Shown: positions 1-57,883 of the stretch, in pieces
How the letters are laid out: each line of letters opens with the position of its first letter
How positions within the stretch are numbered: position 1 is the first letter of the stretch
Source: a virus
Reading direction: 5' to 3' (one strand)
Length of the DNA: 57,883 nucleotides
Virus record (IMG/VR): IMGVR_UViG_3300028025_002279
Span: 1-57,883 of that record
Notes under the pieces: generated by a model
What the model saw: the letters and a program-made list of their open reading frames with translations, nothing else
Databases searched by the model: none
Told to the model about the DNA's origin: nothing
Program-made: the position numbers and the translations under genes

Positions 1-235
1 GTGCGTCGAAAAAATGCTGAATTCAAGTAGCAGCCATGCCCCATATAGACTGCGATGACCTTTGACAACGACGGAATGTTGGGAGTTATAGCTTTCATCT
101 GTTAGGCATCTAACCGATTATTGTTACCTTTTTTCCTTGTAATGAGCACACCAAAATTTCTTTACGGCATGGGATATAGCCCGCTAGGATTGAGGGTCGA
201 CCACCTCCCCATGTCGCACACTAAAACACACACAC
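1..235 (+). other. Gene-free left end, possibly structured leader
   Basis: No plus-strand gene is supported here. Complementary segments are visible: GTGCG at 1-5 with CGCAC at 215-219, CCATGCC at 34-40 with GGCATGG at 166-172, and a hairpin GTTAG/CTAAC at 101-114. This could be a folded leader of the early operon. Alternatively, if the molecule is circular, positions 98-1 on the minus strand could encode the N-terminus of the gene cut at the right end. No TAnnTTTG promoter box was found. Confidence 0.35.
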
Positions 236-481
236 ATGTCAACTATTAACACTATCCAACTACACATGCTCTTGTTAGATTCTATCATGCACTACAAGAA
301 TGGTATGCACATCACTAGAAACTATATAACAGCTAAGAGAATGTTCTGCTCTGCTATGGGCATCAGTCCACGTACTACCTCAAAGAAGATGATTGAGGCT
401 ATTGGCTACGTCTACATTGAGAATGGTATGGAGGATAAGTTCATGAGAACTATCGAGAGATTTGACCTACAAGTAAACTAA
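236..481 (+). CDS. Small early protein, unknown function
   Basis: An 81-aa protein that I do not recognise. It is the first gene of the rightward early block and starts at an ATG preceded by an ACACACAC tract with no Shine-Dalgarno sequence. The N-terminal half (Leu, Met, His rich) and the basic middle (around TTSKKMIEAIG, residues 47-57) suggest a compact helical protein. No membrane segment or catalytic motif is visible. Its first position in the early operon would suit a host-takeover or anti-defence factor, but that is inference only. Confidence 0.7.
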   Translation: MSTINTIQLHMLLLDSIMHYKNGMHITRNYITAKRMFCSAMGISPRTTSKKMIEAIGYVYIENGMEDKFMRTIERFDLQVN

Positions 482-492
482 AATAGAATACA

Positions 493-636
493 ATGAAAAG
501 TTACAAATTTAAAATTGGAAGCAAAGAGTATACAATTGAAACAAATAGTATTGAAACAGCCTACCTACTTGCATCCGCATGGAAGGAACATAATAAACTG
601 AGAGGTAAAATCACTCTAGTAGGAACTGAAAATTAA
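493..636 (+). CDS. 47-aa early protein, unknown
   Basis: A short ORF that fills the gap between two larger early genes, starting with ATG at 493 after an A-rich tract. The translation begins MKSYKFKIGSKEYTIETNS and looks like a small beta-rich fold with alternating charged and hydrophobic residues. No family is recognised. The case for it being real is the tight packing (11 bases after the upstream stop, 20 before the next start) and the protein-like composition. Confidence 0.6.
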   Translation: MKSYKFKIGSKEYTIETNSIETAYLLASAWKEHNKLRGKITLVGTEN

Positions 637-656
637 TAACGATAAAAACTAAACAC

Positions 657-878
657 ATGAAAAAGTTACTACGTCTATTCGTTCTATCATTGCTATTCAT
701 CACCCTATTTGCTATTGCCTATGCTGTACTACCTACCATAGTATGGTTGTATGGTGGTGAGTTCAAGACTATCAGCCACAACTTAGCATACGTAACCTTT
801 GGTAGCTTGGCAATTGTAATCATGCTAGGCATACAATTCCATGAGACATTCGATTCTAACTTCTACGAGAAAAAATAA
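657..878 (+). CDS. Small two-helix membrane protein
   Basis: A 73-aa protein with two predicted membrane segments: residues 4-31 (LLRLFVLSLLFITLFAIAYA...) and roughly 45-61 (YVTFGSLAIVIMLGI), separated by a short loop. The N-terminus is positively charged (MKKLLR), so it should insert with that end inside. It lies among early genes, so a role in membrane take-over or superinfection exclusion is as plausible as a holin role. No specific family is recognised. Confidence 0.7.
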   Translation: MKKLLRLFVLSLLFITLFAIAYAVLPTIVWLYGGEFKTISHNLAYVTFGSLAIVIMLGIQFHETFDSNFYEKK

Positions 879-884
879 ATCAAT

Positions 885-1091
885 ATGAGACAACGTAAAC
901 AAATGCCCGTAAGGTCTAAGTTCAGACCTATTGAATCTAAGGTAGAGTCTACCTACGATAGATATGTAAGGATACAACAACAGCTAGGTCTAACCTACCT
1001 TGAAATCAAGAGAGGGTGGGCAGAGATGTGCAGACGTGCAGAGATGTCTGCTGAACTAGGAACACTAATCAAACCAATAAACTTTAACTAA
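885..1091 (+). CDS. Small basic early protein
   Basis: A 68-aa protein rich in Arg, Lys and Gln (starts MRQRKQMPVRSKFRP). It is predicted to be largely helical in the second half (RYVRIQQQLGLTYLEIKRGWAEMCRRAEM). It begins 6 bases after the membrane protein gene, so the two are probably co-transcribed and translationally close. The strong positive charge fits nucleic-acid or ribosome binding, but no motif identifies it. Confidence 0.65.
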   Translation: MRQRKQMPVRSKFRPIESKVESTYDRYVRIQQQLGLTYLEIKRGWAEMCRRAEMSAELGTLIKPINFN

Positions 1092-1105
1092 ACAAACCTT
1101 AAGTT

Positions 1106-1447
1106 ATGAAACAGCAAGTAAAAAGCATCATTGAGAACTTTATCGCTAACGTACCAGAGTTTTACCCATCAATCTATTCAAAGGATGACGTAGTTACACT
1201 ACTGAATGACATGCTTGTCAAGGTGGAGGAACTAGAGGAGGAGAATCAAAAAGAGTATGGTACTTACACGAAGGAGCAAATCGCTAATGCTATCGATGAG
1301 ATGAGGACGGATACCATAGTAGACCTAGACTATCGTAGTGCTGAACTTGAATTGGATGGCAATGAGATTTCAGTAACCGACATGGACTACGAAATTGATA
1401 CTGAGGAGATAAGGATACAAATCTTCAAAGTATTGGATAGAAACTAA
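1106..1447 (+). CDS. Acidic early protein, unknown
   Basis: A 113-aa, strongly acidic protein (many Glu and Asp, e.g. KVEELEEENQKEYG around residues 38-51 and an Asp/Glu-rich tail). It has a probable helical N-terminal half and a beta-rich C-terminal half. No family is recognised. High acidity in small early phage proteins is common among DNA-mimic or enzyme-inhibitor proteins, but nothing here shows that directly. Confidence 0.7.
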   Translation: MKQQVKSIIENFIANVPEFYPSIYSKDDVVTLLNDMLVKVEELEEENQKEYGTYTKEQIANAIDEMRTDTIVDLDYRSAELELDGNEISVTDMDYEIDTEEIRIQIFKVLDRN

Positions 1448-1500
1448 TAAACATAGGGGTGCAGTATCCTAACCAACTGCAACTTTTAAAATAATATAAC

Positions 1501-1731
1501 ATGTCAAAGAGTCTATTAGAAAAAGCTAACAATCAAGTATGGGATGCACTATTCAGAGAGGTGACTGACTACCCAAACACCACACTGAGGGTAATGAACA
1601 ATCTTAAATCAGTCAATTGGATATCAGACCTTAGGTTTGAGGATGTCCATTGGATAGTAAAAGAGGTACTACATAAGAGCTACTTTAACTATGGAGATAT
1701 ATACGACCTATTTCATAAAGAACAAAACTAA
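1501..1731 (+). CDS. 76-aa early protein, unknown
   Basis: A mixed alpha/beta small protein starting MSKSLLEKANNQVWDAL, with several Trp residues and a C-terminal EVLHKSYFNYGDIYDLF segment. No motif is recognised. It follows a 53-base spacer that contains no promoter box and ends 6 bases before the next small ORF, so it is part of the same early transcript. Confidence 0.68.
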   Translation: MSKSLLEKANNQVWDALFREVTDYPNTTLRVMNNLKSVNWISDLRFEDVHWIVKEVLHKSYFNYGDIYDLFHKEQN

Positions 1732-1737
1732 TAACAC

Positions 1738-1890
1738 ATGATTAATGTATATTTTGAAACAACAAACGGATATTCAGAACTAGTTGCAACATTTGAATAT
1801 GAACAAACATATGTCAATTGTTTTGATTCGCTAAAACAAGAGTGCGAAAGAATGGGTTTTGACTTTATAACTGAATCATTAGAAAACTAA
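1738..1890 (+). CDS. 50-aa early protein, unknown
   Basis: A short ORF starting with ATG at 1738 after AATAACAC, the start context seen at neighbouring genes. The translation MINVYFETTNGYSELVATF suggests a beta-strand-rich start followed by a Cys-containing helix (DSLKQECERMG). It fills the gap between two larger genes without overlap. It could be a small ferredoxin-like fold, but no family is recognised. Confidence 0.58.
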   Translation: MINVYFETTNGYSELVATFEYEQTYVNCFDSLKQECERMGFDFITESLEN

Positions 1891-1901
1891 ATCAATAACA
1901 C

Positions 1902-2165
1902 ATGAACTATAACAAGATTAAAAAGATGCAACGTGAAATGGGATATTCCACGATGCAACAGCTAGTAGACAATGGTCAAGCATGGATGATGGAAGGTAGC
2001 GTAGGCAGGGAAGCTATGTACCTGCTAGAGATTGGTGCAATCATGCTACCCAAGAGACCACATCAAGACTACTATGGTAACACCATACCTTCACGTGATT
2101 GGCTCAAGGAAGGTAAAGGTACATTTCAGAATTCAGTTAACTTTTATTCACACATAAATCAATAA
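1902..2165 (+). CDS. 87-aa early protein next to DUF932 gene
   Basis: An 87-aa protein starting MNYNKIKKMQREMGYSTMQQLVDNG, with a helical N-terminus and a central REAMYLLEIGAIMLPKRPHQDYYGN segment. It ends 4 bases before the start of the DUF932 gene, so the two are likely expressed together. Small proteins immediately upstream of DUF932 genes are frequent in Bacteroidetes phages and plasmids, but their function is unknown. No catalytic motif was found. Confidence 0.7.
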   Translation: MNYNKIKKMQREMGYSTMQQLVDNGQAWMMEGSVGREAMYLLEIGAIMLPKRPHQDYYGNTIPSRDWLKEGKGTFQNSVNFYSHINQ

Positions 2166-2169
2166 CAAC

Positions 2170-3117
2170 ATGAACAACTTTGCAGACAGCATCATTGGTG
2201 GTGCATTCGACGGACTACAGCTATCAGATAACGCTAACGCTGAAGCAGTAGCTACATTGCTAGATAGATTCGGTTTAAGGTGGTCAGTATCTAAGCAGGA
2301 ACTATACCTGCCCGATGGGACTCCTACTACATTCAAGGCTATTGTCAGAGATGACAACAAGCAGGTGTTCGCTACATGTAAGGATGGCTACACACCATAC
2401 CAAAATTCTGAGCTCGCTGAGATGTTGATACGTATATCTGAGAAGACGGGATACGATATCCATAGTGGTGGCATGTTCAATGGTGGTGGAAAGATATACT
2501 TACAGCTATCTACGGGCAACGAGATTAATGGTATCGGTCTCAACAAGACAAAGGTGAAAGGCTACGTGACGGGTATCAATGGTCACGATGGCACTACATC
2601 ACTCAAGTGGGGTGCTGTTAACTTTACCATCTGCTGTTCCAATACCTTTGCTGCCGCTAAGGGTAAGCTACAAAATACAGCTAGACACACAGCATCAATC
2701 CATGACAAGGTAGAGCGTAGCATCAGAGAGATTGAAGGTGTGACAAAGCAGGAGCAAACTATCTTCGAGCAGTTCATCAGACTATCTGAGGTAGCTGTTA
2801 CTTCTAGCAACATTGTTAGGATTGTAAAAGAAGTTACGGGTGTTGACATCAACACGCCACGCAGTAAAGCTGATGACATCTATAGCAGTTACGCTATCAA
2901 TAGGGCAGGAGAATTGACTACATCAATCTCTAAAGAGATGGCTCAGAAGGGTGAAACATTGTGGGGTCTATTCAGTGGCGTAACACACTACACCTCACAC
3001 GTAATGTCTACACCGAATCGTGAGAATGCTAGACTAGAATCTAAGTATGTTGGTAGTGGACTAACTATCGACAACGACGCATTCGCTAGTGTATTGAGCA
3101 TGGCTTCAATCGGTTAA
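2170..3117 (+). CDS. DUF932 phage/plasmid-like protein
   Basis: A 315-aa protein matching in length and texture the DUF932 / phage-plasmid-like family (TIGR03299). Family-like signatures include YLPDGTPTTFKAIVRDDNKQ and GYTPYQNSEL near residues 45-80, the central GIGLNKTKVKGYVTGINGHDG, and SLKWGAVNFTICCSN around residue 143-157. The family is widespread on phages and plasmids, is usually expressed early, and has no established biochemical role. It is the largest gene of the left early block and is followed directly by an intrinsic terminator, so it closes the first transcription unit. Confidence 0.85.
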   Translation: MNNFADSIIGGAFDGLQLSDNANAEAVATLLDRFGLRWSVSKQELYLPDGTPTTFKAIVRDDNKQVFATCKDGYTPYQNSELAEMLIRISEKTGYDIHSGGMFNGGGKIYLQLSTGNEINGIGLNKTKVKGYVTGINGHDGTTSLKWGAVNFTICCSNTFAAAKGKLQNTARHTASIHDKVERSIREIEGVTKQEQTIFEQFIRLSEVAVTSSNIVRIVKEVTGVDINTPRSKADDIYSSYAINRAGELTTSISKEMAQKGETLWGLFSGVTHYTSHVMSTPNRENARLESKYVGSGLTIDNDAFASVLSMASIG

Positions 3118-3128
3118 CTATCATCATC

Positions 3129-3156
3129 GGGTGGGCAAATGCTCACCCTTTTTTTT
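3129..3156 (+). terminator. Intrinsic terminator after DUF932 gene
   Basis: GGGTGGGC (3129-3136) pairs with GCTCACCC (3141-3148), 8 bp with one G-U, around the loop AAAT. Eight T residues follow (3149-3156). It begins 12 bases after the DUF932 stop codon and should end the first early operon. Confidence 0.9.
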
Positions 3157-3174
3157 ACCTCCAATTCATTCATC

Positions 3175-3252
3175 ATGAAAAAGCTACTAATTGTCACAAT
3201 CTTCTATACAGCCATTGTATTATTCAACCTGCACGCATGGGGAATCATTTAA
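3175..3252 (+). CDS. 25-aa membrane peptide
   Basis: A tiny ORF just downstream of the terminator, translating as MKKLLIVTIFYTAIVLFNLH plus five more residues. It has a Lys-Lys start and a single hydrophobic stretch long enough to span a membrane. Its place between a terminator and the next promoter box makes expression by read-through only, so it may be a spurious ORF or a small membrane peptide. Confidence 0.35.
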   Translation: MKKLLIVTIFYTAIVLFNLHAWGII

Positions 3253-3322
3253 AACAGCATATTCTTTGCAACATTAACAAAGTTTTAACTAGTGTTTAAC
3301 TTTTCTTTAAGAACTCAAGCAG

Positions 3323-3330
3323 TAATTTTG
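3323..3330 (+). promoter_or_regulatory. Putative -7 promoter box TAATTTTG
   Basis: TAATTTTG matches the Bacteroidetes -7 consensus TAnnTTTG and lies 22 bases before the ATG at 3353, just after the first terminator. The -33 TTTG is not clear (CTTT lies at about the right distance), so this is a moderate-confidence promoter for the second early unit. Confidence 0.5.
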
Positions 3331-3352
3331 CCAATAATCAAAAACATATATC

Positions 3353-3529
3353 ATGAAAAGTAAAATCATTTCTCACATTGCTGTAGAAGAACTTTATTCA
3401 GACCAAGATGGTTGGTGGATTGTATTGAAAGATGGATACAATTATTTTGGATGCTGCTCATTTAGGGAGGATTCCTTAAGAAGACTATACGACTCACTAT
3501 CTCAAGTTAAAATTGGAAACCCTTATTAA
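3353..3529 (+). CDS. 58-aa early protein, unknown
   Basis: First gene after the putative promoter at 3323. The translation MKSKIISHIAVEELYSDQDG continues with WWIVLKDGYNYFGCCSF and a basic helix (REDSLRRLYDSL). The Trp-Trp strand and alternating hydrophobic residues indicate a small beta-sheet protein with a C-terminal helix. It is not recognised. The stop is followed after 12 bases by the next small gene. Confidence 0.62.
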   Translation: MKSKIISHIAVEELYSDQDGWWIVLKDGYNYFGCCSFREDSLRRLYDSLSQVKIGNPY

Positions 3530-3541
3530 AAAAAACACATT

Positions 3542-3676
3542 ATGAAACCAAACGAATTAAGAATGCTAGTCATTAAGAACTTTATTGAGTACTACACTAG
3601 CGATGAAAAAGAACGTCTTGAAATGTTAGAAGTGGCTATGAACTATTGCGAAGAGGTCGAAGTAGAATTTGAATAA
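3542..3676 (+). CDS. 44-aa acidic helical protein
   Basis: Translates as MKPNELRMLVIKNFIEYYTS followed by DEKERLEMLEVAMNYCEEVEVEFE. It is predicted to be two amphipathic helices with an acidic end. Spacing to both neighbours is 12-16 bases and the start context is A-rich like the neighbouring genes. No function can be assigned. Confidence 0.58.
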   Translation: MKPNELRMLVIKNFIEYYTSDEKERLEMLEVAMNYCEEVEVEFE

Positions 3677-3692
3677 CCATAAAACATAACAC

Positions 3693-3884
3693 ATGAAAAT
3701 AGATATGACAAAAGGCTCAAAGAAATTGCTATTAAAATTTATAAAAGATAGCAAGGATTTAAGGGTTAAGTTTATTGAATCAGAATCTTTTGAAGAATTC
3801 TACCCAATAATTTTTGAAGTATTTGAATTTACCGATGCTCAGTTGGAGGAGGTAAAATTTGATTTCCTAAAAAGAAGAATATAA
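3693..3884 (+). CDS. 63-aa early protein, unknown
   Basis: A Lys- and Phe-rich protein (MKIDMTKGSKKLLLKFIKDS...) with a basic N-terminus and an acidic, aromatic centre (ESFEEFYPIIFEVFEF). It ends KRRI. Charge separation of this kind suggests a helical bundle or a protein-binding peptide. It has no recognised relatives. Confidence 0.62.
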   Translation: MKIDMTKGSKKLLLKFIKDSKDLRVKFIESESFEEFYPIIFEVFEFTDAQLEEVKFDFLKRRI

Positions 3885-3908
3885 AAATTCTTCACTAAAA
3901 CAAATACT

Positions 3909-4208
3909 ATGAGCGCAGAACTACAAATGAGAACACTATTCAATGTATACTACGAACAATGTCCTCACGAGAGGATAAGGTATACAGCATCTGAATTCAG
4001 AGACAATCACCTTCAGTCTTGGATTGTCATGAATGGTATAGAGCTGTGTTACATGATGTATCAAGGTAAGCATCAATATATCTTCATGTGTAATAGATAT
4101 TGCCCTAAGCTAGGAGATGAAACATACTACTTTAAGACATATGAAGAGTGTAGCAAAGTTCTAAACATGGCAGAAGAAGAACTTATTGAATACGCATATT
4201 CTCTATAA
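3909..4208 (+). CDS. 99-aa early protein, Cys/Tyr rich
   Basis: A 99-aa protein with four spaced Cys residues and many aromatic residues (YYEQCPHERIRYTASEF, ELCYMMYQGKHQYIFMCNRYCPKLG, TYEECSKVL). The CxxxCP segment near residues 66-70 could bind metal, but a full zinc-finger pattern is not present. No family is recognised. It sits in a run of closely packed early genes. Confidence 0.68.
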   Translation: MSAELQMRTLFNVYYEQCPHERIRYTASEFRDNHLQSWIVMNGIELCYMMYQGKHQYIFMCNRYCPKLGDETYYFKTYEECSKVLNMAEEELIEYAYSL

Positions 4209-4225
4209 CAATAAAAATCAAACAC

Positions 4226-4624
4226 ATGAAACTTTACAACAGACAGTTAGAATCACTGAAGAAAATTATCTACGAACATTTAAAATCTCAGCCCGATGTA
4301 GAAATCGGTGACCTTAACAATTGCGTAGAAGAGGCTGACTATATTGTCAGAGAGTGGAAGATGAAACATAATATAGAAGTTATGTTTGACGAGACATCTA
4401 ACAAGCACTGCAATGATGTTGACGGAAACATACTTAATGTTGGTGATTATGTTATAGCTCTTGACGTCGATGACCTTCATGATTGTGACCTAGTTAGGGG
4501 AGACGTATTAATAGTTACTAATATAGATGACCCCGTATCAAACTATATAATATTTAGAAAAGATGAGGATGAAAAAGAATATGGATTCTATGGACATAGG
4601 GTACTAAGATTCAAACATCAATAA
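4226..4624 (+). CDS. Early protein with SH3/KOW-like C-terminus
   Basis: A 132-aa protein. Residues 1-60 look like two acidic helices. Residues about 72-132 (GNILNVGDYVIALDVDDLHD..., LVRGDVLIVTNIDD..., GFYGHRVLRF) have the alternating beta pattern and G-D turn spacing of an SH3-like barrel, as in KOW or YopX-like phage proteins. This could bind nucleic acid or protein. The fold call is by eye only. Confidence 0.68.
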   Translation: MKLYNRQLESLKKIIYEHLKSQPDVEIGDLNNCVEEADYIVREWKMKHNIEVMFDETSNKHCNDVDGNILNVGDYVIALDVDDLHDCDLVRGDVLIVTNIDDPVSNYIIFRKDEDEKEYGFYGHRVLRFKHQ

Positions 4625-4634
4625 ACAATAAATC

Positions 4635-4850
4635 ATGAAACCATTAACAGCACAAAAGTTATTCGAATTACTTAACGAGTTAAAGATTGACGGCTACGAC
4701 CTAGAGAAGGTAACCATCAACTACCGAACTGACTCAGACTCAGACGTTGAGGTAATCACCTATGTTGGAGATGACCTATATGACGCAGAGACAAACAGCG
4801 TGTTAGAGTCTATTGTACTTATGGCAGACGCATCAGATTATGAACAATAA
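4635..4850 (+). CDS. 71-aa acidic early protein
   Basis: Strongly acidic (MKPLTAQKLFELLNELKIDG..., then DSDSDVEVITYVGDDLYDAETN). The N-terminal helix plus acidic beta-hairpin layout recurs in the next gene and in the 1106-1447 product. It is not recognised. It starts 10 bases after the previous stop. Confidence 0.63.
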   Translation: MKPLTAQKLFELLNELKIDGYDLEKVTINYRTDSDSDVEVITYVGDDLYDAETNSVLESIVLMADASDYEQ

Positions 4851-4862
4851 AAAACAAATATC

Positions 4863-5069
4863 ATGAATAATCAACACGAAGTAACAATCAATGCAGTAGA
4901 GCTAGCTTGTATCCTTGCAGAGGAGGAGCTAAATGACAATCATGGAGACTATATGCAAATCTATGTAGAAGATGATGAGGAGTCAACCTATACCGATGAA
5001 GCTCAGAAGATGTTCGATGAGCTGTACGACTACTACATGGAATTAATTAACGGAACTAAAGTAAAATAG
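4863..5069 (+). CDS. 68-aa acidic helical protein
   Basis: An acidic small protein (LACILAEEELNDNHGDYMQIYVEDDEESTYTDEAQKMFDELYDYYM). It is likely all-helical except a short central strand. Net charge is strongly negative. Together with its upstream neighbour it forms a pair of acidic proteins, a composition sometimes seen in phage DNA mimics. This is suggestive only. Confidence 0.62.
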   Translation: MNNQHEVTINAVELACILAEEELNDNHGDYMQIYVEDDEESTYTDEAQKMFDELYDYYMELINGTKVK

Positions 5070-5070
5070 T

Positions 5071-5298
5071 ATGAACAATCCACATCAGTACAACTACACA
5101 CAACAGCTAGAGCATAGGCTCAGAATGGTTGAAGATGACTTGCATATATTGAAAAAGTTCATATTCGATAACAATCTAGCTAACGTATTTGACAAGTCAA
5201 CGTCTACATGTGACTCTGCTTGGTCTAATATAGTCAACATAGAAGTTGCATGCGACCTTAATGACGATACATCTCTGACTTGGGGAATGTTCCTATAA
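5071..5298 (+). CDS. 75-aa early protein, coiled-coil start
   Basis: Begins 1 base after the previous stop. Residues 8-38 (YTQQLEHRLRMVEDDLHILKKFIFDNNLA) form an amphipathic, possibly coiled-coil helix. The rest is polar with two Cys residues. It is unrecognised. The abutting start suggests translational coupling to the acidic gene before it. Confidence 0.62.
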   Translation: MNNPHQYNYTQQLEHRLRMVEDDLHILKKFIFDNNLANVFDKSTSTCDSAWSNIVNIEVACDLNDDTSLTWGMFL

Positions 5299-5310
5299 AT
5301 AACTAAACAT

Positions 5311-5451
5311 ATGAATACTATTACATTTCTAGAAGAGACAAAGAAAAGCCTAATAGGTAAGAAAATTATAGACGTAGGAGATAACTACATCGAGCTGGAT
5401 GATGGATGTAGGATATACATATCGGAAGATGAAATCAATTTCTTAAACTAA
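5311..5451 (+). CDS. 46-aa early protein, unknown
   Basis: Translates as MNTITFLEETKKSLIGKKII followed by a beta-rich, acidic second half (DVGDNYIELDDGCRIYIS). It starts at ATG 5311 in an AAACAT context and ends 11 bases before the next gene. The pattern of a short helix followed by a three-strand sheet is protein-like. No function can be inferred. Confidence 0.55.
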   Translation: MNTITFLEETKKSLIGKKIIDVGDNYIELDDGCRIYISEDEINFLN

Positions 5452-5462
5452 AAACAAATATC

Positions 5463-5708
5463 ATGAACTACAATTTCTTTCTATTCTGCAAGCTTTACGA
5501 TGTAATGATTGGTGTAGACTACTACTACGATGTGCTGTTCGAAGACCTTAAGGAACTATACAATAAGTTTGCGGATAGCGACTACAACAACCCGAACATG
5601 GGAACTTATGAGTGTATTGAGACGTACTTAAAAGATAACCATGCAGACATCATTAATAAATTCACAAGACAGCAGGAGAGTCTTGGCATAAAACACATAA
5701 ACGCATAA
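5463..5708 (+). CDS. 81-aa Tyr/Asn-rich early protein
   Basis: A highly aromatic protein (MNYNFFLFCKLYDVMIGVDYYYDVLFEDL, later DYNNPNMGTYECIETYL). It is predicted to be helical with two Cys residues. No motif is recognised. It is followed 3 bases later by the next small gene. Confidence 0.62.
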   Translation: MNYNFFLFCKLYDVMIGVDYYYDVLFEDLKELYNKFADSDYNNPNMGTYECIETYLKDNHADIINKFTRQQESLGIKHINA

Positions 5709-5711
5709 ACT

Positions 5712-5882
5712 ATGGCAAAGAAAACTTCTATCAGAGAACATCTTATTGACGCAATCCTTGAACTATCGGTTGATGAGTTCGAGTCTGAGCAGGACTTGAT
5801 AAAGCTGGCAAAGGAATCAGAGGAGGAACTAGTCTACCGAATTGTAGACATTGCGGAATACTATAAGGAACAAACCATATAG
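5712..5882 (+). CDS. 56-aa acidic helical protein
   Basis: Translates as MAKKTSIREHLIDAILELSV then DEFESEQDLIKLAKESEEELVYRIVDIAEYYKEQTI, with essentially continuous amphipathic helix and a basic N-terminus. It may dimerise. The next ORF (a membrane peptide) begins 1 base after its stop, so the two are likely coupled. Unrecognised. Confidence 0.58.
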   Translation: MAKKTSIREHLIDAILELSVDEFESEQDLIKLAKESEEELVYRIVDIAEYYKEQTI

Positions 5883-5883
5883 T

Positions 5884-5970
5884 ATGCAGAAGATAACTAT
5901 GTGGCTGTCCATATTTTGGGCAGCCCTTCTTACAATCATCATAATCCTAAACATAAAAGAAAAAAAATGA
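5884..5970 (+). CDS. 28-aa single-span membrane peptide
   Basis: Translates as MQKITMWLSIFWAALLTIII plus LNIKEKK, a single membrane-spanning helix with a basic C-terminus. Its stop overlaps the next start as ATGA (5967-5970), a coupling seen throughout this early block, which supports it as a real small gene. Confidence 0.5.
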   Translation: MQKITMWLSIFWAALLTIIIILNIKEKK

Positions 5971-6173
5971 GCAACTTAAAATTCTACGTTATCAACCTTA
6001 GACTTCTGGATGAAGACGATGCTAGCCTAGACTTTGGCAACATGCCAAACTATGAGTTTATGACCATAGCGGCAAAGTATGGAGAAGTATATTCACCTAC
6101 ATCATTTGAGAACTTAATTAACAACGATGACTTCGATGCTGTCAACTGCTTCATCAGAATCATTGAAGATTAA
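5967..6173 (+). CDS. 68-aa early protein, unknown
   Basis: I chose the ATG at 5967 (MSNLKFYVINLRLLDEDDAS...) rather than an upstream in-frame start, because the upstream extension would lie over the membrane peptide gene and reads as low-complexity His/Lys sequence. The product begins with a hydrophobic beta strand and continues acidic and helical. It ends immediately before a clear promoter, so it is the last gene of the second early unit. Unrecognised. Confidence 0.62.
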   Translation: MSNLKFYVINLRLLDEDDASLDFGNMPNYEFMTIAAKYGEVYSPTSFENLINNDDFDAVNCFIRIIED

Positions 6174-6205
6174 TTTGTTTGATAACAAACATTTAACTAA
6201 CTTTG
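6174..6205 (+). promoter_or_regulatory. Bacteroidetes-type promoter
   Basis: A -33 TTTG at 6174-6177 and a -7 TAACTTTG at 6198-6205, separated by 20 bases, match the TTTG-N19/20-TAnnTTTG promoter of Bacteroidetes. The inverted repeat TGTTTG-ATAA-CAAACA (6176-6191) overlaps the -33 box and the spacer and could be an operator. The start codon at 6210 lies only 4 bases after the box, so the transcript is nearly leaderless. Confidence 0.7.
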
Positions 6206-6209
6206 AACA

Positions 6210-6437
6210 ATGATTAACAAACTAATTGAAATTAACGACCAACGCAGTGCTAAACTTATGGTTGCCTGCGGACAGCTAGGTGCATACCAATCAATGATTA
6301 TATATGCTATAAAATGTCTCAATGGTAAGACTATAGCAGATGCTGAATCAGTAGCAAAGTATCTTGAAGAAAAACAAGATGAACTAATTAAAGAACAAGA
6401 TTTATTAATATTTAAAACGCACAACTATGAACTATAG
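6210..6437 (+). CDS. 75-aa helical early protein
   Basis: First gene after the promoter at 6174. It is fully helical in appearance (MINKLIEINDQRSAKLMVACGQLGAYQSM..., AESVAKYLEEKQDELIKEQDLLIF) with a probable coiled-coil C-terminal half. It overlaps the next gene by 11 bases. The position as first gene of the unit containing the DnaA-like genes may mean a regulatory or replication-linked role. That is inference. Confidence 0.65.
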   Translation: MINKLIEINDQRSAKLMVACGQLGAYQSMIIYAIKCLNGKTIADAESVAKYLEEKQDELIKEQDLLIFKTHNYEL

Positions 6438-6672
6438 AGTAATTGGTGAGCGAATAATGAATGCTCACGACGATAACCAAGTTGATAGACATGAGTCTGC
6501 ATTTACTTCATATACAGATGCAGTAGACTACTATATATCTACAGTGTCTCAGGTAGTTGAAGACATGGCTGACTTAGGTGGTGACTTTGTCTGCACACTA
6601 GTATGCGACAAGGATGATGATACTGTAGAAGTAATGAAGAGACATGTAATATCTACAACTGTATTGTTATGA
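6427..6672 (+). CDS. 81-aa early protein, unknown
   Basis: An alpha/beta protein with an acidic centre (AFTSYTDAVDYYISTVSQVVEDMADLGG) and C-terminal beta strands (DFVCTLVCDKDDDTVEVMKRHVI). It overlaps both neighbours (11 bases upstream, 4 bases ATGA downstream), so it is part of a tightly coupled set leading into the DnaA-like genes. Unrecognised. Confidence 0.65.
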   Translation: MNYRVIGERIMNAHDDNQVDRHESAFTSYTDAVDYYISTVSQVVEDMADLGGDFVCTLVCDKDDDTVEVMKRHVISTTVLL

Positions 6673-6914
6673 CGAATATAGAGAAACTAAAGTTTGCTGT
6701 TGACATATTATCTTCCCTAGTGGAGGCTAACTATGACAAGGCAGATGAATTTAAAAACATACAGCTAATTGCTGAACTAAATTGGAAGTCTATACCACAA
6801 GCGTATAAGTTTCAAAAATCAGTTATAGCATCAGCAACAAGAACTGATATCTATAAACTAAATTCAACAATAGTAATCGACATAAGAGATGTTGGATTAT
6901 TTCAAATAATGTGA
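6669..6914 (+). CDS. 81-aa early protein upstream of DnaA-like genes
   Basis: Starts in an ATGA overlap with the previous stop. Mostly helical N-terminal part (MTNIEKLKFAVDILSSLVEANYDKADEFK) and a short beta end (NSTIVIDIRDVGLFQIM). No motif is recognised. The stop TGA overlaps the GTG alternative start of the next gene, indicating coupling with the DnaA-like protein. Confidence 0.63.
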   Translation: MTNIEKLKFAVDILSSLVEANYDKADEFKNIQLIAELNWKSIPQAYKFQKSVIASATRTDIYKLNSTIVIDIRDVGLFQIM

Positions 6915-6916
6915 GC

Positions 6917-7291
6917 ATGAATGCATATGTAATCCCCGGCCTTAAGCATAGAGATGTAACAAAGCAATACTTCGTACAAAAGAGAGGTATACCAATACAG
7001 GTAGTAATAGAAGAAGCATGTAAGGTTTTCAATGCAGACCCAGATAAAATACCAAAGAAAACTAGAGCTCAAGAGGTAGTAAACGTAAGGCATTTCGTAT
7101 CTTGGTTCTTAGTAAAGCAGATGGGTATGACATTGAAAGCTGTTGGTGTTGATGTATTAGGAGGTAGAGACCACACTACCGTAATTAACAGCATAAGGAA
7201 GTTTTCTAATCTATACGATACGGAAGAGATGTTCAAAGATAATTCAAATTTAATAGTAGAAAACTTAATGTCATGGACAAAGAAACTTTAG
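6917..7291 (+). CDS. DnaA domain IV-like DNA-binding protein
   Basis: A 124-aa protein (ATG at 6917 chosen; GTG at 6911 is also possible). Its C-terminal half resembles the DnaA C-terminal DNA-binding domain: a basic helix followed by RHFVSWFLVKQMGMTLKAVG and the signature GGRDHTTVINSIRKF, close to the classic GGRDHTTVLHA. The AAA+ domain of DnaA is absent, so it cannot act as a full initiator. It could bind DnaA boxes or phage origin sequences, or compete with host DnaA. It overlaps by 19 bases a second, more diverged copy of the same domain. Confidence 0.85.
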   Translation: MNAYVIPGLKHRDVTKQYFVQKRGIPIQVVIEEACKVFNADPDKIPKKTRAQEVVNVRHFVSWFLVKQMGMTLKAVGVDVLGGRDHTTVINSIRKFSNLYDTEEMFKDNSNLIVENLMSWTKKL

Positions 7292-7560
7292 TGTCAGTAA
7301 TAGCAGAAGTATTTGATGTAGAGAAAGACTTTATGAATAGGAAAGTTAGGAAGAGGAGGTATACATATCCAAAGAAGGCACTATGTATGTACCTATACAA
7401 TAATACAGAGCAAACGTATGAGTACATTGCAGAGTATATGGGATTTAAGAATCATACTTGTGCACTATACCATGTAAGGAGTGGACAAAACCTATACGAT
7501 ACATTTGAACCATTTACAAAGAAGCTTGACATTGTATACGAAAAACTAAGAGAACTATGA
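7273..7560 (+). CDS. Second, diverged DnaA domain IV-like protein
   Basis: A 95-aa protein with the same architecture as its upstream neighbour: basic stretch NRKVRKRRYTYPKKALCMYL, then TYEYIAEYMGFKNHTCALYHV, which aligns with the DnaA signature but with GGRDHTT changed to GFKNHTC. Both proteins share an NLYDT segment right after the domain. Loss of the Arg-Asp pair that contacts the DnaA box suggests altered DNA specificity. It overlaps the next gene by 4 bases. Confidence 0.75.
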   Translation: MDKETLVSVIAEVFDVEKDFMNRKVRKRRYTYPKKALCMYLYNNTEQTYEYIAEYMGFKNHTCALYHVRSGQNLYDTFEPFTKKLDIVYEKLREL

Positions 7561-7892
7561 CTGATGGACAAAGAGAATCAATCTACATTATATACGTAAA
7601 TGTATGTAATGCTTTAACCTATGCAGAGGTAATGCTTAATGATGATGTATCTAAATCCGTTAAGGACACTATACGTGTATATAGGGATAGACTTAGGTGG
7701 ATTAAGAGAAGTATGGACATGAAGGTGGGTACTGATAATTCTATGGATGTAGACATCCTAAGATTTGATGGACTAGTGAGGCTGTTATCTTCTATGCCGG
7801 AACAATACGCAGATAGATTGGAAAACCATATAATCAAGTTCCTTGAAGACTTAGATGAAGAATTAAAAAGTGGGGACGTTCCCGTCCCCTAA
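7557..7892 (+). CDS. 111-aa helical protein, unknown
   Basis: A mostly helical protein (IYIIYVNVCNALTYAEVMLNDDVSKSVKDTIRVYRDRLRWIKRSMDM..., LVRLLSSMPEQYADRLENHIIKFLEDLDEEL). It is coupled by an ATGA overlap to the second DnaA-like gene. Its last codons run through a GC-rich hairpin (7873-7890), which doubles as a terminator. Unrecognised. A partner of the DnaA-like proteins is possible. Confidence 0.7.
   Translation: MTDGQRESIYIIYVNVCNALTYAEVMLNDDVSKSVKDTIRVYRDRLRWIKRSMDMKVGTDNSMDVDILRFDGLVRLLSSMPEQYADRLENHIIKFLEDLDEELKSGDVPVP
7873..7890 (-). terminator. Hairpin terminator for the leftward holin gene
   Basis: GGGGACG (7873-7879) pairs perfectly with CGTCCCC (7884-7890) around TTCC. On the minus strand the hairpin is followed by CTTTTTAAT, so it should end transcription of the leftward holin-like gene. 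On the plus strand only a weak T tract follows. It overlaps the final codons of the rightward gene. Confidence 0.7.
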
Positions 7893-7903
7893 CTTTACTT
7901 CTT

Positions 7904-8053
7904 TACAGATACAGACCAAATGGCTCCGATAAGAGTCATCACTGCACCAATAACTTCAACAATCAAAGATTCGTCTATAAGACCTTTTGATACTGCAAGG
8001 CCACCAACGAATGTCAATGCGTGTCTGATAAGACCTGTTAATTTTTCTTTCAT
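7904..8053 (-). CDS. Pam3-gp28-like putative holin
   Basis: A 49-aa minus-strand ORF, translating MKEKLTGLIRHALTFVGGLA then VSKGLIDESLIVEVIGAVMTLIGAIGLYL. The pattern of a short basic start, a first hydrophobic helix with GG, a polar VSKGLIDESL turn and a second membrane helix matches the small Pam3-gp28-type putative holins. It has its own TAAATTTG box 14 bases upstream and a terminator hairpin downstream. It is the only leftward gene inside the rightward early region, so it can be expressed independently of the other lysis genes at 21-22 kb. Confidence 0.75.
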
Positions 8054-8067
8054 AAAAAACATTTTGA

Positions 8068-8075
8068 CAAATTTA
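8068..8075 (-). promoter_or_regulatory. Putative -7 box for the holin gene
   Basis: On the minus strand this reads TAAATTTG, matching TAnnTTTG, 14 bases before the ATG at 8053. No clear -33 TTTG is present. It gives the isolated leftward gene its own start of transcription. Confidence 0.5.
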
Positions 8076-8129
8076 ATTACTTTTTTTTAGAGGATATATT
8101 AATTTCATAACCAATTAAAAATCAATGAC

Positions 8130-8372
8130 ATGACTCCAATGCAAAAGTTACAAGCAGAGTTTATGAATCTCAGAAACATTCCAGATAATGAGAGGAACTA
8201 TCTGATAAATCTAATATCAGAACTAATTGATGAAGAGAAGTTAGTTATCATGAAGTCTTATGCTGATGGTATAGAGGCACTGAGAAAGTCTATAACAACT
8301 GACGAATTGTATAACAGCTACTTAGAATACTACAACCAAAAACAATATAATGTTCACAACAAAGTTTATTAG
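8130..8372 (+). CDS. 80-aa helical early protein
   Basis: First rightward gene after the holin gene. Helical and acidic (NLRNIPDNERNYLINLISELIDEEKLVIMKSYADGIEAL...). It overlaps the next gene by 23 bases. No recognised domain and no strong upstream TAnnTTTG match (the closest is TAATTTCA), so its promoter is uncertain. Confidence 0.65.
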   Translation: MTPMQKLQAEFMNLRNIPDNERNYLINLISELIDEEKLVIMKSYADGIEALRKSITTDELYNSYLEYYNQKQYNVHNKVY

Positions 8373-8601
8373 ACTACCGATACGAGTGTATAACAAGGAT
8401 ATGATGGATGTTGCAGGCGTATCTGAGGAGATTGATACCTACGAGATGGTAAACCCATTTCATATATCTTCCTATAGGCCTTCACAAGAGCCGGAAGGAT
8501 GTACCTACATATCATTCAAGGACGGCACTGGTATGATGGTATATATGGAGATAGAAGAGTTCGAGAGGTACATGGATTCACATAAAATATTTAAACAATA
8601 A
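8350..8601 (+). CDS. 83-aa beta-rich early protein
   Basis: A beta-rich protein (FIRLPIRVYNKDMMDVAG..., GCTYISFKDGTGMMVYMEIEEFERYM) resembling small phage proteins with an SH3 or OB-like sheet followed by a helix. It is not recognised. It overlaps the upstream gene by 23 bases, which is longer than the usual 4-base overlaps here, but both frames are protein-like. Confidence 0.63.
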   Translation: MFTTKFIRLPIRVYNKDMMDVAGVSEEIDTYEMVNPFHISSYRPSQEPEGCTYISFKDGTGMMVYMEIEEFERYMDSHKIFKQ

Positions 8602-8604
8602 CAC

Positions 8605-8805
8605 ATGACTAATTCGCATTTCGCAAATCAAAATCACTACGATAGGATGCTGTTCATAGCAAGACTACACCACGCTATATGGCATGACCAAGATACCTAC
8701 AATCGTGTAGAAGACATAGTAAAGTCAGTAGAGAATAAACTACCACAAGCTAAATACTTTAACCATGAAGACAATATACATACTAGCTCCAATAATGATA
8801 GGTGA
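8605..8805 (+). CDS. 66-aa His-rich early protein
   Basis: A helical protein with several His residues (NQNHYDRMLFIARLHHAIWHDQDTY) and a polar, disordered-looking C-terminus. The C-terminal 14 codons overlap the start of the next gene in another frame, so the true end of the functional domain may be earlier. Unrecognised. Confidence 0.58.
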   Translation: MTNSHFANQNHYDRMLFIARLHHAIWHDQDTYNRVEDIVKSVENKLPQAKYFNHEDNIHTSSNNDR

Positions 8806-9061
8806 GAGTCTAATACACCAATACACAGCTGTTAAGGATAATAACACTACCATATTGTCAACATCTGATGACCCTACATGGAATGAGAAAGGTGTTCTAT
8901 GCACTATAACTGATGATGGTAATGGTGTAGAGATAAAGCTAGGAAAGAATAAACCACTATACCTAGACTATGCTCAGGAGGAAGAGCTTTTGTCAGCACT
9001 ACTATCCAATAGGGATGAACAGCTAAGACTAATACACATAGATAAAACTATAGAGATATGA
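8765..9061 (+). CDS. 98-aa early protein upstream of dNMP kinase
   Basis: An alpha/beta protein starting MKTIYILAPIMIGESL and continuing with a beta-rich centre (LCTITDDGNGVEIKLGKNKPLYL). Residues 74-86 are acidic and helical. Its stop overlaps the start of the kinase gene by 4 bases, suggesting co-translation with nucleotide metabolism. No family is recognised. Confidence 0.65.
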   Translation: MKTIYILAPIMIGESLIHQYTAVKDNNTTILSTSDDPTWNEKGVLCTITDDGNGVEIKLGKNKPLYLDYAQEEELLSALLSNRDEQLRLIHIDKTIEI

Positions 9062-9600
9062 TTATCGGAATCAATGGATATGCTGGTGTAGGAAAGGACG
9101 AGGTAGGAAAGCTAATCGTCAAACATGCGCCAACATTTAAGGTTAAGAAGTTTGCAGGTAAGCTCAAAGAGATAGCTACGATACTTACAGGTATACCTAG
9201 CCACTACTTTGAGTCTAGTACTTTTAAACAATCTAAGTTGGGAGGATGGGATATGTCAGTACGTGAGCTGTTACAGAGACTTGGTACGGAAGCTATTCGT
9301 GACGGGCTCCACCCTAATGCTTGGATAAATGCTCTGATGTCTGACTACATGAGAGGTGACGATTGGGTGATAACGGACATGAGGTTTCAGAATGAATACG
9401 ATACGATATGCTCCTATGGTGGCTACACTATACAAGTCTATAGAGCAGGAGTAAGGCCTCCTAACAATCACTCTTCTGAAGCAGGCATCACTAAGGGTTG
9501 CTTCGACTACATCATCGATAATTCTGGCACTCTTGAACAGCTAGAGGAAGAGGTTAAGAGAATCGTATCAGACATTATTGAAAAAGAAAAGAGAAGATGA
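9058..9600 (+). CDS. Deoxynucleoside monophosphate kinase-like P-loop protein
   Basis: A 180-aa P-loop kinase. It shows a Walker A-type GYAGVGKD at residues 7-14, FAGKLKEIA in the typical substrate-binding position, RELLQRLGTEAIRD around 70-83, and WVITDMRFQNEYD around 102-114 as the Walker B-like strand. This matches phage dNMP kinases of the T4 gp1 type, which phosphorylate dNMPs for phage DNA synthesis. It is full length for the family. The gene is coupled to both neighbours by 4-base overlaps. The exact nucleotide specificity cannot be read from sequence. Confidence 0.85.
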   Translation: MIIGINGYAGVGKDEVGKLIVKHAPTFKVKKFAGKLKEIATILTGIPSHYFESSTFKQSKLGGWDMSVRELLQRLGTEAIRDGLHPNAWINALMSDYMRGDDWVITDMRFQNEYDTICSYGGYTIQVYRAGVRPPNNHSSEAGITKGCFDYIIDNSGTLEQLEEEVKRIVSDIIEKEKRR

Positions 9601-9824
9601 GTACAATACACGAACTTAAGTCTACCATTCCTGTTCATACGCCACATGGTGTTGGAGAGGCTCTGATGATTATAGACTATGGACTAAATACAAATAGTGT
9701 TTGGGTTGTAAGGGTTAAAGGTGGAAGGGTACTGCACTACTACTCCGATGACATAAGAGTCTATGACAATCCTATGAATGGTGGTGGTTGGGATGTAGAC
9801 ATTCCAGAAGATTGGATAAAATAA
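9597..9824 (+). CDS. 75-aa SH3-like small protein
   Basis: A beta-rich protein (STIPVHTPHGVGEALMIIDYGLNTNSVWVVRVKGGRVLHYYSDDIRVYDN), with the spacing of an SH3/KOW-type barrel followed by a Trp-rich tail. It is coupled to the kinase by an ATGA overlap and is the last gene before the long gene-free, structured region. It could bind RNA or protein. There is no firm family. Confidence 0.68.
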   Translation: MSTIHELKSTIPVHTPHGVGEALMIIDYGLNTNSVWVVRVKGGRVLHYYSDDIRVYDNPMNGGGWDVDIPEDWIK

Positions 9825-10339
9825 ATTTTGTAGTGTCAAACTATGTTCATAATTTTGTCCTGTCAATCCGATTGGATAGTTGCGTTGTTCACTCGGGTTT
9901 GATTTAAGAGAACCCTCTTTCATTGAACCCATACAGACGCAACCTGTGTGGGTTTTTTGTTTTGACTAGGGTCTTAGAACGGTTTCACCCCTGCTGTTGG
10001 TATCTAGATGCAGCTAATGAAAGATTACGAGTTCTTTAGAGAAAGCTATGTATGATTTGGACTAGGGGCTTGGCCTTTGTTGGCCAGCCCTCTGGAAGTG
10101 TTTTTCTACGTAGCAATATAGGTAAGACGAAAATCCATGCAATGTCCCTGACCTGACAACATGGTGCTGGAAGCTAGCAATAGTTCACATAGTCAAACGC
10201 CTACCGTCGCAGTAAACGGATACTCTAAATAGCACTGAAGTAGAAGAATACCCATAGTTCTACTGAAAATTGCAGGACCTAGTGTTTTCCAGCAGTAAAG
10301 GTCGAAGTGTATCAATTAAGTAACTAAACCATCTATTAT
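9825..10339 (+). ncRNA. 515-nt gene-free structured region upstream of ERF
   Basis: No convincing ORF is present (only a 19-codon ORF at 9843-9902). After the terminator at 9926-9958 come several hairpins: GGGCT-T-GGCC/GGCCAGCCC (10066-10090), AGTAGAA/TTCTACT (10239-10264) and GACCT/AGGTC (10276-10303). A 14-nt motif, GACTAGGGTCTTAG (9964-9977), recurs with three changes at 10060-10073. No tRNA, tmRNA or group I intron core could be fitted. A phage structured RNA of ROOL or GOLLD type, or a long 5' UTR of the ERF gene, are both possible. Confidence 0.5.
9926..9958 (+). terminator. Strong intrinsic terminator with complementary upstream segment
   Basis: AACCCATACAG (9926-9936) pairs with CTGTGTGGGTT (9944-9954), 11 bp with one U-G. 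The T tract is T9953-T9958, so its first two bases close the stem. The 7-nt loop ACGCAAC (9937-9943) is exactly complementary to GTTGCGT at 9879-9885, which could form a pseudoknot or an alternative antiterminating helix. It ends the operon containing the dNMP kinase. Confidence 0.85.
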
Positions 10340-10891
10340 ATGAAGCATCTATTCAAAGCATTATCAGACTTTCAGCAAGAAGTTCCTGTCATCCACAAGG
10401 ATACGCAAGGATACGGGTATAGCTACGCTGACCTACCAACTATCTTTACCATTATCAATCCTCTACTCAAGAAGCATGGTCTAGGATTTACACAGCCCAT
10501 CGTTGGTTCTGTTATACAGACCATAGTATTCCATGTAGAGTCCGGTGAGAGCATTACCTCCGAGATACAAATTCAAGAAGGTGTAGCTCTGAAAGGAATG
10601 AATGAATTCCAAGTATTAGGTAGCGGTATTACCTACCTCCGTAGATACGCATTATCTTCGATTCTAGGCATAGTAACCGATAAGGATACTGATGCAGCAG
10701 GAGAACAGATAAAGCCTGCTGTAGCGTCTACAAATGCGTCTGATGACAAGCCATGGCTAAATGAGTCAAATAAGGAGGCATGGGATAAGGTTGTATCGTC
10801 ACTGAAGAGTGGCTATACTATGACTGATGTCAGGAAGAAGTACAAGGTATCTAAACCTGTAGAGACTAAGCTATTGTCACTAATAAACTAA
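10340..10891 (+). CDS. erf: ERF-family single-strand annealing protein
   Basis: A 183-aa protein with the ERF domain: residues 1-40 (FKALSDFQQEVPVIHKDTQGYGYSYADLPTIFTIINPLLKKHGLGF), the beta-rich middle (IVFHVESGESITSEIQI) and the diagnostic VLGSGITYLRRYALSSILGI around residues 92-111. The family promotes annealing of single DNA strands in phage recombination. The exonuclease at 13772 would supply its substrate, a Red-like pair. The C-terminal 50 residues form a basic helical tail. The gene is isolated, flanked on both sides by structured non-coding sequence. Confidence 0.9.
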   Translation: MKHLFKALSDFQQEVPVIHKDTQGYGYSYADLPTIFTIINPLLKKHGLGFTQPIVGSVIQTIVFHVESGESITSEIQIQEGVALKGMNEFQVLGSGITYLRRYALSSILGIVTDKDTDAAGEQIKPAVASTNASDDKPWLNESNKEAWDKVVSSLKSGYTMTDVRKKYKVSKPVETKLLSLIN

Positions 10892-11046
10892 TTGCGTTAT
10901 CGGTAACATTAAACCCTTGCACCTCAGCACTAAGGTTGGGTTAGACATAGGTATCCTGCTTATCTGTTTACTGATAACAGCACTCCTTCTGAAATATGCA
11001 GATAAGGATATCAAGTGGGAGGCTACTGCCAGAGTGTAGCAAAAAT
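10892..11046 (+). ncRNA. Structured gene-free region with possible pseudoknot
   Basis: GTTATCGGT (10896-10904) pairs with ACTGATAAC (10970-10978), 9 bp with one G-U. CTTATCTG (10959-10966) pairs perfectly with CAGATAAG (10999-11006). The two helices interlock, as in an H-type pseudoknot, or are alternatives. Further hairpins are GCTAC/GTAGC (11022-11040) and AAACCC with GGGTT (10911-10942). No ORF is supported. It leads directly into the tRNA-like element and may form one RNA with it. Confidence 0.5.
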
Positions 11047-11221
11047 AGTCAGGTGGCGGAAGGAGGATGGTGTCCATCCTCGTGGTAGACGCTAAGGGAG
11101 CAAGATAGAAAGTCCATAAACGGATTGCTTAAGGTACAAGTGGTTGGCCAGAAGCATATGTTACACCATTATAGCCTTTCCAGTGAAGACTTTCATACAG
11201 GTTCGAATCCTGTCTTGACTA
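11047..11221 (+). ncRNA. tRNA(Leu)-like RNA with D-loop hairpin and expanded anticodon region
   Basis: The acceptor stem AGTCAGG (11047-11053) pairs with CTTGACT (11214-11220), 7 bp with one G-U. The T arm is ACAGG-TTCGAAT-CCTGT (11197-11213). The D stem GCG/CGC (11056-11058, 11090-11092) carries a tRNA(Leu)-type D loop with the conserved GG. Inside the D loop is an extra 8-bp hairpin, GAGGATGG-TGT-CCATCCTC (11063-11081). A class II variable arm GTGAA-GACT-TTCAT (11183-11196) precedes the T arm. A weak anticodon stem, AAGGG (11094-11098) with CCTTT (11175-11179), encloses 76 nt instead of 7. CCA is not encoded. It may be an intron-bearing tRNA or a tRNA mimic. Confidence 0.65.
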
Positions 11222-11246
11222 CTAAAACTTTTAAAAAACAAATAGT

Positions 11247-11426
11247 ATGGAACAGGAAAAAATTGAAACAGTACTACCCTTAGACACACCTTTTAACATC
11301 CAATTTAATTGGAAGGAGGAAGCAATTAAAGTTGAATTAGAGCATGGTGAGGATGTTTTAAAGCTAGCTACAATATTCTCTAATATGCTTACAGCAAACA
11401 ATATTCCTCACAAAGTAATAAAATAA
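11247..11426 (+). CDS. 59-aa early protein, unknown
   Basis: Starts 26 bases after the tRNA-like element in an AAATAGT context. The translation MEQEKIETVLPLDTPFNIQF is followed by NWKEEAIKVELEHGEDVLKLATIFSNMLTANNIPHKVIK, with a short beta-hairpin and a C-terminal helix. Unrecognised. It abuts the next gene by 5 bases. Confidence 0.6.
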   Translation: MEQEKIETVLPLDTPFNIQFNWKEEAIKVELEHGEDVLKLATIFSNMLTANNIPHKVIK

Positions 11427-11431
11427 ACAAT

Positions 11432-11761
11432 ATGGAAAGGCTACAAATCAATTCATCATCAAGCGTAGGTTTAGCATCAACAGAACCAATCACATCTTCT
11501 AATCTATCTGGCTCAGGTATAACAAATTCATCTTACAGCAATCAGATTGTACCAAACCTTATGTTTAGAGAACCAACAAAGCAGGAGCTACTTATGAGGT
11601 ATAACATTAGCATAGAGTTTATTAATGTTGGATGCATAGTGTCTGTTGGATGTAAGAAGATAGCGTTCTCTAGTATAGAAGAAGCTATGAAAAGCATAAA
11701 TAAATATGTGAATAATCCTAAGCAGGAAGCTGAATATTGGGAAGGTATTTTTGGAAATTAA
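11432..11761 (+). CDS. 109-aa protein with Ser-rich start
   Basis: The first 40 residues are Ser/Asn rich and look disordered (INSSSSVGLASTEPITSSNLSGSG). Residues 48-109 form a compact alpha/beta unit (PTKQELLMRYNISIEFINVGCIVSVGCKKIAFSSIEEAMKSINKYV). A repeated VGC is present. No family is recognised. Confidence 0.65.
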   Translation: MERLQINSSSSVGLASTEPITSSNLSGSGITNSSYSNQIVPNLMFREPTKQELLMRYNISIEFINVGCIVSVGCKKIAFSSIEEAMKSINKYVNNPKQEAEYWEGIFGN

Positions 11762-11772
11762 AACTATAAACT

Positions 11773-11964
11773 ATGGCACAACAAATAGCGACAGTATCAT
11801 TATTCATATTCATTATAGTTCTGCAACATTTATATAATTGGTCTTGTAGAAAGATTTATGATAAACTTACAGACGATAGCGTACCATTACTACTTGCATT
11901 AACTACAGTTGTATTTGTGATAACACTTGCACTTTGTGAATTATTACTAGATATAAATAAATAA
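11773..11964 (+). CDS. Two-span small membrane protein
   Basis: A 63-aa protein with hydrophobic helices at about residues 4-22 (IATVSLFIFIIVLQHLYNW) and 38-59 (VPLLLALTTVVFVITLALCELLL), joined by a basic loop (SCRKIYDKLTDDS). The topology is holin-like, but it lies among recombination/replication genes, so holin function is uncertain. Confidence 0.65.
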   Translation: MAQQIATVSLFIFIIVLQHLYNWSCRKIYDKLTDDSVPLLLALTTVVFVITLALCELLLDINK

Positions 11965-11967
11965 ACT

Positions 11968-12171
11968 ATGGCACAATACATGGAGGGATTTAGGCTTTCA
12001 AATCACATAGACTACTGCGGACCGGAATCATCTTTTTCTGATAATGAACACAAGGAGGTAGTAAGGGTACATGCAAGATTCTTTAGCGTATCACATAAGG
12101 AGCAAAGAGAAGTACTTATGTTACTTATATGGTGGTCTGTAAGACATTACATTAAAATACTATTCAAATGA
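11968..12171 (+). CDS. 67-aa early protein, unknown
   Basis: Starts 3 bases after the membrane protein gene. Polar N-terminal half (MAQYMEGFRLSNHIDYCGPESS...) and a hydrophobic, Trp-rich C-terminal helix (VLMLLIWWSVRHYIKILFK) that may associate with the membrane. It overlaps the next gene by 4 bases. It could partner with the upstream membrane protein. Unrecognised. Confidence 0.6.
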   Translation: MAQYMEGFRLSNHIDYCGPESSFSDNEHKEVVRVHARFFSVSHKEQREVLMLLIWWSVRHYIKILFK

Positions 12172-12377
12172 CACCAAAAGAAAAAGCAGAAGATTTATTT
12201 AGTACATATAGGTATGCATTATCAGTGCCTAATGCACCATTAGGTCAGAGTAAGGATGATGTAGCAAAACAATGTGCATTAATAGCAGTAGGTGAACTAC
12301 TAATACTTGCAGGTTTTTACGATAAAAAGGTTTGGGATTATTTAGAAGAAGTAAAACAAGAAATAGAAAAACTATAA
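12168..12377 (+). CDS. 69-aa helical protein, unknown
   Basis: A small helical protein (MTPKEKAEDLFSTYRYALSVPNAPLGQSKDDVAKQCALIAVGELL...). The pattern EKAEDLF...YALS followed by AKQCALIAVGELL and a Trp-containing C-terminal helix is common in small Bacteroidetes phage proteins of unknown role. It is coupled to the previous gene by an ATGA overlap. Confidence 0.65.
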   Translation: MTPKEKAEDLFSTYRYALSVPNAPLGQSKDDVAKQCALIAVGELLILAGFYDKKVWDYLEEVKQEIEKL

Positions 12378-12380
12378 ACT

Positions 12381-12587
12381 ATGCCAGATATCACAATGTG
12401 TGAAGGTACACACTGCCCTATAAAAGAAAACTGTTATAGGTATACAGCTAAACCAAATGAATATAGACAGTCTTATTTTGTAACACCACCATACAAAGAT
12501 GGTAAGTGTGAACACTTTTGGGGTGAAGCACAGGAGTCTATACTTCAACAGCTTACTGATATAGTAAATGGTAATAAAAATGCATGA
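12381..12587 (+). CDS. Cys-rich zinc-binding-like small protein
   Basis: A 68-aa protein with CEGTHCPIKENCYRYTA at residues 8-24 and GKCEHF at 41-46, giving four Cys and one or two His in the spacing of a small zinc site. Proteins of this type are frequent in Bacteroidetes phages. Their function is not established. It is the last gene before an AT-rich gene-free stretch. Confidence 0.72.
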   Translation: MPDITMCEGTHCPIKENCYRYTAKPNEYRQSYFVTPPYKDGKCEHFWGEAQESILQQLTDIVNGNKNA

Positions 12588-12747
12588 AATCTCATTGAAA
12601 ATTCATGCAAAAATCAGTCATATAATTCTGATTATCACAGAATTGTATACTAAAATTTAACATAAAATGTAATAAAAGGTAATATAATTCGGATTTTGTC
12701 CGTTATTTCAAACATTATCAATCATTTTGTATATAATAACAAACATT
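12588..12747 (+). other. AT-rich gene-free stretch with inverted repeat
   Basis: 160 bases without a supported gene and very AT rich. The notable element is an 11-bp inverted repeat with one G-U, ATATAATTCTG (12620-12630) and CAGAATTGTAT (12638-12648), around the loop ATTATCA. No T tract follows, so it is not a standard terminator. It may be an operator, an RNA element or part of an origin. A partial promoter (TTTG and TCATTTTG) is weak. Confidence 0.4.
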
Positions 12748-13245
12748 ATGAATAAGCAACAACAAAAGAAACTTCTCACAGAAATTATAAACGAAGATGC
12801 TAAGGATGGGTTATACATAGATAAGCCATTTAAGTATGCCTTTGTAAGAGAAATAACGGATAGTTGGGAGCAAGGAGAAATCTCTTATGGTAGGATGGTA
12901 GAGATGTTAAACGATATAGCAATAAAATGGCACGAGAACCATATCGGTGGCTCCAACAAAATGGTAGAGCATTATATTGTTGACACCAACAAAATGATGA
13001 CGGCAGTAGACTGGCTTATTAATAGATTCAATTACATAAGGTGCATATATGCAGATGATATGGAAGATGGTCAAGCTATAGAATCTGCTATAAAGATAGC
13101 AAGAGAGATGGAGAAGCTACAAATAATTAATGCTTTTAAAACTGGAGAATATAATTCAGTAGATTATTTTAATGCAGAATATCCTCATCAAGAAACTTCT
13201 GAGAATTACTACAACGAAACTTATAAGAATGAAAAAGATAATTGA
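12748..13245 (+). CDS. 165-aa early protein, unknown
   Basis: I start it at ATG 12748 (MNKQQQKKLLTEIINEDAKD...), because the upstream extension lies in the AT-rich intergenic region. A largely helical protein, with WEQGEISYGRMVEMLNDIAIKWHENH in the middle and an Asn/Tyr-rich, probably disordered C-terminus. No motif is recognised. Its end overlaps a 27-aa ORF. Confidence 0.68.
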   Translation: MNKQQQKKLLTEIINEDAKDGLYIDKPFKYAFVREITDSWEQGEISYGRMVEMLNDIAIKWHENHIGGSNKMVEHYIVDTNKMMTAVDWLINRFNYIRCIYADDMEDGQAIESAIKIAREMEKLQIINAFKTGEYNSVDYFNAEYPHQETSENYYNETYKNEKDN

Positions 13246-13312
13246 CTTTTTAAGATGGCTAGAAGATTACAGGATTACACTAATGGAAAAATCAGGAACA
13301 GGTAAATTTTAA
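13229..13312 (+). CDS. 27-aa peptide, uncertain
   Basis: Translates as MKKIIDFLRWLEDYRITLME followed by KSGTGKF, an amphipathic basic helix. It overlaps the end of the previous gene by 17 bases and ends 3 bases before the SNase-like gene, so it bridges the gap in the pattern typical of coupled genes. It could equally be a chance ORF. Confidence 0.35.
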   Translation: MKKIIDFLRWLEDYRITLMEKSGTGKF

Positions 13313-13315
13313 CAT

Positions 13316-13657
13316 ATGATGATGACATATAGAGCTATCGTAGAAAAGATAGTAGATGGAGACACTATTAACATGAATATAGACTTAGGATTTAGGGTAT
13401 GGATAAAGGCTAATTGTAGGCTGTATGGTATAAACACTCCAGAACTTAACAGCAAAGATGAGGACGAAAGAATCAGGGCAAAGCAAGCTGTTTCACACCT
13501 ATCTGAGCTAGTAAATGTTGGAGAGAGATATAACATAATTAGTCACGAACTAGATAAGTATGGTAGGCCTCTTGTGACTATACTTAAAAATGGTGTAGAG
13601 GATAGCATAAATAATATAATGGTACAATCAGGTCACGCAGTAAAATATAACCCATGA
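13316..13657 (+). CDS. Staphylococcal-nuclease-like (SNase) protein
   Basis: A 113-aa thermonuclease-type fold, close to the minimal domain length. VDGDT at residues 13-17 gives the metal-binding Asp16. CRLYGINTPE at 34-43 supplies catalytic Arg35 and Glu43. KYGRPL at 81-86 supplies Arg84. The usual calcium-ligand Asp between Arg35 and Glu43 is replaced by Asn40. SNases cleave DNA or RNA. No signal peptide is visible, so it should act in the cytoplasm, perhaps on host DNA or in recombination together with the downstream exonuclease. It is coupled by ATGA overlap to the next small gene. Confidence 0.85.
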   Translation: MMMTYRAIVEKIVDGDTINMNIDLGFRVWIKANCRLYGINTPELNSKDEDERIRAKQAVSHLSELVNVGERYNIISHELDKYGRPLVTILKNGVEDSINNIMVQSGHAVKYNP

Positions 13658-13785
13658 CAATACTAATAATCTTAATGCTTCTCCTATTTATAGGATGGCT
13701 TAGTTACGAACTATACAATGCTCCATATATGGATGAGGATGGTAACATAATAGATATGAAAAACAATAACCATGATAATAACTAG
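13654..13785 (+). CDS. 43-aa single-span membrane protein
   Basis: Translates as MTILIILMLLLFIGWLSYEL followed by a polar tail (YNAPYMDEDGNIIDMKNNNHDNN). One N-terminal membrane helix with the tail outside or inside the cell. It starts in an ATGA overlap with the SNase gene and overlaps the exonuclease gene by 14 bases. Function unknown. An anchor for a neighbouring protein is possible. Confidence 0.55.
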   Translation: MTILIILMLLLFIGWLSYELYNAPYMDEDGNIIDMKNNNHDNN

Positions 13786-14533
13786 ACAGACACTAGAAGA
13801 AAGACCTCTGAGTTTTAGCTCTATCAAAGAATTTGCTAAGTCTCCTAGACACTACCTTGACTACATATCAAAAGAAAGGACACCACCTACTGATGCTATG
13901 AAGCTAGGTTCTATGGTGCACTGCATGATTCTAACACCTAACCTATTCAATGAACAGTTTGCTGTTGCTCCTGATATTAACAAGAGGACTAATGCAGGCA
14001 AGGAAGAATGGATTCAGTTCGCTAACCTACATGCAGGTAAAACCATCATAAACAACGAAGATTACGAACATGCTAGAAAGCTGGTAGATGGAGTTCTATG
14101 TAATGACTTGATATACGATACAGTCATGTCTTGCACAAACTTTGAGAAAGAGTGGCGTGCAGAATTAGATGGATTACCTTATAGAGGATTCTTTGATGGT
14201 GAGTCAGATGATTATATACTTGAAATCAAAACAACAACAGATGGTCATCCTAAAGCTGTTATGAGTGACTTTATAAGACGTAAGTATCACATGCAGTCAG
14301 GCATATATAATCAAGTATCCGGCAAGAAAGTACTCTATCTAATTGTAGAGACATCTGCCCCATATCTTTCCTACCTAGCATATGCTGATACAAGATACGT
14401 AGATTTAGGTAAGAAGGATGTATCAGAACTTAACAACAGATTCTACAAGTGTCTTGAGTCCGGTGATTTCACTGGAGGATACGATTACGACAATGTAATT
14501 ACAATAGACCTGCCTTGGTCTGTGGAAAAGTAA
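13772..14533 (+). CDS. PD-(D/E)XK exonuclease, RecB/Exo VIII-like
   Basis: A 253-aa nuclease of the PDDEXK_1/DUF3799 type. It shows LSFSSIKEFAKSPRHYLDY at residues 13-31, KLGSMVHCMIL at 44-54 (the Gly-x3-His motif), GFFDGE at 139-144, YILEIKTT at 148-155 (catalytic Asp142, Glu151 and Lys153) and the RecB-family QxxxY motif QSGIY at 175-179. Enzymes of this type resect double-stranded ends to give 3' overhangs. With the ERF annealing protein it forms a Red-like recombination pair, useful for concatemer formation and repair. It ends just before a strong promoter. Confidence 0.88.
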   Translation: MIITRQTLEERPLSFSSIKEFAKSPRHYLDYISKERTPPTDAMKLGSMVHCMILTPNLFNEQFAVAPDINKRTNAGKEEWIQFANLHAGKTIINNEDYEHARKLVDGVLCNDLIYDTVMSCTNFEKEWRAELDGLPYRGFFDGESDDYILEIKTTTDGHPKAVMSDFIRRKYHMQSGIYNQVSGKKVLYLIVETSAPYLSYLAYADTRYVDLGKKDVSELNNRFYKCLESGDFTGGYDYDNVITIDLPWSVEK

Positions 14534-14534
14534 T

Positions 14535-14565
14535 TTTGCTGATATACAAATAGTTTGTAGATTTG
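14535..14565 (+). promoter_or_regulatory. Bacteroidetes-type promoter for replication genes
   Basis: -33 TTTG at 14535-14538, a 19-base spacer and -7 TAGATTTG at 14558-14565, a full match to the Bacteroidetes consensus. The inverted repeat ACAAA-TAG-TTTGT overlaps the spacer and the first base of the -7 box and could be an operator. The next start codon is 5 bases after the box, so the transcript is nearly leaderless. Confidence 0.8.
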
Positions 14566-14570
14566 CATAG

Positions 14571-14933
14571 ATGTCGAGATACGATTATATATACATCCAC
14601 CATAAGCACTTTAATATAGGTGGTATGACTGAGGATGATATCCTAGACCTTGTTGGACTTGAGTTTCAAACTAAGGACATGGATAGGGAGTTTCTGACAT
14701 ATATAATTGACGAACAAGGAGACTTATTTTTTGATGACTACCACTATGAATTAGTAGACTCAGATGGTGGACTATTCAGCAAAAAACTACAGGTTGTAGA
14801 AGACGGACGCAAGCCATCAAAATTTACAGGTATTGTAATGTTTTATGGTAAGCCATACGAGAGCATGTATACATTTCAATGTAAGATTGTAAACGGTAAG
14901 CTGAAATACATCAAGCTGATATCAATAATATAA
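14571..14933 (+). CDS. 120-aa protein at head of replication unit
   Basis: A beta-rich acidic protein (YDYIYIHHKHFNIGGMTEDDILDLVGLEFQTKDM...; ...QGDLFFDDYHYELVDSDGGLF...), first gene after the promoter. No family is recognised. Co-transcription with the SSB-like and primase-helicase genes suggests a replication accessory. That is inference. Confidence 0.7.
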   Translation: MSRYDYIYIHHKHFNIGGMTEDDILDLVGLEFQTKDMDREFLTYIIDEQGDLFFDDYHYELVDSDGGLFSKKLQVVEDGRKPSKFTGIVMFYGKPYESMYTFQCKIVNGKLKYIKLISII

Positions 14934-14934
14934 C

Positions 14935-15204
14935 ATGAGCAGGGGAATAACCAAATCAAAACTGAAACAGAAGCACCCTAGACTCGCAGAAGTCTTGGAC
15001 TCGATAGAGGCAACCAATAAGAAGAAGCACTATTGGTTCTTTGCCAACTACGATGGTAAGTACACTACGCCAACAGGTGGACCTAGAACTGTTTCTCTAG
15101 GTGCAATCATAGATGTAATTAATGAATATGGCATGGACGTAGAAATTAACGTAGTGCCTGACCCTACTAAGAAGAGGCTCTGGGAGCCACTAGTCAAACC
15201 ATAA
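14935..15204 (+). CDS. 89-aa basic protein, unknown
   Basis: Starts 1 base after the previous stop. A basic N-terminus (MSRGITKSKLKQKHPRLAEVLDSIEATNKKKHYW) is followed by a beta-rich part with a TPTGGPRTVSLGAIIDVINEYGMDVEINVVPD segment. It could bind DNA. No family is recognised. It is followed by a terminator. Confidence 0.68.
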   Translation: MSRGITKSKLKQKHPRLAEVLDSIEATNKKKHYWFFANYDGKYTTPTGGPRTVSLGAIIDVINEYGMDVEINVVPDPTKKRLWEPLVKP

Positions 15205-15220
15205 GTTTCATAAGCAATAC

Positions 15221-15252
15221 GCCCGGCTTGTCTAGGCTGGGCTTTATTTTTT
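15221..15252 (+). terminator. Intrinsic terminator
   Basis: GCCCGGC (15221-15227) pairs with GCTGGGC (15236-15242), 7 bp with one G-U, followed by TTTATTTTTT. It lies between the 89-aa protein gene and the SSB-like gene and may set a lower level of expression for the helicase genes unless read through. Confidence 0.85.
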
Positions 15253-15273
15253 AATCAATTAAAACCAATAAAT

Positions 15274-15525
15274 ATGAGCGAAGCAAAAAGAAAATCAGAA
15301 TTTGGCATTTGGAAAAAGAATGTCAGAATGAAAGATGGTACATCATCTGAAGTATTAAGTTTTTCAGTTAATGGAGTACGCTACACTGCATGGCCTAACA
15401 AGTACAAGAGTAGTGGCAAGTCTCCTGACTTTAACGTGTACATTGATACATATGTAAAGCCAGAGTCTAACGAACAACCTGCTGTTGCTAACAACACAGC
15501 TAAGGTTGAAGACCTACCATTCTAA
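15274..15525 (+). CDS. SSB-like protein with acidic DLPF tail
   Basis: An 83-aa protein with a beta-rich core (residues 9-62: GIWKKNVRMKDGTSSEVLSFSVNG..., YKSSGKSPDFNVYIDTYV) and a flexible tail ending in KVEDLPF. The final acidic-DLPF matches the C-terminal tip by which bacterial SSBs recruit partner proteins. It is shorter than a normal OB-fold SSB, so it is either a minimal single-strand-binding protein or an SSB mimic that engages host SSB partners. It lies 15-20 bases before the primase-helicase gene. Confidence 0.7.
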   Translation: MSEAKRKSEFGIWKKNVRMKDGTSSEVLSFSVNGVRYTAWPNKYKSSGKSPDFNVYIDTYVKPESNEQPAVANNTAKVEDLPF

Positions 15526-15545
15526 ACTGAAAACTTACATTGCTT

Positions 15546-17351
15546 ATGGTTACTATGTTTCAGGACATCACGTCCATCACAAATCCCTACGTCGTAAATC
15601 TAGAGACTGTATTAGAAGCTATCAAGTCCGGCAAGTACAAGGATAAGATAGAAGAGATACGCTCAGATATAGATGACGACAGAAGGAGGAAGCTAAAAGG
15701 AAAACTACCATGCGTTTTATTCTGCGGAGAATTTACTAATGGAGTTGAGAAAGAGAAGGATGGTATAAAGTATATATCATTCAGAGACGATAGGTCTCTA
15801 AAGAAACACAGTGGCTTCGTACCCATAGACATAGATAAGCTGGATAACATAGATGTAAGAAGGGAGGAACTAAAAAGCCTCCCATTCATCTATGCTTTAT
15901 GGAAGTCATCTTCCGGTCAAGGTCTACACGGACTAGTAAAGATTGCAGACCCAAATAAACACACACAACATTATCGAGCTCTCTCTAATCACATTCCTGA
16001 TTTAGATAAAACAGCACAAAACCCTTCAAGGGTTCTATACGTATCTTACGACCCAGATATATATATAAACGATAAGTGCGATACGTTCTATGACATAGAA
16101 ACAGAACATAAAGCAGCTGTTGTGTATGGAAAGGGTGATGGCAATACTGACTATAGAAAGGTAGACATTGCTTGTAGAATGATACGTAACGCTCCTGATG
16201 GAGAGAAGCATAACACTCTACTTAGAGCAGCTAACCTTCTAGGTGGATTCGTAGCTACTGAAACTGTTGAGTATGATGTAGCAGAGTATTCTCTGAGACA
16301 CGAGATTAGCAGGAGAAACGTAGACAACATCAACCTAGCATATTCTACTATTAAAGATGGATTGAAGCATGGAATGACCATGCCAATATCCAATATCGAG
16401 TTAGAGTATAAGGCTGCTATTGATGACTTAGGACTAATGGAGGAGGAGCTAAACTTCCTTACCAACAACAAGACTGATGAAGAATATATACACAACTTCA
16501 GACTTGGATTGATACCTCAAGGTCTACCATTTGGTCACTATGCACTAGATGAACACGTGCTCTTAAAAGAGGGTGAGTTCTATGCAATACTTGGTCACTC
16601 TCATATTGGTAAGTCAACACTTACATTGTGGTTCTTGTTCTTGGCGGCACTAAGGTATAACTGGAACTTCATGGTATACTGTGGAGAGAATAGTTCAGCA
16701 TCTGTCAAGATTAAGCTAATGCAGTTCCTTGTAGGCAAGAGGATACAGAAGTTTACAGAGTACGAGCAGAAGCTCTCACTCAAATTTGTAGACGACCACT
16801 TCTTCCTGCTATCAAGTAATGAACTGTACAGCTACAAGGATATCATAAACCATGCCGTAAAGTTGATGGAGTATAAGTCGCTGAAAGGAATATTTATAGA
16901 CCCATATAATTCCCTTAAGATGGAGTTGGTTGGTAACGCTAGTAAGTATACCTACGACTATGAGGCCTACAGTGCCATGCTTACATTTACCAAGAAGTAT
17001 AACACTTCGCTGTTCCTTTCTGTTCACACTACTACAGCTGCACAGAGAGAGAAGGATGGTCAAGGTAATCAAGTAATGCCACACGCAACTGATGCTGAAG
17101 GCGGTAGTGCACTATATAACAGGTGTGACAACTTTATAACCATACACAGGAAGATTAAAGATAACAATGAGTTCATGTATACTCAAGTATCTGTTGATAA
17201 AGTTAGGAATGATGACACGGGTGGTAGGCCTACACATAGAGCAGAGCCTGTAATACTTAGAATGGTAGACAAGGTAGAATTTGTAAACGAAGATGGCACA
17301 CAGCCATTTAATAGAGATAGAGAACTTTTAATTCACGGATATAAAGTATGA
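15546..17351 (+). CDS. Primase-helicase fusion (VirE_N/BT4734-like + RecA-like)
   Basis: A 601-aa protein (ATG at 15546 chosen; TTG 15540 and ATG 15555 are alternatives). Residues 1-190 form a BT4734/VirE_N-type domain related to archaeo-eukaryotic primases: VPIDID near 95 (hDhD) and SSSGQGLHG near 121-129 (sxH). Residues about 315-600 form a DnaB/RecA-like ATPase with Walker A GHSHIGKST (350-358), Walker B-like LKGIFIDPY (446-454) and a later SVHTT-type motif. It should prime and unwind phage DNA. No DNA polymerase is present in the window, so it presumably works with the host replicase. It ends in an ATGA overlap with the next gene. Confidence 0.88.
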   Translation: MVTMFQDITSITNPYVVNLETVLEAIKSGKYKDKIEEIRSDIDDDRRRKLKGKLPCVLFCGEFTNGVEKEKDGIKYISFRDDRSLKKHSGFVPIDIDKLDNIDVRREELKSLPFIYALWKSSSGQGLHGLVKIADPNKHTQHYRALSNHIPDLDKTAQNPSRVLYVSYDPDIYINDKCDTFYDIETEHKAAVVYGKGDGNTDYRKVDIACRMIRNAPDGEKHNTLLRAANLLGGFVATETVEYDVAEYSLRHEISRRNVDNINLAYSTIKDGLKHGMTMPISNIELEYKAAIDDLGLMEEELNFLTNNKTDEEYIHNFRLGLIPQGLPFGHYALDEHVLLKEGEFYAILGHSHIGKSTLTLWFLFLAALRYNWNFMVYCGENSSASVKIKLMQFLVGKRIQKFTEYEQKLSLKFVDDHFFLLSSNELYSYKDIINHAVKLMEYKSLKGIFIDPYNSLKMELVGNASKYTYDYEAYSAMLTFTKKYNTSLFLSVHTTTAAQREKDGQGNQVMPHATDAEGGSALYNRCDNFITIHRKIKDNNEFMYTQVSVDKVRNDDTGGRPTHRAEPVILRMVDKVEFVNEDGTQPFNRDRELLIHGYKV

Positions 17352-17587
17352 AGGGATACGATTTCATTATAGAGGACAGGGTTCCTGTGGTTGTATATGA
17401 TACTACAATAGAAAGCATAGAAGAGAGAAAGAAGAAAGCCAAAAACTATGATTCGATAAAGAAAGCTTGTCAGGTTCTTGGTGTAGGACAAAATGCGATA
17501 CGGATTGCCATAAGGAACAGGAGGAGAATATTCTCACCAAACTTAAAAAAAGAAGTAGCAGTTCGCTATGAAACAAGTAGGAAGTAG
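17348..17587 (+). CDS. Small HTH-like DNA-binding protein
   Basis: A 79-aa protein. Residues about 40-70 (DSIKKACQVLGVGQNAIRIAIRNRRRIFSPNL) resemble a helix-turn-helix with a basic recognition helix. The N-terminus is a beta hairpin. It is coupled to the helicase by an ATGA overlap and overlaps the following nuclease by 20 bases. It could be a regulator or a helicase accessory factor. Confidence 0.65.
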   Translation: MKGYDFIIEDRVPVVVYDTTIESIEERKKKAKNYDSIKKACQVLGVGQNAIRIAIRNRRRIFSPNLKKEVAVRYETSRK

Positions 17588-17945
17588 CCAAAAGAATTTC
17601 GATTTAGACCTTGAGTATGGTGAAGCAGGTGAATCAAAGCTGTTGTCTATACTCAATGGTGCTAAGAAGGTAGAAGTTAAGACTGATAGGCTAGCTCATG
17701 TTACAGGCAATGTAGCCGTAGAATTTAGATGTAATGGTAGGAGGAGTGGCATATCTACAACTGAAGCTGACTACTGGGCTTTTGTACTTTTAGATGGTAA
17801 GATTATAATCATGATACAAATCGATGAGCTAAGAGAAGTAGCTAGAAATAACTATCGTCTTGGACGTGTTGTATGCGGAGGAGACGGTAATAATTCAGAG
17901 ATGATTCTTGTAAACATAAAACAACTATATGAAAGAAGTATTTAA
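17568..17945 (+). CDS. PD-(D/E)XK nuclease, resolvase-like
   Basis: A 125-aa single-domain nuclease. EYGEAGESKLLSIL at residues 16-29 carries the motif I Glu. KKVEVKTDR at 33-41 carries the E-x-K core. GRRSGISTTEADYWAFVLL at 57-75 supplies the following conserved region. This layout is common in phage PD-(D/E)XK endonucleases that resemble Holliday-junction resolvases. A role in resolving replication or recombination intermediates would suit its place directly downstream of the helicase. Confidence 0.78.
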   Translation: MKQVGSSQKNFDLDLEYGEAGESKLLSILNGAKKVEVKTDRLAHVTGNVAVEFRCNGRRSGISTTEADYWAFVLLDGKIIIMIQIDELREVARNNYRLGRVVCGGDGNNSEMILVNIKQLYERSI

Positions 17946-18327
17946 GGACGCAGCACTACAGTCTGCATTTGAGAGAGCTGTAACAAGCTACGAAAGTTTT
18001 AGGTCTGTTGTTGCAAAACAGGTAGACTGTGCTAATCCAAGCGAGATTATTGCTCACATGACAGAACTTACAGGAGTAATGACTATCGGTGCTACATGCA
18101 AAGCACAGTTCCAATTCCTTACAGAGAAGCTATCTTTTCAGAAGATGATGAATCTAAACAACGATGACATGTCTGCAACAGAGAAGAAGGTTATCATAGC
18201 CTATGAGATTGGTGACTGTTCGTTCTACAACAACCTCTGTGAGTACCTTATCAAAGAGGCACACTACAAGCATGACTTGTTGAGGAGTGCACTCTCTTAT
18301 TGTAAATCTGAAATAAATATGATATGA
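17929..18327 (+). CDS. 132-aa helical protein, unknown
   Basis: A fully helical protein with regular heptad-like hydrophobics (AFERAVTSYESFRSVVAKQVDCANPSEIIAHMTELTGVMTIGATCKAQFQFLTEKL...). It overlaps the nuclease gene by 17 bases and the next gene by 4. No family is recognised. Proteins of this type often sit between replication genes in Bacteroidetes phages. Confidence 0.7.
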   Translation: MKEVFKDAALQSAFERAVTSYESFRSVVAKQVDCANPSEIIAHMTELTGVMTIGATCKAQFQFLTEKLSFQKMMNLNNDDMSATEKKVIIAYEIGDCSFYNNLCEYLIKEAHYKHDLLRSALSYCKSEINMI

Positions 18328-18566
18328 TTACAAGAGAAGACATAGCTATGTACAATCCAGATGCCATCATGTGGGATGGACTAGATGAAGCTATAATAGG
18401 CATGACCACAAACGGTCACGTAGTATACGACATCTCTAAGATTCATGAGTTATTGATGGCTAATAGCGACATGACACTAGATGAAGCTATTGATTACGCA
18501 GAGTATAATATACTTTGTGCTCACGTAGGAGAGTTTACACCAGTTCACATGACAACTTTAAAATAG
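18324..18566 (+). CDS. 80-aa early protein, unknown
   Basis: An alpha/beta protein (MITREDIAMYNPDAIMWDGLDEAIIGMTTNGHVVYDISKIHELL) similar in feel to small phage proteins that carry a DEAIIG...GHVVYD motif. It is coupled upstream by an ATGA overlap. Function unknown. Confidence 0.65.
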   Translation: MITREDIAMYNPDAIMWDGLDEAIIGMTTNGHVVYDISKIHELLMANSDMTLDEAIDYAEYNILCAHVGEFTPVHMTTLK

Positions 18567-18571
18567 AAAAC

Positions 18572-18787
18572 ATGGCAAAGTATCAAGGAGAAAACTACGG
18601 AACCATAATTACAATAGAGTTAAGCAACGAGCATACAGCAGATGAAGCTGTTAGGGCTTTTGGCTGTATTATGAAAACACTAGAGTTTCATGAGATGTCT
18701 ATTATCAATGCAATGTATAGATACGCAGACGAAAACACACCTGCTGAACCGGGTAAAATAAGTTTCGACTTTGAAGAGGATAACTAA
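18572..18787 (+). CDS. 71-aa protein, unknown
   Basis: I use the ATG at 18572 (MAKYQGENYGTIITIELSNE...), since an upstream in-frame start would lie inside the previous gene. Beta strand start, helical centre (ADEAVRAFGCIMKTLEFHEMSIINAMYRYA) and an acidic end. The last 17 bases overlap the DUF1064-like gene. Unrecognised. Confidence 0.63.
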   Translation: MAKYQGENYGTIITIELSNEHTADEAVRAFGCIMKTLEFHEMSIINAMYRYADENTPAEPGKISFDFEEDN

Positions 18788-19136
18788 ACAATATAAGTAC
18801 GGAGAGAAGTTCGACTCAAAGCTTGAGTTATACTTTTATGAACTCCTTAAGAAGGAGAATATAAAGTTTGACTTTCAAGTGACATATACCTTGCACCCAT
18901 CATTCAAGTACAACAAAGCCACGGTTAGGGCAATGACCCTGACTGTGGACTTTGATTTTACAAAGCATGGTAAGAATATTATAGTAGATACAAAAGGATT
19001 CCAGAGAGCAGATAATAAATTAAAGTGGAAATTGATTAAGTATGTTTTGTTTCAGTCAGGGAAGACACCTGATATACACTTCCCTAAGAATCAAAAAGAA
19101 TGTGGAGAAATTTTACAGATAATAAAAAAGTTGTAA
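18771..19136 (+). CDS. DUF1064-like PD-(D/E)XK endonuclease
   Basis: A 121-aa protein, probably starting at TTG 18771 because no ATG lies near. It shows FDSKLELYFYELLKKENI at residues 14-31, a FDFQVTYTLHPSF strand, LTVDFDFTKHGKNIIVDTKG with the paired Asp and the D-x-K core, and LKWKLIKYVLF after it. These match DUF1064-type phage endonucleases. The likely role is cleavage of branched or host DNA. It overlaps the previous gene by 17 bases, so it is probably translated by coupling. Confidence 0.8.
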   Translation: MKRITKQYKYGEKFDSKLELYFYELLKKENIKFDFQVTYTLHPSFKYNKATVRAMTLTVDFDFTKHGKNIIVDTKGFQRADNKLKWKLIKYVLFQSGKTPDIHFPKNQKECGEILQIIKKL

Positions 19137-19163
19137 TTTAGCAAACAATCCAACATAACCAAT

Positions 19164-20195
19164 ATGCCTAAAAAATTTAGACCTAGAATCACGGAAGATG
19201 AGTATAATATTTTATTAGACATTAGAAGTAGACACAAAGCTCTAAGTCAAGAATGCGAAGCAATAGGAATACCAGTAGGAGATGTAAAACATTATTGGTA
19301 TAAAGGTGAGAATTTCTCTATCAATGTAAAGAACCCAATTGTATCTTATACAGATGTAAAAGATATTATTGTAGAAGAGATGAAAATATACTCACCTAAG
19401 TACCCTGCTGTAAAGAGAGAGAAACATAAATCACCACATCTATTAGTTATAGACCCAGCTGATATCCACATAGGAAAACTTGCCGTAAAGTCAGAAACTG
19501 GTGAAGATTATAATCCCGGTATCGCTGTTGCAAGAGTATCTACAGCCGTTCAGGATATACTTGCAAAATCTCAGGGATTTAACGTAGACAAGATTATGTA
19601 CATCATAGGTAACGATATCCTACATACAGATACGCCTAGACGTACAACTACAAGCGGTACTCCACAGGATACTGAAGGCATGTGGCACGAGAACTTCTTG
19701 ACAGCCAAGTGGTTACATGTATCTGTTATCGAGATGCTTATGCAGGTAGCTGATGTATACGTACAATACGACCCATCTAATCATGACTATACATCTGGTT
19801 TTTTCCTAGCTGATACCATAAGTTCTTGGTTCTCAAACAGCAAACAAGTTACATTTAATGTTTCTGTTGCTCACAGGAAGTATTTTAGATACCATAATAA
19901 CCTTATAGGTACTACACATGGCGATGGTGCTAAAGAGACAGATTTAGCCCTCCTAATGGCTCACGAGACGGGTGCAGATTGGTCTCAGTGCAAGCACAAA
20001 TACTTCTACACACATCACATACATCACAAGAAATCAAAGGATTATATGGGAGTTACTGTAGAATCTATGAGGAGTCCTTCAGGACCTGATGGATGGCACT
20101 CTAGAAATGGATATCAACATAGCCCTAAAGGTGTAGATGCTTTCATACACCACCCCGAACAAGGTCAGATAGCTAGAATATCACATATATTCTGA
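19164..20195 (+). CDS. Calcineurin-like metallophosphoesterase
   Basis: A 343-aa protein. Residues 1-60 look like a winged-helix/HTH-type domain. The rest has the complete metallophosphoesterase motif set: DIH at 100-102, GND at 149-151, NHD at 206-208, THGD at 251-254 and HHIHH at 284-288. Such two-metal enzymes hydrolyse phosphodiesters. The N-terminal DNA-binding-like region suggests a nuclease acting on DNA. It is the last gene of the rightward half. No terminator with a T tract is visible after it. Confidence 0.87.
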   Translation: MPKKFRPRITEDEYNILLDIRSRHKALSQECEAIGIPVGDVKHYWYKGENFSINVKNPIVSYTDVKDIIVEEMKIYSPKYPAVKREKHKSPHLLVIDPADIHIGKLAVKSETGEDYNPGIAVARVSTAVQDILAKSQGFNVDKIMYIIGNDILHTDTPRRTTTSGTPQDTEGMWHENFLTAKWLHVSVIEMLMQVADVYVQYDPSNHDYTSGFFLADTISSWFSNSKQVTFNVSVAHRKYFRYHNNLIGTTHGDGAKETDLALLMAHETGADWSQCKHKYFYTHHIHHKKSKDYMGVTVESMRSPSGPDGWHSRNGYQHSPKGVDAFIHHPEQGQIARISHIF

Positions 20196-20224
20196 TTGTA
20201 AACAAAAAAGTTTGCAGAACTTAT

Positions 20225-20410
20225 CTAGTTAGCGTTAATTTGCATTAGCAAGAATGGGTCATTGTCATACGCAATGATTCCGTCATCACAAGAAATATAG
20301 TCGATATTGAATTTCTGGATTTCATTCAGAACTGTCTCTGTCTCCTTTATTGAACAAACGTAGAGGAGCATATCTGACTTATTTTCTGTTGGACGAACTA
20401 GATAAATCAT
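20225..20410 (-). CDS. 61-aa protein at convergence point
   Basis: A minus-strand ORF. I use ATG at 20410 rather than TTG at 20416. The product (MIYLVRPTENKSDMLLYVCS..., EIQKFNIDYISCDDGIIAYDN) looks like a small ferredoxin-like alpha/beta fold with two Cys residues. It is the last gene of the leftward half and converges with the phosphoesterase gene. Function unknown. Confidence 0.6.
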   Translation of the reverse strand: MIYLVRPTENKSDMLLYVCSIKETETVLNEIQKFNIDYISCDDGIIAYDNDPFLLMQINAN

Positions 20411-20427
20411 GACCAAATATATACATT

Positions 20428-20544
20428 ATGCAAGAGAATGAAAAAGACCAACTCATTAAGGAGTTGATGGAAAAGAAAAAAAAACTAGAAAAGATTCAAG
20501 ATGAAATTGCAAAGCAACTTAGAAAACTTATATATGCTAGATAA
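20428..20544 (+). CDS. 38-aa coiled-coil peptide, uncertain
   Basis: Translates as MQENEKDQLIKELMEKKKKL followed by EKIQDEIAKQLRKLIYAR, a single highly charged coiled-coil helix. It is divergent from the 61-aa gene (17 bases between start codons) and convergent with the next leftward gene, so it would be a lone rightward gene inside the leftward half. No promoter box was found. It may be spurious. Confidence 0.4.
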   Translation: MQENEKDQLIKELMEKKKKLEKIQDEIAKQLRKLIYAR

Positions 20545-20550
20545 CTATCA

Positions 20551-20823
20551 TCAAGCTTTAGAAGAGCCTGACTTTCCGTTTCTTGAACGGTTAATTCTTG
20601 CGAGCTCAAGCTTTAACTTGCCTGATTTCTTATGACTCATATCCATACCATCACCATTGCCATACGTACCAGCATCTCTGTTGGCCTTATTAAGCTCTGC
20701 TCTATACCTCTTACGTTCTTTAGTTTTATGGTACTCCTTATCGTACGCTCTCTTCCTATCTATTGAAGATTTGCTCCACCCTTCATAGCTTGGGTGTTTT
20801 CCTGCATTACTGTTTTTTGCCAT
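20551..20823 (-). CDS. 90-aa basic protein, conserved-looking
   Basis: A strongly basic, low-hydrophobic protein (KSSIDRKRAYDKEYHKTKERKRYRAELNKANRDAGTYGNGDGMDMSHKKSGKLKLELARINRSRNGKSG). The segment KERKRYRAELN..R.AGTYGNGD..DMSHK resembles a small basic phage protein seen in many marine and freshwater phages. Its function is not known, with DNA or capsid association likely from the charge. It overlaps the upstream membrane protein gene by 17 bases. Confidence 0.72.
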   Translation of the reverse strand: MAKNSNAGKHPSYEGWSKSSIDRKRAYDKEYHKTKERKRYRAELNKANRDAGTYGNGDGMDMSHKKSGKLKLELARINRSRNGKSGSSKA

Positions 20824-21001
20824 GTTTAGAGGCTTTAATTCTTTTCTCTATCCAAGCGTACATCTGCATGCTTAACCATATCAATGACATGATACTTACA
20901 AGACCATTCAGGATTGGACTGATAGATACTACGTTAAAAAACGCCAACCACGACAGTATCGTTGAAGGTATTCCCAAAAAATCTAGTTCGTGATTGTCCA
21001 T
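20807..21001 (-). CDS. Small membrane protein, holin candidate
   Basis: A 64-aa protein with two hydrophobic segments (residues about 10-26 and 32-50: STILSWLAFFNVVSISPIL..., LVSIMSLIWLSMQMYAWI) and a basic tail (EKRIKASKHGKKQ). The topology with a C-terminal Lys cluster is holin-like. It lies downstream of the amidase and other lysis-type genes, which supports that role. Confidence 0.65.
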   Translation of the reverse strand: MDNHELDFLGIPSTILSWLAFFNVVSISPILNGLVSIMSLIWLSMQMYAWIEKRIKASKHGKKQ

Positions 21002-21030
21002 TTTTTAAAATCATGTATTGCAAATATAAG

Positions 21031-21189
21031 TCAGTCTACTTTAAATATAGACTTCCATTTGTTGTCTTGCATATGCTCAGCATTTATAACAGCAAAAAGA
21101 ACTGTAAAAGGAACAGCAAAGGCCAAGAAGTCTACTCCAAGTTCAAATCCAATGATGGTTACGATTGATAAAAGGATAGCGAATTTCAT
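21031..21189 (-). CDS. 52-aa membrane protein
   Basis: A short minus-strand ORF, MKFAILLSIVTIIGFELGVD followed by FLAFAVPFTVLFAVINAEHMQDNKWKSIFKVD. Two hydrophobic stretches and a polar C-terminus. It sits 11 bases after the amidase gene in the same direction, so it probably belongs to the lysis cluster. It could be a holin, antiholin or spanin part. Confidence 0.6.
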   Translation of the reverse strand: MKFAILLSIVTIIGFELGVDFLAFAVPFTVLFAVINAEHMQDNKWKSIFKVD

Positions 21190-21200
21190 AGGTATAAGGA

Positions 21201-21830
21201 TTATTTAAGAGATTTTAACATTTCTATCAATTTAGGATGTGGATACACATCAGACTTATCTTTTCTAACAGAATTGTGTGTATATATTCCGGGCTCATTT
21301 CTTAAAGCACGTAAAGATATGTCCCATATGTCTTCATTATAGTCTAAAGGAATATTATATCTCTTATTCCATAGTAATAAAAGCTCTCTAGTAGACTCTA
21401 TTTGCTCATCGGTATAATTATGCCAGAACTTATAACCCTTAAATGGCTTAGACAACTCTATAACATCTTCAACTTCTTTATTTACATAGTTATAGAACTT
21501 ACCATCCTTTTCTTTTACCCAACCCCAGTTACATATTTCTATGCCAATAGAAAACCTATCCAATGGCTTATATGGTATATTATTTTTAGTAAAGATATCA
21601 GTACTTAATCCTAAATGATATCCCCATTTCTTTGAAGAATATCCTTGAACTATTTCTCCAGATTGGGAAATAGCAACGCAGGTAGACACCCTTTCTTTAT
21701 TATTTTCCCAGTGTTTAAATACATTTTCACCTGAAGGTCCTCCGGCAGTATGATGAAGATATACCTGTGTCTTTTTGAACTCATCCTGAAAGTATTGTGT
21801 TTCTGAAAACTTAACCTGCTTTATATTCAT
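21201..21830 (-). CDS. N-acetylmuramoyl-L-alanine amidase (endolysin)
   Basis: A 209-aa amidase_2-type endolysin. I use ATG at 21830 (MNIKQVKFSE...) because an upstream start would overlap the previous gene by 68 bases. YLHHTAGGP at residues 24-32 supplies the first zinc His. WGYHLG around 69-74, SIGIEICNWG near 94-103 and the C-terminal KSDVYPHP region fit the family's catalytic surface. It cleaves the amide bond between MurNAc and the stem peptide. No signal peptide is visible, so release depends on a holin, whose best candidate is the overlapping upstream gene. Confidence 0.88.
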   Translation of the reverse strand: MNIKQVKFSETQYFQDEFKKTQVYLHHTAGGPSGENVFKHWENNKERVSTCVAISQSGEIVQGYSSKKWGYHLGLSTDIFTKNNIPYKPLDRFSIGIEICNWGWVKEKDGKFYNYVNKEVEDVIELSKPFKGYKFWHNYTDEQIESTRELLLLWNKRYNIPLDYNEDIWDISLRALRNEPGIYTHNSVRKDKSDVYPHPKLIEMLKSLK

Positions 21831-22062
21831 CTTTATTAGTATTTGTAAATTTTTCAGCAACCTTACTAATCGTTCCAAAACCTAAACTTCCTGTACATAT
21901 AAACACAACAGCATCTATAAGGCCTTCATGTGGGGTAATCTCCTTATGTGATGCTGCACTAATAACTAGGCATACGCATAGAGACAAACCTGACAATACT
22001 CCAACAAATCTGTTTGAGGAGTAATTACCTTTCTCATCCCTAAATATTTCTAATATCCTCAT
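21811..22062 (-). CDS. Putative holin
   Basis: An 83-aa protein with two hydrophobic segments, residues about 18-38 (RFVGVLSGLSLCVCLVISAAS) and 48-66 (LIDAVVFICTGSLGFGTISK), and a charged C-terminus (AEKFTNTNKDEYKAG). This is a typical class II holin layout. The gene overlaps the amidase start by 20 bases and the upstream gene by 4, giving a compact lysis cassette. Confidence 0.75.
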   Translation of the reverse strand: MRILEIFRDEKGNYSSNRFVGVLSGLSLCVCLVISAASHKEITPHEGLIDAVVFICTGSLGFGTISKVAEKFTNTNKDEYKAG

Positions 22063-22622
22063 AGTCTTATATTTAATCCTACACTATAAAATGGCTTTCC
22101 CCCACCTAGGCTAAACGAACCACTAAATATCTTATTATTCTTTAAATACATCACTGAAGGACCCAAAAATATGCCTCTTTCTGTTAAATCCATTCTAGAG
22201 CCCAAATAAAGCCCATTACGACGAATTTGACCCACGTATATAGTATCCCTATACGAAGGGAACATTAGGTCAGCAGAGAGCATCCTATTGACTATTGAAT
22301 TACGGCTTATGGTATCCTCAATATATAGGTATCCAAACTTACCTACATCCACCGTATCTACGTATACAGATTTTGCATAATATTCCCTGAGTACAGAATC
22401 CATCATGGCAGAATCTAAATATGGTACGTCTACGTAGATAGTAGTATCCTTGATTAAGGTGTCTTTTGGCAGGGTAACTTTAAATGGTACATACTGTGTA
22501 TCTGTTACAGTCCTGTATATTTCATATGACTCTCCTTCAATAACTACAGGCTCCTTATTCCATTCTACATACAACAGATAAGAAAGCACTAGAATCGTAA
22601 GTATAAATATTATATCTCTCAT
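22059..22622 (-). CDS. Membrane-anchored protein, spanin-like candidate
   Basis: A 187-aa protein with an N-terminal membrane anchor (residues 3-19, DIIFILTILVLSYLLYV) and a long polar, beta-rich outside part (TVTDTQYVPFKVTLPKDTLIKDTTIYVDVP..., YRDTIYVGQIRRNGLYLG...). It ends with a beta pattern resembling an outer-membrane-type strand (GKPFYSVGLNIRL). Its place as first gene of the lysis cassette suggests an envelope-spanning lysis function. Similar proteins are common in Bacteroidetes phages without assigned function. Confidence 0.65.
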   Translation of the reverse strand: MRDIIFILTILVLSYLLYVEWNKEPVVIEGESYEIYRTVTDTQYVPFKVTLPKDTLIKDTTIYVDVPYLDSAMMDSVLREYYAKSVYVDTVDVGKFGYLYIEDTISRNSIVNRMLSADLMFPSYRDTIYVGQIRRNGLYLGSRMDLTERGIFLGPSVMYLKNNKIFSGSFSLGGGKPFYSVGLNIRL

Positions 22623-22626
22623 TGTA

Positions 22627-22634
22627 CAAATTTA
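22627..22634 (-). promoter_or_regulatory. Putative -7 box TAAATTTG for the lysis cassette
   Basis: On the minus strand TAAATTTG lies 4 bases before the ATG at 22622 and directly after a terminator, so the amidase-holin genes form their own transcription unit. No clear -33 TTTG at standard spacing. Confidence 0.55.
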
Positions 22635-22645
22635 AGCTATTTTAC

Positions 22646-22673
22646 AAAAAGGGGGGTCCTAGAAAAGACCCCC
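22646..22673 (-). terminator. Intrinsic terminator
   Basis: On the minus strand GGGGGTC (22673-22667) pairs with GACCCCC (22658-22652), 7 bp, followed by CTTTTTG. It ends the unit containing the 150-aa gene and immediately precedes the lysis promoter box. Confidence 0.85.
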
Positions 22674-22703
22674 AATCAACAAACACATGAAAAACTATCT
22701 TAT

Positions 22704-23156
22704 TTATTCAGCCTCCATAGGAATCACTTCTACTTCCTCTACTTCATCAGCCTCTACTTCTTCTTTAGGGAAATTAAGTCCTTCTACCCAACCCTCAAGA
22801 AATCCATATCTTTCAATACCTTCATGAGAAAATGTAAATTGGTAAAACTCAAAAGTATCATCTAATAGATTTCTAATATCCTTATTGAGTTTTTTCAAGC
22901 CTTCCTTGCTAAACTTATACCCACCCTTGTCATCAAGGATAAGTGCACCAGATTCATCTGTGTGTGCGTTGTCTAACCTCAAGTCTTCAAGCTTCTCATT
23001 GTAAGCCTCTAATTCTGCCTTAATTTTAGCTCCAATCTTCTGTAGCTTTTTTACACCCTTAGTGTTTTCTGCAACATGTTCCTTAGAGCCAGATAAAATG
23101 TTGATTGCATTTGCGAGCTGTATTAGCTCCTGATACGTCTTAGTTACTTTTGCCAT
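22704..23156 (-). CDS. 150-aa helical protein, unknown
   Basis: I use ATG at 23156 (MAKVTKTYQELIQLANAINI...), since the upstream in-frame start would place the coding region over the promoter. A helical, probably coiled-coil protein (KKLQKIGAKIKAELEAYNEKLEDLRLDNAH), with a central FEFYQFTFSHEGIERYGFLEGWVEG segment and a Glu-rich tail. It resembles DUF1617-type phage proteins only loosely. It has its own promoter and terminator, so it is a single-gene unit. Confidence 0.68.
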   Translation of the reverse strand: MAKVTKTYQELIQLANAINILSGSKEHVAENTKGVKKLQKIGAKIKAELEAYNEKLEDLRLDNAHTDESGALILDDKGGYKFSKEGLKKLNKDIRNLLDDTFEFYQFTFSHEGIERYGFLEGWVEGLNFPKEEVEADEVEEVEVIPMEAE

Positions 23157-23176
23157 GGTTTTTGGTATTTGTAAAG

Positions 23177-23208
23177 CAAAAATAGTGCCAAATTTGTTTT
23201 TTACCAAA
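23177..23208 (-). promoter_or_regulatory. Bacteroidetes-type promoter
   Basis: On the minus strand TTTG (23208-23205), a 20-base spacer and TATTTTTG (23184-23177) match the consensus. It lies between a terminator and the 150-aa gene start, 20 bases before the ATG. Confidence 0.75.
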
Positions 23209-23220
23209 TAAAATAAACAC

Positions 23221-23243
23221 AAAAACCCAGCATTTCTGCTAGG
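23221..23243 (-). terminator. Intrinsic terminator after tail-fibre operon
   Basis: On the minus strand CCTAGCA (23243-23237) pairs with TGCTGGG (23232-23226), 7 bp with one U-G around a GAAA loop, followed by TTTTTGTG. It closes the fibre gene unit. Confidence 0.82.
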
Positions 23244-23270
23244 TAATGTGGGTTATTCTAAGGTAATAAC

Positions 23271-23537
23271 TTATTGTACTGGAGCGTCTGGTACGATTAC
23301 TAGACCTTTAGCAGCAGCTACATAGTCATCTACTACTGAATTGTCTTCTCCCCAATCAGCATACTCATCTTCAGATAGGGTGTAATTCCATCCCGGAACT
23401 ACTTCAACTCCTTCGTCAGAAAGTATTCTGTTGTAGGTCTGTGCAGTTGAATCGCTTGTTTTAAAAGGAAGTATTGTAACTTCTAGTGTTGTACCAATTC
23501 CTACGTGAGGAACATCAATCGGTTGAATCTTTGCCAT
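23271..23537 (-). CDS. Small tail-fibre-associated protein, paralogue of 26867-27151
   Basis: An 88-aa acidic protein. Residues about 50-77 (NYTLSEDEYADWGEDNSVVDDYVAAAKGL) resemble the C-terminal part of the 94-aa product at 26867-27151 (QDYIDWDNSNEAAYVYIASKLNL). Each lies directly downstream of a large repetitive fibre gene, so a fibre chaperone or fibre cap function is plausible. No database family is recognised. Confidence 0.68.
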   Translation of the reverse strand: MAKIQPIDVPHVGIGTTLEVTILPFKTSDSTAQTYNRILSDEGVEVVPGWNYTLSEDEYADWGEDNSVVDDYVAAAKGLVIVPDAPVQ

Positions 23538-23552
23538 TTTTTATTTTATTTA

Positions 23553-26500
23553 TTAAGGGTTATATCTAAATTCTGCGTAAATATTTCCAAATTGTGGCGA
23601 TATAGTATCATCTCCATTTATACCTAAAATTGTAAGCCATACATCATCTTTTGCTCCAGCTGCCATATTAATCCATGATGTTACTAAGATAGTGTTAGTG
23701 ACATTTACTGAAACACTAACCTCACTTGTTCCTATATCCGAATATGAAGAAGCCGTAAATGGTGAGCCAGATATTGCCTGATACCTTAATATAATTTTAC
23801 TTGAACCTGCTCCTGCAGTTGCTTGTTTATTTACTATTAGCCTAACTTGATTATAAGCTGTTAAATCTGCTTGGGTAACAAAACCAGTAGAAGAATCAAA
23901 GAAACTCAAAGCAGAAGGCATAGCTAACCAAGTGTTTGGTGCTTCAGCAGAAAAAGTTATTCTTGTATTTCTACCAACAGATGGATTCGATGTTATAATA
24001 TTACCTACACTATCAAAAGCTAAATAACCTTGAGGTGTACCAGTAAAACTTGATAAACTTGTATATGAATTAAGTTGTAGTTGGCCAGCACCATTTATTT
24101 GAAATTTCTGTGTAGAATAAGTATACATCCTTATTGTTGCAGGATTTAATACAGCATTTCTACCAGTTATAGAAATTCCACTAACCCATCCATTTGTAGA
24201 GCCAGCACTTATCTCATAAGAGTGTGCATCAAAAAATGTATGTATACAGTTTACACTAGATACATCATAAGTATCTAATCTACCATTTGTTAGATTAGCT
24301 GAAATCATTGCTCCAGTTCCTCCACTTGATAATGAACCACCACTAATTTGAACTCTTGCACTTGCTCCTGAACCACCAAGATGAAAATTGCCAGATGTAT
24401 CAAGATTAAAATAAGTTGATGCACCTATTTTCATTTGTATAGAACCGCTATCTTCTGAAAATAATCTTAAACTTCCATTACCTCTATGTGATAAAATAGA
24501 TGAACTATTTGGCCCTATACTTTCACGAATAATCCTAAATCCATAATCTGTATATGTAGTATCTCCTATTAAGTCAATATAAGCAAATCCATTTCCAGTT
24601 CTTCCATTACCAATCTCTAGTCCATACTCAGAGGCACTACCACCAAAACCTATTGTTACAACATTGCTAGTCTCTGATAATATACTATTTCCTATTGTAG
24701 TTCCATTAGGTGTAAACTTAGCTATATAGTTTATTGTTCCACTACCAGTTATACCAGTAATTGTTTCCCAAGTAGGTATAGCACCGAATGCGCCATCTCC
24801 AACCATTGATAAATATTTACGAGTAGTAGTTGTATTTGGTGCTAATCTCTGAGGAGCTCCTGAACTATTAGAATAAATCATATCTCCCAATGATGACATT
24901 GGATTACTCATACCACCTAATCCACTCAATGTATATTGTGGAATGTTTAATGCACCACTAATTGGATTAAATGTAGATTCTCCACTATTTCCAGTAGTCG
25001 TAAGTGTTATCTGTGTTTGTTTTCCGTTAAATGTAGTCCAATCAACTGCTGATAAAAACCCGTTCTGTAGGTTTGAAGCTTGTTGAATTGAGAAAACACC
25101 TGTACCATTATTATATATTAGTGGAGAGGTTGCAGACAAAGAAGTTAATCCTATTGCACCTGTTACATCACTAATAGCTATTGTTGACCAAAATGGAGCA
25201 TCACTATTTACACCATCTCCAGTTTGTGATAAAAACTTTTTAGTTGTTGTTGTGTTACCAGAAAGAGCTAATGGAGCTCCAGCACTATTTGAATAAATAA
25301 TTTGACCAAGAGAAGATGAAAAAGGATTACTCATACCACCCAAACCAACAAGAGTATAAGTTGGTATATTTAGTGTGTTTGCTATAAGACTAGCAGAACC
25401 ATTACTTCCATTTGTAGTTACAGTTAATATTCTATTGTTATAAGCACTATCCCAATTAGCTTGTGATGCTGTAGTAGGCAATGAATAACCTGATGCAAAT
25501 CCTATTGTAATATTACCGCTAGATGTTACAGCAGCACCTACAGTAAATCCTGTTGGGACTGTTGCATTTACACTTGTAACCGTTCCTACTGACCATGACC
25601 TGTCTGAACTTAAGTCTAAAGCAGTTCCGTTTATTGTCAATGTCCTAGAAGAAGTAACTCCTCCTAATCCTGATATTGTATAATTTGGAATATTTAATAC
25701 TCCAGAACTATAAGTTGCTGCTCCACTAGAACCAGTCGTTGTTAAGCTTATTGCAGCTCTAGCTCTAGCATCTGTATAATAAAGGTTGCCACTCTCTGTT
25801 ATGTTTGCAGTAGTAAGAACAACAGCACCAGTCTGTCCATTTACTGAAGTAATTGAGTCTACGTTTGGTATCTTCTCCCAAATACTACCATTAAATATAA
25901 TCCAGTCTCCAACAGCCCAGCTTGATACACCATTTATATTTGTTGTACCAGCTGTTGTGACTACATAGTAATCACCTTGGCTACCAGTGCTTGATACTAT
26001 AGTTGGTGTATTTGTAGATGCATTCCAAGAGCCTTTATAAACAGTACCACCCTGCAATCCATCAATCTGTCCTTGAAGCTTTCCAAAAGCAGATAAGATG
26101 CTATCGGATGATGTTATTGAGCCAGAGCTTATATTTAGTCCAGATAATACTTTTCCTATTACACTTGAATTTACAAGAGTAACCGTAGTTGCTCCTCCAC
26201 CAGAAGAAGTAGCTTCTCCAGTCAATGATGTTATATATGTTGATGTTGGCTGGGTAGAAATATTTCCTGAAGCATCAGTAATTAAAATCCTTGTTCCAAC
26301 ACCAGAAAGATTAGTCAATGTTACAGCACCAGTAATCTTAGCAGCACCTGTAACTTGAAGTCTTTCTCCTGTGCTAAAAGTGCTTCCTAAAAGCAAATTA
26401 CCACCTAGCCAAGTTGAAGTAGTGCTTGCGTTTCCTATCCAACTCCTATTTGATTCTGTAGCACTTATACCTATTGAATCTGCTCCTATAAATATATTAT

Positions 26501-26816
26501 TTGAACCTGTTGTATTTGCTGATGCACCTGTTCCACCTGCTGAATTTCCTATCGCTATATTGAAGTTACCAGTAGTATTAGTAGTTAGTGCATTAGAACC
26601 AATAACAGTATTTCCAGAAATATTACCTCCACCCCTTCCAATAGTTATTCCCTGAACAATTAAATTACCGCTAAATGCAGCAATACCTTCAACATCTAGT
26701 GGATAAGTTGCAACTTTTCCTACGCCAAGTTTTGCTATAAAGGAAGCATTACCTAAAGAATCATAGGTAATTACATTATTTATATTAGAAGTCCTTCTCT
26801 GCTTATTCATTGCCAT
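23553..26816 (-). CDS. Repetitive tail-fibre/adhesin-like protein (1087 aa)
   Basis: A Gly/Ser/Thr/Asn-rich protein. The N-terminal NTVIGSNALTTNTTGNFNIAIGNSAGG region is like trimeric adhesin head repeats. TGERLQVTGAAKITG is shared with the other fibre protein. There are two long internal repeats of the type GLGGMSNP...LG..IYSNS.GAP...NTTTT.K.LS..GDG...PFW, and a C-terminal domain ending QFGNIYAEFRYNP that may be a compact receptor-binding or trimerisation unit. It probably forms part of a tail fibre contacting the host surface. A promoter box TAAATTTG lies 19 bases upstream. Confidence 0.8.
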   Translation of the reverse strand: MAMNKQRRTSNINNVITYDSLGNASFIAKLGVGKVATYPLDVEGIAAFSGNLIVQGITIGRGGGNISGNTVIGSNALTTNTTGNFNIAIGNSAGGTGASANTTGSNNIFIGADSIGISATESNRSWIGNASTTSTWLGGNLLLGSTFSTGERLQVTGAAKITGAVTLTNLSGVGTRILITDASGNISTQPTSTYITSLTGEATSSGGGATTVTLVNSSVIGKVLSGLNISSGSITSSDSILSAFGKLQGQIDGLQGGTVYKGSWNASTNTPTIVSSTGSQGDYYVVTTAGTTNINGVSSWAVGDWIIFNGSIWEKIPNVDSITSVNGQTGAVVLTTANITESGNLYYTDARARAAISLTTTGSSGAATYSSGVLNIPNYTISGLGGVTSSRTLTINGTALDLSSDRSWSVGTVTSVNATVPTGFTVGAAVTSSGNITIGFASGYSLPTTASQANWDSAYNNRILTVTTNGSNGSASLIANTLNIPTYTLVGLGGMSNPFSSSLGQIIYSNSAGAPLALSGNTTTTKKFLSQTGDGVNSDAPFWSTIAISDVTGAIGLTSLSATSPLIYNNGTGVFSIQQASNLQNGFLSAVDWTTFNGKQTQITLTTTGNSGESTFNPISGALNIPQYTLSGLGGMSNPMSSLGDMIYSNSSGAPQRLAPNTTTTRKYLSMVGDGAFGAIPTWETITGITGSGTINYIAKFTPNGTTIGNSILSETSNVVTIGFGGSASEYGLEIGNGRTGNGFAYIDLIGDTTYTDYGFRIIRESIGPNSSSILSHRGNGSLRLFSEDSGSIQMKIGASTYFNLDTSGNFHLGGSGASARVQISGGSLSSGGTGAMISANLTNGRLDTYDVSSVNCIHTFFDAHSYEISAGSTNGWVSGISITGRNAVLNPATIRMYTYSTQKFQINGAGQLQLNSYTSLSSFTGTPQGYLAFDSVGNIITSNPSVGRNTRITFSAEAPNTWLAMPSALSFFDSSTGFVTQADLTAYNQVRLIVNKQATAGAGSSKIILRYQAISGSPFTASSYSDIGTSEVSVSVNVTNTILVTSWINMAAGAKDDVWLTILGINGDDTISPQFGNIYAEFRYNP

Positions 26817-26835
26817 AGGTAATGCATTTATTATA

Positions 26836-26843
26836 CAAATTTA
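26836..26843 (-). promoter_or_regulatory. Putative -7 box TAAATTTG for fibre gene
   Basis: On the minus strand TAAATTTG lies 19 bases before the ATG at 26816. An ATTG about 18 bases further upstream is a weak -33 candidate. It would allow the 1087-aa fibre protein to be expressed apart from the longer fibre. Confidence 0.5.
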
Positions 26844-26866
26844 AATAATTATTAAAGAACTCAATT

Positions 26867-27151
26867 TTAGATGATTGTAAGATTTAATTTAGAGGCAATA
26901 TAAACATATGCAGCTTCATTTGAATTATCCCAGTCAATATAGTCTTGACCTTGAATAGAAATAGTTCCTACTGATAGAACATTACCACCTATCTCCACTC
27001 CTTCAGTATCATGTACTACAGCCTCTTTTAGCTCATATTGAAAAGTAGCAGAACTCGCCAAATTATCATAGGTAATTCTTGCATCAAGTTCGGATGCCTG
27101 TTTACTTTGACCGTTGTTCCAGATGCTAACTGGTTGAATGTTAACTCCCAT
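26867..27151 (-). CDS. Small fibre-associated protein, paralogue of 23271-23537
   Basis: A 94-aa protein with a beta-rich body (ARITYDNLASSATFQYELKEAVVHDTEGVEIGGNVLSVG) and the C-terminal segment shared with the 88-aa product, including D-W and YV-A. It follows the 1435-aa fibre gene after 20 bases. The repeated order fibre + small protein suggests a dedicated partner for each fibre. Confidence 0.68.
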   Translation of the reverse strand: MGVNIQPVSIWNNGQSKQASELDARITYDNLASSATFQYELKEAVVHDTEGVEIGGNVLSVGTISIQGQDYIDWDNSNEAAYVYIASKLNLTII

Positions 27152-27171
27152 TTTGTATTATATTTTTATTA

Positions 27172-30100
27172 TTAATAAAATGCGTTCCAAGTTGTTCCAT
27201 TATAACCGTAATGTTTATTATCTGTTGTGTCATATACTACTAATCCAGCAGCTGGTGTTGCTATTGCGTTTCTTTCTGTTGTTGTCATTCTTGGAGGAAG
27301 GAAACCTTGAGTAGTAGAATCAACTTGTAATTTAGCTGAAGCATTAATGGTAAAAGTATTAACACCAACATTGCCACTTGAATTTATATAAAATACACTT
27401 GTGCCGATTGTCCCAGCCGTTGCGTTTTGATATATTCCAAATTCATTCGCAGATGCAGCCCATAATGCAACTGCACCAGCACCGCTTGATTGTAATTCTA
27501 TAAATGCATTACCTCCACTATTTCTAAAGTTCGCTACTCTTTGGTTAGCACCCCCTAAGTTACCACCTATTGCAGTGTACCCCGTTATCTTCGCAGTGCC
27601 GTTGACTTGGAGACGTTCGCCGCTGTCGGTGTAAGTACCTCCATTTTGTAATAATAAGTTACCAGTTCCACTAACAAAAGCACCATATTGTGTTGTGCCA
27701 CTAATAAATCTTATTGTACTTGCAGCGGTTATTGATAATCCTCCTAAATTAGTTACTGTAAAACTAGCATCTCCATTATCAGCCGTTCCAGCCCTTGAGA
27801 GTAATAGTGTTACGTTACCCGGTGCTACAAACCTTCCAAGTGTTGCCGTTCCAGTTCCTTGAACATCAAGTTTATACGAAGGATTTGTACCAATACCAAC
27901 ATTACCATTTCTATATAATACAAGTTGATTATCTTGACCACTTGCTTGTAGTTTTAGATTTGTACCAACCCCATCGTCATTCGCATAAATACCCGTTGTT
28001 GTTGCAAGGGTAAAGTTTAAAGCAAGTGAACTTGTAGTACCATTTTTCAATTTTATTGTGTCTGTGAACTTCGCAGTGCCAGTGACTTGTAGACGTTCTC
28101 CGCTATCTACAGCAGCAGCACCTACTCTAAAGTTACCATTAGCATAAAATTTAGCTACCTCTGTTGCGTTTGTTGTTATGATTAAAGGAGTGCTTGTTCT
28201 TGTACCGAAATATGTTTCAGTTGCAGTATTGTTCCAAGATGCTACTCTTGTACCATTAGTCATTAAATCAATATTACCACCATTTGTAGCATTGTTTACT
28301 GCAAGTGTTGTATATCCTGAAATAACTGTTGGCGTGTATGTACCAAATCCAATATTACCAGAGGTATCAATAATCATTCTTATTGCTCCACCTGCAGTTG
28401 TATCACCTATAAAAAATTTATTTGAATCATTACCAGTTGTAGAACCTCCAATACCTAACGTCATTTCCCTACCACTTGCCCCAGTATTCTTAAAAATCAT
28501 ATAAGAATACCCAGCCGTTGAGGTACTTACGATTGTATGAGTCATTAACCCAGCACCAGTCAATGTTGTATTACCTCCAAAAGCAGTCGCCCCCGTCACC
28601 TTCATTGTCCCCGTCACTTGTAGCTTCTCGCCTGAATCGGTTGTGCTGCCGATTAGTAGGTTTGCATTGAAGAAGTTTATTGCAGTACCCCCCATATACA
28701 AGTTCCATCTACCAGTACCACTTGCTATATCACCATAAAATCCATAGTTGGTTGTTGCACCAGTTAAAGAAGAATCAGCATAAAATCCAAACTGATTGGA
28801 CACTGACCCACCAGCAGTTACATTGCTAAATGTTGTAGACGCAAAAGTTGAATAATGCCTTATGTTTGTTAGTGCAAAGTTAGCAGAAGCAGTACTTGCA
28901 TTAGTTTGATATAAAAATGCAGTAGATGTTACATCTGATTGAATAACACCATCACTTGCTATACCATATGATAAAGTTGCACCAGTTATATTTTTTGTTG
29001 CTCTAAATACAAACCCAGTCAAACTTGTACTCCCAATCCCAAATGACCCAGCCATATAGTTGTTGGCAGTGCCCTGTCCATACAATCCCCATCCGCTATT
29101 GTTGCTCCATTCTATACTTCTCCAATCAGCAGCAGCGGTTAGGGTTGGGTTAACGTATAAACCACGAGTAATACCGTTTGCACCTCCCGTTTGGTTAATA
29201 GTACCAAGAACTTGCAACATTGTGTATGTACCCGTTCCGCTTGTTGGTGCGTATCCGTGTGCTAAATTTAAAGTACCACTCGCTCCACTTGTTACTGTTC
29301 TTGTACTTGCATTATATCCACCTATTTGTACACCATATCCAGCAGTATCAAATGAACCAAATAAGATATTTAAATTCAATCCAGCAACATCAACAGTATT
29401 ACCAGCATTGCTTGATACTATATAATTGTTTGTACTTGTCCCAAAAAATAAACCATTTCTTAAAATAGCTGAACCATCATTTCTTAATCTTAATAAGTTT
29501 GTAGATGCACTATCTTGAACAGTTAATCCTATACTCGCACTTGTAGCACCACTTCCCCTCATTAACGTATCACCAATCACTTGTAACTTCTGCCCCGAAT
29601 CAGTCGCACCAGTGCCGATACCGAAGTTGCCAGTAGCGAATATTCTTGCACGTTCAGCTGGAGTGCCAGTAACCGCACCCATAAAAGTTAATGCGTTACT
29701 AAAACCTATTTCAGTTAAACCAGTTCCATTTCTATATCTTCTAAAATATCCATTAACAGTTGCTCCGTCTTCACTTAATGCAAATTGCATTAAAGTTGTT
29801 GCATCTATTGTCCCAAGATTACCTACACGAATTGTTGTAGCCCCAATGAAATCCTTTTGTACTTGTAAATTATCTGCAAAAAATCCAGTACCTTGAACTT
29901 GTAATGCTCTTGTAGGTGCATTTGTCCCTATACCCAATCTAAAATTAGTCGCATCCCAAAACAAGTTATTATTCCCAGCTTGTGTAGTCGCACCAGTGAA
30001 GTATGCAACTTGACCAGCAGCACCACTACCCGTTATCCCAGCATCTGCACTTGGTGCCCATATCGTTCCATTATATTTTAGAACTTGACCAGCAGTAGCA

Positions 30101-31479
30101 CCAGCAGTATCAACATCATGCAGTTCACCAAGTTCCCACCCATTCATTATCTTAACATAAATCTTACCATTATTTTGGTGTGCATATTCTACATAACCAA
30201 TAATAACAATATGATTAGGTCCAGTAGGCTTTATATTTGTAATCGCACCAGCAGTAAAAGGACTTAAATATAGAACATCTCCATCGACCCAAGTCTCTCC
30301 TTGTAAGGAACCTGTTGTATTAATTCCTTCAATCTGACCAACCGTCATTATAAATCCTTCTTGATTAGTAGGTATTGTTTCTATAGCTAATCCAAGTGTA
30401 TCTGCACTATTATTATCATTATTAGCTTGAGCATACGCAATAGCTAATCTTTGCCCTTGCGCACCACTAACTCGAACTGCTTGATAAGCAGCTTTTGTCA
30501 ATGTTGCATTTGGTGTAACTTTATTTACTACTCTTGTCACTAAATCAACACCATTCTTTAATATAACACTACCACCTTTTAAGGTAGTCTCACTACTACC
30601 TATCGAATCATTCCATCTTGTAGTACCAACAGTAGCTACTCCAGTTGGTGATGTATCTAATGTAAATTGACCAGCCTTAATCTCAAATTCACCCAAATCC
30701 ACATTAGCAACAGCACCTGTATATGGTACAAACACTAATCCATTTTGCCATAAACCAGTAGAACTATTATAATAAAGAGCTTGTTTATTTACAAGAGGGC
30801 CTAAACTTACATCACCTAATTCTGCTAAAGTATTAACAGGATTAATCATGCTTGTACTAGGGTCATATATAGTAATATCAATGATGTCGTCTAAAAAAGC
30901 TCCATCATTTAATATAAAAGTATATTCACCTAATGTAGTATATGAATTAGTATTGAGTTTTACACCATTCAGAAATATATCATACAAACCTGAATCAAAA
31001 GGATAAGCTGTAGTAAATGTAGTCTGACCAGCTGTAGCTACAAAGCTTTGTGAATTCCTAACAGCTGCTCCGGGACCCACATTAATCCATTGACCTATAG
31101 CTGCATTATACCTTAAAAGCTGATTGTCAACAAGATTAGTTATAGTTACATCACTCAAATCATTAAGTACAGCAGAAAGTTGTACAAGATTATAAGAAAA
31201 GCCTGCAGCGTCAGAATATATTGGATTTAAAGCACCATAATCATATGCTGCTATTTTAGCAGCTAGCCTCTCAACTACTTTATCTAGCTTTTCTGTTCCT
31301 AAAAACAAATCATCAGCATATTCTACTGATTTCTTATATATAAAGATTATATCTCTCTCATAGTCAAGTGCCTCATTATCCTCAGCAAACATATTATCAT
31401 ATGCAATCTGACCAATTTTATACATGGTCCTGTCTGCCTTAAGAAGGATAGTTCCTATTTGTGGTGCTGTATATGCCAT
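27172..31479 (-). CDS. Large repetitive tail-fibre protein (1435 aa)
   Basis: The N-terminal 130 residues (MAYTAPQIGTILLKADRTMYK..., VVERLAAKIAAYDYGAL...) differ from the rest and probably attach to the virion. The remainder is Gly/Thr/Asn rich with at least four copies of DSGE(R/K)LQV(T/N)GT.K.TG (e.g. near 27605, 28090, 28620 and 29590), separated by fibre-like modules. The C-terminal INASAKLQVDSTTQGFLPPR and YDTTDNKHYGYNGTTWNAFY match the end of many Bacteroidetes phage and host surface fibres. It is the likely main host-recognition fibre. The modular repeats are good substrates for recombination. Confidence 0.83.
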   Translation of the reverse strand: MAYTAPQIGTILLKADRTMYKIGQIAYDNMFAEDNEALDYERDIIFIYKKSVEYADDLFLGTEKLDKVVERLAAKIAAYDYGALNPIYSDAAGFSYNLVQLSAVLNDLSDVTITNLVDNQLLRYNAAIGQWINVGPGAAVRNSQSFVATAGQTTFTTAYPFDSGLYDIFLNGVKLNTNSYTTLGEYTFILNDGAFLDDIIDITIYDPSTSMINPVNTLAELGDVSLGPLVNKQALYYNSSTGLWQNGLVFVPYTGAVANVDLGEFEIKAGQFTLDTSPTGVATVGTTRWNDSIGSSETTLKGGSVILKNGVDLVTRVVNKVTPNATLTKAAYQAVRVSGAQGQRLAIAYAQANNDNNSADTLGLAIETIPTNQEGFIMTVGQIEGINTTGSLQGETWVDGDVLYLSPFTAGAITNIKPTGPNHIVIIGYVEYAHQNNGKIYVKIMNGWELGELHDVDTAGATAGQVLKYNGTIWAPSADAGITGSGAAGQVAYFTGATTQAGNNNLFWDATNFRLGIGTNAPTRALQVQGTGFFADNLQVQKDFIGATTIRVGNLGTIDATTLMQFALSEDGATVNGYFRRYRNGTGLTEIGFSNALTFMGAVTGTPAERARIFATGNFGIGTGATDSGQKLQVIGDTLMRGSGATSASIGLTVQDSASTNLLRLRNDGSAILRNGLFFGTSTNNYIVSSNAGNTVDVAGLNLNILFGSFDTAGYGVQIGGYNASTRTVTSGASGTLNLAHGYAPTSGTGTYTMLQVLGTINQTGGANGITRGLYVNPTLTAAADWRSIEWSNNSGWGLYGQGTANNYMAGSFGIGSTSLTGFVFRATKNITGATLSYGIASDGVIQSDVTSTAFLYQTNASTASANFALTNIRHYSTFASTTFSNVTAGGSVSNQFGFYADSSLTGATTNYGFYGDIASGTGRWNLYMGGTAINFFNANLLIGSTTDSGEKLQVTGTMKVTGATAFGGNTTLTGAGLMTHTIVSTSTAGYSYMIFKNTGASGREMTLGIGGSTTGNDSNKFFIGDTTAGGAIRMIIDTSGNIGFGTYTPTVISGYTTLAVNNATNGGNIDLMTNGTRVASWNNTATETYFGTRTSTPLIITTNATEVAKFYANGNFRVGAAAVDSGERLQVTGTAKFTDTIKLKNGTTSSLALNFTLATTTGIYANDDGVGTNLKLQASGQDNQLVLYRNGNVGIGTNPSYKLDVQGTGTATLGRFVAPGNVTLLLSRAGTADNGDASFTVTNLGGLSITAASTIRFISGTTQYGAFVSGTGNLLLQNGGTYTDSGERLQVNGTAKITGYTAIGGNLGGANQRVANFRNSGGNAFIELQSSGAGAVALWAASANEFGIYQNATAGTIGTSVFYINSSGNVGVNTFTINASAKLQVDSTTQGFLPPRMTTTERNAIATPAAGLVVYDTTDNKHYGYNGTTWNAFY

Positions 31480-31480
31480 A

Positions 31481-32011
31481 TTAATAGCCTAATGTAAGGT
31501 TATCTACAATATATTTTGCTCTATCAAGACATGCTTGAGATGCCTGAAAATCGTCATCTATAGCAGATTTCTGGGCTGATTCTTTTTCAATCCACAACCT
31601 CATTACATCTTTTACATATTTATAGTTTTTTTCTAATGAAGGATTTATAGACATATTGTAAGCAAATGTATAAAACCCACTCATTGTGTAACATACTAGT
31701 ACAGCTGCATCGGTTTTTGTATATGTTGAACCGGGCTGAGGTGCACTAGATGTGTGAGCTAGAGTTATTTCAAAAGAGTAATCTTTGTCTATATTGGTAA
31801 ACTCTATAGAGTTACCACTAGCAAATGGCCATACATATTGATTGTATACTGTAGTTCCTACAGTTAAATATGTACCATCCGACTTCTGTATTGTTAATCT
31901 TCTAGCTGTAAATGTACCCGTACCCTCTGTAGTATAAACAGAAGTGTCATTTACTGTAAACTTAGTACAGTCTCCTGTTTGGGTTACGGTAAAAGCTGTT
32001 ATAAATGGCAT
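31481..32011 (-). CDS. 176-aa tail-associated protein
   Basis: Beta-rich N-terminal 110 residues (ITAFTVTQTGDCTKFTVNDTSVYT..., IEFTNIDKDYSFEITLAHTS) followed by a helical end (NPSLEKNYKYVKDVMRLWIEKESAQKSAIDDDFQASQACLDRAKYIV). It lies directly upstream of the fibre gene with 1 base between, so it may be the baseplate or collar protein that binds the fibre. No family is recognised. Confidence 0.7.
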   Translation of the reverse strand: MPFITAFTVTQTGDCTKFTVNDTSVYTTEGTGTFTARRLTIQKSDGTYLTVGTTVYNQYVWPFASGNSIEFTNIDKDYSFEITLAHTSSAPQPGSTYTKTDAAVLVCYTMSGFYTFAYNMSINPSLEKNYKYVKDVMRLWIEKESAQKSAIDDDFQASQACLDRAKYIVDNLTLGY

Positions 32012-32026
32012 AACTTAGTATTTATG

Positions 32027-32034
32027 CAAATATA
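32027..32034 (-). promoter_or_regulatory. Putative -7 box TATATTTG
   Basis: On the minus strand TATATTTG lies 15 bases before the ATG at 32011, in the gap after the 2718-aa gene. No -33 TTTG at standard spacing. It probably starts the fibre operon. Confidence 0.5.
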
Positions 32035-32045
32035 ACAAATATGGC

Positions 32046-35000
32046 TTACTTCTTGATATAACTATTGTCTGGCAGGTTAAATTTACCTTTGGTTACACCT
32101 AGTTTTACAGCTTGACTAAAGCCCGACTTATTCATAATATCATTGAGTTTCTTAGCTGGAACACCTCCTCTGATAGCAGAATCGTAGTAGTCTTTGATAA
32201 TCTTAATCTGTTCTTTGTACTTATCTACAGCCTCTCTATAAGCATCATTAAGCTCGATACCCTTAACTCCAGCATCTTTAGCTCTTGTATATATGTTCTC
32301 TGTATTCCTCAATCCATCCTTAAATCCAATCTCACTATTCTTGTTAGTATTGTCTACATATATAAATGTCCTAAACTGCTTCTCAAGGTCAACATCGTAT
32401 CTTCTAACAATCTGAGAGTAAGCTTCATTGATTGCCTTCTCGTAGTCACCTTTAGTATAGCTGTCAGCTATCTTTATAGAAGCTCCTACGAATCCCGGAC
32501 CCATTTGTTTTGCAACAAACATTGACTTATCCTGCCACTGCTTCCAAGGCTCATCTTTAGGATTGTATATAGAATTATTTGGATTTGTCATCAACTTATT
32601 AAAGTTATCCAAAACAAAGTCTCTCTGTAACCATGGGTCTAATGCTTCTGACATAGACTCTGATATAGCTTTATTGAATCCTTCCTTATTGTTTATGTTA
32701 GACCAGAATGCATTCCATACTCTCTTCTGGTAGTTGTAAGAATCAAGAGAACCTATATCATAGTAACTAAGTTTACCATTAGCGAAGCTAGTAGGATACT
32801 TGTCTGTATTCTTATTCCAAGGTGCTACAAATCTCTGTATAGCTTTGCTATTCTCTCTTTCTTCATCATCGTCTCCATTCATTACTCCTAACATTCCAGT
32901 AAGTCCAGCTCCTGCAAGAGAGAAGCCATAGTAAACCATAGAAGACAATAATGAATTGTATGCTACAGCTCCAGCTATTCTAGATAGACCTACAGTCTTA
33001 AGTCTAGGGTTACCGCTTAATATTTCCTTTCTAGCCAATGCTAGAGCGTTATACTGAACCCTAACAGATTCTACTGGGAACGATAAGAAGTTTCCTAAGA
33101 ATAGTACCTTACTAAGCACTTTTACCCCTTTAGGAACACGAGTAAATGTTGGATATGTATCCTTAACAATCTCAGATGCTATACCGTCTATATCCTTCTT
33201 TTCTGTCTCACTTAACTTATCATATGCTTTTTGATACTTAGCCTTAGCATATCTGTTTGATTCATTCACGAATCCTAATATCTTGAATAGGTCATCCTCA
33301 ATCTGGTATGCCTTTTCTATAAACTTAGGTATCTGTCTTGTGACAACATCTTTTGCTGTTCCTGATACCTTACCAATCATAGCTTTATTCTTGCCACCAG
33401 CCTTATAAATCTCAGTCAAGAAATCATCTACATTCTCGTTTCTCTTAAAGTATTGCTTTAGTTCTCCTATACCTAATGTATTGTTCAATACACCATATCT
33501 GTTTAGCGTATCCATCATTCTCATTACATCCTTGTCATCACCACCAACAATAGAAGCTCTCATATACTTATAAGCTTCAGGTATATAGTTCCAGTGACCA
33601 TTAGATATTGCAAAACCAGTGTTACCGATTACGTTTTTAATGTGAGTAGCAGGGTTATAAACAGTCTTGAATTTACGTACCCTACCAGCAATTTCTGTAA
33701 TCAATAGCGGTTTGTCATTCTCAGCCTTTTTAAGAGCCTCATATATCTCAGGGAAGGTATACAGTCCATTTAGAGGCTCAAGGCCTTTAGAGCCTTCTCC
33801 TGCTATCTGTACGGTAGCATCTTCTGTCTTGTAATCAAATATAAATTTACCCATACCATACTCCTTCATAGAGTTAAGGTACTGTCTAGAAGATGTAAGA
33901 CTTGCTATCTTAAATATAGATGCGTAGTAATTATATATAGGGTCAGTGTACTCACCCATTAAAGCTCTAAGCTCTGGAGACAATTCTTCATCAGATAGTC
34001 TCTTACCTAGAGATGCAACATTAGTGCTACCTGTAAGACCTCGCTGCATAACATATTCCTCAGCATTTGAAAGTAGCCCATTTGCTTCTATCCTTGCCTG
34101 CTTCATAGCATCCGCTTCAGACAATGAAGGGTTTTGTGCCATTGCTCTATCTACAAGAAACTTAAGTGCAGCATCTACAACAGTTTTATCTACGTTATTT
34201 AGTTTCTTGGCTACATTATCTATGTTAAGCCCCTTACCGTATAACGCTTGTGATATTCCAAACTTATCATTGTAGTCTATAGCCTCATAAGAACGAAGCA
34301 AATACTTACCTTTATTCTCTCTATAGTAGTCTATACTCTCTTGGCTATCTATAACACCTAGCTGTATTAGTCTTTCTGTTAGGTTGTCTACGTGTTGTCT
34401 TGCATTAGACAATGCAACAGCAAGGTCAGTAGGTAGATTACCCTCAACATCTTTACCAGTCATGAAATCCTCTACATCTTTCTTAGATACGCTATTCTTA
34501 TATTTCTTAGTAAGTAATATAGCATCCTTAGCATACTTCTCAGCTGTTGCTAACTCTGCTGATAATTCACCTGCTTTCTTTTCTTTAAGTATAACTCCTT
34601 CCTTACCAAGTACTCCATATCTACCATATTCTTTAGCTGCTAACTTAGTTATACCTACTAAACCTTGTTTAGCTAAGGCTTTTGTTGGGGCTTTCTGGAA
34701 CTGTGGCATACCTGCCTTAACAGATTGTTTGAGCTCAGGAGTTATATCTATTGCTGGTTGAATACCTGATGGTATTTTACTTTCAACAATAGTTCCTTCT
34801 TTTCCTGTAAGTTCTTTGACAACAGCTTTAGCTACTTTACCAACAATACCTACATTCTGTGCATCTCCATAGAATGCATTCATTCCTTTACCGCCAACCT
34901 TTAAACCATCACCTTGCAACCTTAAATCCCCAGCCTTATCTGCTTTTACTTTTTCTGCTATGTCCTTACCGAACATATCTTCTATCTCTTGCAATGATGT

Positions 35001-38000
35001 AGTGCCATTATCATCATAGGCAATTCTCTTTCCGTCTAAACCTAATGCTTCGTATTTATATCTATTATCTCCGATTCTGATAAAGTCAACTCTCTTGATA
35101 GATTTACTTAAATCATACCTTGCGTTCTGCTGTTCACCTGTAGTCCAAGCAATTCTATCCACACCTTCTTTAACAGCTTCCTTAAGTGCAACCTTCAATC
35201 CAAGCTTTACCCAAGCGTTAGTATCTGTTACAAATGGTGCTTTAGGAATTTCTTTAAATCCTTCTCTCTTACCTTTTTGTCCCCAATCTGACTGCACCTC
35301 TTCTAAAAACAAAACCTTCTTACCATCTGCATCTGTACGAGTATTCATCCTAAGATGTACAAGTATATTGCTATCATTTAGGAAATGATTTCCTTTAAAA
35401 ATATCTTTACCCGGAAGTATTACGAGTCTTTCTTTATAGTCCTTACCACCAGACAATTGATAGTCTTCATATATACTGCTTATAAATCCACCTATAGGTT
35501 CTTCTATTCCATACCTATCTCCATCCTCTCTAGCAGATGCTACAAAATCTTGAGCCTCATCTAGTGTTTCAAATGAATCTACTTCTCTATCTGTTCTCAT
35601 GTCGAAGACTTTATAGTCACCACCTCTTGTTTTCTCACTAATCTGAAGTCTGTTATCCTTCATAAACTTCAAAACATCTTGTTTAGAAACCTGTTCGTTA
35701 GGCTTCTTAGAATTTAACCAGTCTGCTAAACCTGAGTATACAGCTTCATCTGTCTTAAATCCAACTATCTCTTTCCACTTAGTTGCAGATGCATTAGGTT
35801 GTTTGAACTCATTAACCTTCTTAACTATAGGTGAATAGAATCCATTAACTACATCAGCATACTGCTTCTGATATTGCGGAACCTGTGCTAATGCTTTTGC
35901 TCTTTCTATAATTGCTTGAGGTTCTTTTTTAGTTCTTGCATACATAGAACCAGCAGTAGAAGTAGTTACAGGAACTGGATTACCATTTTTATCTACAAAT
36001 CTAGCTTCAGGGAATACCTCGTTTACATAATATTTACCATTCAATACAAATGGCTCTGTTCCATGAAACTTACCATTGAATTGCTTATGTTGGAATTTAC
36101 CAGACTTAGACCTATTCACAAAATCCTGTTCACTTATTGTTGGGTCTACAAAAAATCCAGTCATTGCAAATCCACCATCATTCAACTTCATCCCTTCAGT
36201 TTTGCCCTCAAGAGATTTTATCACATTCTCATCTCCGAATTTTTTATAAAAGTCTTTATGATTAAAGCCATCTTTATCTAATAAATCTCTAAGTCTACCA
36301 CCCGGCTTATTCTTTGCATTACCTACTTTATTGTAGAATTGACCAAACAAAACTCTTCTCGCATCAAATCCAAACTTAGGCGACTTATCTTCATTATTCA
36401 CCCTGTTTGATATTAATAGGTCGTAAATTTCTTTTTTAGTCTTTGGTGACCTCAAGTTTCCATTCTCTATTAAATTCAATAATTTATCTATAGAGTTTGA
36501 ATACTTTCGTCCAGTATCATTCGTTTCTTTTATAGAATTGAAATAAGCTTCAATATCAGCCTTTGCATCTTCAGCAGTTATCTGGTTATTAGACAAAGCG
36601 TATGATAAAGACTTAATGAAATAGTCAGCACCATATGCATTACCAAACATAACTTCTGGAGCTTGAACCATAACAAATATAGCAACCGGACTACCCTTCA
36701 TTTCAGGAAACTTCTCATCTCTAATTCTAGCTGCTTCTTGAACAGCTTTATAGAATGCTGTTTGTTTAGAATCCATTGAAGCAGCAAAGCCAATATTATC
36801 TTCTACATTTTGCTTTATAAATGTATATCCAATTCCTCCTTGACGAAGTATACCATTTTTAATACCTATACCAGTAGCATCTGAATTAATCACTACTACA
36901 GCACCTCCTGACTTTGAAACAATCTCAAACAATGTAGAGTTTTTCTCAGGTGCACGAAAGTCAATTCCTTTTGGAGCCCACTTTATATCAACCTTTCTAA
37001 ATGCCTTGTCTCCACTTTTTACAAATTCAAATTGAGCTGGATTAACTACAGCAATATTACTAACCACAACTGGGTCTGCTGTAACATCACCAACTATTTC
37101 AGCTATATTGTCAAATGTTATTTCTTCACCAGTAACAAATTTCTCAGTAACAAAATTTGCAAGTCTTAATAGGTCTGATTCATTTTTTATAGTCATCAAT
37201 TGTTTACTTCCAGAACCAATACCAATCCTACTTAACATATCAAGTAAGAATGCTTTAATTCTTTCGAAGTTTGATGGGTTTAACTGTATTCTACCATCTG
37301 CAATACCAGCAACAAAATCAGTTATTGCTTCTTTCTTCTGTGTTACATCTCCACTATATGTTGCCCTAGCCTGTTCTATTATTCTAGAAGCATCTGGTAT
37401 TGATTCAAGCTGTGCAAAAAAGTCATTTATTAATTGAGGATTATTCGCCTCGATATAGTCAAGCACAGGATGAAACCCTTCGTGAAGAACAGTATCTGTT
37501 TCTAGATTGTCCATGTTAAGATGGATACTACCATCTGTAGCCATATAAAAACCTCTAGCTGTAGCGTCTTGTTGAGTTCCGCCTGCCGCAATTACTGCCT
37601 TCTCAAATGAACCATCATCATGTAGACTTATCTGTACATCTTGACCTGTAGTTCCAACGACAATACTAGATAGTGATTTGGCTACATTTCTAGCATCTGA
37701 CAATACTTTTGATTGTAGCTTGTTAGGATTCTTAATCCTTACATCTGCTCCACGGTCTGTGACCCTACCATAGGTTGGCTCGATTTGCCTTGGAGAAACT
37801 GTTTCATTAACTCCAACTGCCTGTTCTTGGATAGGCTCTTGAACTTGCTGAGGTTCTTGCTGGGCTGCGAGTTGGGCTGCTGCATCGAGCTCTGCTTGGT
37901 GTTCTCTTGTAAGGAACTCTTCAAATTGTTCTTCATCTTTTAAGATTTCTTTTATTTGTATTTGGTATGCTAAGTCCTGAGCTACTTGACCCCTGAACTT

Positions 38001-40202
38001 CCTTCTCTTGCCAGCAGGAGTTGTAAGAACAACATTCATCACATTACCATTCTGGTCTAGACTAATTGCGTCTAGTGGATTCTCATTAGTATTCTTTAGT
38101 GGCTGACCTTCAATCCTATATCCCTGTGGAGTCTCTGTTACAAGCACTTCATCTAGTTCAATGTCATATGCATCAGGTAACTCATTCATTAACTTGTTTA
38201 CGTTACCTATTTCTATGATACGATTTGTACCTATAATCCTAGCTTCAACAGTTTGACCTTGCTGATATAGAATAGCAGGCTGTCCCTTAACTCTAACCTT
38301 CTTGTTTAGAAGTGCTGTTATCGGGATGTCGTCCCCTTCTTCGCCGACGATATAGCGATAGCCAATATCTGCTTTAGAGGTCTCTTGGTCTTGGACTTCT
38401 TGAGTTCCCTGACGTTGGCCGATATCGCCTTCTGGACGTCCTTCTTGGACTTGCTGCTCGCTTGTTTTAGTGGCATAATTTTCTTTTTTAATTTGTTCTA
38501 AATCATATCTATTTTTTGATATCTCTTCTTTAGGGCCGCCTTCTAATGATTTAAAATACTTGCCATTTTCTTCTGTGTAAGTAAATACATCATTTGATAC
38601 TATCTCTCTAATCTCATCGTTTATAGAAGCTCTCTTATCTTGAAGGAAAGAAAGCTCCTGTTCTTCAGAAGCTCTTAAGGCTTCGTCAATATTATTTATA
38701 TATTCTGTCCTCTTATTAATTTCTTCATCTAGCTTTATCCTCTGCTCAATCTTTGGTATGGCTACAGCTTGTGATAATGCAGGAGTTCCTTCTGGAATAG
38801 TCTGCTTTATCTGTGCATACCTATTGGCATTATTCATGATAAGTTCTCTCTCTTCCTCAGAGAAATTATTCTCATCAAATGTTTTAGTTAGCTCTTGTTT
38901 AATAGCGTCTAAATCTTCAGGAGTCTTTGCTTCTGCAATATCTTTTAATAACTGAGTATTTACATTCTTACCAAATGCTACGTCAGCACCTGCTCCTAAT
39001 ACAGGTCCAAATATACCTCCAGCTACTGCTGAATTGACCACATTAGATATAAATCCTTTAGCTATTTCTTCTTCATTAAATACTTCATTCCCTTGTACAG
39101 CATTTGATGCATACTTTGCACCATCTTCTAGTGCTGCCTGTGCACCTTCAGTTCCACCTTCCACAAGTGCTCTATATCCTCCTCTTTTCAAATTACTTGT
39201 AAGTGCTTTTACTTCTGCAACAGCCGCTTCTTCAATTACATCAACAGCTCTCTTACCTGTTACGTTTGCTGTATTCTTTAATACATTAGCTATTACTTTT
39301 CTTTGTATGTTCCTAAATACAGGCACATCACCCACAATCTTATCTACTGCAAACTTTTCTAGAACACCATTAATTATACCACCAGCAAGTCCATATAAGT
39401 TTCTGGCTTTAGGGTCCATTGCGTATCCTGATTTCTCAATAGCAGAGTCATAATCATCCCAAGCATTCTGCATACCTTGAGCAACAAATGTAGCACCACC
39501 AGTAGCAGCACCTAGTGCCATATCTGTAGCAATACCACCAGACATTCCGATTAATCCTTGCAAGTCTTTAAGACCAATACCATCCATTACATCAAACTGA
39601 CCTTTCAATGCAGCTTCTTCTTGTCTGGTTGTATATCCAGAACGAATAACATCAAAAGCCTGTTCTATATTTTTCATTGACTCCTTTGCAGGCTTTAGTC
39701 TTTCTTGTATAGGAAGCTGTTGGAAAGCCCTAGCAGACTCAGCTGTTTTACCAATATCTACAGGAGAAAATTGATAAGGAGTAATAGGTACTGAAGCTGG
39801 TAGTTGTGTAGCAAATTTTGCTAATGTTTCAAAAGAACCAACAATTCCGTTATATAGTGTAGAAAGGGTTTTGCCAATCTCACTCTTATCTTCATCTACT
39901 GCTTTTTGATATTTTGCTTGCTTAGGCTCTTCTTTGGCGACTAAAGGAGTCATATATTCTACCTGCTGTTGAAAAGTAGGTAATCCACCTTTTGGCATTG
40001 CCTTAGCAGCAGGAGCTGGACCTGAAGGAGCTATCTTTCTCTCAAAATCTTCAAATGTGCCTAGGTCATACGCTTTACCAACAGTATTGTAAAGAGTCCT
40101 CCTTTTTGTCTGGTCAGACATCTTAGACTTAAAATCCTCGAATGACCCTAAATCGTATTCGCCTGATAACGCATCATAAAGAACTTTTACTTTGTCTGGC
40201 AT
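32046..40202 (-). CDS. Giant polyvalent internal virion protein (2718 aa)
   Basis: The N-terminus has two copies of LY..(L/V)...YDLG(S/T)FEDF..K(M/I) at residues 8-28 and 37-57. A zincin-type HEGFH motif lies at 907-911. Around 1600-1750 is a large-polyvalent-protein domain with KKVLFLEEVQSDWGQKG and the following AWTTGEQQNARYD. A hydrophobic Ala/Gly-rich segment near 2420-2450 could enter a membrane. The C-terminal 250 residues are helical and basic. Such proteins are packaged in podovirus heads and ejected ahead of DNA. The protease and other domains could process other virion proteins or act inside the host. The exact enzymatic roles are inference. Confidence 0.8.
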   Translation of the reverse strand: MPDKVKVLYDALSGEYDLGSFEDFKSKMSDQTKRRTLYNTVGKAYDLGTFEDFERKIAPSGPAPAAKAMPKGGLPTFQQQVEYMTPLVAKEEPKQAKYQKAVDEDKSEIGKTLSTLYNGIVGSFETLAKFATQLPASVPITPYQFSPVDIGKTAESARAFQQLPIQERLKPAKESMKNIEQAFDVIRSGYTTRQEEAALKGQFDVMDGIGLKDLQGLIGMSGGIATDMALGAATGGATFVAQGMQNAWDDYDSAIEKSGYAMDPKARNLYGLAGGIINGVLEKFAVDKIVGDVPVFRNIQRKVIANVLKNTANVTGKRAVDVIEEAAVAEVKALTSNLKRGGYRALVEGGTEGAQAALEDGAKYASNAVQGNEVFNEEEIAKGFISNVVNSAVAGGIFGPVLGAGADVAFGKNVNTQLLKDIAEAKTPEDLDAIKQELTKTFDENNFSEEERELIMNNANRYAQIKQTIPEGTPALSQAVAIPKIEQRIKLDEEINKRTEYINNIDEALRASEEQELSFLQDKRASINDEIREIVSNDVFTYTEENGKYFKSLEGGPKEEISKNRYDLEQIKKENYATKTSEQQVQEGRPEGDIGQRQGTQEVQDQETSKADIGYRYIVGEEGDDIPITALLNKKVRVKGQPAILYQQGQTVEARIIGTNRIIEIGNVNKLMNELPDAYDIELDEVLVTETPQGYRIEGQPLKNTNENPLDAISLDQNGNVMNVVLTTPAGKRRKFRGQVAQDLAYQIQIKEILKDEEQFEEFLTREHQAELDAAAQLAAQQEPQQVQEPIQEQAVGVNETVSPRQIEPTYGRVTDRGADVRIKNPNKLQSKVLSDARNVAKSLSSIVVGTTGQDVQISLHDDGSFEKAVIAAGGTQQDATARGFYMATDGSIHLNMDNLETDTVLHEGFHPVLDYIEANNPQLINDFFAQLESIPDASRIIEQARATYSGDVTQKKEAITDFVAGIADGRIQLNPSNFERIKAFLLDMLSRIGIGSGSKQLMTIKNESDLLRLANFVTEKFVTGEEITFDNIAEIVGDVTADPVVVSNIAVVNPAQFEFVKSGDKAFRKVDIKWAPKGIDFRAPEKNSTLFEIVSKSGGAVVVINSDATGIGIKNGILRQGGIGYTFIKQNVEDNIGFAASMDSKQTAFYKAVQEAARIRDEKFPEMKGSPVAIFVMVQAPEVMFGNAYGADYFIKSLSYALSNNQITAEDAKADIEAYFNSIKETNDTGRKYSNSIDKLLNLIENGNLRSPKTKKEIYDLLISNRVNNEDKSPKFGFDARRVLFGQFYNKVGNAKNKPGGRLRDLLDKDGFNHKDFYKKFGDENVIKSLEGKTEGMKLNDGGFAMTGFFVDPTISEQDFVNRSKSGKFQHKQFNGKFHGTEPFVLNGKYYVNEVFPEARFVDKNGNPVPVTTSTAGSMYARTKKEPQAIIERAKALAQVPQYQKQYADVVNGFYSPIVKKVNEFKQPNASATKWKEIVGFKTDEAVYSGLADWLNSKKPNEQVSKQDVLKFMKDNRLQISEKTRGGDYKVFDMRTDREVDSFETLDEAQDFVASAREDGDRYGIEEPIGGFISSIYEDYQLSGGKDYKERLVILPGKDIFKGNHFLNDSNILVHLRMNTRTDADGKKVLFLEEVQSDWGQKGKREGFKEIPKAPFVTDTNAWVKLGLKVALKEAVKEGVDRIAWTTGEQQNARYDLSKSIKRVDFIRIGDNRYKYEALGLDGKRIAYDDNGTTSLQEIEDMFGKDIAEKVKADKAGDLRLQGDGLKVGGKGMNAFYGDAQNVGIVGKVAKAVVKELTGKEGTIVESKIPSGIQPAIDITPELKQSVKAGMPQFQKAPTKALAKQGLVGITKLAAKEYGRYGVLGKEGVILKEKKAGELSAELATAEKYAKDAILLTKKYKNSVSKKDVEDFMTGKDVEGNLPTDLAVALSNARQHVDNLTERLIQLGVIDSQESIDYYRENKGKYLLRSYEAIDYNDKFGISQALYGKGLNIDNVAKKLNNVDKTVVDAALKFLVDRAMAQNPSLSEADAMKQARIEANGLLSNAEEYVMQRGLTGSTNVASLGKRLSDEELSPELRALMGEYTDPIYNYYASIFKIASLTSSRQYLNSMKEYGMGKFIFDYKTEDATVQIAGEGSKGLEPLNGLYTFPEIYEALKKAENDKPLLITEIAGRVRKFKTVYNPATHIKNVIGNTGFAISNGHWNYIPEAYKYMRASIVGGDDKDVMRMMDTLNRYGVLNNTLGIGELKQYFKRNENVDDFLTEIYKAGGKNKAMIGKVSGTAKDVVTRQIPKFIEKAYQIEDDLFKILGFVNESNRYAKAKYQKAYDKLSETEKKDIDGIASEIVKDTYPTFTRVPKGVKVLSKVLFLGNFLSFPVESVRVQYNALALARKEILSGNPRLKTVGLSRIAGAVAYNSLLSSMVYYGFSLAGAGLTGMLGVMNGDDDEERENSKAIQRFVAPWNKNTDKYPTSFANGKLSYYDIGSLDSYNYQKRVWNAFWSNINNKEGFNKAISESMSEALDPWLQRDFVLDNFNKLMTNPNNSIYNPKDEPWKQWQDKSMFVAKQMGPGFVGASIKIADSYTKGDYEKAINEAYSQIVRRYDVDLEKQFRTFIYVDNTNKNSEIGFKDGLRNTENIYTRAKDAGVKGIELNDAYREAVDKYKEQIKIIKDYYDSAIRGGVPAKKLNDIMNKSGFSQAVKLGVTKGKFNLPDNSYIKK

Positions 40203-40221
40203 CTCCCTAATTATTTATTTA

Positions 40222-41613
40222 TTAGAATCCCGATATTTTCTTCTTTTCAGCTTTTTTAGCAGCTGGTTTAGCTGTTGTCTTACTAGACTTTGGTATAGAT
40301 ACTTGACCAGACTTAAATGTTATATCTGGATTTGCCGTAACTATCCTAGTATTAAATGCTCTTGGCTGTAACTTAAAGTTTGATTCATCTTGAAGTGTTA
40401 CATCAAAGTATGGTTCAACTTTAGTTTTACCACCACCAGATATATATTTTACAGTTTTGATTGCAGATGACTTTCCTTCAGAACCCTTCATGTCAAATCC
40501 AGCAAATTGGTTAGTAACATCTGTACCTGTGAAATTTACCATACCGCCTTCTTCAGCTGCAACAGACGGTGTCTCATCCATTACAGATTTAATGATAACA
40601 GATGGATGGAACTCAGTTATTTCTGTGGCCTTGCCACCAGCAGCTCTTCTTTCTTTCTGAGCTTGAATAGTAGCCCTATCTTTTACTCTATTATATTCAT
40701 TTTCTGCGGCAGATTTATCAATAGTCTCTGCCTGTTGTTTTTTTCTATAGAATGTTAATCCAAATACCATTTCAGGAGTAACATCTGATATTCCTGTTAT
40801 ATTCGGGAAGTACTCTTTAATCTCATTAAGTCTTCTAATAGATTCTGGTGAACCATTATTTACACCTTCTTTAAGAAGCTCGTAGTCTGCTTTTATAGCA
40901 TTCGCTAATTTGGCATTAGAGCTAGCTATCTTAGGCAATACTTCTATAGTTGTTTTAGGGTCTCTACCAGAAAATTTAGTTACTCTTTCGCCATACAATG
41001 TGTTACCATTTATATCTTTCATAACAGCAACTGGCTCTCTTTTTGTATCTATATCTTTAATTCTAGCATCTGACAAATCAAGTGTCTTATTGATTGCGTC
41101 AAAGTCTATTTCTGAAGCAACTAATGGGTAATTATAAGCTGAAGATATTTTAGATGTATCTATTTGAGAAATTGGGCTAGTGTTAAGTAATGCAACTGTA
41201 CCGCTTATTTCTTCAGGAACATCATATCCTTTGAGTCTTGCTGTTTTCATGTATTCAGCATATTCTTTTTGAAAACCTGCTGCTTGCACAGACTTAGCGT
41301 ATATATCATTTAATCCAGATAAAGCATTATCTAATTGAGCTTTAGCAGCAGCTAGCTGTTCAGTTGGGGCACCACCAATATTTAGTTTAGTAAAAGCGGT
41401 AGCTGATTGTTTAAATTGGTTATATGCTTTTGTAAAGTCAGGAATGTCCATCTGCCTTAATTTACCCGGCTGATATGACTTCAAAAACTCATTAGTACTT
41501 TGTTCGGCAAAAAGGTCTAGTTGACGCTTTCTTTGAGCTGCCATTTCAAGTCCTCTGTTAATGCCTTTTGAGAATCCTGATACATCTACAAAAGATGGTC
41601 TATAAGTTGCCAT
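40222..41613 (-). CDS. Putative internal virion/ejection protein (463 aa)
   Basis: A Lys/Ala-rich, largely helical N-terminal part (FSKGINRGLEMAAQRKRQLDLFAEQSTNEFLKSY...) followed by a beta-rich end and a basic KPAAKKAEKKKISGF tail. Position between the giant protein and the 198-aa protein, with short gaps, fits a head-internal or tail-tube-extending ejection protein. Unrecognised by family. Confidence 0.7.
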   Translation of the reverse strand: MATYRPSFVDVSGFSKGINRGLEMAAQRKRQLDLFAEQSTNEFLKSYQPGKLRQMDIPDFTKAYNQFKQSATAFTKLNIGGAPTEQLAAAKAQLDNALSGLNDIYAKSVQAAGFQKEYAEYMKTARLKGYDVPEEISGTVALLNTSPISQIDTSKISSAYNYPLVASEIDFDAINKTLDLSDARIKDIDTKREPVAVMKDINGNTLYGERVTKFSGRDPKTTIEVLPKIASSNAKLANAIKADYELLKEGVNNGSPESIRRLNEIKEYFPNITGISDVTPEMVFGLTFYRKKQQAETIDKSAAENEYNRVKDRATIQAQKERRAAGGKATEITEFHPSVIIKSVMDETPSVAAEEGGMVNFTGTDVTNQFAGFDMKGSEGKSSAIKTVKYISGGGKTKVEPYFDVTLQDESNFKLQPRAFNTRIVTANPDITFKSGQVSIPKSSKTTAKPAAKKAEKKKISGF

Positions 41614-41619
41614 TTAATC

Positions 41620-42216
41620 TTATTTAGTAGTTTTCTTTTTCCCTATATTATCAAATGCACCAGTAAACATTGCTGTTCCAATAGAACTACCAAGACCAGA
41701 TAATGCATTACTAACAGCAGCATTTGCTTCTGCTCTTCTCATCCCCCAATAGTCAGCAGCCTCTTGTTGCTTTCTAAGTTCATCTTGATACTTCAATCCT
41801 CCAACCTGCATAAGAGCCTGATTAGCTCTTTCCTGATTAGCCATCATAGCTTGACCCTCCATACCAGCAAGTCTAAGACCAGCATCTTGCCCTGATTGTG
41901 CAATATCACCAATTCCTGCAAGAGCAGACCTTCTACTTCTTAATGCACCAAGTTGTGACGCTTGATTTCTAGCAGCCTGTTGTTGATACAAGCCAATAGC
42001 AGCAGATGGCAATCCCATATTAGCTTGAGCTAATCTGTTTTGTAAGGATTGAGTAATCTCTCCCGGAAGTCCCATTTGTTGAGACCTCTGAAAATTTCTC
42101 TCTAGCTCTTTGCTAGCTCTTCTTGCTTTACCGCTGAAGATATTGTTTTCGCCAAAAAAAAGTGGAGCAGCTGATGCTGCCATACTAAGTCCGGCCATGA
42201 TTGCTGGTAGTGCCAT
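41620..42216 (-). CDS. T7 gp14-like internal virion protein candidate (198 aa)
   Basis: Ala/Gln/Gly-rich. N-terminal hydrophobic MALPAIMAGLSMAASAAPLFF, long helical middle (QSLQNRLAQANMGLPSAAIGLYQQQAARNQASQLGALRSRRSALAGIG...) and a C-terminal LSGLGSSIGTAMFTGAF hydrophobic part. This resembles small podovirus internal proteins that insert in the host membrane during DNA entry. It has a 6-base gap to the 463-aa gene and a 2-base gap to the 1152-aa gene. Confidence 0.72.
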   Translation of the reverse strand: MALPAIMAGLSMAASAAPLFFGENNIFSGKARRASKELERNFQRSQQMGLPGEITQSLQNRLAQANMGLPSAAIGLYQQQAARNQASQLGALRSRRSALAGIGDIAQSGQDAGLRLAGMEGQAMMANQERANQALMQVGGLKYQDELRKQQEAADYWGMRRAEANAAVSNALSGLGSSIGTAMFTGAFDNIGKKKTTK

Positions 42217-42218
42217 AA

Positions 42219-45200
42219 CTATCTATTATAAAAAGGTTCTAAAATTGATGATTCTATATAATACAAATTTACGAATTCATTGCCATTAACTGGTGATAAT
42301 TTAATTCTTAGCCAGTTTCCCTTCAATACGTTACCATTATACAGCCCACCCGTGCTCGCAGCATCCCTCTTAAACGCTACGTGTATCTTATCATCCTTAA
42401 ATATAAAGTCAGATGGTTGTAAGCTAGAAGTCTGAGACAGGTTGGTTGTTATATCTCCAGCTGTTGCAGGAGCCCATACTTTATTAGCCAACATCGTCAA
42501 GGTATTATACCTCTTCTTTATCTGAGGGAACTGATTCAATAAAAGAGTTAGAGATGGCTTATACTGAACACCGTAGAAATTACAATAGTTTGTAGTATTA
42601 TCATGAGTATACAATATTCCATTCTTCCATGATATAACCACATTTTCTGCTGTTGTCATCCATTCTGGACTAAAACTATAAAATGAAGTATAAGCGTTTC
42701 TGAACTCATTAAAGCCAAAAGTATATGGCTGGCTCTTATCATCTCCAGCAGCACTCTCCTGCATACAGGTAACAAACTCCTCGTTAAATTGGTCGTATAC
42801 GCCAAGTATCTTAGCCTTACCCTGACCAGTAATATTATTTCTTGTCTTATTATACTTAACTATAAGTGGTGTTAGGAAGAAGTGAGCCTTATACAGCTCT
42901 GTTATTGGAGTAAGTCCGTCAGCACTTAGTCTTACTTGACAACCTCTAACTGGGTCTGTGAAGTAGTCTGCTTGAGCAGATGAAGCTAAAGAACAGAACT
43001 GACCCCCTATGCCATAGTCTCCTAAATAATACTGAATCTTATTGATAATCTCAGCACTCTGTGATAAAACCCCATTACCATCAACAGTCTGTACTACGTT
43101 CTGTAATACAGGTACAACTCCACATGCCCTATTTTGAAATACCCTAAGCTGCCTACCCCTAATCTTCAATCTTTGTATATCTCCTTTCTCTCTATCGTAT
43201 TCATCAAAGTTTGCTGCATAGAACCTATTTGTTAGGTTTATATTTGTACCAGATTGATAATCAAGAGAATATCTAACTAAAGTAGGATAGTATTCTTCCT
43301 TGGCATATTCATCAACAACTAGAGGTCTTCCATTTCCATCAAACTTAGAATTATACTTGTCAGACATTGATTTATCTAAAATCCATTGTCCTTCTCTTAA
43401 TCTGCTATATATATCTCCCCTAAAGAATTTAAAAATAGCTGGTAACGTACTTGTTTGAGATTGAACTGAACTGGAATGATATCTGTTTACTCCATCATTA
43501 ATAACAGAATATGTTTCACCAAACTCATAAAATACCTGTGTTTCTTCGTTGGAGTTTATAGTAGGAGAGTAGACTTCTATATAATATATCTTATACCCGA
43601 CTGTTCCAAAGTTTGTCATAGTTAGAGAGTCGTATGGTATTTTAAGCCAAGTCCTATCTCTGGGTGGAGGTGCAGATGTTGTGATATCATTACTGTTAAC
43701 TATACTATAAACAGGATAATCTGATACAGTTGCCGTGCCATTTTTTAATCCAATTATACGAACCCTATCACCTTTTGTAAACCCATATGGAGAATATCCT
43801 GATTTATTATTTTGATAGTCTGTTATATCTAAATAAGCATAAACAGATGCTGCATCTTTGTAAGTATCTGAAGTTACTATAGTTTTAAATTCAGACACAG
43901 TTAAATTAGTAGTTCTTACAAATGAGAAGTATTTAGCCCATGATGGAGCCTGATGACTTACACTAAATTCAATAAGCGGTATAGTTAACTGTGTACCAGA
44001 CAAGTCAGAAGATGATATCTCCGGAGTAATTACACTCATAGAGTCAGACGTAGTTACACCATTTGTTACTCCATTCTCGTCAAAATAACATATACCAAAA
44101 GAGTATCTTGACTTATGCTTATAACAAGCTGTATTTACACCTGTTGGGTCAGCAGGCAATGTTCCTCCACCAGCATATGTATATACAAAGTTGTATGAAT
44201 CAAGTATCCAAGCTTTATTCACACTATTAAATCCAATCTTAACACCTCTTTTTCCATTAAATTCACCGGGTTCTACAAGTTGCAAAGCAAATACTGAGCT
44301 AGCTAAACCATAGTTCTGTAGTGTTACATTAGAAGTAAGTTGTGAAACAAGTATAGTCTCTAAAGATGCTAAATTATTTTGTCCAGCAGTTAATGTTGGT
44401 ATGCTTATTGTAACGGTAACAGATTCAATACCTGCTCCTATATCTCTTCTAAATGATAGAGAAAATGTATACGAATCTCCTACGTTTGGAGTTCCATTAA
44501 ATATTATATAGTGATTTCCGTTAGTTGCATTATATACAGGATAATACGAGAACGTATACCTATTATAAGATGCCATTGTAAGATTATTTGTCGTGTTTGT
44601 ATTTGCGACAAGACTTAATGACTGTGTTACTGAAGGCGTAATAGATGATGTTCTTCCCTCTGTAATACCACCATATATCAATGTATTACCATTTAAAAGC
44701 TCCTGTGTATTAGCCTTAATTGGAACATAGTCAAATAGTTGACTGGATTCTGCTACATCAATACTTGGATACGCCTCAGTATTATAGAACTTATACTCAT
44801 ATTCTGAATTATCTGGTATACCATTCTTTATAATTGTTTTTACAAGAAAAGAATCAGAGAATACATTATCAATACTTTCCCTAGCCACAATTTCTATTGA
44901 TTTTACATCAGCATCACCTGTCTGATATTTTATTGATATTCTATTGTTTTTAGTATTACTTATTTCATTTGCAATAGCATCAACATCAGCAGGTGCAAAT
45001 AATCTACTCCAAGGACTAAATGTAGACTTTGTATTGTCTTTATACACCCATCTATATCTAAACTGATATAGCTTACTTCTTAAATTATTAATATTTGTAG
45101 AAATGTCATCTTCATATTTACATATAGGAGATAAAAGAGGCATTGGCCTAGCAACAGTCAAATACTTCTTTTTCCAGTTTCCATTATATGTCTTATTTAC

Positions 45201-45677
45201 AGCTTCAGCTTCTTTTATATTCAACTTCATTGGAGGATTATTCCTGTCTGTCCAGTGAAGTATATCCCCATCTGTTTCTGTTCTATATAAAACATTTATA
45301 GATGCTATTGGATAATCTGGGCTGAAACTAAATAGAGGTTCAGTAGACAAAGAATCTATTTTAGACATCAGCAAAGTGCTTATAGTTTTAGTTATTGTAC
45401 TATAAACAAATATTGCATCAAATCCATTAGAATTATATACGAAGTAAAACAAACGTTGCTTCAACTCATCATAGTAAGAACCAATACATACATTATTTCC
45501 AGCCTGAAGTCCTACATTTGTAATAGCTTGATTTCCCGGAATACTCTCAGCAGACATCTCTCCCGGATTACCCTTAAATAAAACATTAAAGGCTTCCCTA
45601 TGGTGAGTTGACGGCATGCCCTCATTTGGGTCATCCAAATTCATAACTCCTGAAAACAATTTTCTTTCAATCTTCAT
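42219..45677 (-). CDS. Large tail/muzzle-like structural protein (1152 aa)
   Basis: Starts MKIERKLFSGVMNLDDPNEG. It has a beta-propeller-like N-terminal region with blades such as RLFYFVYNSNGFDAIFVYS and ADGDILHWTDRNNPPMKLNI-type segments (the last at about residues 135-155). Long beta-rich regions follow. The YFVYNS... and LHWTD..NPP motifs resemble the large tail protein (muzzle or stabilisation protein) of crAss-like podoviruses. It probably forms the distal tail nozzle. Family placement is by recall of motif texture. Confidence 0.75.
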   Translation of the reverse strand: MKIERKLFSGVMNLDDPNEGMPSTHHREAFNVLFKGNPGEMSAESIPGNQAITNVGLQAGNNVCIGSYYDELKQRLFYFVYNSNGFDAIFVYSTITKTISTLLMSKIDSLSTEPLFSFSPDYPIASINVLYRTETDGDILHWTDRNNPPMKLNIKEAEAVNKTYNGNWKKKYLTVARPMPLLSPICKYEDDISTNINNLRSKLYQFRYRWVYKDNTKSTFSPWSRLFAPADVDAIANEISNTKNNRISIKYQTGDADVKSIEIVARESIDNVFSDSFLVKTIIKNGIPDNSEYEYKFYNTEAYPSIDVAESSQLFDYVPIKANTQELLNGNTLIYGGITEGRTSSITPSVTQSLSLVANTNTTNNLTMASYNRYTFSYYPVYNATNGNHYIIFNGTPNVGDSYTFSLSFRRDIGAGIESVTVTISIPTLTAGQNNLASLETILVSQLTSNVTLQNYGLASSVFALQLVEPGEFNGKRGVKIGFNSVNKAWILDSYNFVYTYAGGGTLPADPTGVNTACYKHKSRYSFGICYFDENGVTNGVTTSDSMSVITPEISSSDLSGTQLTIPLIEFSVSHQAPSWAKYFSFVRTTNLTVSEFKTIVTSDTYKDAASVYAYLDITDYQNNKSGYSPYGFTKGDRVRIIGLKNGTATVSDYPVYSIVNSNDITTSAPPPRDRTWLKIPYDSLTMTNFGTVGYKIYYIEVYSPTINSNEETQVFYEFGETYSVINDGVNRYHSSSVQSQTSTLPAIFKFFRGDIYSRLREGQWILDKSMSDKYNSKFDGNGRPLVVDEYAKEEYYPTLVRYSLDYQSGTNINLTNRFYAANFDEYDREKGDIQRLKIRGRQLRVFQNRACGVVPVLQNVVQTVDGNGVLSQSAEIINKIQYYLGDYGIGGQFCSLASSAQADYFTDPVRGCQVRLSADGLTPITELYKAHFFLTPLIVKYNKTRNNITGQGKAKILGVYDQFNEEFVTCMQESAAGDDKSQPYTFGFNEFRNAYTSFYSFSPEWMTTAENVVISWKNGILYTHDNTTNYCNFYGVQYKPSLTLLLNQFPQIKKRYNTLTMLANKVWAPATAGDITTNLSQTSSLQPSDFIFKDDKIHVAFKRDAASTGGLYNGNVLKGNWLRIKLSPVNGNEFVNLYYIESSILEPFYNR

Positions 45678-45678
45678 C

Positions 45679-46449
45679 TTATGCTTTTGCTACGAGTTTT
45701 TGACCCATCCTGATAACTTCATTGGCATCCCAAGGAGTTACAGGGTTTACTCTAAGTCTTGCCAACCTTTTCTGGTTGTAAAATTCTTTTCTTCTAAGCT
45801 GTTTCTCGCCCATATTCACTCTACGTCCAGATGGCAACATTTCAATGTCCTTCCAAGCAATATATGATAAAACAGCTTCTCTAACTTGAATAGGAATCTT
45901 ATAGTCTACATCATCTGCCGGAGATGATAAGTATTCCATAACAACATAAGTGTATGGAAAATTATTATCTAGATAAAGAATTCCTTCATCTTCAGATATA
46001 TCAAACTCTCCAGCAGCATTTAATATTGCTCCAGCACCAAATATGTTTACATATCTAGCACCATCAAAGTAATTAACAAACGCCAAATCTTGTAACCTAT
46101 AAGAATTAGTTTCTGTATTATCCGTGTTATTAGATAGCCTATCATTTTGGTCAATCTTATATGCAGTAAGATTAGGATTACGTCTAAGAGTAGAAACCTC
46201 ACCATCCGAATTAAATACACCAACTTTTGAAAACCCAACATAATCAGATGGAAGATTTACAGTTTTATTTGCGTTTACTAATAGTTTTACTGTTTTAGGA
46301 GTTGCGTGGACATCCATTCCAACTTCCTCTACACCTCTAACACCAATAGTCCAGAGTCTTCTAAATTCTGCTGTAGTAAGCTTGGCTTGGTCAATATATT
46401 GATATATAACCTCAGCAAGACCTAGCCATTGTGCGGTATCCATTGCCAT
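45679..46449 (-). CDS. Ring/connector protein (256 aa)
   Basis: Helical start (TAQWLGLAEVIYQYIDQAKLTTAEFRRLWTIGVRGVEEVGMDV), beta-rich middle (TVKLLVNANKTVNLPSDYVGFSKVG...) and a C-terminal AVLSYIAWKDIEMLPSGRRVNMGEKQLRRKEFYNQKRLARLR helix pair. The NLPSDYV...KVGV pattern with a helix containing IA.KD....R is common to podovirus tail-tube or ring proteins in Bacteroidetes phages. Neighbours are other connector-sized proteins. Confidence 0.72.
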   Translation of the reverse strand: MAMDTAQWLGLAEVIYQYIDQAKLTTAEFRRLWTIGVRGVEEVGMDVHATPKTVKLLVNANKTVNLPSDYVGFSKVGVFNSDGEVSTLRRNPNLTAYKIDQNDRLSNNTDNTETNSYRLQDLAFVNYFDGARYVNIFGAGAILNAAGEFDISEDEGILYLDNNFPYTYVVMEYLSSPADDVDYKIPIQVREAVLSYIAWKDIEMLPSGRRVNMGEKQLRRKEFYNQKRLARLRVNPVTPWDANEVIRMGQKLVAKA

Positions 46450-46454
46450 ATTAT

Positions 46455-47078
46455 TTATTTAGTATCGAGGCCATCAGAAGTAGTATCTTCAGGCATCTGT
46501 TTTCTAATTCTTAATTGATTCATTATCCAGTTAATCATATCAGATATAAACTCAGGTGGAACATTAAGTTCTGCAGTTTTATCTGAATTTTCAGCTGTTA
46601 CCATTCTCACAATAGCAAATTTTCCAACTAGGTTTACATAGCTTTTAAACCAAAGCTTATTACCTTCTGCCCAATAAAATATTTTACTAGGAGGAGTTTT
46701 AACCTGTTGAATGTAATCTAACTCACGAGGGGAGATAGGAATTGGGGCTTTTGCAAGACCTGTGTTTACGGGAAATGTAACCGTAGATATCCCATATCCT
46801 CTCGAAAGACCCAATGGTGGGTGGGGTAACGTAGTAGAGTAATATCCAGTATCGTTATCTTTAACAATAGCCAAATTCTTAAATGTAGAATAGAATGCAT
46901 CACCAATGCTTTCTATATCGTCTATTTTTATAGAGTCTGTATAGTTTACCTTAGCAAAGTATGCTATAGCTTGATTAATGTATTGATTTACCTCATTCTC
47001 AGTAAGATTTGCATCGTCACTAGGAATTCCACCATAGTACATTCTTCTTATCTGCTCTATGAGTACCTTCCTTGTCAT
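46455..47078 (-). CDS. Ring/connector protein (207 aa)
   Basis: A 207-aa protein. The helical N-terminus (MTRKVLIEQIRRMYYGGIPSDDANLTENEVNQYINQAIAYFAKVNY) and beta centre with LPHPPLGLSRGYGI and SPRELDYI motifs resemble head-completion or ring proteins of crAss-like phages. It overlaps the upstream gene by 4 bases and leads the 256-aa ring gene by 5 bases. Confidence 0.7.
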   Translation of the reverse strand: MTRKVLIEQIRRMYYGGIPSDDANLTENEVNQYINQAIAYFAKVNYTDSIKIDDIESIGDAFYSTFKNLAIVKDNDTGYYSTTLPHPPLGLSRGYGISTVTFPVNTGLAKAPIPISPRELDYIQQVKTPPSKIFYWAEGNKLWFKSYVNLVGKFAIVRMVTAENSDKTAELNVPPEFISDMINWIMNQLRIRKQMPEDTTSDGLDTK

Positions 47079-47743
47079 AATCCATCATTTTTTATGAATT
47101 GTGAAGCTCTTACGAGGTCACCATCTTTCAAGTTAATTCCAATGATTCCAATTGCCCTATATATAATCTCGTATAAGTCAGATTCTGCCCACTCAATGTC
47201 TGCGTTAGCAGCAGGAAGGCTATTAGCAGCATCATATACTAACGCTCCAGTATAAGCCCACTTAAGCTCAGAAGGGTTCCTAATGTAGCTTAATTTTGCT
47301 GTAGTTAGTGTACTTGGATAAAACTTATAGTTAGCACCAATTTCATAGTATATTGGCTCTGTACTTGATGGAGCATCAATAGCATTTCCAACAAAAGAAG
47401 ATATTTTATCTTCTGAAACATATCTAACAGCATAGTCATCGTCAACAGTTCTTATAGCAACTGTCTTATACAGATTAGCTGGCTTAGAAGCTGTTTGTGA
47501 TGTTATAGTGAGAGTAGACTCTATTAAAAAACCTGATAATGTATCAGCTATAATTGCTGATGTTGACATACCTACTGGATTCTTTGGGTTTCTATTAGGA
47601 CCACCTGTATCATCAGTCAAAAAAGACAGATATTGGTTTTGAGCCATATTGATAACCATGTTGAAGTCGTCGGGAGACAGATACGTCCCCTGATACTTGT
47701 CTACTAGGTAAGAGACAATTTTATATACCTTATCTATAGTCAT
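47075..47743 (-). CDS. Head-tail connector-like protein (222 aa)
   Basis: I use ATG at 47743 (MTIDKVYKIVSYLVDKYQGT...), because the longer ORF would run through the promoter box and terminator. N-terminal helices with YLSPDDFNMVINMAQNQYLSFL, then beta-rich regions with LKWAYTGALVYDAANSLPAANADIEW and a C-terminal YEIIYRAIGIIGINLKDGDLV helix. This pattern is typical of podovirus head-tail connector proteins. It is the first gene of a unit started by the TATATTTG box 4 bases upstream. Confidence 0.72.
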   Translation of the reverse strand: MTIDKVYKIVSYLVDKYQGTYLSPDDFNMVINMAQNQYLSFLTDDTGGPNRNPKNPVGMSTSAIIADTLSGFLIESTLTITSQTASKPANLYKTVAIRTVDDDYAVRYVSEDKISSFVGNAIDAPSSTEPIYYEIGANYKFYPSTLTTAKLSYIRNPSELKWAYTGALVYDAANSLPAANADIEWAESDLYEIIYRAIGIIGINLKDGDLVRASQFIKNDGL

Positions 47744-47747
47744 AGTG

Positions 47748-47755
47748 CAAATATA
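47748..47755 (-). promoter_or_regulatory. Putative -7 box TATATTTG for connector operon
   Basis: On the minus strand TATATTTG is only 4 bases before the ATG at 47743 and immediately after a terminator, so the connector and tail genes can be transcribed separately from the capsid gene, with a nearly leaderless mRNA. Confidence 0.6.
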
Positions 47756-47757
47756 AA

Positions 47758-47788
47758 CAAAAATCCCTCTGCCAAGAATGGCAAAGGG
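47758..47788 (-). terminator. Intrinsic terminator
   Basis: On the minus strand CCCTTTGCCA (47788-47779) pairs with TGGCAGAGGG (47774-47765), 10 bp with one U-G, followed by ATTTTTG. It ends the unit of the 301-aa gene. Confidence 0.88.
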
Positions 47789-47824
47789 AATAACCAATCA
47801 AACCATATGAAACACGAAGCTATG

Positions 47825-48730
47825 TTAGTCAGCCATACTTTTTAGCTGCATATAAAATTCTTTACCTTTCTCTGTTAAACACAACTCAGCCAAATGTTTG
47901 ACCGCATCTTCATTGTCTGGTATTTGGGAAATAAACTTCTTTGTATCTCCCCAGATTGCCTGACCTTTGCTTGTGCTTAAATCAATTAAGTTTAAGGCAA
48001 TTGCTTTCTTAATTACATATTGGACTTTAACAAGTGGGTTATTATAAGTATTTATAAAAGTATCAGGGTAGCTTTCAGCATAACTCAAATAGTCTACCCT
48101 AATTGCCTTTTCACCCCTGTTCTCACCAAACTGATTTTTCTGTCTAACTCCTAAAAACTCAGCATGTGGATACATTATCTCAACAGGAGCATCCATTGCT
48201 AGTTTCATTGCAGACATTCTAACTTCCGCCTTATTGATAGCCTGCTCTTCCTGTTCTTCAAAATTTACTATCGTATATACTGGCAAAACATGCTCCATTC
48301 TGTTCTTCTTCTTATTATACATATTACTGCTAGTAAGAAATTTAACTAATGATGTTTTGTTAGCAGGTACTCTAAGGATACCATTTACAAACCTAATCTG
48401 AGGCATAGAGTTCTTTTTATTATCAGAAAGATGCTCTTGCTCATCAACAAAAATAGTATTTACACCCTCTAGGTATCTTATATTTCTTTCTGTCTTGGTT
48501 TCTTCATCAAAGATGATGTCCGTATTTCTTAAAAAGTAATTTTCTGGATATGGACTTTTTCCGGGACTTGCGTAGTATACTTTATTCACTAGTTGAAATA
48601 TGTATTCTGTTGGCTCTCTCTTCTTAGGTGATTCTATTACTACGTTAGGGAATTCTGAAACTTCTACATTAGATACAACATCTACTATGTTGCCATTTTC
48701 GTCTAAAGTCTTCTTGTTTTGCTTTGCCAT
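47825..48730 (-). CDS. Virion-associated protein downstream of capsid (301 aa)
   Basis: Begins MAKQNKKTLDENGNIVDVVS. Beta-rich N-terminal half with FQLVNKVYYASPGKSPYPENYFLRNTDIIFDEETKTERNIRYLEG and VNGILRVPANKTSLVKFL. Helical C-terminal half. It follows the capsid gene across a terminator and promoter. Proteins of this length in this place in Bacteroidetes podoviruses are unassigned structural proteins, perhaps capsid-decorating. Confidence 0.7.
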   Translation of the reverse strand: MAKQNKKTLDENGNIVDVVSNVEVSEFPNVVIESPKKREPTEYIFQLVNKVYYASPGKSPYPENYFLRNTDIIFDEETKTERNIRYLEGVNTIFVDEQEHLSDNKKNSMPQIRFVNGILRVPANKTSLVKFLTSSNMYNKKKNRMEHVLPVYTIVNFEEQEEQAINKAEVRMSAMKLAMDAPVEIMYPHAEFLGVRQKNQFGENRGEKAIRVDYLSYAESYPDTFINTYNNPLVKVQYVIKKAIALNLIDLSTSKGQAIWGDTKKFISQIPDNEDAVKHLAELCLTEKGKEFYMQLKSMAD

Positions 48731-48751
48731 GGTTTTATTTTTTGGTTAACG

Positions 48752-48759
48752 CAAAGATA
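48752..48759 (-). promoter_or_regulatory. Putative -7 box TATCTTTG
   Basis: On the minus strand TATCTTTG lies 21 bases before the ATG at 48730 and 2 bases after the capsid terminator T tract. A TTTG lies 15 bases upstream, inside the terminator loop, which is shorter than normal spacing. Confidence 0.55.
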
Positions 48760-48761
48760 GT

Positions 48762-48790
48762 AAAAAGCCCCGAACAAAATGTTCAGGGCT
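48762..48790 (-). terminator. Intrinsic terminator after capsid gene
   Basis: On the minus strand AGCCCTGAACA (48790-48780) pairs with TGTTCGGGGCT (48776-48766), 11 bp with one U-G around a 3-base loop, followed by TTTT. It ends the capsid transcript and likely stabilises its 3' end. Confidence 0.9.
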
Positions 48791-48822
48791 AATTACTGTT
48801 ATTAGATAATTTAATCCAATAA

Positions 48823-50142
48823 TTATCTTACAGTGATGTACTGGTTTGCACCAAATACTTGGATACCACAGTAAGACATATGATGGACATTCAATTCCAT
48901 TTTATCGCTGGTTGGAACCTTAGCAAGAGCACCAGTTTCCCAAACCTTGATTTCTTTACCCGGCTCAACTTCATTGTAAACAATACGAAGTGAAGGGATT
49001 TTATCGCCACTCTGTGCATCACGACCATCTTTCATAGGAATCAAAAGACCACTATTCTTATAGTACTCAGATGCAGGAGCAACTCCATAAACAGCTTCTG
49101 CGTTGAATGGAAGGTACTTCTTAAGATGGAAAGTAATACCATCAATCTTGATAGAATCAAAACCATACTTAATAGCTACTTCAGATGAACCACCAACAGA
49201 TGCCCACTGAATAGCACCAGCTGTATAAGCTGCAAACAATCCATCATCAACATAAGAACGCATGTAAGAATCCATCAAGAAATGGTATTCTTGAGCACCA
49301 CCGTTGAAATCAGCAAGACGAGCAAGAGCGTGGAAATGGGTAATACCAAAGTTTGACGCTTGGTCCCATGCGCTATACACTTGACCACTAGCTTCAACTT
49401 GAGGGATAAGACCTGTAGAACCTGTAGCTCCTTGTGGCTTACCGAACATCAACTTGAATTCTTTGTTGTTCATGAAACGACGAACAGACTCATCCAAACC
49501 TTTATAGGTGTAGTAAGGTGAACCGTTTACTTCGAACCACAATTCTTCAATTTTAGCTCTATCACTGATAGTAAAATCTTCACGAATCTCAGTTGTGTAG
49601 AACAACTTCTCTTCAGTAAGTTCTGCGATAGTGTCAAACTTAGTAGATGCTTCACCAGCTTCTGCAATACCTCTAAATACTAAGAAGTCATTTGCAAGCA
49701 ATGTAGCATTGATAAGCTCTGTGCTATCAAATGGAGTCATTACGAAAATGTTCGGATAGGTAGAGATGCTAGTAACCTTGTACTGCTTACCATTCTTTGC
49801 ATTCTCAAGAACCTCACCTACACGGATTGGACTTCTAGAGCTAGAAATAGAAGAAGCATCAATTGTTACAGTAGCTGTAGCTCCAGCTGAAGCACCACCT
49901 GTGAAAGAAGCAACCTTCACGTTATCATGAAGCTTACCACGAGATTCGAAGTGACCGAATTTTCTTGAAGGAACTGTAGCCTTCATACCCAATGCTTCAA
50001 GCAATTGAGCGTAGTTTTGTGCACCGTACTTATCAACGAATTGGTTGTAGTACTGAGGCTTAAGGATAGATAAGTCAGAAACAAACTGGCGTTGTACGCC
50101 TGCGTTGTTTGTTGAAACACCACCCGGTTGTAATACTGGCAT
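48823..50142 (-). CDS. Major capsid protein (439 aa)
   Basis: Begins MPVLQPGGVSTNNAGVQRQF. Long extended N-arm, then a beta/alpha mix with SFTGGASAGATATVTIDASS, a helical stretch around ESVRRFMNNKEFKLMFGKPQGA, and a C-terminal SYCGIQVFGANQYITVR. The length, a scaffold-like gene directly upstream and a strong terminator directly downstream all fit the HK97-fold major capsid protein. No cleavage site is obvious. The fold assignment is inferred from context and composition. Confidence 0.82.
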   Translation of the reverse strand: MPVLQPGGVSTNNAGVQRQFVSDLSILKPQYYNQFVDKYGAQNYAQLLEALGMKATVPSRKFGHFESRGKLHDNVKVASFTGGASAGATATVTIDASSISSSRSPIRVGEVLENAKNGKQYKVTSISTYPNIFVMTPFDSTELINATLLANDFLVFRGIAEAGEASTKFDTIAELTEEKLFYTTEIREDFTISDRAKIEELWFEVNGSPYYTYKGLDESVRRFMNNKEFKLMFGKPQGATGSTGLIPQVEASGQVYSAWDQASNFGITHFHALARLADFNGGAQEYHFLMDSYMRSYVDDGLFAAYTAGAIQWASVGGSSEVAIKYGFDSIKIDGITFHLKKYLPFNAEAVYGVAPASEYYKNSGLLIPMKDGRDAQSGDKIPSLRIVYNEVEPGKEIKVWETGALAKVPTSDKMELNVHHMSYCGIQVFGANQYITVR

Positions 50143-50168
50143 AGTAATTTATTTTATTTTGTTAAAAT

Positions 50169-51242
50169 TTAAAGTCTAAACATTGTACTTACCATTTCAT
50201 CATAGTCATTTGTGTTTGCAGCACTTGAAGACCTTGGCTGATTACTATAGTCTATATTCTTCATACTCTTAAGGATATCAGCTTTCGCTTTAGACACAGC
50301 CTGTGTCACCATTGACGAAAGAATCTTATCCCTATTCTGTAAAAAGTATACATCCTCAGCCAACTGTTTAGTATCGTATCTTCCATCCTTGAAGTAACGA
50401 TTACCATAGAACGTCTCAAGGTCGAAACTTTTCAGCACGCCTTGAAGGCCAGCCTTGTCTTCTTGTGTGATGTTATATTTACCGTCAAATTGGACATCCT
50501 CGTCCTTATAATTGACTGCAAATCCATCAAAGTTTCTAAGTCCATCATCAATGCTCGATTCGAACACCTTTCTGGACTCTTCATAGGCTAACCTTTGTTC
50601 TTCTTGTTGTCTTGTCAGATACTTGTTTATAGCATCTTGCGATGGTTCTGCACTTTGCATCTGACTAAGAATATCTGGAAAATCAATGTCCTGTCTTAGT
50701 TCTTGGAGATTTTCTTTAGCTTGACTAACCATCTTCTTCATTTCTCTCTGAATAGCCTTAGTCTGCTTCTCCAATTGTTTTCTTTTGCTGACGATTTCTT
50801 CTTCTGTTAAGAGGTCTTCATCAAAGTCTTTCTCTACAGTAAACTTTAATTGAAACTCTTCCTCAATTTCTTCAGGAGTTAACTCTGGATATTCATAAGC
50901 CATTTGTAGCTTAATAACATCCTCGTCACTCATATCGTCAAGACTTGAAAGAACTTTTTGTTCATAAAGCATATCAGCTAAATCTGATATATCTTTATTT
51001 ACAAGCTTGTCATAGATAGTTTTTGAGAAGTCATCCTTCCATTCGTAGGATACTGGCTCATTAACTGCTACTTCTTCTGTTTTTGGTGTAGCTTCTACAG
51101 CAGGTTCTACATTTGTAGGCTCTGACTGTGCTACTGTGCTTTCTTCTACTACTGCCTCTGTTTGTACTGGCTCAGACTGAATAGGTTCTGAGTTTTCTTT
51201 TACATAGGAGTTCGAATCAAATGGATTGAATGTTTCTGACAT
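50169..51242 (-). CDS. Scaffold-like protein (357 aa)
   Basis: A very acidic, helical protein. The first 70 residues are low-complexity (Glu/Val/Pro/Thr) and likely disordered. Residues about 135-230 form long charged coiled coils (KQLEKQTKAIQREMKKMVSQAKENLQELRQD). The C-terminus is polar (NDYDEMVSTMFRL). This is the classic composition of a phage capsid scaffolding protein, and it lies between portal and capsid genes. A TATCTTTG box is 15 bases upstream. Confidence 0.82.
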   Translation of the reverse strand: MSETFNPFDSNSYVKENSEPIQSEPVQTEAVVEESTVAQSEPTNVEPAVEATPKTEEVAVNEPVSYEWKDDFSKTIYDKLVNKDISDLADMLYEQKVLSSLDDMSDEDVIKLQMAYEYPELTPEEIEEEFQLKFTVEKDFDEDLLTEEEIVSKRKQLEKQTKAIQREMKKMVSQAKENLQELRQDIDFPDILSQMQSAEPSQDAINKYLTRQQEEQRLAYEESRKVFESSIDDGLRNFDGFAVNYKDEDVQFDGKYNITQEDKAGLQGVLKSFDLETFYGNRYFKDGRYDTKQLAEDVYFLQNRDKILSSMVTQAVSKAKADILKSMKNIDYSNQPRSSSAANTNDYDEMVSTMFRL

Positions 51243-51257
51243 GGTTGATTATTTTTA

Positions 51258-51265
51258 CAAAGATA
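51258..51265 (-). promoter_or_regulatory. Putative -7 box TATCTTTG for scaffold/capsid
   Basis: On the minus strand TATCTTTG lies 15 bases before the scaffold ATG at 51242, in the gap after the portal gene. It would let scaffold and capsid be made in larger amounts than portal. Confidence 0.55.
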
Positions 51266-51269
51266 TAAA

Positions 51270-53576
51270 TTATTGTTGCATTTCTTCAATATCACCTTCT
51301 TCTGCCATCTGCTCATCTTCCATTTGCTGCATAGCCTGTTGTTGCATTATCTGCATTTGTTCAGCTTGCTTCTTCTGGAAATAGGCATCAACAACAGCTT
51401 GTAGTTCTGGACTGAGTGGTTTACCTAACTCATAAGATTTCATTAATATATCTTGTACAAATTGTTGTTCAGATAAATCCTGTTTCATCTTCATCTCTGT
51501 CTGAGTAACAGCTAATTTACCTTGTGCCTGCATTTGTTCAAGCTGCATATCTGATTGCGCCTTAACCTGAATAGATTGTTGCTGCACTTGTGCATTCATT
51601 TGAGAGTTAGCTTGTGCTTTCTCCATATCCTCTTTAGCCTTCCTTTTCTTTGCCTTAGCTAAATACATCTCAGCGAGTTTAGTGTTTTTTATGCTTCTAA
51701 CCCTAAACGCATCCTCAAAATCTATAACACCAGCAGAAAGTGCTGTCTGAATCATAGCTTCAATAAATTGTCTCTCCTTATCATCTGGAAGTATATTTAT
51801 TTTAACATCAAATACCTTACCATCTATATCTTGAGGATTTAAATATTCTCTATATTGCTGTCCTCCATATAATACTGAGTCATAAAGTAACATAGAAATC
51901 TTAAGTGCTGTCTGCTGATAGATAGATAAGAATGAATCATATATAAAATCAGTAGCATTGTTAGATGCTGCTATCTGCTGCTGTTGAACGCCAAGTCCAA
52001 GCTTTGGATTTACAGAAGCACCTTCTCTATATTCATTTACACCAATCTCATCACGTAATCTGTCTAAGTAGTGGTTATAAACCAAGATAAGCTCTTGAAT
52101 CTGTCCAACACTAGAACTATTAGGAGCTTCAGAAATTGGTAGTCCATTTTGCTGGTCTCCATCCTCTGTTCTCCTTCTATAATATATATTACCAGTTTGG
52201 TCGTATATCTTTTGAATTTCTAGTGGGCTTATATTTTTACCTTGACCAAGACTAATATCAGACAATGAGTCGATATCTATAATCAGACCAGAAGGTCTAA
52301 GTTTAGCTATAAGCTGTTGAATCTTAAGGTGAGCCAAAGTCATCTGCCTTATAGAAGTCTCCATCCTTTCAGGTAGAGCCATGTTTATAAGGTCAAGATT
52401 CTCATACATATATAGAGAATAACTGAAGTGTACCTCAGACATTTCTTTAGCCGTATTAGGCTTAATCATGTTCTTAAGTATACCCCACTCCAACATTAAA
52501 TCAGTACCCATAACATATACGCCTCTATAAATTACGTACATGTCTTTCTTGATTACTTCTTTATTATCGCCAAGTCTTTGAGGTTCTTTCTCCTTTCTTT
52601 CTACTATAAGGTTTCCAAACTTATTAATCTTTGCTTGGTAAATCATTGTATCTATACTCTTAATCTCAAAGTCTATAACATCAACAGTCCAATCATCATA
52701 TGGCCTGTCTAAAGAGAATCTATATCTTTCGTCCCACTTAACAGTCTGATTGAACTGTTTAGACTTCTTGGCAATCTCGAACATTTTAGCTTCATCGAGA
52801 TTTGGGTAGTTATTTCTGATGTCGATAATCTTCATAGATACAACCTCACCAAGAAAAGAAACATCCCTAAAATCATCATATTCCGAGAAAGAATAAATGA
52901 GGTTTTCTGGTACTACTCTTCTGATATTTATCTTCCCATTCTGTGCTACGCTTACCTTAGTTGCTGCAACACCAGTCTCAATTAAGTCTTCTATAATTTT
53001 TCTTTTAATTACCTCCCAACCATTCATATGGCTAACGTAATCTATACCTTTTTCAAAAAGTATCTCCTCTGGTAATTGATATTCCATACCAAAATACAGT
53101 TCTAGCTCTTCATAATCTTCTGGAGTAAATTTACCTTCTGCCATTAATTTAACACCAGTCTGTTCTTCTATTTGTCTAACTTGGTCACCAAAATTCATCC
53201 TAAACTCAGCCTCATCTTTATCATATCTCTTCCTCTTTGTTGATATAGGGTCTACAGCAGTTGCTTTTGCAACCTCGCTTCTCTTCATAAATCCACCTAT
53301 AATTACCTGCATAAACTTAGGTGCAATAGCTGGAGCTTTCATATCTAGGTTTACAAAAGCCTCTTTTCCGTCTACATTTAATAGGTCTAAGAATTCTGAC
53401 ATAGGCTGTCTACCTCTGGCAAACATCCTGTTCTTTTCGAACTTCTTATTCCTTCTGTTAAAGTATCCGCTATTGAATGCTCTCTCAATAAATCTAGATA
53501 TCTTTAGTCCCTCCTTATCTTCCTTCTTCAACCTTGAGTTGGAGAGGTGGAAGTTTAGTATATTTTTATTTTCCAT
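51270..53576 (-). CDS. Portal protein (768 aa)
   Basis: A 768-aa protein of the length typical for large podovirus portals. N-terminal helices, PMSEFLDLLNVDGKEAFVNLDMKAPAIAPKFMQVIIGGFMKRSEV near residue 57-102, and a middle section with RLRPSGLIIDIDSLSDISLGQG. It also has the portal-typical EYREGASVNPKLGLGVQQQQIAASNNATDFIYDSF stretch, and a long Gln/Met-rich coiled-coil C-terminus (QAQSDMQLEQMQAQ-like) forming the barrel. It would form the dodecameric ring at the DNA-entry vertex, receiving TerL. Confidence 0.88.
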   Translation of the reverse strand: MENKNILNFHLSNSRLKKEDKEGLKISRFIERAFNSGYFNRRNKKFEKNRMFARGRQPMSEFLDLLNVDGKEAFVNLDMKAPAIAPKFMQVIIGGFMKRSEVAKATAVDPISTKRKRYDKDEAEFRMNFGDQVRQIEEQTGVKLMAEGKFTPEDYEELELYFGMEYQLPEEILFEKGIDYVSHMNGWEVIKRKIIEDLIETGVAATKVSVAQNGKINIRRVVPENLIYSFSEYDDFRDVSFLGEVVSMKIIDIRNNYPNLDEAKMFEIAKKSKQFNQTVKWDERYRFSLDRPYDDWTVDVIDFEIKSIDTMIYQAKINKFGNLIVERKEKEPQRLGDNKEVIKKDMYVIYRGVYVMGTDLMLEWGILKNMIKPNTAKEMSEVHFSYSLYMYENLDLINMALPERMETSIRQMTLAHLKIQQLIAKLRPSGLIIDIDSLSDISLGQGKNISPLEIQKIYDQTGNIYYRRRTEDGDQQNGLPISEAPNSSSVGQIQELILVYNHYLDRLRDEIGVNEYREGASVNPKLGLGVQQQQIAASNNATDFIYDSFLSIYQQTALKISMLLYDSVLYGGQQYREYLNPQDIDGKVFDVKINILPDDKERQFIEAMIQTALSAGVIDFEDAFRVRSIKNTKLAEMYLAKAKKRKAKEDMEKAQANSQMNAQVQQQSIQVKAQSDMQLEQMQAQGKLAVTQTEMKMKQDLSEQQFVQDILMKSYELGKPLSPELQAVVDAYFQKKQAEQMQIMQQQAMQQMEDEQMAEEGDIEEMQQ

Positions 53577-53584
53577 AATTATAG

Positions 53585-53592
53585 CAAAAGTA
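53585..53592 (-). promoter_or_regulatory. Putative -7 box TACTTTTG for portal gene
   Basis: On the minus strand TACTTTTG lies 8 bases before the portal ATG at 53576, in the short gap after the terminase gene. No -33 TTTG at standard spacing. Confidence 0.5.
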
Positions 53593-53607
53593 CAAAAACT
53601 TAATATG

Positions 53608-55623
53608 CTACAGCCTGATGCTGAAAGTCTTAATCGGTATCACAGAATATTCCTTTTCCTTCTTGGCCACCTCAACAGCCACCCCAGATAACAAGCTAAT
53701 CATAAATGCCACACTTCTATCGTATGGGGTTCTGTTTTCATGGTCATACTGCAATAGTTCCTCAAGCAGGTCAATGTATACAACCTTATCGCAATGATTC
53801 TCAATATATGATATACATGTATCTAGCTGCCTAGCCATAGCAAATGCATCTCCAGATGTAACCCCGTATTTGTGAACGGTCCTACGTCTATGCTTATCTA
53901 TAGCAGATTCTGGAGTTCTCATAAGGTAAGACCTAAATCCTTTATTTGAAAAGTAGTCTACGAAATCGTCACCAACGTCATTCTCGTAACATGCACGATA
54001 TCCCCAAAATACAGCACCCTTCAACATCTCATCGTGGAACATAGATTTCATTCTTGGTCTATCTACATATTCAGCAATAGGCATACACGTATTATTTGGG
54101 TCAGAAGGGTCTAGCCTTTCAAATACGTAGCATACTCCCATAGAGCCCTTTCCTGATATTACAGACGACTTAAATGGGTCAATCCCTGACACGTACTTAT
54201 GTGCGTTACCCGGAACCCTAGAACCGTCTACCTCTATAAATTTATTAGCTTCTGTCTTATCTGGTATCTTATAGGCTATCCAAGAGCCCTCTGGGTCGTC
54301 AGCCCAATCTACCGTCCTCTCGTTTTTCCAGTATAGCCTAATTCTTCTAAGGGCAACTCTTTCCTCCTTTAAGAAGTCTATCTGGTTGTATATCTTCTCA
54401 GAGTTGAAGTAACACTTCTTTTGGTCAATCATAAATGCTTCCTCCTCAGTAAAAGGGTTCATCCTTATCTCTTCACTAAGTGCCTTCTTATCTTTAATGA
54501 TTGCCCTCTGTGAAAGAAGGTAATCCTTAGCACCCATAGTTATATTCATTCCGTATCTTTCCTTGATGTACTCCTTCTGCTTTTCAGTAGGGGTATCTAT
54601 TATAGACATACCGAACTCGTCTATAAATCCTTCATATCCATCGTAGGCAGGACAGAAATATCTATAAAGACCAGTAGCTGTATATGCATCATCGAATTGA
54701 GAGCTTCCTTCAAACAACATCTTGTATGGTTCACCACCACTCTTGGCATCGTTTGCTGTAGATGGGATGATACAGAATCCTACCTTAATTGCACCCTTCA
54801 TCATCGTCTTCTTTACAATAGGCCAGTACTGATTTACGGGTACTTCTTTTGGCCACTTACCAGCCTCATCCATGAGTAGGGCAGTTACCCTACCAGAGTC
54901 GTAAGAGTTAAGTGCTGTATTCTTAAAACTAATTTTAGACTCAAGACCAATATCATCGTCAAACACCTGACCTTTCTCTCTTCCCTTAGTCTTTCTTTTA
55001 TCTTTCTTCTTTCTAAATACCAACTCAGTCTTCGTCTCTTCATCTTCTGCTCTAGGCTTAAAGAATACTGGCAAGTTTCTGTATCCGTTCATTACCATAT
55101 ATACGAATGCATCAGATGCGTCCTTACCAGTCTTAGATACGATACCACAGAATGACTTTCTCTGTGTTATAGCTTTCCATACAATGTAACAGGTAGCTTG
55201 TGATGTAGCACCCTCACGACGCTTCTTAATTCTTATAACTCCAAAGCATTGTGGTATCTTCTCACAGTATTCTTGAAAGTAAAAGTATCTTCTGTCTACG
55301 TCACGGTAGTCAGGAAAGTTACCATCTTCTAGCGTCCAATAGTTAAGATAGAAATAGTGTAGTCCATTTATATATGTAGGATTACCATCATTATAAAACC
55401 AATAACCATCATTAATCCTAGCCCACTCTCTCTTGATAAAATTTACGTGTTCATCAGCATATACAGCAGAACCATCTTCATCAAACTCTAGGTCATGAAA
55501 AGACTCTGGTATCTGAATCCTAGTAAACTTTTGCTTAGAAGATTTGTATAGGTCTATGCTAGACTTAGCAGGAACTTCAGGAGTCTTATATGTAATTCCG
55601 TATATATTATGTTCTTGTATCAC
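53608..55623 (-). CDS. terL: Terminase large subunit (671 aa)
   Basis: DNA-packaging motor. The ATPase domain has a Walker A-type IKKRREGATSQ at residues 132-142, Walker B plus catalytic Glu in TALLMDEAGKW at 247-257, and a following coupling region. The nuclease domain begins with the motif I Asp in SGIDPFKS at 479-486. Later acidic motifs occur in CYENDVGDDFVDYF and near YDRSVAFMISLL. It cuts and translocates phage DNA into the prohead through the portal encoded next. It overlaps by 4 bases the upstream gene, the candidate small subunit. Confidence 0.93.
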   Translation of the reverse strand: MIQEHNIYGITYKTPEVPAKSSIDLYKSSKQKFTRIQIPESFHDLEFDEDGSAVYADEHVNFIKREWARINDGYWFYNDGNPTYINGLHYFYLNYWTLEDGNFPDYRDVDRRYFYFQEYCEKIPQCFGVIRIKKRREGATSQATCYIVWKAITQRKSFCGIVSKTGKDASDAFVYMVMNGYRNLPVFFKPRAEDEETKTELVFRKKKDKRKTKGREKGQVFDDDIGLESKISFKNTALNSYDSGRVTALLMDEAGKWPKEVPVNQYWPIVKKTMMKGAIKVGFCIIPSTANDAKSGGEPYKMLFEGSSQFDDAYTATGLYRYFCPAYDGYEGFIDEFGMSIIDTPTEKQKEYIKERYGMNITMGAKDYLLSQRAIIKDKKALSEEIRMNPFTEEEAFMIDQKKCYFNSEKIYNQIDFLKEERVALRRIRLYWKNERTVDWADDPEGSWIAYKIPDKTEANKFIEVDGSRVPGNAHKYVSGIDPFKSSVISGKGSMGVCYVFERLDPSDPNNTCMPIAEYVDRPRMKSMFHDEMLKGAVFWGYRACYENDVGDDFVDYFSNKGFRSYLMRTPESAIDKHRRRTVHKYGVTSGDAFAMARQLDTCISYIENHCDKVVYIDLLEELLQYDHENRTPYDRSVAFMISLLSGVAVEVAKKEKEYSVIPIKTFSIRL

Positions 55624-56237
55624 TCTCTCAAGAATTTATTTGTAAATCTAGATAGTTTATTGAACATATCTACACCAGTTCCAGTTAGTGAGAATATTCT
55701 CCTAGCATCACCGGGTTTCTTTGCAATCAATACTACCAGACCTCTCTTAATAAGTTTATTTACTGTTGCGTAGAACGCTACATTAACATTCTTCAGTGTT
55801 GTCTCAAAGTCCTTCTTATCAAAAAACTCATACCTACCTGCCCACAATAAAAATGAATATTCCTTCACGTCTAGGTTATAGATACTCATAACCGTGTGGG
55901 TCTGAAACAGAAAATTAGCTAGATGCTTAACCTTGTAGTTGTTAACAGCTATCTTGTTCATAGCATCTCTGTATCCTTCCCTTCTGAACCTTTTTACCTT
56001 ATATGCGTTCTTATATCTTAGCTTTTCTATCTGCTGCTCCTTTCCAAATATGAGCTGGTCTTTTCTGAATAATACCCATCTTAGTCTATCGTATCTTTCC
56101 TTCCACTCGTTTCTTACTTTTTTTACTTTACCCTGTCTCCTTTCTTGCCTTAGCTTTAGTTGGGCTACATGGTTTCTCAGTCTTTTAATCTCATTAAGTA
56201 AGTCTTCAGTTGGACTATTCTTAGTAAAATACTTCAT
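55620..56237 (-). CDS. Candidate terminase small subunit (coiled coil + winged helix)
   Basis: A 205-aa protein. Residues 8-90 are a highly basic coiled coil (IKRLRNHVAQLKLRQERRQGKVKKVRNEWKERYDRLRWV). Residues about 115-200 look like a MarR-type winged helix (NVAFYATVNKLIKRGLVVLIAKKPGDARRIFSLTGTGVDMFNKLS). DNA binding by both parts and an ATGA overlap with terL fit the small terminase role, although classic small subunits have the DNA-binding domain at the N-terminus. Confidence 0.65.
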   Translation of the reverse strand: MKYFTKNSPTEDLLNEIKRLRNHVAQLKLRQERRQGKVKKVRNEWKERYDRLRWVLFRKDQLIFGKEQQIEKLRYKNAYKVKRFRREGYRDAMNKIAVNNYKVKHLANFLFQTHTVMSIYNLDVKEYSFLLWAGRYEFFDKKDFETTLKNVNVAFYATVNKLIKRGLVVLIAKKPGDARRIFSLTGTGVDMFNKLSRFTNKFLRE

Positions 56238-56527
56238 CGTACTAATTCTTCTATGAGTGGCTTTCTTCTAGCCTTATCCTTCTCTTCGTCTCCAGATAGC
56301 TGGTTGTCCATCCTAAGCTTTTTCATAACCTCATTAATTTCACCTACACTACCAAATAGCTTAAGCACCCTCTCCCAAGAACCATCGTTTCTATCTGACA
56401 GGTCTAGTTTTGTTAGGTCGCTATTATTTAATAGTCCTGTAATCTCGTTGAGTTTACGGTTTAGGGCATAGTATGAACCTACTATACCATCTGATTCGTA
56501 CATCTTTATTTTATCTTCTAATTTCAT
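56234..56527 (-). CDS. 97-aa helical protein, unknown
   Basis: A charged helical protein (KIKMYESDGIVGSYYALNRKLNEITGLLNNSDLTKLDLSDRNDGSWERVLKLFGSVGEINEVMKKLRMDNQL). It is coupled by 4-base overlaps to both neighbours. No family is recognised. Its place between the GroES-like gene and the small terminase suggests a packaging or assembly accessory. Confidence 0.68.
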   Translation of the reverse strand: MKLEDKIKMYESDGIVGSYYALNRKLNEITGLLNNSDLTKLDLSDRNDGSWERVLKLFGSVGEINEVMKKLRMDNQLSGDEEKDKARRKPLIEELVR

Positions 56528-57120
56528 CCTTTTCCTATACAGTCTGAGTATTTTAATCTAATTATACTGCTTCTCTTACCACCTATATTGTGGGTAATCT
56601 CATAGTCAGAATATTTGTACACTACAGCTATATCTCCAACTTCAAAGTCTGTTATAGAGTCTGGTTTGTTAACCACCCTCATCATCGTATCTAGCTTTTT
56701 CTTCTCTGTTAAGATAATCCCACCCGGACTTAGTGTATCTTCTTCATACATCCTCTCTACAATCATGAATCCATCTAAGCATATTATCTCTTCGCCACAG
56801 AAACCGAAATAGACGAATTCTTCTTCGATTGAGTGTAGTCTGGTAGTTGTGTCAGGATAGATATCCAATTGATTGTCTGCGTTGATTGCGTTGTGGTGTA
56901 CGAGTACATCTGTTCCTGCTTTTAAGTTTTTATAATCTGTTAATAGTGTAGCTTGTGTAGGATTAGATACTTTACCATCCCAAGAGAATGAAGTATCTAC
57001 AAATAGTTCTATTTCTTTACCATCAGGTCCTGTAACCAAGTGGCTATCCTTAGAACCTTTCTTAACTGAAACGATTACACGTTTACCTACAGGCCTTATT
57101 GTATTGTATAAGTGCTCCAT
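56524..57120 (-). CDS. Double GroES-like (chaperonin-10) protein
   Basis: A 198-aa protein with two GroES-type beta-barrel signatures: IRPVGKRVIVSVKKGS at residues 9-24 with VLVHHNAIN later, and GFMIVERMYEEDTLSPGGIILTEKKK at about 115-140 followed by NKPDSITDFEVGDIAVVYKYSDYEI. A normal GroES has one barrel and about 97 residues, so this looks like a fused tandem pair. Phage co-chaperonins such as T4 gp31 assist capsid folding with host GroEL. Its position upstream of the packaging and capsid genes fits that. The double form and the weak mobile-loop match make the call moderate. Confidence 0.68.
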   Translation of the reverse strand: MEHLYNTIRPVGKRVIVSVKKGSKDSHLVTGPDGKEIELFVDTSFSWDGKVSNPTQATLLTDYKNLKAGTDVLVHHNAINADNQLDIYPDTTTRLHSIEEEFVYFGFCGEEIICLDGFMIVERMYEEDTLSPGGIILTEKKKLDTMMRVVNKPDSITDFEVGDIAVVYKYSDYEITHNIGGKRSSIIRLKYSDCIGKG

Positions 57121-57167
57121 GTTTATATGATTGGTTTTTGACGGCTATAACCGCCGTAATAACAAAG

Positions 57168-57473
57168 TTACTTAAATCTTTCTCCTTTGCCTGAACTTTT
57201 TCCTGAACGATATACTTGAGAGCCTCTGCTCCATAGATAGTGGTATGCCCACCATCCAGCAGATAGCTTAGATGAGTTAGCTTCCTTTGCGTGTCTTTTC
57301 CTATACTGTGCTCTAGCTTCTGGTGAATAGTTAGATGAGTAGCCTTTTGCTCCAAATCTTACAAGCCTAACCTTATCGCCTTCTTTAGCAAGTACAACCT
57401 TCTTATGTACGCCATCATTAGCATCTTTAGGTTTGTTATATCCTGAGAATTTTTCACCTCTATATTCTATCAT
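57168..57473 (-). CDS. Small basic phage protein (101 aa)
   Basis: A basic, Tyr/Ser-rich protein with VRLVRFGAKGYSSNYSPEARAQYRKRHAKE and SSKLSAGWWAYHYLWSRGSQVYRSGKSSGKG. The FGA.GYS......AR..Y..RHAKE...KLSA.WWA pattern recurs in small conserved proteins of marine and freshwater phages, with no known function. It overlaps the upstream acidic gene by 4 bases. Confidence 0.75.
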   Translation of the reverse strand: MIEYRGEKFSGYNKPKDANDGVHKKVVLAKEGDKVRLVRFGAKGYSSNYSPEARAQYRKRHAKEANSSKLSAGWWAYHYLWSRGSQVYRSGKSSGKGERFK

Positions 57474-57694
57474 TTCATTTTGCTTTTAAGCATCATTAAT
57501 ATCATAGCTTTTTTCTTATCATGAATTCCATTCATTTTACCATGCATTTTTTCATGCATTTTACCTTTTCCATACTCCTGTTCTTTATCATCATCTTCTT
57601 CATCTTCCATCTCGTCTTCCATTTCATCTTCCTTCATTTCCTGAAGTTTTTTATTAGCCAATATTTTGACTATTTCTTTCATATTTAATTTCAT
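57470..57694 (-). CDS. Acidic Met/His/Lys-rich protein (74 aa)
   Basis: N-terminal helix, then a run of Glu/Asp (residues 20-38) and repeats GKMHEKMHGKMNG. The Met/His repeats could bind metal, but low complexity makes any claim weak. It is coupled by 4-base overlaps to both neighbours, as are most genes of this cluster. Confidence 0.65.
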   Translation of the reverse strand: MKLNMKEIVKILANKKLQEMKEDEMEDEMEDEEDDDKEQEYGKGKMHEKMHGKMNGIHDKKKAMILMMLKSKMK

Positions 57695-57883
57695 GACCTA
57701 AACTTTTTTACTTTTTGTGCTACTTTTTTTGGCTGTGCTACGAACTGTTTTCCCTGTTGGTTTCCCTTTGCTTTTGCTTGGTTTGTCTGCTGCTTTTCGC
57801 TTTCGCTTAGGCTTTTCCAAGCTCTCTCCGGTAAATACCGACGCTTCCCCTCCGAAGGCTTCCCAGAGGATGTCATCCATTTC
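57691..57883 (-). CDS. DUF5872-like basic protein, cut by the window edge
   Basis: The readable 63 residues (KWMTSSGKPSEGKRRYLPER..., AWKSLSESEKQQTNQAKAKGNQQGKQFVAQPKKVAQKVKKFRS) match the C-terminal pattern of DUF5872-type proteins: RYLP..A...L...E...T...K....GKQF..QPKK.A.K...FR. They occur in many phages and algal viruses with unknown function. The ATG at 57876 is an internal Met, and the frame runs off the right end. If 57883 joins 1, it stays open to an ATG at 98-96 on the minus strand, giving about 96 residues. Confidence 0.7.
   Translation of the reverse strand, partial: KWMTSSGKPSEGKRRYLPERAWKSLSESEKQQTNQAKAKGNQQGKQFVAQPKKVAQKVKKFRS

What the first reader, a model, noticed from the sequence alone, without database searches (positions are those of the whole stretch)
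11047..11221. tRNA(Leu)-like RNA with an extra hairpin in the D loop and about 70 extra bases at the anticodon
Acceptor stem (7 bp), T arm (canonical TTCGAAT loop), D stem and the D-loop GG are all intact, so the elbow contacts of a tRNA could form. Yet the D loop carries a perfect 8-bp hairpin (11063-11081), and the region between D and T arms is 104 nt long. A class II variable arm is present. A five-pair anticodon stem (AAGGG/CCTTT) can be drawn, but the 76-nt loop contains no convincing leucine anticodon in the right place. A competing helix GAAAGTC (11108-11114) with GACTTTC (11188-11194) exists. It may be an intron-bearing tRNA, a tRNA mimic acting on synthetase or RNase P, or the 3' domain of a longer phage RNA.
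Basis: partly seen in the sequence, partly recalled or inferred. Interest (0 to 1): 0.88.

Follow-up and report, generated by a model that had tools for sequence, protein, structure and literature searches.

The report
Phage tRNA-shaped RNA without an anticodon
This phage encodes an RNA with the outer frame of a leucine tRNA but no anticodon. It belongs to a large, apparently undescribed family in environmental phages, in which the decoding part of a tRNA is replaced by interchangeable folded modules of unknown function.

Summary
At 11047-11220 the window has a 7-bp acceptor stem, a leucine-type D arm with a perfect 8-bp hairpin in its loop, a T arm and A73, but no anticodon arm. No shuffled window gave such a hit. 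ARAGORN and Rfam do not see it.

It is not a one-off. About 427 distinct relatives were collected from viral contigs. They lie in tRNA arrays on the same strand as real tRNAs (782 same, 0 opposite). The acceptor stem, D-loop hairpin and T stem covary strongly (18 of 23 pairs changed on both sides). The part between the D and T arms is 22-145 nt, lacks an anticodon, falls into at least 65 recurrent modules, and often carries a helix against the T arm, sometimes as a covarying pseudoknot. The same module occurs in different shells.

Best reading: a non-decoding, tRNA-framed small RNA, processed and protected like a tRNA, that displays an exchangeable effector domain. The function is inferred. 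The nearest known relative in kind is T4 RNAC, also of unknown function. An intron-bearing tRNA, a tmRNA and rRNA mimicry were tested and are not supported.

The parts
11047..11053 (+). Acceptor stem, 5' strand AGTCAGG (pairs with 11214-11220)
   Evidence: all 7 pairs show changes on both sides in 26 relatives, 99.5% of cells paired
11054..11092 (+). Leucine-type D arm: T8, D stem GCG/CGC, A14 A15, G18 G19 (11084-11085), with an insertion in the D loop
   Evidence: in relatives selected by the 3' end only, T8 is kept in 94 of 101 and a Leu-like D arm in 58 of 101
11063..11081 (+). 8-bp hairpin inserted in the D loop (GAGGATGG-TGT-CCATCCTC)
   Evidence: 7 of 8 pairs changed on both sides across 26 relatives; insertions at this place also occur on genuine tRNA-Leu(UAA) genes in other contigs
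11093..11196 (+). 104-nt exchangeable middle domain that replaces the anticodon arm and variable arm; no anticodon
   Evidence: no sequence relative of this particular middle found
11108..11114 (+). Helix S2, 5' strand GAAAGTC
   Evidence: Shuffle p about 0.015-0.02 for the window; the same position is enriched over 222 non-redundant middles, combined p 2.7e-27
11188..11194 (+). Helix S2, 3' strand GACTTTC, 2 nt before the T stem
   Evidence: As above; the helix in this position covaries in alignments A2 and A3 of relatives
11099..11103 (+). Possible pseudoknot helix S1, 5' strand AGCAA
   Evidence: Weak in the window alone (p about 0.4); the equivalent helix covaries in L108/L082/L003
11125..11129 (+). 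Possible pseudoknot helix S1, 3' strand TTGCT, inside the S2 loop
   Evidence: As above
11196..11196 (+). U48, partner of A15 (Levitt pair)
   Evidence: T in 68 of 69 relatives selected by the D arm only
11197..11213 (+). T arm ACAGG-TTCGAAT-CCTGT
   Evidence: 4 of 5 stem pairs changed on both sides in relatives, 100% paired
11214..11221 (+). Acceptor stem, 3' strand CTTGACT, and discriminator A73 (11221); CCA not encoded
10897..11043 (+). Separate conserved structured RNA directly upstream; may be the 5' neighbour in the same transcript
   Evidence: In 9 viral contigs, with or without a tRNA-like element after it

Best explanation
This is a non-decoding, tRNA-framed small RNA of a probable Bacteroidota phage. 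Shown by sequence: a covarying tRNA shell (acceptor, D and T arms, elbow contacts) holding an exchangeable structured domain where the anticodon arm should be, usually encoded in same-strand arrays with real tRNAs. Inferred: the phage transcript is cut by RNase P at the 5' end and by RNase Z or exonucleases at the 3' end, receives CCA, and the L-shaped frame protects it from decay. The middle domain, often a helix or pseudoknot packed against the T arm, is the working part. It most likely binds a host factor, such as a component of translation, RNA decay or a defence system, as decoy or inhibitor. Rapid turnover of middles is expected for such an arms-race role.
For: Covariation of the shell: 98.7% of cells paired, 140 double-changed cells against 36 in shuffles, slid controls about 40% paired. 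No anticodon arm in 255 of 269, while genuine tRNA-Leu controls in the same set are recognised. Arrays: 235 of 466 copies have a separate tRNA within 2 kb, 782 same-strand against 0 opposite tRNA neighbours; multi-copy loci are one-stranded in 103 of 105; median gap 222 nt. At least 65 recurrent middle classes with conserved loops, and identical middles in shells with or without the D-loop insertion and with other acceptor or T stems, e.g. L123 and L179, L108 and L354, L145 and L213. Double-sided covariation inside middles, including a pseudoknot. U48 in 68 of 69. T4 RNAC, a northern-proven RNA in the T4 tRNA cluster, has the same kind of frame, and in phage EnC15 its core is replaced while the frame stays.
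Against: No expression data for the family. The middle of the window copy has no relative, so its own function is unproven and it could be a decaying or very young copy. No target was found: neither rRNA similarity nor antisense matches to the window's own genes exceed shuffles. Sequence patterns chose the sample, so invariance of AGTCAGG and of the D arm is partly imposed. The element is dispensable: close relative L002 lacks it.
Confidence: 0.52

Rival explanations
1. Leucyl-acceptor mimic: the RNA is charged by LeuRS, which does not read the anticodon, and acts as a sink or as a donor of leucine outside translation, or sequesters LeuRS or EF-Tu. The middle only blocks ribosomal use.
For: The E. 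coli leucine identity set (A73, A15-U48, G18G19, A20a, D/T-loop contacts; anticodon arm and variable arm dispensable) is summarised in PMC9976931. The window copy keeps all of these. U48 is kept in 68 of 69 and A73 in 52 of 69 relatives.
Against: 17 of 69 lack A73, and the close relative L003 has G73. 43% of relatives selected by their 3' end lack a Leu-type D arm. Conserved, structured middles would be unnecessary.
Confidence: 0.2
2. Processing punctuation: the elements are RNase P and RNase Z cut sites that divide phage transcripts, and the middle is free to drift.
For: Same-strand, repeated copies at a median spacing of 222 nt.
Against: Middles are not drifting: at least 65 recurrent classes with covarying helices. 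Genuine tRNAs in the same arrays would already do this.
Confidence: 0.1
3. Degenerate or pseudo-tRNA genes left over from phage tRNA gene turnover.
For: The window middle is unique, and the element is gained and lost among close relatives.
Against: Strong covariation of the shell and of middles; invariance of U48 in a set not selected for it.
Confidence: 0.08
4. Intron-bearing tRNA whose exon anticodon arm is split by the middle.
For: The middle is longer than canonical, and tRNA-Leu is a classical intron host (general knowledge).
Against: No canonical anticodon arm in 255 of 269. Many middles are 22-30 nt, shorter than the 31-35 nt of a class II tRNA, so there is no room for an intron. The inserts are also too short for group I or II introns (general knowledge).
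Confidence: 0.03
5. Decoys that display ribosomal RNA fragments.
For: Single look-alikes, e.g. L129 D-loop AGTAGTGGCGAGCGAAC against 23S 241-257, L406 against 16S 533-555.
Against: Overall similarity to E. coli rRNA does not exceed shuffled or reversed sequences.
Confidence: 0.03

Closest known systems
Bacteriophage T4 RNAC (species 1 RNA) and RNAD
   Same: Small non-coding RNA inside a phage tRNA cluster. RNAC ends in a true T arm (CCGGG-TTCGAAT-CCCGG) with an acceptor-like stem and a variable-arm-like hairpin; the T arm covaries in Tevenvirinae; in Enterobacter phage EnC15 the core is replaced while the frame remains. Late expression shown by northern blot, function unknown (PMC9697503, PMC3014915).
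   Different: RNAC has no D arm and two U-U mismatches in the acceptor-like stem. No sequence relation was found between RNAC and the window family.
Bacillus cereus tRNA-Other (pseudo-tRNA)
   Same: tRNA-like RNA with a role outside translation, perhaps a tRNA-shaped element in a larger regulatory RNA (PMC3399842).
   Different: Has a Trp anticodon; a chromosomal gene, not a modular phage family.
Gammaherpesvirus TMER / vtRNAs (MHV68)
   Same: Virus-encoded tRNA-like frame used to make non-coding RNAs (PMC4838037).
   Different: Eukaryotic virus; the tRNA part is joined to downstream miRNA hairpins, whereas here the insert replaces the anticodon arm inside the frame (from general knowledge of TMERs).
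Engineered tRNA scaffold for RNA expression in E. coli
   Same: Anticodon arm replaced by a foreign RNA that is then processed and protected like a tRNA (PMC3753655; principle from general knowledge).
   Different: Man-made; here it would be natural.
tmRNA
   Same: tRNA-like acceptor and T arm with pseudoknots in place of the anticodon arm (general knowledge).
   Different: No tmRNA found by ARAGORN, a D stem is present, much shorter.

Membership tests
Functional (decoding) tRNA-Leu | 7-bp acceptor, D arm with G18G19, T arm with TTCRA, A73 | tested here: met
Functional (decoding) tRNA-Leu | Anticodon arm of 5 bp with 7-nt loop and U33 | tested here: not met
   Absent in the window and in 255 of 269 Leu-type relatives; genuine tRNA-Leu in the same set pass
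Functional (decoding) tRNA-Leu | Recognised by ARAGORN or the Rfam tRNA model | tested here: not met
   for the window; some relatives score 32-45 bits with RF00005
Leucine acceptor RNA (LeuRS substrate) | A73, A15-U48, G18G19, A20a, D/T-loop contacts (set for E. coli, PMC9976931) | tested here: met
   All present in the window copy; in relatives U48 68/69 but A73 only 52/69
Leucine acceptor RNA (LeuRS substrate) | Charged with leucine in the cell | not testable with these tools
   Needs acid-gel northern or tRNA sequencing
Intron-bearing tRNA | Removal of the insert restores a canonical anticodon arm | tested here: not met
   No anticodon arm next to the D stem, and many middles are shorter than a normal class II middle; a split arm was not searched for systematically
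tmRNA | Tag reading frame and tmRNA fold found by ARAGORN | tested here: not met
Kind of T4 RNAC (tRNA-framed stable RNA in phage tRNA cluster) | T arm and acceptor-like closing stem around a non-tRNA core | tested here: met
Kind of T4 RNAC (tRNA-framed stable RNA in phage tRNA cluster) | Lies in an array of same-strand tRNAs | tested here: met
   Met for the family and for L003/L004, which have tRNA-Trp downstream; the window itself has no other tRNA
Kind of T4 RNAC (tRNA-framed stable RNA in phage tRNA cluster) | Stable transcript seen during infection | not testable with these tools
   No transcriptome for this uncultured phage
Sequence homologue of T4 RNAC | Common sequence core | tested here: not met
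   RNAC matches were to T4-type phages of enterobacteria; no D arm in RNAC

The most novel reading that the evidence does not exclude
Environmental phages carry a large, modular superfamily of tRNA-framed effector RNAs. A leucine-tRNA-type shell, processed by the host's own tRNA machinery, serves as a common chassis in which dozens of unrelated, often pseudoknotted RNA domains are swapped in place of the anticodon arm to attack or evade host functions. T4 RNAC would be an independent example in a model phage.
Probability: 0.5. Interest if true: 0.92.

Novelty: new variant of a known kind. Interest (0 to 1): 0.82.

Why it matters
Phage tRNA clusters are usually read as translation aids or as answers to tRNA-cutting defences. 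If hundreds of their members are tRNA-shaped but cannot decode, part of the clusters is a hidden RNA arsenal that annotation tools skip or miscall (ARAGORN overlaps only 80 of 466 copies). The modules offer ready-made, naturally selected RNA domains displayed on a tRNA scaffold. The link to T4 RNAC, an RNA known since the early T4 work with no assigned role, makes the question testable in ordinary E. coli.

Tried and rejected
rRNA mimicry: 430 interiors (or middles) against E. coli 16S, 23S and 5S gave no excess over shuffled or reversed sequences, although single matches looked tempting. Antisense to the phage's own genes: the best match of the window middle equals the shuffled median. Rfam: no family for the window; in relatives the only matches above a family's cut-off are to tRNA. 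Direct relatives of the window's middle: none in BLAST among the collected set or by exact pattern. Bacterial genomes: only 5 MAG contigs matched the AGTCAGG pattern, so this is not a host gene family at that sensitivity. Cultured phages: no AGTCAGG-type element seen in the BLAST rows listed from 50,697 records; one with another acceptor was found in the uncultured but complete genome MW202828. General pseudoknot rule: S1 is supported in specific classes but only weakly over all middles (combined p 8e-4), so pseudoknots are claimed for some classes only. Consensus promoter/terminator scan: fewer hits than shuffles, uninformative for Bacteroidota phages. Literature searches for anticodon-less phage tRNA-like families found no description in the open-access papers held.

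Full report
WHAT WAS CHECKED. The window is a 57,883-base virus record. Its terminase is nearest, at about 30% identity, to phages of Flavobacterium, Cellulophaga, Tenacibaculum and Maribacter, and to the uncultured complete genome MW202828, so a Bacteroidota host is likely (inference). The element sits in a 355-nt gap after an Erf-type annealing protein gene (10340-10891). The complete motif occurs once in the window and never in 100 shuffled windows. ARAGORN and Rfam miss it.

CLOSE RELATIVES. Searching with the Erf protein gave 80 loci. Three are 98-99% identical in Erf. L003 and L004 carry a 114-nt version at the same place, with acceptor GGTTGGG/CCCAACC instead of AGTCAGG/CTTGACT, the same D-loop hairpin with one wobble change, a 44-nt middle, G73 and a tRNA-Trp downstream. 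L002 has no such element there. The element is therefore real, changes with pairing kept, and is accessory.

THE FAMILY. About 75-80 of them show the T arm and acceptor stem, and most of the rest look like chance hits without a T arm. In all, 427 distinct elements were collected. Up to 8 lie in one locus. Of 466 placements, 235 have a separate ARAGORN tRNA within 2 kb; all 782 such neighbour relations are on the same strand, and 103 of 105 multi-copy loci are one-stranded. L213 shows the pattern well: many elements and true tRNAs for Ile, Ser, Glu, Gln and Leu in 5 kb. Contigs range from a few kb to over 300 kb. The 735-kb huge phage LR756501 has a similar element in its tRNA array, and MW202828 has an unannotated one at 523-629. 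Only 5 hits came from 11.3 million bacterial and archaeal genome contigs.

STRUCTURE OF THE SHELL. In 26 shells with the middle cut out, 98.7% of pair cells are standard. 18 of 23 pairs have changes on both sides, with 140 double-changed cells against 36 in shuffles, and sliding the partner by 1-3 columns drops pairing to 35-48%. All seven acceptor pairs, seven of eight D-hairpin pairs and four of five T pairs covary. The D stem is invariant, but the search pattern imposed that. Unimposed features are also kept: U48, the partner of A15, in 68 of 69 elements chosen by the D arm alone, and T8 in 94 of 101 chosen by the 3' end alone. The tRNA elbow is thus under selection.

THE MIDDLE. A canonical anticodon arm is found in 14 of 269 Leu-type members, most of which are evident tRNA-Leu genes (three of them with a D-loop insertion of their own); 1.9 are expected by chance. 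Middles fall into at least 65 recurrent classes plus 234 singletons. Identical or near-identical middles occur in shells with and without the D-loop insertion and with different acceptor or T stems: L123 and L179; L108 and L354; L145 and L213; L181 and L179. A helix ending next to the T arm is strongly enriched (222 non-redundant middles, combined p 2.7e-27). In L108, L082 and L003 an H-type pseudoknot is supported by four double-changed pairs in each of its two helices, though from only three sequences. Class 1 has a covarying stem in the anticodon-stem position whose loop is complementary to a downstream strand; that pseudoknot helix is invariant and so not tested by covariation. Class 3, including MW202828, has a covarying stem in the same position. 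Class 12 covaries in the arm next to the T arm.

THE WINDOW COPY. It has the shell, the covarying D-loop hairpin and the arm next to the T arm (GAAAGTC/GACTTTC, p about 0.02). The inner helix AGCAA/TTGCT would make the same pseudoknot topology as in L108 but is not significant alone. Its 104-nt middle has no relative found. What this copy does therefore rests on family membership.

MECHANISM. Shown: a covarying tRNA frame, absence of an anticodon, modular middles, co-directional tRNA arrays. Inferred from general tRNA biology: RNase P and 3' processing, CCA addition, stability. Inferred more weakly: the middle is an effector that engages a host target. The main rival, a leucine acceptor, is suggested by the retained leucine identity set, since E. 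coli LeuRS charges variants lacking the anticodon arm and variable arm (PMC9976931). It is weakened by the 25% of members without A73 and by members without a Leu D arm.

COMPARISON WITH THE KNOWN. T4 RNAC lies in the T4 tRNA cluster, ends with a perfect T arm, and has an acceptor-like stem with two U-U mismatches and a variable-arm-like hairpin; it folds far below shuffles (z -4.57). Across four Tevenvirinae members the T stem and one acceptor pair covary, and in EnC15 the central domain is replaced while the frame is kept. It is expressed late, shown by northern blot, with unknown function (PMC9697503, PMC3014915). It works like the present family as far as anatomy goes but is not a sequence member. 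B. cereus tRNA-Other (PMC3399842) and herpesvirus TMERs are looser parallels. I found no description of the family in the open-access library searched; papers outside it were not seen.

LIMITS. Shuffle tests treat related sequences as independent apart from a simple redundancy filter. No expression, processing or binding has been shown for any member of this family.

Noticed in passing
window 10897-11043; L003 5550-5702, L095, L201, L202, L204: A second conserved structured RNA directly upstream (ACC...GCACC..GGGTTGGGWTAGACATAG-helix-CARGTGGGAGGCTACTGCCAGAGTGTAGCAAA), with a long-range helix that changes on both sides by eye (GTATCC/GGATAT, GTAGACT/AGTCTAT, TAGATTA/TAATCTA). It occurs with and without the tRNA-like element and has no Rfam match.
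   Followed up: partly
L093 3843-3944, L187, L188: Genuine tRNA-Leu(UAA) genes with encoded CC(A) tails carry an insertion of about 20 nt in the D loop, so enlarged D loops also occur on decoding tRNAs.
   Followed up: no
L163 3431-3603 and L003 5821-5960: The same RNA module (ACGCACGGCAACCGAA...TTAGGCAATGCGAA...GTGCGTAGGTAARTTTCAA) appears inside the middle of one element (L163) and free-standing between the tRNA-like element and tRNA-Trp in L003.
   Followed up: partly
L442 (Enterobacter phage EnC15) 316-472: T4 RNAC relative in which the frame and variable-arm hairpin are kept but the central domain is replaced; not annotated in the record.
   Followed up: partly
L433 4788-4904 (735-kb phage LR756501): A tRNA-like gene with a much enlarged anticodon/variable region beside normal tRNAs.
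   Followed up: no
D-loop inserts of L129/L184, L139/L145/L148, L117/L174/L193: D-loop inserts themselves fall into recurrent classes with conserved loops (e.g. AAAGAGTAATAGTAT, CTGGGATAAAAACTG, TTAGTAGTGGCGAGCGAA), i.e. a second exchangeable module site.
   Followed up: partly
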